Source: a virus. From it: a stretch of 20,220 nt of DNA. Below the pieces are notes generated by a model. It did not search any database. It was not told where the DNA came from and saw nothing but the letters and a program-made list of their open reading frames with translations. Below are positions 1 through 20,220 of this stretch, piece by piece. Both the position numbers and the translations under genes were made by a program. The first letter of the stretch is position 1. Every line of letters begins with the position of its first letter. Location: positions 1 through 20,220 of the IMG/VR virus record IMGVR_UViG_3300028864_000113. One strand, written 5' to 3'.

Positions 1-256
1 AAGGTCGACTTGTATCTAAAAGCAATTCTTTATTCGTTACTTTTATAATGAACGTTACCCAATATTTACTATAAGGAGCCAATGTATTTGGTCCTAGATT
101 TAATTCTTTTTCTAACCTAGTGGCTTCTTCTTCAGTAAGTCCAGTATGTCTATTACCAGATCTTGTTAATGCGGGTGCAATGTAATCAAAACATGATTTA
201 TATTTGATTACGCCAGCCCAAGCGTCTTTACGCTTATGTTTTAAAACTACTTCCAA
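1..256 (-). CDS. Partial structural-block protein, N-terminal part only
   Basis: An open frame runs from about 256 to the left edge of the window without a stop (85 codons), so only the N-terminal part is visible. The first residues read MEVVLKHKRKDAWAGVIKY if TTG at 256 is the start. No in-frame ATG exists in the visible part, and a stop lies a few codons upstream, so TTG is the most plausible initiator. The visible sequence is soluble and mixed, with tryptophan and tyrosine scattered through it. Its position after the capsid genes suggests a virion (neck or tail) protein, but that is inference from gene order. The homing endonuclease gene ends only 13 nt upstream, so the original ATG or leader may have been altered when that element inserted. 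Confidence 0.7.
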   Translation of the reverse strand, partial: MEVVLKHKRKDAWAGVIKYKSCFDYIAPALTRSGNRHTGLTEEEATRLEKELNLGPNTLAPYSKYWVTFIIKVTNKELLLDTSRP

Positions 257-269
257 AATTTTTAATTTT

Positions 270-911
270 TTATTTGTTTATTAATTTAAGTCTCCAAATA
301 CTGTCATTAGATATGGAAAATAATTTATTATCATATACTAAATCTTTTCTTATCCTTTGATTATAATCAATATCTTTTCTTGCAGAATATATAGAAGAAT
401 ACTCTTTTAATATATTCATATTTAAATCGAATTTGATTATTGGTATGCTGACACTTATACTATGCGCTCTCAGATTATTGATACTAGTATCTTTAACGAC
501 TAGGCCGAGCATAGTGGCACTTCGTCTTTGTTTCTCTTCTATTGATTGATTCCTTCCTTTATTAGAATCCCATACTTTTTGCATTATATCTCTAGATACT
601 TTATATCCAGCAAGACCATCTCCGCCTTTTGTTAAGTTATATCCAATTTTAGGATTATTTGAATCCAGTTCTTTTATCCAAAAAGACTCTCTTTCTTTTA
701 ATTCTTCAATAGAATTACATTCTTCTATAGTTCCTACGGAGAAATTAATCCAGCCGTATTTCATCATAGCATAATGTAAATACTTTTTATTATGTTTATT
801 AGAAGTTCTAGCAATAACACAATGTCTTTGAAACCTATTGAGCACAGTTTTTGTAGTTATCCCAATATAAATCTTTCCATTAGTATTGTTACTTATCTTG
901 TATATAAACAT
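270..911 (-). CDS. GIY-YIG homing endonuclease, free-standing
   Basis: The protein is about 213 residues and begins MFIYKISNNTNGKIYIGIT. The KIYIGIT block with the upstream YKI is the GIY-YIG nuclease signature. The conserved catalytic arginine is probably in the NRFQRHC region, and glutamate further on (ERESFWIKEL). A GGDGLAGYKVS stretch followed by a basic helix resembles the NUMOD3 DNA-binding module. The C-terminal IIKFDLNMNILKEYSS repeat resembles NUMOD1, so the order is nuclease then DNA-binding modules, as in phage homing enzymes. A TTG codon at 944 would extend the frame by 11 residues, but that start lies inside a 10-bp hairpin, so I chose ATG at 911. It sits between two structural-type genes, the usual site for a mobile selfish endonuclease. 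I see no intron sequence around it. Confidence 0.88.
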   Translation of the reverse strand: MFIYKISNNTNGKIYIGITTKTVLNRFQRHCVIARTSNKHNKKYLHYAMMKYGWINFSVGTIEECNSIEELKERESFWIKELDSNNPKIGYNLTKGGDGLAGYKVSRDIMQKVWDSNKGRNQSIEEKQRRSATMLGLVVKDTSINNLRAHSISVSIPIIKFDLNMNILKEYSSIYSARKDIDYNQRIRKDLVYDNKLFSISNDSIWRLKLINK

Positions 912-925
912 ATAATTATTAATTG

Positions 926-957
926 TTATGCGGAGCAAAACCAATCACTCCGCATAA
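926..957 (-). terminator. 10-bp hairpin after the 964-1428 gene
   Basis: TTATGCGGAG at 926-935 pairs perfectly with CTCCGCATAA at 948-957 around a 12-nt loop. It lies 6 nt past the stop of the upstream gene and just before the homing endonuclease ATG. There is no U-tract on the minus-strand RNA, so it is either an RNA 3'-end or processing hairpin, or the boundary of the endonuclease insertion, rather than a textbook intrinsic terminator. Confidence 0.55.
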
Positions 958-963
958 GTATTT

Positions 964-1428
964 TTAGCACATTGCTTTATAATATAGGTATGCCTTCCCT
1001 GCGGGGGCATCCTTATCCATTAAAAAAGCTTTTGCCATTTCATTCAACATTGAAGAGTTATTTGATAAAACTACACTATAATCTGAATATATCATATTCA
1101 ATGTATAGTACCAATCGTATTGGTTAAATTTATCAAAATATATACTCATTGATGACGCTATTTGATTAGTATCATTTAAACTGAGTTTTTGACCTAGGGT
1201 CCCATCTTCATTATACATAGCAGCTACAGCCTTATTGGCCATATCTAAATCGAAATAAGGTCCATTTGCTATCATGTAGATTTCATTCATAAGTTCTTCA
1301 TTAGCGCCAGGGTGCAATACGCACATGTCATCTAAATGTTCATTTATGATATTAATGATTTCTATCATCGGCTTGGACTGTATTACAATTGGAGCCGCCT
1401 TCTCTATTAAATTTATAAATTTGCTCAT
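964..1428 (-). CDS. Conserved-type phage protein, function unknown
   Basis: This 154-residue soluble protein starts MSKFINLIEKAAPIVIQSKP and is largely helical in appearance (EIINIINEHLDDM, ANEELMNEIYMIANG, SMLNEMAKAFLMDKD). No catalytic motif or membrane segment is visible. Its ATG overlaps the stop of the 1425-1688 gene in an ATGA arrangement, so the two are probably translationally coupled. It belongs to the post-capsid part of the late operon. A small virion or assembly role is possible but not shown. A strong hairpin follows the stop. Confidence 0.8.
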   Translation of the reverse strand: MSKFINLIEKAAPIVIQSKPMIEIINIINEHLDDMCVLHPGANEELMNEIYMIANGPYFDLDMANKAVAAMYNEDGTLGQKLSLNDTNQIASSMSIYFDKFNQYDWYYTLNMIYSDYSVVLSNNSSMLNEMAKAFLMDKDAPAGKAYLYYKAMC

Positions 1429-1688
1429 CCCAACATTTTTATATAAGGTAAATACTTTCTAGCCTTTGCAATTGCGGATGGGTTTGATACGAAATAATCG
1501 AACATAGAAATAATCTCTAATGATCCAATCTCGTTAACCAATGTTTGTATAGCAATTAATAGTTTATATGCCTCTTCCTCACTTTTGACTGGAGATCTGA
1601 ATGTCATTTCTTCTACCATAGGATATACTTTTTTTGGTTCTACGACTACTTCTGGAGTAGTTATATTATCCTGTGTATTGTATTCCAT
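1425..1688 (-). CDS. Small phage protein, unknown
   Basis: This 87-residue protein starts MEYNTQDNITTPEVVVEPKK, a polar, probably disordered N-terminus. A compact helical second half follows (SEEEAYKLLIAIQTLVNEIG, FDYFVSNPSAIAKARKYLPY). It has no recognised motif. The gene ends in a 4-nt ATGA overlap with the next gene, so it is part of the same translated chain. The ATG at 1688 is the first start after the preceding gene's stop at 1700, leaving an 11-nt gap. Confidence 0.75.
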   Translation of the reverse strand: MEYNTQDNITTPEVVVEPKKVYPMVEEMTFRSPVKSEEEAYKLLIAIQTLVNEIGSLEIISMFDYFVSNPSAIAKARKYLPYIKMLG

Positions 1689-1699
1689 CTTTGGCTAAA

Positions 1700-1876
1700 T
1701 TAAATTGCTGAAAATAATTTAAGTGTTTCCGAGGCAGTTGGTTTATATGTTTCGAATATATCTGCCGTTGCTTTACCTAAAGTGTCTAAGATAAACTTAT
1801 GTATCTTTTGCCTTTCCTCGATTAAAATCATTTCCATGACTTTATCAAAACTAATTTTAAAGAAATTCTCTTCCAT
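1700..1876 (-). CDS. Very small helical protein, unknown
   Basis: This is a 58-residue frame with ATG at 1876 and TAA at 1700-1702. It begins MEENFFKISFDKVMEMILIE and ends ETLKLFSAI. It exactly fills the space between its neighbours (4 nt from the upstream stop, 11 nt to the downstream ATG) and has the same AT-rich codon use. I therefore treat it as real despite its size. The charged, hydrophobic pattern suggests one or two amphipathic helices. No function can be assigned. Confidence 0.7.
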   Translation of the reverse strand: MEENFFKISFDKVMEMILIEERQKIHKFILDTLGKATADIFETYKPTASETLKLFSAI

Positions 1877-1880
1877 GATT

Positions 1881-2177
1881 TTATACTTTTACTGTTTCGT
1901 AAATAGCTAATGTAGCAGCTGCTGCCGAAGCAATAGCCTGAAATCCTGAAACTGAATTAGTCTCAAATGGTTCCCCACCTTCTCCAGTAGCAGAGTCTGG
2001 AAGCATTCTTACATCATAGTCAGTAGTTGATACTGCTGTGTATAAGCCTTCGCTTGGGACTCTCTTGAGATAGATAGTTTGCGTTGCGCTAGTATTTTGA
2101 AATCTAACGCCAGCTCTAGATAAATTTGGTAGGAGTACTACAGCTGCTGTAGTTCCTAATGTTACCGGACTTGCCAT
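1881..2177 (-). CDS. Putative capsid decoration or head accessory protein
   Basis: This 98-residue protein begins MASPVTLGTTAAVVLLPNLS. It contains RAGVRFQNTSATQTIYLKR, a pattern common in small beta-rich phage virion proteins (a hydrophobic strand, then N-T/S, then a strand). The C-terminus is alanine-rich and ends in AIYETVKV. Small size, beta character and position two genes after the major capsid protein fit a capsid decoration or vertex protein. That function is inferred from context, not from a recognised family. A very stable UUCG hairpin lies just upstream of its ATG and separates it from the gene at 2229-2999. Confidence 0.75.
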   Translation of the reverse strand: MASPVTLGTTAAVVLLPNLSRAGVRFQNTSATQTIYLKRVPSEGLYTAVSTTDYDVRMLPDSATGEGGEPFETNSVSGFQAIASAAAATLAIYETVKV

Positions 2178-2194
2178 ATCTTTTTTATATATTA

Positions 2195-2220
2195 ACCATT
2201 GGGGCCGAAGCCCCTTTGGT
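2195..2220 (-). promoter_or_regulatory. UUCG-tetraloop RNA hairpin between two late genes
   Basis: On the minus-strand RNA, GGGGC-UUCG-GCCCC forms a C(UUCG)G tetraloop stem, flanked by ACCA/UGGU pairing across an AA/AA internal loop. The plus strand would give the less stable CGAA loop, which supports the minus-strand RNA as the functional form. No U-tract follows, so it looks like an mRNA end-stabilising or processing hairpin that sets the relative levels of the flanking genes. Confidence 0.7.
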
Positions 2221-2228
2221 ATTTTTTA

Positions 2229-2999
2229 TTAGACAATAGTAGTACTGGTTACTGTTGGATGAATATGAGCTAAGATTGAACTTAACAGATATTGATTCTG
2301 TTGGTTATTGCTAACTTGATTGTTAGCTGCTGCCAATTGATCCCTTAAACTTTGTACATTCAGATCGTTAATCAATGCACGAGTTGCATTGCCATCAGCT
2401 AAAATAGTACTCTTTATTTCGCAGCAACAATTTGCCATTGCGGCAGCATTAGCTGTGCCTTGTGCTATAATCTGATTAGTAGCATTTTGTACTTGCATTG
2501 CAGAACTATTGAATCCCTGCAAAGTAGTTGTAGTTAAATTATTAAAACTATTTAACTGTTGTAATGCATTTTGATTATTCTGAGCAGTTATATCACGACC
2601 TAAATCGTTTACTGACTGCAAAGTAGTAAAGTTATTTGAGGCTTGAGCTGTTTGAACATTACCTATCAAAGAACTCAAATTATTAAAATTAGCTGCGTTT
2701 GCTGCTGTCTGACCACTGGTAATTGTAGCGAAAGTATTTTCCATACTCTCCATTTCATTCCTTAAGTCATTCGCTCCAACTTGAGCTTGAAGAGTTTGAA
2801 TTTGATTGTTTAGAGATCCGAATTCTGCTACGTTAGCAGTAGTGCTTCCGCCTCCAAATAAACCATTTCCGTTGTTTCCTAACAATGCCCCTAATACGAG
2901 ACCTGCTACTCCACCACCAACTGCGCCAAGACCAACGCCGCCCATTGAACTACCACCCATTGCAGGTAATGTAGTTGTGCCATCTAAAGTAAGTGCCAT
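2229..2999 (-). CDS. Gly/Ala/Asn-rich structural protein with a CCC motif
   Basis: This 256-residue protein has three parts. Residues about 1-55 are glycine-rich and hydrophobic (GGSSMGGVGLGAVGGGVAG), like a membrane-inserting or packing segment. About 55-190 is a long Asn/Gln/Thr/Ala-rich stretch with heptad-like spacing, probably an extended helical fibre. About 190-256 contains MANCCCEIKSTILADG, with three adjacent cysteines, then RALINDLNVQSLRDQLAAAN and a hydrophobic tail. I have an impression that NCCCEIK-type C-termini recur in phage virion proteins but cannot name a family. Its position directly after the major capsid gene favours a virion role, for example a head fibre or internal protein. 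It has its own spacing from the capsid gene, with a terminator-like hairpin in between. Confidence 0.75.
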   Translation of the reverse strand: MALTLDGTTTLPAMGGSSMGGVGLGAVGGGVAGLVLGALLGNNGNGLFGGGSTTANVAEFGSLNNQIQTLQAQVGANDLRNEMESMENTFATITSGQTAANAANFNNLSSLIGNVQTAQASNNFTTLQSVNDLGRDITAQNNQNALQQLNSFNNLTTTTLQGFNSSAMQVQNATNQIIAQGTANAAAMANCCCEIKSTILADGNATRALINDLNVQSLRDQLAAANNQVSNNQQNQYLLSSILAHIHPTVTSTTIV

Positions 3000-3034
3000 A
3001 ATTATAAAGATTTAAAAAATTAATATTAAAAACA

Positions 3035-3060
3035 ATCAACCCAAAAACGAAAGGGTTGAT
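3035..3060 (-). terminator. Intrinsic-type terminator after the MCP gene
   Basis: On the minus strand ATCAACCC pairs with GGGTTGAT (8 bp, 10-nt loop). The sequence then runs into TGTTTTTAATATTAATTTTTT. This is a good stem plus U-tract for leftward transcription, about 130 nt beyond the capsid stop. It probably lowers expression of the genes to the left relative to the capsid gene. Confidence 0.7.
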
Positions 3061-3154
3061 ATACCTTCGAAATTAGAAAAACCATATTCAAAATATTTTA
3101 AAAAGTTTTATACATATTACATTTTGATAACGTAGTAAACTTACCTGTTGTTTG

Positions 3155-3186
3155 TAGCATAAATGAAAACCAATCCATTTATGCTA
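3155..3186 (-). terminator. 11-bp hairpin directly after the MCP stop
   Basis: TAGCATAAATG at 3155-3165 pairs with CATTTATGCTA at 3176-3186 around a 10-nt loop, 6 nt past the capsid stop codon. No U-tract follows in the leftward direction. It is more likely a 3'-end protecting hairpin working together with the terminator at 3035-3060. The rest of this 193-nt gap is AT-rich, with no ORF. Confidence 0.6.
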
Positions 3187-3192
3187 ATTTAT

Positions 3193-4671
3193 TTAATCTA
3201 TTACGTCCATGATCAGCTCCCCACACGCCCTTGGGTCACGCACCATTATGCCGACTTCACCTAAGAAGTGTACTGAGTAACCATCTTTTGCATTTGAACG
3301 CAAAGTGTTGATAGATTTACCATATCCAGCACCAGGGGTAACAGAACCACCAGTATGCCACATAACCATTTCTCTATCTTTTCTAGCTACCTTAACGATA
3401 TTAGCTTCACCGTCTCTTGTACCAAAGTCTAAGAAAGTAAAACGATACGATTCAACCGGTTTACCCGTAATTGGGTGCAACTTACGATTATGAACGATAT
3501 CATCGTACATTGGTAAGTGTTTAACAGTTAACTCAATACCATTGGTCATACGATAAGTAGTAAACTGACCACCTAAAGTTAATTCCTGACCTGAACCTGT
3601 AATGAATTTGCTATCAATTAAATTGAAAGCACCCATCTTTTCTTTCAACACGCGGTCAAATTCACGCATACCCATTTCGCCAGTGAAGGCTACAAATTTG
3701 CGTTCGTTAGTTCCAAGCATATTGTAAGACATATCGAACAAGAAATCTTCCAACAAGTCAGCATTCAATTCAGTATAATACCTACGGTTAGCTGGAGCAA
3801 TTTGCTGCAACAGACCTGCGCCAATATAAACTGGACGACCATTAGTTCCCATCAAATCGGTGGTACCATCAGCGTTAGCATTATATTTCGAATATACTAA
3901 TTGGCGTTCTTGACGTTTGTTCCATTCACGAGCAGCTTTCCATTCCTGGAAGTCAGACCACAAATAAGAAGTCTTACCCGTCTTAGGGTCTTTTAATGTG
4001 ATTGCAAGTACAGTACTAAAAGCAGTACCAGTAATATCATAAGACAAACGAACTGTAGTCAAATGATTATGCAATTTAATATGAGTGTTGTAATTGATGA
4101 TATCTGCTTCTTCAGAATATTCTTCGTAGGCAGAACCTAAACGAGATACTTGACATCCAGAAACTAAATATTTACCAGGTACAAACGAAGTAGCTTGACT
4201 ATCTGCGATGAAACAGGTATAAACCCATTCATTACCATCTTGGTAAGGAGCTCCAGATACACGTAACTGAAATTCTTTATCGTCCAATTCGATAATTGCA
4301 CCAGGACCAAACCATTTATCTTCCAATGACAACATGATAGGTGTATTACCTAATCCTGCTTGCGTTGTTGGGTCTGTTACTACAGAACCATTCCACTTAG
4401 CTGAACGGATTGTAACTGCACGGTCAGAGTCGATCATTACTGACCATCTGAATTCACGTTGGTCAATTACCATAGTTTTACCAAGACCACCTGTTAAGAA
4501 GTCAAGAGCAGAACTATATCCATCGTCCTTGGTACCAAATACGTAAGAAATTACGCTAGATACTTCGTGAGGTTTAGTTAACAATGCATTAGAAAGCATG
4601 TTTTCATCAACAAGATCAGAAAACCATTTTCCTCTGTAAAGCTGTAGATTATTTAAAATTCCATTATCCAT
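3193..4671 (-). CDS. Major capsid protein, crAss-like HK97-fold
   Basis: This 492-residue protein starts MDNGILNNLQLYRGKWFSDL. The region with FLTGGLGKTMVIDQREFRW and VMIDSDRAVTIRSAKWNG is typical, as I recall, of crAss-like major capsid proteins, which are HK97-fold and form the icosahedral shell. Length fits that family. The start is the only ATG in a good position, 25 nt after the scaffold gene's stop. Gene order (TerL, portal, accessory protein, acidic scaffold, this gene) also fits a capsid gene. Two hairpins follow the stop, consistent with a highly expressed gene whose transcript is ended or protected there. Confidence 0.88.
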   Translation of the reverse strand: MDNGILNNLQLYRGKWFSDLVDENMLSNALLTKPHEVSSVISYVFGTKDDGYSSALDFLTGGLGKTMVIDQREFRWSVMIDSDRAVTIRSAKWNGSVVTDPTTQAGLGNTPIMLSLEDKWFGPGAIIELDDKEFQLRVSGAPYQDGNEWVYTCFIADSQATSFVPGKYLVSGCQVSRLGSAYEEYSEEADIINYNTHIKLHNHLTTVRLSYDITGTAFSTVLAITLKDPKTGKTSYLWSDFQEWKAAREWNKRQERQLVYSKYNANADGTTDLMGTNGRPVYIGAGLLQQIAPANRRYYTELNADLLEDFLFDMSYNMLGTNERKFVAFTGEMGMREFDRVLKEKMGAFNLIDSKFITGSGQELTLGGQFTTYRMTNGIELTVKHLPMYDDIVHNRKLHPITGKPVESYRFTFLDFGTRDGEANIVKVARKDREMVMWHTGGSVTPGAGYGKSINTLRSNAKDGYSVHFLGEVGIMVRDPRACGELIMDVID

Positions 4672-4696
4672 TTTAAAACTTAGTTTTATTATTTAA

Positions 4697-5827
4697 TTAT
4701 TGGGGTCTTCGTAATAGTTGTTGCGAAGCTATAGACCATAGTGGTGTTGGAGACCCATTGTTTATTGATTGTTTTGAACCACTTACTTTGTTTGTTTTCA
4801 AAGTATTCTTCAGTCTTTCTGTAGCAGACGTTTCGCCAGACCTTTTAGCTTGTTCTATCAACTTATCACCCTTCCAGGTAAAGTATGCAGATTCTATTAA
4901 GTTCTTAGCTATTTTCTCGGGATTCGAATAGTCTTTTTGGTATTTTGTTTTACCATCAGATTCTACCTTGAACATATATTCAACTAAATGTTTCTTATCT
5001 TCTTTAGGTATTTTTATCCCACGTACATCCTCTAGTGCTTCTACTTGTTCAACAACGTTGTTGTAAAATTTTTGTTGCTCCTTCACTCCATTGTCATAAG
5101 CAGTTCTTTGTTCTTCCAATAGCGCTTTCTTGTTCTGTTCTTTAGATTCCTTCAAAAACTCGATAGCGTCAGTTGCTTCATCCTCTAAAAGGTCAGCATC
5201 TTCATACTTTTCTAACTTTCTTTTAATTTGAGTATCACTAAAACCCTTAGCAGTTAAGAACTCACTAACCAATGCTTTCTGTGATTCAACATCAGTTAAA
5301 TCTACTGAGTCGTAGTCTACATCAGATGTACGATTAAAGTAATCATTTACTGATCCTCCAGCCTTAACATATTCATCAAGTGCGGCAATCTCATCATTAG
5401 CATATTGAGGAACGCTACTTTCTTCTACAGCACTCTTCATGTATGATACAAAGTCTTCTACTGATTTAGGTTTCTCTTCATCAGTAATATCATTCCACCC
5501 GACTTGTTCTGCGATTGCATCAAAGAATGCAGTTACTTGTTCCGTCTCAGATTCATCTACTTGTTCAGTTTCTTTTTCTGGTTCAGACTCTACCACTGGA
5601 GTTGATTCAGGTTCCTTTTCTTTTCCAGGAATTGGAGTTTCTACTATTTCATCGGGTTCGTCGTCCATAGTGAATGGATTTGGAGTATTAATATCCAATG
5701 CCCTAGTATCAGTTGTTGGATCGTTTGGGTCTTCTACGACTTCGAATCCTTTTAATTTCATGTCTTCATTAGGTGATAGTGTATCAAAAATTGCACTAAA
5801 TCCACCCAGTACGTCATTGTCTTTCAT
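4697..5827 (-). CDS. Putative capsid scaffolding protein
   Basis: This 376-residue protein is very acidic and low in complexity in its first third (Glu/Asp/Pro/Thr-rich, about residues 30-105). A helical middle follows, with coiled-coil character (FLKESKEQNKKALLEEQRTA and onward), and then a basic C-terminus ending WSIASQQLLRRPQ. An acidic coiled-coil protein immediately upstream of the major capsid gene is the classic position and composition of a scaffold. The basic tail would bind the inner face of the shell. I see no protease motif. An internal virion protein is the main alternative. Confidence 0.72.
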   Translation of the reverse strand: MKDNDVLGGFSAIFDTLSPNEDMKLKGFEVVEDPNDPTTDTRALDINTPNPFTMDDEPDEIVETPIPGKEKEPESTPVVESEPEKETEQVDESETEQVTAFFDAIAEQVGWNDITDEEKPKSVEDFVSYMKSAVEESSVPQYANDEIAALDEYVKAGGSVNDYFNRTSDVDYDSVDLTDVESQKALVSEFLTAKGFSDTQIKRKLEKYEDADLLEDEATDAIEFLKESKEQNKKALLEEQRTAYDNGVKEQQKFYNNVVEQVEALEDVRGIKIPKEDKKHLVEYMFKVESDGKTKYQKDYSNPEKIAKNLIESAYFTWKGDKLIEQAKRSGETSATERLKNTLKTNKVSGSKQSINNGSPTPLWSIASQQLLRRPQ

Positions 5828-5849
5828 AATTGTTTATTTATCAATTGTA

Positions 5850-6659
5850 TTATTTTGTATTAGCAGATAACCATCTATTAGCAGCTGCCTTCTTTAAGTA
5901 ATTTGGGTTAGTATATTTAACTCCATTTTTGATTAAAACACCACCTTGAGTCCCGGTAGTATCTACTATATTTTGAATATCAGTACTTTTTTTAAGTACA
6001 TTATCTCTTAGATCAGTAACCTCTTTTCCGTATAAAGGATTATCTTTCATATTAATAATACCAGAAGGAGGAATTGGTACGCCATACCATTTCTTTTGAG
6101 ATGAGCCTTGGCCGGTTTTAATATTATATGATTTATCAGAATCTGATTTTAGATTCCCCATACCATTATACATTTGTAATTGGTGCAGTTCATCTTTATA
6201 ACCTAATTTTTTCCCTTCGGCCATCTTATCTTGTAGGACATTAACCATATCTGCCTCTCCAGTAGGTTGAGTAAAATCTTGATTTACAATATGTCCGGGA
6301 TTGTCAGGATCATCCTTACCTAATTTAGATTCTTGAAATGACACTGCCAATGGATTCCATGGATCAACTCCCCTTATTTTAGATTGATTAACAGTTTTCA
6401 CGGCGCTAGAAGTGGGATACACTCCTGTTTTTGAATTTCCTAAAGAGTCGCTAACAGGTTCTCCGGACGTGTATCTAACTCTACGTTTATCTCTTATGTT
6501 TATCATCTTAGGGGTTGCATCTCCTTTTACTATAGAAGATGCAATTGGTTGTGATTGAATTTCATTAGGAATAACTACGTTTGTAGACGAACTTCTTTGG
6601 ACACCAGCTCTCCAATCTCTAGTTAAAGCATCATCTGGTTTTGGTATAAGTTTTGGCAT
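5850..6659 (-). CDS. Virion protein with lysozyme-like domain
   Basis: This 269-residue protein has a disordered polar N-terminus (about 1-95). A segment at about 98-125 follows, reading DPWNPLAVSFQESKLGKDDP, which matches the start of lytic transglycosylase or lysozyme-like domains, where A-x-x-x-ES-x-x-G carries the catalytic glutamate (here Glu110). A helical remainder includes NPLYGKEVTDLRDNVLKKST. The expected role is local peptidoglycan cleavage during DNA entry, or an internal head protein that keeps this fold. The gene abuts the portal (1-nt gap) and precedes the scaffold. The fold assignment rests on one motif, so activity is uncertain. Confidence 0.68.
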   Translation of the reverse strand: MPKLIPKPDDALTRDWRAGVQRSSSTNVVIPNEIQSQPIASSIVKGDATPKMINIRDKRRVRYTSGEPVSDSLGNSKTGVYPTSSAVKTVNQSKIRGVDPWNPLAVSFQESKLGKDDPDNPGHIVNQDFTQPTGEADMVNVLQDKMAEGKKLGYKDELHQLQMYNGMGNLKSDSDKSYNIKTGQGSSQKKWYGVPIPPSGIINMKDNPLYGKEVTDLRDNVLKKSTDIQNIVDTTGTQGGVLIKNGVKYTNPNYLKKAAANRWLSANTK

Positions 6660-6660
6660 A

Positions 6661-9213
6661 TTAGCGTTCTCCTGTTACTTTATTTTTCAATGCAGTTCTA
6701 GCCTTTATTTTTTCACGTTCAAGGGCGGCCATGTCTTTCATTTTCTGTATTTGCATCTGAACATCCATTTTCTTATTTTCCATATTGATCTTATCTCTGT
6801 CAATGTCCATCTTCATTTCATCAGACTTCTTCTCTTGGTCAATTTTCTTTTTATCAATATCGTGTTTCAATGTAGCTGCTCTTTCTTTTTGATCTAGTTC
6901 CATCTGCTTACTAAATTGATCAGCAGCATGTTTATTTTGATCTAAGGCTAAATTAGCTATTTCCATAGGGTCAGGAATACCATTCCCATTTACATCAAGA
7001 TTAACTTGACCTTTATAAGCTCCAATCTCTGCGGTAGTAATCCTGGTCTGATTATCAGTATCGATCTTATACTTTTCTAATTCAAGTTCTTGTTGTTTTA
7101 ATCCAAGTTCCTGTTGTTTGATTTCATCATTAGCTTGTTTCAATTGAATCTGACGTTGATTTTCTGCATCAGCTGATTGCTGTTGTTGTTCTGCTCTAGT
7201 CTTTTCAATCTGACCTAATTTAGTTTTAATCGCAGATACACTATCTAATGTCATTATTTCTGCAATATCTAAGATGCTTGCGCCATTCTGGATTGCAGGT
7301 TGATATAACCCTTTTACTAGTTCTAGATTCTGCATGTCTTTAGACGAATCAGAAATGAATACATCCATATCTTCGTAGAAGAAGTTGCCTGCTAATTTCA
7401 TAAAGATTCTAGTAGAGTCATTCATCATATATTGTATATTCTGACGTTTTGAATCTCTCCAGCATTCTTTTGCAGTGTTAAGCAGCATCCTTAATGCATT
7501 CTTCTTACATTGATTGTGCATCCAGAATAGTGGTTCAGTAATATTAGCAGAGTTAGTTGTAGCGGCATTTACATTTCCAACTAATTCACTTGGAGATATC
7601 TCACCTTGTCTTTGTCTACTAACACCAGATATTTCGGCTGTCATATCTTCGATCTTAGCCATTAAATTTATGTACTGACTAATTACATCAGACATAGTTA
7701 GATCAAGTGCTGAGATCTGATTAAACTGCGATGGTTTACCACCTTCTCTACCTGGTATATCCCAGCCTTCTTCATATGGATTAACGAAGTTAACGCCAAC
7801 TGCAGATAGATAATGCATCCATTTAGCAGCATCTATATTCATAGATTTAGGTATTTGAGTAATATCCATTGTTATTACTTTCCCTTTGTCCCTAGACAAT
7901 GCCAATTCTAGTCTATACCATACAATGATATACATATACTGAAGTGGCTTCATTATAGATACTAATGATCTAGACCTAGAATTAGTATTACTATATATAA
8001 CTCCAGAATATGGTAGTTTCTGCGAATTTAAATTATCTGATGATACAAATTGGTATTCTAGCGGCTGTATTCCTACGTATCCATCTTCCCCAAATCTATA
8101 TCCTTCCCATACTTCAATAACCCATTTCCATTCTATATCCAATTCATTTCCGATAGCCATATAATCCTCGCTAACTATCATCTGTTGAGGCTGGTTAGTT
8201 TCATCTAGAATAGTAACAAACCCAATCTTTTTATAAGACTTCCATGTTGCATGCCATAGATTTACTTGATTAACACTATTCATGTTATCATCTCCAGGAC
8301 CTGAAACTGTTTTCATGTCTAAATGGATATAATCTACATTAGATCCATCCCTGCCATAACTACCTGCACCGGGATTAGCATTAGTAAGTTCGAGTAGCTT
8401 GTCTAATTGTTTCTCGGTCATCTTATCGTATAATCTATCATATATCTCAGTATGAGACATTCTCATGCGTCTAACTGCCCAATCTCCATCTTCTATAAAT
8501 TCTAAATCTGGTGAATGGTCATGACCAAAATACATTGGATTTACATGCTCTAAATTAGGTTCTCCATTAATAACTCCAGTATAATAGATCTCTTTACCTG
8601 CAATTAATGCATCCTTCCACCCTTTATGAAACTCATGAGGAAGACTTAGTTTCTCTTTTAAATAATTTAAACTATGATATGCAGTTTCTTCCGCAATGTC
8701 TTTATAGTCTTTAGTTATAAAAGAAGATATTTTTTCTGGAGGCATAATCTCCCCTGTACCTAGTTTTGTTTGAAACTCTTGTGCTTGTTCTGGTGACATT
8801 GTAGACATAATCTCAGCCATCATATAATCAACAATCATCTTTTTCATTTGATCTTGTACATCAGATGAAGCATCTTGACTAGTTCTAATTACCCTAAAAT
8901 TAAATGGATGCTTAGTTTCCTCACCAAGTAATAGATCTATTTTCGGTCTGATTATATTAAAGTCCTGAGCAGTAGCAGGGAATCCATCGTCTTGTTTAAA
9001 TGGATCTGTAACATACTTTAAATCTTTTTCATCAAATATACTATTGTACAGATCATAATATGTCTGCATCTCCTCGAAGTTAGTTTTATCGGAACCAGAA
9101 GGAACAGTTTCCCCCATGCCAATAATATAATCTACGCAAGCTTCTCCCCACTCCTTAGTCTTCTTTTTAAGACTTAATTTTTGTGCTGGGAACATGGTCG
9201 TTGTGTTATTCAT
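6661..9213 (-). CDS. Portal protein, crAss-like
   Basis: This 850-residue protein follows TerL with a 1-nt gap. It would form the dodecameric ring at one capsid vertex through which DNA is pumped. The N-terminal half carries portal-like sequence (DFNIIRPKIDLLLGEETKHP, then RVIRTSQDA) and a central region with SGVSRQRQGEISPSEL. Residues about 675-850 are a Lys/Gln/Glu-rich, very long coiled coil. Inside it, at about residues 740-751, sits DVNGNGIPDPME, which fits the D-x-N-x-N-G-x-x-D-x-x-E calcium loop pattern. The length fits the long portals of crAss-like phages better than the shorter portals of most tailed phages. Confidence 0.87.
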   Translation of the reverse strand: MNNTTTMFPAQKLSLKKKTKEWGEACVDYIIGMGETVPSGSDKTNFEEMQTYYDLYNSIFDEKDLKYVTDPFKQDDGFPATAQDFNIIRPKIDLLLGEETKHPFNFRVIRTSQDASSDVQDQMKKMIVDYMMAEIMSTMSPEQAQEFQTKLGTGEIMPPEKISSFITKDYKDIAEETAYHSLNYLKEKLSLPHEFHKGWKDALIAGKEIYYTGVINGEPNLEHVNPMYFGHDHSPDLEFIEDGDWAVRRMRMSHTEIYDRLYDKMTEKQLDKLLELTNANPGAGSYGRDGSNVDYIHLDMKTVSGPGDDNMNSVNQVNLWHATWKSYKKIGFVTILDETNQPQQMIVSEDYMAIGNELDIEWKWVIEVWEGYRFGEDGYVGIQPLEYQFVSSDNLNSQKLPYSGVIYSNTNSRSRSLVSIMKPLQYMYIIVWYRLELALSRDKGKVITMDITQIPKSMNIDAAKWMHYLSAVGVNFVNPYEEGWDIPGREGGKPSQFNQISALDLTMSDVISQYINLMAKIEDMTAEISGVSRQRQGEISPSELVGNVNAATTNSANITEPLFWMHNQCKKNALRMLLNTAKECWRDSKRQNIQYMMNDSTRIFMKLAGNFFYEDMDVFISDSSKDMQNLELVKGLYQPAIQNGASILDIAEIMTLDSVSAIKTKLGQIEKTRAEQQQQSADAENQRQIQLKQANDEIKQQELGLKQQELELEKYKIDTDNQTRITTAEIGAYKGQVNLDVNGNGIPDPMEIANLALDQNKHAADQFSKQMELDQKERAATLKHDIDKKKIDQEKKSDEMKMDIDRDKINMENKKMDVQMQIQKMKDMAALEREKIKARTALKNKVTGER

Positions 9214-9214
9214 T

Positions 9215-11284
9215 TTAATTCCAATTTATTTCTACTGAGTTTTTTGTTATTTCTCCTAATGCATCATCTGATGATCCCCACCAATCCTTACTGAATAGTG
9301 GTTTATTAAAGAGATTGTTTTTTCTTACATCTGCGTTCTTTTTCTTTACATGCAGATTATGTAGTTGTTGTCTATATATCATTACCATTATGAGCGCTAT
9401 AACCCTATCAAAGTTTCCTTTGTCATTATATTGTATTAACTCTTCTATTAATGGTTCTGATAGTATCTTAGTTAGATTCTTTTTGCCTGGAGCATATTCT
9501 TCATTGAGCCATTCCTTTATAAGCCCCTCGCCATAGTCTTTTATTTGGACATTCATGTGAATGCCTTTTCTGCGTTGTACTGTAGACTTGCCTATAATAT
9601 CATTGATGATATCCGGTTGATCTGCTAGTAAATAATCAGAATGTTTTTGTGTAAAGTATGGGAATATACCTTTACGTTCATTTTCATAAAGTAACCTTGC
9701 ATTATAATACAGTAATAATTTACGTACATTTTCGTAGTAATCTTCTGCCGTGTCTGGCCGACCAGTATACTCTGCAACTATTATATCATAATACGATTCA
9801 AAGTCTTGTATACGCTTATATATAAATGTAGCGCCTAATGAGTTTGTCCCAGCCTTATCATGATCATATGGGTCACATCCTGCAATATATAATTGATTTG
9901 ATGTGTCCTTACTTGGATGTTCCCATATGACTATACTCCCCTCATGTTTATCATCTCTACCAAGTGGGTATTTACTTATATCACCATTTTGCTTAATAGT
10001 CCAATTAAGCTCTCCATTAATATAGTTTAGGTCACCTACCTGTTTATGTGATTGGAGTTTCCTGTTGGTACGTATTGCAGCCAACTGTATCATTAGTTCT
10101 TTCTTAGGAAATATGTTCCCTGTGAGCTCTAAAACAGCTTCTTGAGGAGTTATAGGGTTCTCTGCAATATACCTATCAATTGCTCTGGAATCAGACGATC
10201 CATCTATTACTTTTTGACGTTCAGACATAGCGTAATCAATAGCTTTAGTCTTTAGACTATTGCCATTCTTATCCATGAACATTCTTTTACTGTTTATGTC
10301 TAATACGGACATATTAGCATATACCGGCACAAAGAAAGCGCATGTATTCCCATCAGCTCCTTCATCCCATATATTTGGGAATGCTTTAATATTGTATCCA
10401 GCTGGATTATAGAACATTTCTTTTAGTCCATCAAATCTAGATCCTTCATCACCACCAGTACCGAATGCTATCATCAAACCAAAGGCTTTACCATCTTCTT
10501 CTACAGAAGGTCTAGCTATTTGCCATGCTTGCAATATATCTTTAAATGAACCAGCTTCTTCCCATAATATAAGTTTACCACGTTTACCACGAGCTTTATT
10601 GGGATCATTCTTTAATGATACTCCTATTATCTCGGATTTATAACCAACCTCGATCTTATTACCCATTTCATCAGTAGTAATAATAGAAGCCTTTCTATGC
10701 ATCTTGGTATTTACTGCTTGTCGTTTTTTAGACCATGCAGTATGTTCGTCTATAAAGTCCATATAATCCCATGCCTTAGTTAGCAAACCATCCCTGACTA
10801 AATATTCAGTTTCTGCAGCAATAGCATACCCTTTAGAGTCTGGTATTAGATAGTAGTTTCTATCTAACATAGAGCCACCTTTAAATGAATATCCTTTACC
10901 ACGAGACTTTAAAACGGTCATATGACCACCCTCTTCTTCTGCTTCTTGAACAGCAGTAAAGTAATAATAATCATAATCGTAAAAGTCAGGAAATTCCCTT
11001 GATTTTTCTCGACGAGTTTTTGTATTACCAAATCTATCTTTATACGTAAACTCTACTAATCTCAATATAGGACAGTAATTTAGATAGAAGTAATTATACC
11101 CACTTATCCAATCACCATCTGGAGCCATATAACCCTCTACACATCTTTCTGCTTCTGTATCCCAATATGTTAAATACTCTGTAGTCCCATATGGTGCAAA
11201 ACAGTAAACCCCGTGGTCCTGAAAGTGGATCGCGGGGATTCTGAATTTGTTAGAATTTAAAATCTTCTTACTAAAATTTACCAT
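9215..11284 (-). CDS. terL: Large terminase subunit
   Basis: This 689-residue packaging motor has both enzyme halves visible. ATPase: KSRGKGYSFKGG at about 127-137 is the Walker A-type loop, and GKLILWEEAG at about 236-245 is Walker B with WEE in place of the usual DE. Nuclease (RNase H fold): Asp471 in IAGCDPYDHDKAG, Glu534 in YENERKG, and Asp626 in GNFDRVIALIM are candidate metal ligands. The N-terminus (HFQDHGVYCFAPYGTTEYLT, NYFYLNYCPILR) is of the crAss-like kind. The protein cuts concatemeric DNA and drives it through the portal encoded next door. No small terminase is recognisable; one of the small genes upstream may fill that role. Confidence 0.93.
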   Translation of the reverse strand: MVNFSKKILNSNKFRIPAIHFQDHGVYCFAPYGTTEYLTYWDTEAERCVEGYMAPDGDWISGYNYFYLNYCPILRLVEFTYKDRFGNTKTRREKSREFPDFYDYDYYYFTAVQEAEEEGGHMTVLKSRGKGYSFKGGSMLDRNYYLIPDSKGYAIAAETEYLVRDGLLTKAWDYMDFIDEHTAWSKKRQAVNTKMHRKASIITTDEMGNKIEVGYKSEIIGVSLKNDPNKARGKRGKLILWEEAGSFKDILQAWQIARPSVEEDGKAFGLMIAFGTGGDEGSRFDGLKEMFYNPAGYNIKAFPNIWDEGADGNTCAFFVPVYANMSVLDINSKRMFMDKNGNSLKTKAIDYAMSERQKVIDGSSDSRAIDRYIAENPITPQEAVLELTGNIFPKKELMIQLAAIRTNRKLQSHKQVGDLNYINGELNWTIKQNGDISKYPLGRDDKHEGSIVIWEHPSKDTSNQLYIAGCDPYDHDKAGTNSLGATFIYKRIQDFESYYDIIVAEYTGRPDTAEDYYENVRKLLLYYNARLLYENERKGIFPYFTQKHSDYLLADQPDIINDIIGKSTVQRRKGIHMNVQIKDYGEGLIKEWLNEEYAPGKKNLTKILSEPLIEELIQYNDKGNFDRVIALIMVMIYRQQLHNLHVKKKNADVRKNNLFNKPLFSKDWWGSSDDALGEITKNSVEINWN

Positions 11285-11293
11285 TGTTGGGTT

Positions 11294-11593
11294 TTACTTA
11301 TTCAGCCATGCTTTGAATTGCGTATATTTTGCTTTTAAGAATGATGCAATCCAGTTGCCAATCCTTTTGAAAATATTCAATTTCTTAGTACTTTTTACTA
11401 CAATAACTTCTGGTGTTACAGATACTATTGTATCAGTTGTAGGGGCAGTAATAGTAATTGGTTTACGTTTACGTCTCTTATTGTAAGGTTTCTTTACTAT
11501 AGGAGTAATCTCAACTGCATCAACAGGAGCTACGATTTCATTTTTTGTAGGCGTCAATACTTTAGTAGATACCTTATTTGTGTTATTATTCAT
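11294..11593 (-). CDS. Small basic protein, unknown
   Basis: About 99 residues from ATG 11593; the frame continues to a TTG at 11599, which I consider less likely. A polar N-terminus leads to a strongly basic patch, KKPYNKRRKRKP, and then a Thr/Val-rich linker. The C-terminal basic amphipathic helix includes FKRIGNWIASFLKAKYTQFK. The composition suggests nucleic-acid or membrane-surface binding. It sits directly upstream of TerL, where small terminases are often found, but it shows no helix-turn-helix, so I leave it unassigned. Confidence 0.65.
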   Translation of the reverse strand: MNNNTNKVSTKVLTPTKNEIVAPVDAVEITPIVKKPYNKRRKRKPITITAPTTDTIVSVTPEVIVVKSTKKLNIFKRIGNWIASFLKAKYTQFKAWLNK

Positions 11594-11633
11594 AATCAAT
11601 AATTATTGTTTAGTACTCTAAACGTTGTTTAAT

Positions 11634-12131
11634 TTAATTTGTTTTATTATCAGTTATATATTCTACAACTGTTTGATCTTTTATTATATCTATACATTGG
11701 ACTACTTCCTTCTGGCTTTCTGGTTTCATTAATATGCCTTGAAAGTCTTCTTCGTTCAATTTAGCTTTAAATAACTTCCATCTTAATGGAAATGCATCAT
11801 TAGCAAAACCTTTTGTTTCTATTATCCAATCATTATCTACTCCACAGAAATCAGGAGTATATGCAATCTCTCTTACATTCTCTATTAGATCAAATCGCTT
11901 AGTAGAGGATAATATCTTCTTATTCTTATCTCTAGTAATCTTACCAGTATCCTCGTAACATCTGAAGTTTGATTTAAACTTTTGTATAAGAACATATGAT
12001 GCTGGTTGATATATAAATGGAATGTTATTCTCTTTCAATAGTTTGTAGCAGAATAACTCTAACCCTGATTTAAACTTTTGACCATCATATTCGTGAGTCT
12101 TTGCATTCTTAACCTTGACATTTTTAGTCAT
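11634..12131 (-). CDS. PD-(D/E)XK nuclease, T7 endonuclease I type
   Basis: This 165-residue protein carries the three parts of the endonuclease I core. FKSGLELFCYKLLKENNIPF at about 20-39 has Glu25, matching the FRSGLE segment of T7 gp3. YTPDF at 91-95 has Asp94, and WIIETKG at 102-108 has Glu105 and Lys107. T7 gp3 resolves Holliday junctions and branched DNA. DUF1064-type phage nucleases share the same layout, so exact substrate is uncertain. Resolving branches before packaging would explain its place two genes upstream of TerL. Its ATG overlaps the preceding small gene by 8 nt. Confidence 0.78.
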   Translation of the reverse strand: MTKNVKVKNAKTHEYDGQKFKSGLELFCYKLLKENNIPFIYQPASYVLIQKFKSNFRCYEDTGKITRDKNKKILSSTKRFDLIENVREIAYTPDFCGVDNDWIIETKGFANDAFPLRWKLFKAKLNEEDFQGILMKPESQKEVVQCIDIIKDQTVVEYITDNKTN

Positions 12132-12294
12132 TATCCCAATCTTTATATGAGTTTTTTGTAGTTATAACTTCAATATCATCATTAGGTTTATATAAGTTAT
12201 ATTGTAAAAAGTTAAGCTCTTTTTCAACTCTTTTATTCCATTCATCAAACTCTTGAGAGAATTTTCTTTGAAGCGCTAATAATATATTATCCAT
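12124..12294 (-). CDS. Small helical protein, unknown
   Basis: This is a 56-residue frame from ATG 12294 to TAA 12124-12126. It starts MDNILLALQRKFSQEFDEWN and ends in an acidic tail (YKDWDND). Residues about 1-32 form a likely amphipathic or coiled-coil helix. It fills an otherwise empty 214-nt gap and overlaps the nuclease start by 8 nt, which suggests coupled translation and a real gene. No family is recognised. A small accessory to the nuclease is possible but only by position. Confidence 0.68.
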   Translation of the reverse strand: MDNILLALQRKFSQEFDEWNKRVEKELNFLQYNLYKPNDDIEVITTKNSYKDWDND

Positions 12295-12345
12295 ATTGTT
12301 GTTTTATGACTAAGCACACTATTCATATGCCTAGTTAATTTTTTA

Positions 12346-12645
12346 TTATAGTTTAAATGATCTATTGGCTACTGTTCCACCAGTGTCTGTCATTATATAA
12401 TATACTGATGATTTATATAGTGGCATAACCGATGTATCAAAAAACGTTATTATTGCGTATACGTCATCTTTATCTTCATCAGACCAACCAAGTGTACATT
12501 CATTAAATATATCAGTGCTTTTATCTTTCTGTATATAACTGTAAAATCCGCCAAGTACAGTATCTGTTTCAACCATATCCTCATCTATTCTACGTAGAAT
12601 AAAAATAGTCCAGTCTTGTGTTTTATTAAATTTAATTGCATCCAT
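12346..12645 (-). CDS. Small phage protein, unknown
   Basis: This 99-residue protein begins MDAIKFNKTQDWTIFILRRI. It has alternating hydrophobic and polar runs that suggest a beta-rich domain (VYAIITFFDTSV, SVYYIMTDTGG). The repeated aromatic strands look like a small beta-sandwich. No motif is recognised. The gene is separated from its neighbours by about 50 nt on each side, more than most genes here, but no clear promoter word is present in either gap. Confidence 0.7.
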   Translation of the reverse strand: MDAIKFNKTQDWTIFILRRIDEDMVETDTVLGGFYSYIQKDKSTDIFNECTLGWSDEDKDDVYAIITFFDTSVMPLYKSSVYYIMTDTGGTVANRSFKL

Positions 12646-12702
12646 AATTGTATTTATTTATTTATATTGACTACTCTATCAAAGGTTTTCGTCATCTCCT
12701 TA

Positions 12703-13101
12703 TTAATTAATCCTCATTTGATCAAATTCTACTTTACCTTCTTGTATCAATCTCTTTATATTCTTCTGACCATCACTTAATTTAGATTCCCCTGACTTAA
12801 TCTCAAGTAATACTATCTTGTCTTCTTCAAATATAATGTAGTCTATAGGATTACCTAAGAAGTGTGCTTTCTTTGGGTTATATTTAAAGTCCTTTAAGAA
12901 TGGCGCTAAGTTCTCAGATATCTGGCCTAATCTGACTTCAGATGATTTCTTTTGTGATAATAATTTAGAATGTTCTGATACCATATCCTTGATAGTATCT
13001 TTTAGTCTGCATATTCTAAAATACATAGATGGAATAATCCAGCCAATCCAAACAAAAAATGCATAAAACAGAAACCAACCTATGTGATTTAATGTGTCCA
13101 T
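12703..13101 (-). CDS. Membrane-anchored Holliday-resolvase-like nuclease
   Basis: About 132 residues from ATG 13101, which follows the upstream stop by 1 nt; an ATG-less 15-residue extension to 13146 would overlap that gene. Residues about 8-28 form one transmembrane helix (GWFLFYAFFVWIGWIIP). A short coiled coil follows at about 33-53, then a nuclease-like domain: LGNPIDYIIFEEDKIVLLE, then IKSGESKLSDGQ. Asp87, Glu100 and Lys102 form the PD-(D/E)XK pattern. This layout fits my memory of the archaeal Holliday junction resolvase-related family (Endonuc_Holl, COG4741), which often has an N-terminal membrane segment. The substrate is not known from sequence. It could act on incoming or branched DNA at the membrane. 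Confidence 0.75.
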   Translation of the reverse strand: MDTLNHIGWFLFYAFFVWIGWIIPSMYFRICRLKDTIKDMVSEHSKLLSQKKSSEVRLGQISENLAPFLKDFKYNPKKAHFLGNPIDYIIFEEDKIVLLEIKSGESKLSDGQKNIKRLIQEGKVEFDQMRIN

Positions 13102-13102
13102 A

Positions 13103-13639
13103 TTATCTTGATTTAGGCATTTCGTAATGACCAACTTCACTACCACCCTGCACTCTAGATGATTCTAATTCATCCTTACGTACTTGTTTCTCTAGTGATG
13201 TTACAGACTTAATAGTCTTATCTAATTGAGCTCCGGCAGTTAATGCTTCTTTTACCATACGCATATCGAGGGTCCCTGTTACAATGTTATTTAAATACTT
13301 ACTTATGGCACTTAGTGTATTTCTATATCCAGTTAATAACTGTAGTAATAATGTATCCAGGAACTCTAAATATGTTTGTTCTGCATATATAATATCAGGA
13401 GTAGGTTCCCAATCTTCAGCAAACAATTCTTTCCTTAATCTTTCATCTCTATACTCTAATGGCATTGAGATTACATAAGGACTATCTGGATGATGTTTAA
13501 AGAATATGTAATCTATGTATTTGGTAGCTAAATCTTTATCTGCATTATCATTCCATATCTTTTTGAAACATGGAATTTCTAATGTATCTTGATGTATAAT
13601 TACCTTTCCTCCAACTATATCTGCTAATTTATTATTCAT
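13103..13639 (-). CDS. Phage protein with helical C-terminal half, unknown
   Basis: This 178-residue soluble protein begins MNNKLADIVGGKVIIHQDTL. The first half is mixed, with FFKHHPDSPYV near the middle. The second half is helical (LEFLDTLLLQLLTGYRNTLS, then KSVTSLEKQVRKDELESS), probably a coiled coil. I recognise no enzyme motif. Its size, helical content and place a few genes before TerL would also suit a small terminase or another assembly factor, but nothing specific supports this. Its ATG overlaps the preceding gene's stop by 8 nt. Confidence 0.72.
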   Translation of the reverse strand: MNNKLADIVGGKVIIHQDTLEIPCFKKIWNDNADKDLATKYIDYIFFKHHPDSPYVISMPLEYRDERLRKELFAEDWEPTPDIIYAEQTYLEFLDTLLLQLLTGYRNTLSAISKYLNNIVTGTLDMRMVKEALTAGAQLDKTIKSVTSLEKQVRKDELESSRVQGGSEVGHYEMPKSR

Positions 13640-13964
13640 ATTTTGCTCTAATTTTACCCTCTTTTAATAAGTCTTGAATGTAATTTTCTCTTACCCATGG
13701 ATCCCAATCCCATTCTGGAAATTCTTTATAGGTTATAGATATATCTCCATGTTCTATAGTCTTAAATTCTGGCTCTCTTTTCCAAAAAACAGTAAATTCA
13801 ACCCATAAATCCTCTTCTTGAAAAATATCTTTTCCGTATTTATCATTATATTCTTTATCAAGATACAATATAGATCCAATTTTTTCTCCTTTCACTACTC
13901 CAAGTCTTTCAAATTTAAACCCTTGAACGAACTGTGATATATCTGGAATATAATATCTATTCAT
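13632..13964 (-). CDS. Small paralogous protein, second copy of pair
   Basis: This 110-residue protein starts MNRYYIPDISQFVQGFKFER. The opening matches the next gene's start, MDKYYTPRIEEFHIGFEYES, in the pattern M-x-K/R-YY-x-P-x-I-x-x-F-x-x-GF-x-x-E. Later blocks also match in order: a D/W-V-x-F/V-x-Y/F strand and a DISITYKEF block against DVMISYSEL. The two genes therefore look like a tandem duplication. The protein is acidic and rich in aromatic residues (EFPEWDWDPWVRE). I have seen similar N-termini in other crAss-like genomes but know no function. It overlaps the upstream paralogue by 8 nt. Confidence 0.78.
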   Translation of the reverse strand: MNRYYIPDISQFVQGFKFERLGVVKGEKIGSILYLDKEYNDKYGKDIFQEEDLWVEFTVFWKREPEFKTIEHGDISITYKEFPEWDWDPWVRENYIQDLLKEGKIRAKYE

Positions 13965-14361
13965 TTATACCTAATTGTTTTAGTAATATAATTAGTTCTG
14001 ATTTGTTTTTAACCTCTAACCTATATATTAAATACAAGTCATCATATCTACCACTATTGTCTCTATAAAAATCCTTTGTCTTTATTCTAATTCTATGTAG
14101 TAACTCACTATAGGATATCATTACATCTCCAAAGTTTTCTATATTAACCCATTCGTCTATTTTAAAACCTAATGATTCTATATCTTCCTTATCGAGATAT
14201 TTAACTCTAACCCAATCTGATATTGTCTTATGACCATATAACCAACTTATAGTATATGAATTTGAAATAGACGGAATCCAGAAAGAATCAATTGGATCGA
14301 AACTTTCGTATTCAAATCCAATATGAAATTCTTCTATTCTAGGAGTATAATACTTATCCAT
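13957..14361 (-). CDS. Small paralogous protein, first copy of pair
   Basis: This 134-residue paralogue of the gene at 13632 shares its N-terminal pattern and its central strands (WVRVKYLDKEDIESLGFKID, then GDVMISYSELLHRIRIK). It is longer at the C-terminus, which ends in a leucine-rich helix (ELIILLKQLGINE). Two related small genes in a row suggest a fast-evolving accessory family, for example proteins that bind host targets, but no function is known. It overlaps the upstream dUTPase-fold gene by 8 nt, the same overlap as with its sister. Confidence 0.78.
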   Translation of the reverse strand: MDKYYTPRIEEFHIGFEYESFDPIDSFWIPSISNSYTISWLYGHKTISDWVRVKYLDKEDIESLGFKIDEWVNIENFGDVMISYSELLHRIRIKTKDFYRDNSGRYDDLYLIYRLEVKNKSELIILLKQLGINE

Positions 14362-14833
14362 TCGACTGTGGTAATTCTTCAGTAGTAGTAGTCTCTACAA
14401 TTTGCGTATCTGATGTTTCTACTGATTGTGACATTAATGATACTGCAGGAATTATATTTTCAGTAATAGTAATTGTTGGCAGTTCTACTATGATCATCTT
14501 TGCAAATACTTCACCTACTTCATATATTGCAGGAATTGAATCAGTATTAGTTTTAAATCGTGCTACAATCTCTTGTGGTGAATCAGACAGGAACGTTGCT
14601 ACCGAATTAGTCAATACTAATGAGTTACTATAACAGTTATCATTTATAAATAACATACCCACGTATCCGTCTGGAATATCAATCTCTAGTCCTGTTTTAT
14701 ATTCTAATACTAATCTGCCATCTCTTCCGACGCCAGTTGCAATAGCAGTACAGGTTAATTCAAATGCATTTCCATTGGAAGCTATTTGTGGCAATGTTGC
14801 CTTTTCGTCTATTCTTGTTATTCTTAATTCCAT
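14354..14833 (-). CDS. dUTPase-fold protein with degenerate active site
   Basis: This 159-residue protein follows the trimeric dUTPase layout. KATLPQIASNGNAFELTC at about 11-28 corresponds to the opening A-x-LP-x-x-x-S-x-G-AA-x-DL motif. TGLEIDIPDGYVGMLF at about 47-62 matches TG-x-x-x-x-IP-x-G-x-x-G. YEVGEVFAKMIIVELP at about 104-119 matches the G-D-x-x-AQ-x-I-x-x-x-x segment. The catalytic pieces are missing: DL is EL, the RSG motif reads IND, and the GVIDxxYRGE loop reads NSVATFLSDSPQEI. It probably no longer hydrolyses dUTP and may be a regulatory, decoy or structural derivative. A Thr/Glu-rich tail extends past the fold. Confidence 0.68.
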   Translation of the reverse strand: MELRITRIDEKATLPQIASNGNAFELTCTAIATGVGRDGRLVLEYKTGLEIDIPDGYVGMLFINDNCYSNSLVLTNSVATFLSDSPQEIVARFKTNTDSIPAIYEVGEVFAKMIIVELPTITITENIIPAVSLMSQSVETSDTQIVETTTTEELPQSNG

Positions 14834-14838
14834 TTTAT

Positions 14839-15273
14839 TTATTTTTTAATAGGCGGTTTTTTGCCACCACATTTTAATTTGTTCATATTTTTATTTTTAG
14901 TTTCATTAACTACTTCATATATACACTTTGTTATCCATTCGATAAAATATGCATGAGGTTCGCCACCTAAATCAACTTCATCTGCCCCAATATAATTATA
15001 TATGAAATTAGATACATGGCAAGCTTCATGTGCCATACTCCATGGCTTTAGATCTTTAGGTCTATTTAATGTTACTACTACTCCATATTTTAATGTATCA
15101 TTCTTTATCATTAATTGGAATGTTAGTGCTATACCATCTTTATTGAATTCTCTTATTTCTTGTATAGTATCATCATGATAACTAAATGATTCGTATAGTT
15201 GTTTTACGTTTGGGTTTTCTATCACCCAAAATAATACTGGGTATATCTCTGGGTAGAATTCATGTATAATCAT
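14839..15273 (-). CDS. Putative zinc metallopeptidase-like protein
   Basis: About 144 residues. I chose ATG 15273 because its ATGA overlaps the upstream gene's TGA; ATG 15291 would add six residues. The motif MAHEACHVSNFIYNY holds HEACH, an HExxH zinc site, at about residues 82-86. GGEPHAYFIEW follows, whose glutamate (about 105) could be the third ligand in a gluzincin-like arrangement. The N-terminal half is mixed beta (ALTFQLMIKNDTLKYGVVVT). The C-terminus is basic, KCGGKKPPIKK. Similar small HExxH proteins occur in phages, but I cannot name its substrate. Proteolysis of capsid or host factors is a guess. Confidence 0.72.
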   Translation of the reverse strand: MIIHEFYPEIYPVLFWVIENPNVKQLYESFSYHDDTIQEIREFNKDGIALTFQLMIKNDTLKYGVVVTLNRPKDLKPWSMAHEACHVSNFIYNYIGADEVDLGGEPHAYFIEWITKCIYEVVNETKNKNMNKLKCGGKKPPIKK

Positions 15274-15452
15274 TTTCTTATTCTTTTCCATATATAAACT
15301 ATTCCCATCATTTGTTTTCTAATTATCATCAATCTAAATCCTTCTTTGACTTGCTTTAAAACATATCCTTTATCTGAATTATCTAAATCCCTTTGAGTAC
15401 AGTCTAAAGACATTCCATCTTCATCTACAAAGAAATTAATATCATGTCTCAT
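15270..15452 (-). CDS. Small phage protein, unknown
   Basis: This 60-residue protein starts MRHDINFFVDEDGMSLDCTQ and ends in a basic, hydrophobic C-terminus (LMIIRKQMMGIVYIWKRIRK). That tail could be a membrane-surface or nucleic-acid-binding helix. It is chained by ATGA overlaps at both ends, with 15449-15688 upstream and the metallopeptidase gene downstream, so it is clearly part of a coupled translation unit. No family is recognised. Confidence 0.7.
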   Translation of the reverse strand: MRHDINFFVDEDGMSLDCTQRDLDNSDKGYVLKQVKEGFRLMIIRKQMMGIVYIWKRIRK

Positions 15453-15688
15453 TTAGAGTACCTTTCATCATTACAAATTCTAAAGTTCTTTTTTAAATTC
15501 ATTGATGCAAGTACACAATCATCACAGAATCCATTGTGTTCTACTCTATCACATTCTCCACCTGATTTAAAATAATGTAAAGCCATGTTGAGTTTTTCTT
15601 GAGTTCTAACTAGATCGGTAGTTAATTCTTTATATATTTTAGAACTAACCGTTCCATCATATTCTTCTTGCGTCAATATGTATTGCAT
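15449..15688 (-). CDS. Small Cys-containing protein, unknown
   Basis: This 79-residue protein begins MQYILTQEEYDGTVSSKIYK. A helix follows (LVRTQEKLNMALHYFKSG), then ECDRVEHNGFCDDCVLASMN. The spaced Cys/His residues could bind zinc or form a small knuckle. It could be a small DNA- or protein-binding factor. Its ATG shares a base with the upstream stop (TAATG arrangement) and its stop overlaps the next ATG. Confidence 0.72.
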   Translation of the reverse strand: MQYILTQEEYDGTVSSKIYKELTTDLVRTQEKLNMALHYFKSGGECDRVEHNGFCDDCVLASMNLKKNFRICNDERYSK

Positions 15689-15861
15689 TAGTCTAATTTT
15701 TTAATAAAGTTATTTCTAATATCACAACCTCTTTTTTCTACAATACATCTAGTAGATTTTGCTTTATCACCGTCTTTGCAACTAGATTGACATACTGCAT
15801 ATTCAAATGCTCTGATTGCTATGTTCTTCGTTACTCTCTCTTCTTTCTTTGCGATCGTCAT
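15688..15861 (-). CDS. Small Cys-rich protein, unknown
   Basis: About 57 residues from ATG 15861: MTIAKKEERVTKNIAIRAFE, then YAVCQSSCKDGDKAKSTRC with a further VEKRGCD. A frame extension reaching 15921 depends on a TTG and would overlap more of the upstream gene, so I reject it. Four cysteines in about 25 residues suggest zinc binding. The gene overlaps the HTH-like gene by 59 nt in another frame, an unusually long overlap. A purine-rich AAAGGAAATAAAAG lies just before this ATG. Confidence 0.68.
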   Translation of the reverse strand: MTIAKKEERVTKNIAIRAFEYAVCQSSCKDGDKAKSTRCIVEKRGCDIRNNFIKKLD

Positions 15862-16066
15862 ATAATTTTCTTTTATTTCCTTTGAACCGTTTTTTGAGTT
15901 TAATTTTAAATAGATATGCAAACATTAAATTCTTTTCATCATCGGGATTAGATATATGTCTAGACGCAAATATGAAAGGGTGATTACAAATCATTGATAT
16001 GACGGACTTGTGCAGTCCATGTTTTTCTGCTAGTATACTATATATATCTGTGTTTTTGGAGACCAT
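15803..16066 (-). CDS. Small helix-turn-helix-like protein
   Basis: This 87-residue protein has IYSILAEKHGLHKSVISMIC at about 8-27, which has the spacing of a helix-turn-helix (helix, LH turn, KSVISMI recognition helix). NHPFIFASRHISNPDDEKNL and FKIKLKKRFKGNKRKL follow, a strongly basic C-terminus. I remember proteins with the pattern EK-x-x-LHK-x-V-x-x-ICN-x-PF in crAss-like and Bacteroides phages. Roles there are unknown; a regulator or small DNA-binding structural protein is likely. It overlaps its upstream neighbour by 37 nt. Confidence 0.75.
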   Translation of the reverse strand: MVSKNTDIYSILAEKHGLHKSVISMICNHPFIFASRHISNPDDEKNLMFAYLFKIKLKKRFKGNKRKLYDDRKERRESNEEHSNQSI

Positions 16067-16299
16067 TGTTTTTCAGTAATAATATAGTAATCATCATTTA
16101 AGAATGGATTACATCTATGTGCCCTTTTTTGTTTTCTATTTACATATGCAGAGAAGTCTTTTTCCAACTTTCGTTGGCCTTTGGATTTCCATTCTAGCTT
16201 CTGATCAGTAGTAAAATAATAAGCACCATCTTCTTTGCCAAATAGCCTAGATAATAGTGATGGTCTTTTCGTGTGATTAGTTGGATTGTAGTAATTCAT
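16030..16299 (-). CDS. Small basic protein, unknown
   Basis: This 89-residue protein begins MNYYNPTNHTKRPSLLSRLF. Its middle is Lys/Arg-rich (EWKSKGQRKLEKDFSAYVNR, then KQKRAHRCNPF) and its tail is aromatic and polar. The charge suggests nucleic-acid binding. It overlaps the upstream 128-residue gene by 23 nt and the downstream gene by 37 nt, so translation is probably coupled. No family is recognised. Confidence 0.68.
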   Translation of the reverse strand: MNYYNPTNHTKRPSLLSRLFGKEDGAYYFTTDQKLEWKSKGQRKLEKDFSAYVNRKQKRAHRCNPFLNDDYYIITEKQWSPKTQIYIVY

Positions 16300-16663
16300 C
16301 TTCTTTTATTTTTAATATCATTGTTATTTGAACCGTCTTTCCTCCGATTGCAATTGGAGTTAAAGCCCTACTCATGGAGAGTATTCCATCTTCTTTTACA
16401 AAGATCTTCTTTTCTCTAAACATTTTGATATATCTGCAAAGGTTATCTTTAGTAACAGTAGTGACTTTCATTATATGACGTCTATTCTCTGTTGAGTCTA
16501 TAGGAGTTTTGCCTTTCCTAGTTTTTGTATTAGCTAAATATAAATCTAAGAAGATAGAAAGTAATTCTAACTCTCTATCCGTTAGATCTAATAATCCATT
16601 TAAGCTACGTAAAAACTCATAACCTAATTTATCTGGGGATATGGTTTTTATAAATTTATTCAT
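16277..16663 (-). CDS. Winged-helix-like phage regulator candidate
   Basis: This 128-residue protein starts MNKFIKTISPDKLGYEFLRS. LTDRELELLSIFLDLYLANT at about 27-46 reads like the first helices of a DNA-binding domain. VTTVTKDNLCRYIKMFREKK at about 67-86 has helix-turn-helix character, followed by a wing-like FVKEDGILSMSRALTPIAI. A winged helix fits a transcription or replication regulator, though I cannot assign one. The start shares a base with the preceding stop (TAATG type), and the gene belongs to the operon that begins after the promoter-like word at 17343. Confidence 0.7.
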   Translation of the reverse strand: MNKFIKTISPDKLGYEFLRSLNGLLDLTDRELELLSIFLDLYLANTKTRKGKTPIDSTENRRHIMKVTTVTKDNLCRYIKMFREKKIFVKEDGILSMSRALTPIAIGGKTVQITMILKIKEDELLQSN

Positions 16664-17289
16664 TATGCTTTAATCTTTTCTAGCAAATCAATCATATTAT
16701 AAAATACAGTAAATGATTCACTTAGTTTTTCCAATCGTTCTCCACTAACAATGCATCCACTAGTAGCGTATCCATTCATTTCAGTAATGGCTAATGCTTT
16801 TGAAACTACATCAAGTTCTTTTTTGTATTCAGACAGTTTCGTATTTATTCTATTTGTTATTTTAATATTAGTATCGTATTCATCTTGAAGTGATTTGTTT
16901 AATTGCCTATTTACATCATCTAACGTTATAAGTTCTTGATGTAGTTTATCGTTGGCATTAAAAGACTGTGCATATAAATCCTTATACAGAATTAATTCTG
17001 CTTTAAGTTTCTTAGTAGAACTTAACGTCTTCTTTGCATCTTCTTTTAAGTCCTCTGCTAACTCTCTTATACTATTAGGTGTATAATCATTAAACCACTC
17101 AGTTACTTCAAAAAATTCATCAGTAATGGCACTTGGATCTAATACCATGGTTCCAGTATAATTATAATTATCACCAACTACAAAGTTTGTATTGACAAAT
17201 GCATCATTAGATGTTTCTCTTGTTAATGTATCTCCAGGAACTAATCCTAGTGTATGTTTAATTACTCTAATTGTTTTAATATTACTCAT
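16663..17289 (-). CDS. Coiled-coil phage protein, unknown
   Basis: This 208-residue protein has a small beta-rich N-terminal part (about 1-60, with TIRVIKHTLGLVPGDTL). A long coiled coil follows at about 70-165 (SIRELAEDLKEDAKKTLSST onward), and the C-terminus is helical (LEKLSESFTVFYNMIDLLEK). The KHTLGLVPGDTLTR opening looks like a short SH3-like or AbrB-like beta unit. No enzyme motif is visible. It is the first gene after the terminator-promoter pair at 17343-17443, so it probably heads its own transcription unit. Confidence 0.75.
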   Translation of the reverse strand: MSNIKTIRVIKHTLGLVPGDTLTRETSNDAFVNTNFVVGDNYNYTGTMVLDPSAITDEFFEVTEWFNDYTPNSIRELAEDLKEDAKKTLSSTKKLKAELILYKDLYAQSFNANDKLHQELITLDDVNRQLNKSLQDEYDTNIKITNRINTKLSEYKKELDVVSKALAITEMNGYATSGCIVSGERLEKLSESFTVFYNMIDLLEKIKA

Positions 17290-17342
17290 TATGTTTTATT
17301 ATATTTTTATGTAACTCATATTCTGGATAATGTCCTTACATA

Positions 17343-17354
17343 TATATAAACGTA
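17343..17354 (-). promoter_or_regulatory. Candidate phage promoter word, copy 1
   Basis: The minus strand reads TACGTTTATATA. The same 12 nt recur at 18906 and 19339 and nowhere else that I can find in the window. This copy lies between the RNase HI terminator and the 16663-17289 start (about 54 nt upstream of the ATG), which is where a promoter is needed. Confidence 0.6.
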
Positions 17355-17407
17355 ATTAAATAGAAAAGGTTGTATGGAAAGGAAAGTAATATTATATAGA
17401 CACAAAA

Positions 17408-17443
17408 AAAGGAGACTTCAACCATTGGGTATCCATCTCCTTT
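17408..17443 (-). terminator. Intrinsic terminator after RNase HI
   Basis: On the minus strand AAAGGAGA pairs with TCTCCTTT (8 bp, 20-nt loop), and the 3' arm runs on into a T-run (AAAAAAA at 17404-17410 of the plus strand). It sits 24 nt past the RNase HI stop. This is the clearest Rho-independent terminator in the window. Confidence 0.8.
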
Positions 17444-17466
17444 AATAACACAATTAAAAATAAGTT

Positions 17467-17940
17467 TTAAATTTCCATTATGCCTCCACTAGTCCTTTTC
17501 AGATTCATGGCTTCCACCGCTAATCTATCGACTATATCATTTCCTATTATCCCCGAATGTCCTTTTACCCACTTGACAGTTATAAAATCGCATTTACTTA
17601 TCACGGTATATACCTCTTGCCATAAGTCTGGATTCTTAATTTTGATGAATCCTTTTCTTGCCCATTTATCTAACCATCCGCAATTGATAGCGTTCTCTAT
17701 ATACTTAGAGTCAGTGTGTATTATTACTTCGCCTTTAAACCCACTATAAACTTCATTCAATATAAGTCTTAGTGAGTGAATAAACCCACTTAATTCCATT
17801 CTATTATTAGTCGTATACTCATTGTACCCTGAGTAAAACGATACTGTAGAGTTCTTAAATATTATCGCTGCTGCGAATCCGCCTGGACCAGGGTTACCTG
17901 CACAGGCTCCATCACACCAAACATTCAAAACCTCGTTCAT
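17467..17940 (-). CDS. rnhA: Ribonuclease HI
   Basis: This 157-residue protein is full-length for the family. It cleaves the RNA strand of RNA-DNA hybrids, for example replication primers and R-loops. All catalytic motifs are present: CDGACAGNPGPGG with Asp10, NNRMELSG with Glu49, HTDSKY with Asp77, and KGHSGIIGNDIVDRLA with His128 and Asp138. The WARKGFIKIKNPDLWQ basic region resembles the substrate-binding handle of bacterial RNase HI. It shares a base with the stop of the GroES-like gene upstream and is followed by an intrinsic terminator, so it closes the first operon of the leftward block. Confidence 0.95.
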   Translation of the reverse strand: MNEVLNVWCDGACAGNPGPGGFAAAIIFKNSTVSFYSGYNEYTTNNRMELSGFIHSLRLILNEVYSGFKGEVIIHTDSKYIENAINCGWLDKWARKGFIKIKNPDLWQEVYTVISKCDFITVKWVKGHSGIIGNDIVDRLAVEAMNLKRTSGGIMEI

Positions 17941-18542
17941 TATGCTACCTTTGCAAGTATTTCATAATAAGGAACTAGTGCTGAATCTTTAAACAGATCA
18001 AAGTCAATTGATCGTTTGTTTGGATATACGACAATATCTCCAACGTTTAATACTAACATACCTTCTTTGCCTTCAGTTGCCTTAAACGAAGCCGGAGTGG
18101 CTAATACGACGCCTTTACGAAGTAGTGACTCTGTCTCTATTTGTTTGATAGTCATTTGCATTACAGGTTCGCCTTCTTCATCTTTTTCGCCTGAGTCTTC
18201 TGGTACTGTAAGTGTTTTAAATACCATCTCTACATCCATTGGTTTCACTAGAACCATGTTAGCGAATTCATAATTAACTTTCTCTGCAACTATATTTGCT
18301 AATATTGTGTTGTCCACGTTTTCAATAACAGCCTTATTAACTGATTGTTCTTGAACATTATTTAATATCTCTTCCATTTTTCCTTGTTTTATTGGTTTTA
18401 ATTCTCCGCCGTATATTGTATCTATTATATTGTTTACATTAGATTCAACCCATTCGGATTCTTTTGTTTTTAAATATGCATCTCTATTCGCATTATTAAA
18501 TTCAGTAATAGAATCTATTATATCTCTATTATCTTCCATCAT
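17940..18542 (-). CDS. Protein with GroES-like C-terminal domain
   Basis: About 200 residues from ATG 18542; a GTG at 18557 would add five residues. The first 90 residues are acidic and helical. From about 95 the sequence follows the co-chaperonin fold. NMVLVKPMDVEMVFKTLTVP matches the K-P-L-x-D-R-V-V-V-K opening. An acidic mobile-loop-like insert follows (PEDSGEKDEEGEPVMQ), then LRKGVVLATP, VGDIVVYPNKRSIDF and a final PYYEILAKVA strand. By analogy with phage T4 gp31, such a protein could cap host GroEL to fold the capsid protein. Homology rests on pattern order only. Its start overlaps the upstream membrane protein's stop. Confidence 0.68.
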   Translation of the reverse strand: MMEDNRDIIDSITEFNNANRDAYLKTKESEWVESNVNNIIDTIYGGELKPIKQGKMEEILNNVQEQSVNKAVIENVDNTILANIVAEKVNYEFANMVLVKPMDVEMVFKTLTVPEDSGEKDEEGEPVMQMTIKQIETESLLRKGVVLATPASFKATEGKEGMLVLNVGDIVVYPNKRSIDFDLFKDSALVPYYEILAKVA

Positions 18543-18726
18543 TGTGTTTGCGGCCACTACGCCTATAGTCTTTTATTTTACTATTCACGTCATCCATACC
18601 TCTTAATATAGTACCAGCTATATGTACGATTATACTATTGATTACCGGATGTAAAGCATACCCGATGAATAGGGCTGTAGCAAAAACGATTGATTCGTCC
18701 CAAAGTTGTGATGTCATTATAATCAT
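18529..18726 (-). CDS. Small membrane protein
   Basis: This 65-residue protein has a hydrophobic central region at about residues 12-42 (SIVFATALFIGYALHPVINS, then IIVHIAGTIL), long enough for one membrane span, or two short ones. A basic, polar tail follows (YRRSGRKHNDGR). The size and topology are holin-like, but holins cannot be told from other small membrane proteins by this alone. ATG 18717 is an alternative start that would remove three residues. The gene starts 8 nt after the stop of the 55-residue gene at 18735. Confidence 0.65.
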   Translation of the reverse strand: MIIMTSQLWDESIVFATALFIGYALHPVINSIIVHIAGTILRGMDDVNSKIKDYRRSGRKHNDGR

Positions 18727-18734
18727 ATATTAAC

Positions 18735-18902
18735 TTATCTTTCTTGCCAAATTCTTTTTAAAGTCTTTTTTTGTTGATCTGTCAATCCAAATTGATTCCC
18801 CCACTCTTCTATTTTGTAGTTCATGAGTTCATTATTAGAAGAACTATATTCTGATATGAGTCTCTTACTATGTAATTTCTTCTTTATGTATCTCCAATTC
18901 AT
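18735..18902 (-). CDS. Small basic protein, first gene of the block
   Basis: This is a 55-residue frame from ATG 18902 to TAA 18735. It begins MNWRYIKKKLHSKRLISEYS and ends LTDQQKKTLKRIWQER. It is basic and helical, with no family recognised. Codon use resembles its neighbours. The ATG lies only 3 nt after the promoter-like word at 18906, so if that word is the promoter the mRNA would be nearly leaderless. Otherwise translation may begin at the internal ATG (residue 27), giving 29 residues. Confidence 0.6.
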   Translation of the reverse strand: MNWRYIKKKLHSKRLISEYSSSNNELMNYKIEEWGNQFGLTDQQKKTLKRIWQER

Positions 18903-18905
18903 ACT

Positions 18906-18917
18906 TATATAAACGTA
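18906..18917 (-). promoter_or_regulatory. Candidate phage promoter word, copy 2
   Basis: TACGTTTATATA on the minus strand is identical to the copies at 17343 and 19339. It ends 3 nt before the ATG of the 55-residue gene. A start site inside or just after the word, as with single-subunit phage polymerases, would be compatible with this spacing. A sigma-type -10 box would not leave a leader. Confidence 0.55.
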
Positions 18918-19338
18918 TTTATGCCGACCTTTGTTGTACTGCCTTAATTATATTCTGTATTTGTTCGTAATTAAACACAGTTTACCCCTTGAGACAGGCC
19001 CATATTCTGCATGGCTTATTGATTATTTCCTCATTAAATCTGTACGTTCCCTTTCGGTATCACCTAACCCGTCTATCGCAATCTCTCCTTCTTAGCTATT
19101 TCTAGCAACGGTATTTAACTTGTACTCTAATCATTTTGATACTACCGGAGAAAACTAATAGACTAACTAACGGCCTTTTATTGACTATAAATGCATAGAG
19201 TTTGGCGCTTGACCTTTATCTCATTTGAGTACTCACCTACTACCTTTATATACGTCCTCTGTTAATCTATTATAATCCGATGTCTAACCCTTTATTGATT
19301 ACCTTAGGGTGAATCAGCCTTTGGAGACTGGTATCGCA
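18918..19338 (-). ncRNA. Structured noncoding leader RNA, leftward
   Basis: This 421-nt stretch has stops in all frames and lies between promoter-word copies 3 and 2. Hairpins visible on the minus strand are: CAGUC/GGCUG with a U-G pair (19315-19330), ACCCU/AGGGU (19287-19310), CGGUA/UACCG enclosing an AUCA-AAA-UGAU stem (19109-19147), GCUA-GAAA-UAGC with a GNRA tetraloop (19095-19106), and CUGUGUUU/AAAUACAG with a G-U pair (18955-18980). The wobble pairs and the GAAA loop exist only in the minus-strand RNA, which fixes the likely sense. It is either a long 5' leader of the late block or a separate small RNA. I recognise no known RNA family, tRNA or riboswitch core. Confidence 0.5.
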
Positions 19339-19350
19339 TATATAAACGTA
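19339..19350 (-). promoter_or_regulatory. Candidate phage promoter word, copy 3
   Basis: TACGTTTATATA on the minus strand is the rightmost copy, next to the AT-rich tract and upstream of the 421-nt noncoding leader. It would be the main leftward promoter of the structural block if the word is a promoter. Confidence 0.55.
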
Positions 19351-19455
19351 GTAATTTCTATTTTGTTGTCACTGTTGTAAAAAATTTTCTAAAAAATAAA
19401 TTTAGTATGGGATATGCGACCATGCGAAATGAAAAATTTTGGCAAAAAAAAATAA
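19351..19455. other. AT-rich tract between the two noncoding halves
   Basis: This stretch is rich in A and T runs, including AAAAAATTTTCTAAAAAATA and a nine-A run at 19444-19452. It holds a tandem pair of ATGCGA (19414-19419 and 19422-19427). It separates leftward from rightward structured regions, so it may hold divergent promoters or an easily melted origin segment. No gene is seen here. Confidence 0.35.
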
Positions 19456-19462
19456 CCGATGA

Positions 19463-19494
19463 CATCTATGAGCGCGCGAAACTCTCTATAGATG
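19463..19494 (-). terminator. GC-rich hairpin, possible leftward terminator
   Basis: CATCTAT at 19463-19469 pairs with ATAGATG at 19488-19494, with GAG/CTC continuing the stem across a bulge. On the minus strand the arm is followed 10 nt later by a T-run (complement of 19444-19452). The gap is long for an intrinsic terminator, and the hairpin may equally be the first element of the rightward RNA. Confidence 0.35.
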
Positions 19495-19580
19495 ACTCCC
19501 CCGGTCCAAGTTGACGATCCAATACCCCCGTCAGCGCAAGTAGACTGTAATTTCCCAATCATGGCTCCTTTAGGTAGATT

Positions 19581-19663
19581 AGCAGTCGTTTCATGTCAAT
19601 TATATCAGCCTTGATGTCACTGTCAAGGCTCCTTTAGATGTAATAGTCAGTGTAATGACTGCT
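19581..19663 (+). ncRNA. Element A: 83-nt extended hairpin
   Basis: Outer stem AGCAGTCGTT/AATGACTGCT (10 bp, one G-U). Middle stem ATTATAT at 19599-19605 with ATGTAAT at 19638-19644 (7 bp, one U-G). Inner stem AGCCTTGATG/TGTCAAGGCT (10 bp, two wobbles) with loop UCAC. The one-sided internal loop CCTTTAG (19631-19637) is the repeated motif. Confidence 0.55.
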
Positions 19664-19692
19664 TACTCTCTCACATGACAGATCAATGTTAT

Positions 19693-19728
19693 GTAGTGTA
19701 TAGTGTATGATGATGCACTATAGGCTAT
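19693..19728 (+). ncRNA. Element B: 36-nt hairpin with GAUG loop
   Basis: UAUAGUGUAU at 19699-19708 pairs with AUGCACUAUA at 19713-19722 (10 bp, one U-G) around GAUG. A lower stem GUAGU/GCUAU continues it past one G-G mismatch, giving about 15 pairs. Confidence 0.5.
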
Positions 19729-19741
19729 CACACAATCATTA

Positions 19742-19818
19742 GGCAGTAGTTAGTACAGCTTGTCGAGCTAAGACTAAGACATGTGTTTAGATCACACATG
19801 GGTGGGAACGCTACTGCC
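19742..19818 (+). ncRNA. Element C: 77-nt three-way-junction-like fold
   Basis: Closing stem GGCAGTAG/CTACTGCC (8 bp). First arm TTAGT/ACTAA plus AGCT/AGCT with loop TGTCG (19750-19777). Second arm CATGTGT/ACACATG with a 7-nt loop (19780-19800). The 3' strand GGTGGGAACG before the closing stem is unpaired. The size resembles a tRNA, but there is no T-arm sequence and the arm lengths are wrong. Confidence 0.5.
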
Positions 19819-19819
19819 A

Positions 19820-19878
19820 CACTCTCTAATCAATCATGTATACGGATGGTACTAATGTATCATATAGTATATAGAGTG
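19820..19878 (+). ncRNA. Element D: 59-nt hairpin with UAAU loop
   Basis: Three stacked stems: CACTCT/AGAGTG (6 bp), a 12-nt bulge on the 5' side, GTATAC/GTATAT (6 bp, one G-U), an internal loop GG/AUA, then AUGGUAC/GUAUCAU (7 bp, one G-U) closed by UAAU. It starts 1 nt after element C. Confidence 0.5.
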
Positions 19879-19887
19879 CGTTAGATC

Positions 19888-20010
19888 GCATTAAAACCCT
19901 ATTGAGATCGCTGTCAGGCTGCCTTTAGGTGTAGTTGGAGTGAATGGGAATGTGGGATCGGGAATTGGACATATGTCTGGTGCAACCGTACGCAGGATAC
20001 ACTTTAATGC
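19888..20010 (+). ncRNA. Element E: domain closed by long-range 8-bp stem
   Basis: GCATTAAA at 19888-19895 pairs with TTTAATGC at 20003-20010, enclosing 107 nt. Inside are a bulged ACCCU/AGG-U-GU stem (19896-19932) that holds the third CCTTTAGG copy, and a hairpin CUG-GUGC-AACC-GUAC-G-CAG (19977-19995). The G-rich middle (19937-19970) is unassigned. Confidence 0.4.
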
Positions 20011-20016
20011 AATTTA

Positions 20017-20080
20017 AATAGGTAATGTACTTACTGAGAATGGTAAGCCAAGTCAATGCTGCTGTATAGTATTACCTATT
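20017..20080 (+). ncRNA. Element F: 64-nt fold with 12-bp closing stem
   Basis: AATAGGTAATGT at 20017-20028 pairs with GTATTACCTATT at 20069-20080; the outer 10 bp are perfect and two wobbles extend it. Inside, CTTACTG/TGGTAAG at 20030-20047 forms a hairpin with loop AGAA. About 20 nt on the 3' side are unpaired. Confidence 0.6.
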
Positions 20081-20149
20081 ATTACGCACATAGAAGTCAT
20101 GTAGCTATCATGTGTAAAGTACCTACGTAGCAATACGATTAACGGTAAT

Positions 20150-20210
20150 TCAGTAATATGCAGTGTGGAGTACAGGCCTTACGTCCACTAACTGCATTGT
20201 GTATTACTGA
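20150..20210 (+). ncRNA. Element G: 61-nt nested hairpin
   Basis: Three perfect stems are nested: TCAGTAATA/TATTACTGA (9 bp), TGCAGT/ACTGCA (6 bp) and GTGGA/TCCAC (5 bp). They are separated only by 3'-side bulges (TTGTG and TA). The loop may add GTA/TAC. This is the least likely of the set to be chance. It also reads well on the minus strand, as it has no wobble pairs. Confidence 0.65.
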
Positions 20211-20220
20211 TATTTAAACT

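Follow-up and report, generated by a model that had tools for sequence, protein, structure and literature searches.

Near the end of a 20.2 kb crAss-like phage record lies a noncoding stretch of several hundred nucleotides in which stem follows stem, raising the questions of whether it encodes a structured RNA, on which strand, and in what relation to the neighbouring genes. We analysed the whole record as one window (positions 1-20220, where it ends). No viruses of the human gut are more abundant than the crAss-like phages. The assignment of the window to this group, already made in a preliminary description based on the letters alone, is confirmed by its TerL, which is 68% identical to that of cr118_1 (Suoliviridae, Uncouvirinae). 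TerL, portal and major head protein all matched PHROG families, and no DNA similarity to annotated phages was found. The recognisable genes belong to the late operon and all lie on the minus strand, so the stem chain does run opposite to the protein genes, as had been noted. Since the same late operon is followed by a noncoding stretch and then by early genes on the opposite strand in six relatives (L003, L007, L009, L048, L060 and cr118_1), positions 18727-20220 are, judged by gene order, the divide between late and early operons, with the plus strand as the early direction. The early gene itself is not visible in the window because the record ends at 20220. Near-duplicate relatives were counted once (L004 and L005 with L003, L063 with L048), as was L006, a duplicate of L007.

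The reported absence of an open reading frame from 19581-20210 was upheld, with none of at least 50 amino acids on either strand of 19563-20220 (translation table 11). A recoded gene within 18500-20220 is improbable, since alternative genetic codes open no more than short frames there unless two stops are read through together. The plus strand of 19550-20220 is predicted to fold at -204.8 kcal/mol versus -176.9 +/- 6.3 for 20 shuffled sequences (z -4.46), compared with z -2.72 for the minus strand (20 shuffles); for 19455-20215 the values are -5.74 and -1.92, based on few shuffles (20 for long stretches). In the kind of shuffle test that had been proposed, the plus strand thus folds much better than its shuffles (z -4.5 to -5.7), and the minus strand less so (-1.9 to -2.7). 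The plus strand also folds better than the minus strand in L007 (z -5.8 versus -1.1) and L008 (-4.8 versus -2.7), whereas L003 as a whole has no plus-strand advantage (-2.2 versus -2.7). A late coding stretch used as a control gave a z of about 0. The two-genome consensus fold of the window and L003 over 19609-19817 reached z -7.3 to -8.1 on the plus strand against column shuffles, versus -2.3 to -4.2 on the minus strand.

Table 1 Positions of the features discussed, in window coordinates.
Feature	Positions	Strand	Remarks
Block P	19459-19532	+	Fixed-spacing block GAGYGYG-GAA ... ACTCCCCYGG ... GGAAYACCCCCG
Box 1	19559-19573	+	Repeat, TCAN5CCTTYAG
Long stem	19581-19663	+	Unsupported; 10/23 pairs broken in L003
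Inner stem	19607-19630	+	Unsupported; 5/9 pairs broken in L003
Box 2	19623-19637	+	Repeat, TCAN5CCTTYAG
HP1	19673-19694	+	Loop GAUCAA; 8/8 pairs intact in L003, 2 double compensatory changes
HP2	19695-19726	+	13/13 pairs intact in L003, 4 double and 3 single changes
M	19742-19818	+	Three-way junction; covariance model R2, six lineages
Hairpin with inner stems	19820-19878	+	CACUCU/AGAGUG; 5/6 and 6/6 pairs intact in L003, innermost stem 4/7
Box 3	19914-19928	+	Repeat, TCAN5CCTTYAG
Terminal long hairpin	20150-20210	+	Minimum free energy stem, 22 pairs
RNA-L	~18945-19340	-	Structured RNA adjoining the plus-strand chain; nhmmer and cmsearch
Promoter-like motif TACGTTTATATA	19339-19350	-	Just upstream of RNA-L
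Promoter-like motif TACGTTTATATA	18906-18917	-	Bounds the RNA-L stretch together with the copy at 19339-19350
Promoter-like motif TACGTTTATATA	17343-17354	-	Before late genes

Comparison with relatives divides the proposed chain of stems (Table 1). HP1, HP2 and the three-way junction M show compensatory changes and stand as conserved plus-strand RNA structures, but the two most eye-catching elements, the long outer stem and the stem within it, are unsupported because so many of their pairs are broken in L003; both were rejected and are probably chance or recent pairings. The structured plus strand also starts further upstream than the 19581 first given for it, the conserved region beginning at ~19459. 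HP1 and HP2 together (19673-19726) keep 21 of 21 pairs in L003, with six double compensatory changes, and L007 has a hairpin at the place equivalent to HP2 before M. The HP2 loop is complementary to the linker AAUCAUU that precedes M, a possible pseudoknot. Further downstream, the stem at 19838-19872 is intact in L003 (6/6 pairs, one double change) and that at 19884-19909 nearly so (7/8). The window and L003 are unalignable over ~19935-20145, and 19957-20147 is without an alignable relative. A hairpin with the outer stem of the terminal one, TCAGTAATA/TATTACTGA, reappears in L003 some 30-40 nt before the early lipoprotein gene. An intrinsic terminator was not recognised at this last hairpin: the bases after it are TATTTAAACT in the window and TTATTACTATTAATT in L003, neither of them a U-run. 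Five cells of the M closing helix hold G-U pairs on the plus strand, with more in HP1 and HP2, and the single cell in that helix suiting the minus strand is an A-C in L048. Within the comparison-supported helices, covariation and these G-U pairs therefore bear out the earlier argument for structured RNA with the plus strand as sense, rather than DNA palindromes.

In module M the closing stem, GGCAGUAG/CUACUGCC, encloses an arm GUC/GAC with loop GAGCUAA and a second arm with loop UUUAGAYA; AGUAC and UGGAAC in the junction are conserved, as are the loop nucleotides. Relatives of M were identified with nhmmer in L003, L007, L008, L060 and L048. The closing helix is intact in L003 (9/9 pairs), and in A1, a structure-blind MAFFT alignment of the six sequences, 97.9% of its cells are paired, with both-side changes in seven of the eight pairs. 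Over the whole of M, 77.5% of cells pair versus 61.8% in shuffles, a control that ignores relatedness, and the covariation score is 0.573 versus 0.245; shifting the partner by 1-3 columns destroys the signal. The inner hairpin scores poorly in A1 because MAFFT sets its arms out of register, and by eye it is perfect or near-perfect around UUUAGAYA in each sequence. Searching with R2 recovered L003, L007, L008, L048 and L060 with E values of about 1e-14 or lower, and added L092, from outside the model, as a seventh lineage (E 0.0009-0.006, no non-standard model pair). Searches of L009, L014, L021 and a set of named gut phages gave no M. Pairing of CUAAG with the UUUAG loop of M as a pseudoknot was weighed and discarded, as by eye it fails in L007, L060 and L092.

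The position of M relative to early genes varies. It occupies 1755-1839 in L060, 43 nt before a start codon at 1712, whereas in L003 and L007 the next gene is 300-450 nt away and in the window any early gene is at least 400 nt away. In L092 it is situated between later early genes, and in L008 no recognised same-strand early gene follows before the contig end. The first genes after M in L003, L007, L048 and L060 encode homologous small lipoproteins (blastp E 2e-5 to 3e-10) which share a YARDKYDAxR-like motif, and for which no Pfam or PHROG family convincingly passed the cut-off.

Upstream of these structures, the core of block P is gap-free across 14 Suoliviridae-type lineages, including cr118_1, cr53_1, cr60_1, cr10_1 and cr125_1. 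In all 14 the first early gene lies shortly downstream of it and reads in the same direction, and a genome holds roughly one copy of its C-run pattern. Because spacing within the block is fixed while pairing is not conserved, it is suggested to be a DNA recognition site, and on its conservation and placement we regard block P as probably an early promoter or the start of the early transcript. The box repeats behave differently from a general promoter. Exact copies number three to four each in L003, L004, L009 and L014, in one cluster and in the early direction, with none elsewhere, and this confinement to the leader cluster led us to reject the box as a genome-wide early promoter. Boxes are absent from L007, L048 and L060, all of which retain M. 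Conversely, L009 and L014 lack M; in its stead they have boxes together with an ORF for a small membrane peptide and a kissing-like module, the stem of which is compensatory between lineages (AAAUGACU/GGGUCAUUU versus AGACCGUC/GGCGGUUU). Separately, L009:5645-5770 and L091:3340-3450 (minus strand) share a hairpin GCAG-GAGCUGUA-CUGC and, behind it, a compensatory stem whose loop is ACAAUAGCUUAGUG; together they are probably another RNA module, and the two loops could kiss.

HP1, HP2 and M follow block P on the plus strand, and in L003, L007, L048 and L060 the lipoprotein gene comes after them; the comparison thus establishes conserved structures, their strand and their position between block P and early genes. 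With a probable early promoter ahead of the region and, in relatives, a conserved early lipoprotein gene behind M, the simpler reading of the plus strand over ~19459-20215 is that of an untranslated, structured 5′ leader of the crAss-like early operon, and on this sequence evidence we lean towards it. From the arrangement we infer that the region is transcribed and that block P serves as promoter, as well as each functional step that follows. Block P would be read as the early promoter by a virion RNA polymerase injected with the phage DNA, and the leader would be the first RNA that this enzyme makes. Its first several hundred nucleotides would fold into successive domains, namely two hairpins, M, further hairpins and the last hairpin, after which would come the first early gene (the small lipoprotein gene in relatives) and then its neighbours. 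M and the adjoining elements may act mainly in cis, by keeping nucleases off the start of the early messenger and controlling how far it is translated or read through; release of these elements as stable small RNAs is a further possibility. Action in cis is preferred to a released or free-standing trans-acting RNA because of the layout in L060. The early operon of crAss001 is switched on within 10 min (PMC8375218), and a similar early operon in phi14:2 is attributed to the virion polymerase in work cited by that paper. What counts against a leader is that lineages vary in the segments that separate block P from the first gene; with a kissing-like module in place of M in L009 and L014, there is no single conserved leader architecture. 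The equal folding of the two strands in L003 and the situation of M in L008 also weigh against it.

The best-surviving rival, which we consider rather unlikely, is a free-standing trans-acting noncoding RNA, large or processed in the style of ROOL and GOLLD, which would terminate at the last hairpin while the messenger starts separately. A length of ~750 nt, several domains, a strong overall fold and the possible pseudoknot between the HP2 loop and the linker are all features of such an RNA. An independent small RNA would also fit the distance between M and the early genes in the window, as well as the position of M between other early genes in L092; the gap of 300-450 nt after M in L003 and L007 points the same way. 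However, the 43 nt between M and the first early start codon in L060 leave little room for a terminator, the terminal hairpin is without a U-run in both the window and L003, domain content shifts between lineages, unlike in ROOL, and no Rfam family was matched.

Among known systems, the HK022 put-type leader RNAs are folded elements with which an early phage operon begins, a likeness of kind to the leader proposed here. They differ in that the polymerase in our case is presumably an injected phage enzyme, so antitermination of a host polymerase is not expected. ROOL and GOLLD (PMC12286853) are likewise long, multi-domain structured phage RNAs, of unknown function. The present region differs in being unmatched by Rfam covariance models, in standing at the start of the early operon and in varying its domain content between lineages. 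ROOL and GOLLD often lie near tRNA islands, whereas ARAGORN predicted no tRNA or tmRNA gene in the window, which spans only 20 kb; assembly as an RNA-only homo-oligomer is a trait of ROOL and GOLLD. The preliminary description had recognised no known RNA family, and the Rfam search it proposed agreed: neither the window nor eight relatives reached the gathering score of any family, and relaxing the threshold to E <= 10 added nothing for 18700-20220. L014 and L060 gave weak matches that were set aside as chance. Comparative microbiome screens (PMC8040213, PMC2864571) have similarly yielded covariation-defined RNAs of unknown function, some near phage genes; crAss-like phages are not mentioned in the main text of PMC8040213. 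In the open-licence literature, we found no description of a conserved noncoding RNA or early promoter for crAss-like phages.

It is improbable that the elements act as DNA, either as a replication origin with box repeats and cruciforms or as N4-type hairpin promoters for an injected polymerase. The site lies between divergent operons, where strand skew turns, and the boxes are directional repeats confined to the region, as such elements might be; nevertheless, the G-U pairs of the supported helices would turn into C-A mismatches on the opposite strand, the fold excess of the minus strand is much weaker, and conservation in M extends to its junction and loop nucleotides. We consider very improbable a decoy or sponge RNA whose boxes and loops would capture a protein of the host or the phage, such as an RNA-binding defence protein or Ro60/TROVE. 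This idea draws on the fixed, repeated sequence of the box and on a TROVE-domain early protein encoded by crAss001 (PMC8375218), which also recalls Y RNA and YrlA with Ro60. However, TROVE (PF05731) is absent from 11 related records, several of them partial, Rfam gave no Y-RNA match, and L007, L048 and L060 retain M without boxes; the TROVE/Y-RNA partner reading was rejected on the missing gene. Chance or compositional bias, to which the failure of two proposed stems in L003 might be ascribed, has a negligible claim and is refuted for HP1, HP2 and M by the shuffle tests, double compensatory changes and independent covariance model match.

Large noncoding gaps of 0.9-2.2 kb occur in the early regions of other phages, namely cr53_1, cr60_1, cr125_1 and crAss001 (L139:10099-12338, L128:8802-10350, L126:10461-11379 and L138:15966-16870), and several fold better than shuffles. 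The crAss001 gap adjoins the RNA-binding protein gene gp96, probably that of the TROVE protein (PMC8375218).

A second structured RNA, RNA-L, is encoded on the late strand next to the proposed leader and is absent from the preliminary description. By sequence comparison it is better conserved than the plus-strand chain, occurring in 13 lineages: the window, L003, L007, L008, L009, L014, L021, L048, L057, L059, L060, the gut phage cr118_1 (L125; at about NC_055872 66552-66860) and L074, the last matched from outside the model at E 3e-7. RNA-L matched no Rfam family. Within it, ~85 nt (19141-19226) are identical in the window, L003 and L007, and these three share an insert of ~100 nt. Alignments comprised 10 and 11 sequences, and the window sequence entered A2 minus the insert. 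In the 5′ domain, pairing over three helices amounts to 89.9% versus 72.2% in shuffles, which ignore relatedness, with both-side changes in 11 of 16 pairs; in the 3′ domain, helices P2 and P3 covary. A second partial copy, comprising the 3′ half, lies at the contig start of L008 (3-107), upstream of a late-strand small lipoprotein ORF. The promoter-like motif TACGTTTATATA precedes RNA-L or late genes in several relatives. Just before its copy at 17343, after the RNase H gene, an intrinsic terminator AAAGGAGA...TCTCCTTTTTTT (~17404-17443, minus strand) accounts for a high structure score there.

Taking both strands together, we tentatively raise the wider possibility that part of the Crassvirales shares a bidirectional RNA locus at the early/late divide. 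Its early strand would produce a modular trans-acting noncoding RNA whose domains (M, hairpins, boxes and the kissing-like module seen in L009 and L014) are swapped among lineages and which acts on the host early in infection, and its late strand would produce RNA-L as a separate stable RNA of ~330-400 nt, extending from environmental phages to the gut phage cr118_1. If so, both RNAs would be new families with new functions. The covariance models of M and RNA-L and the block P alignment offer concrete targets for stranded RNA-seq, existing for crAss001, which could show if, when and by which polymerase the proposed leader and RNA-L arise.

In several relatives, including L017, L022, L026, L048, L057 and L060, TerL gave a one-segment match covering query residues 1-470 only, a pattern suggestive of a single-site intron or intein.
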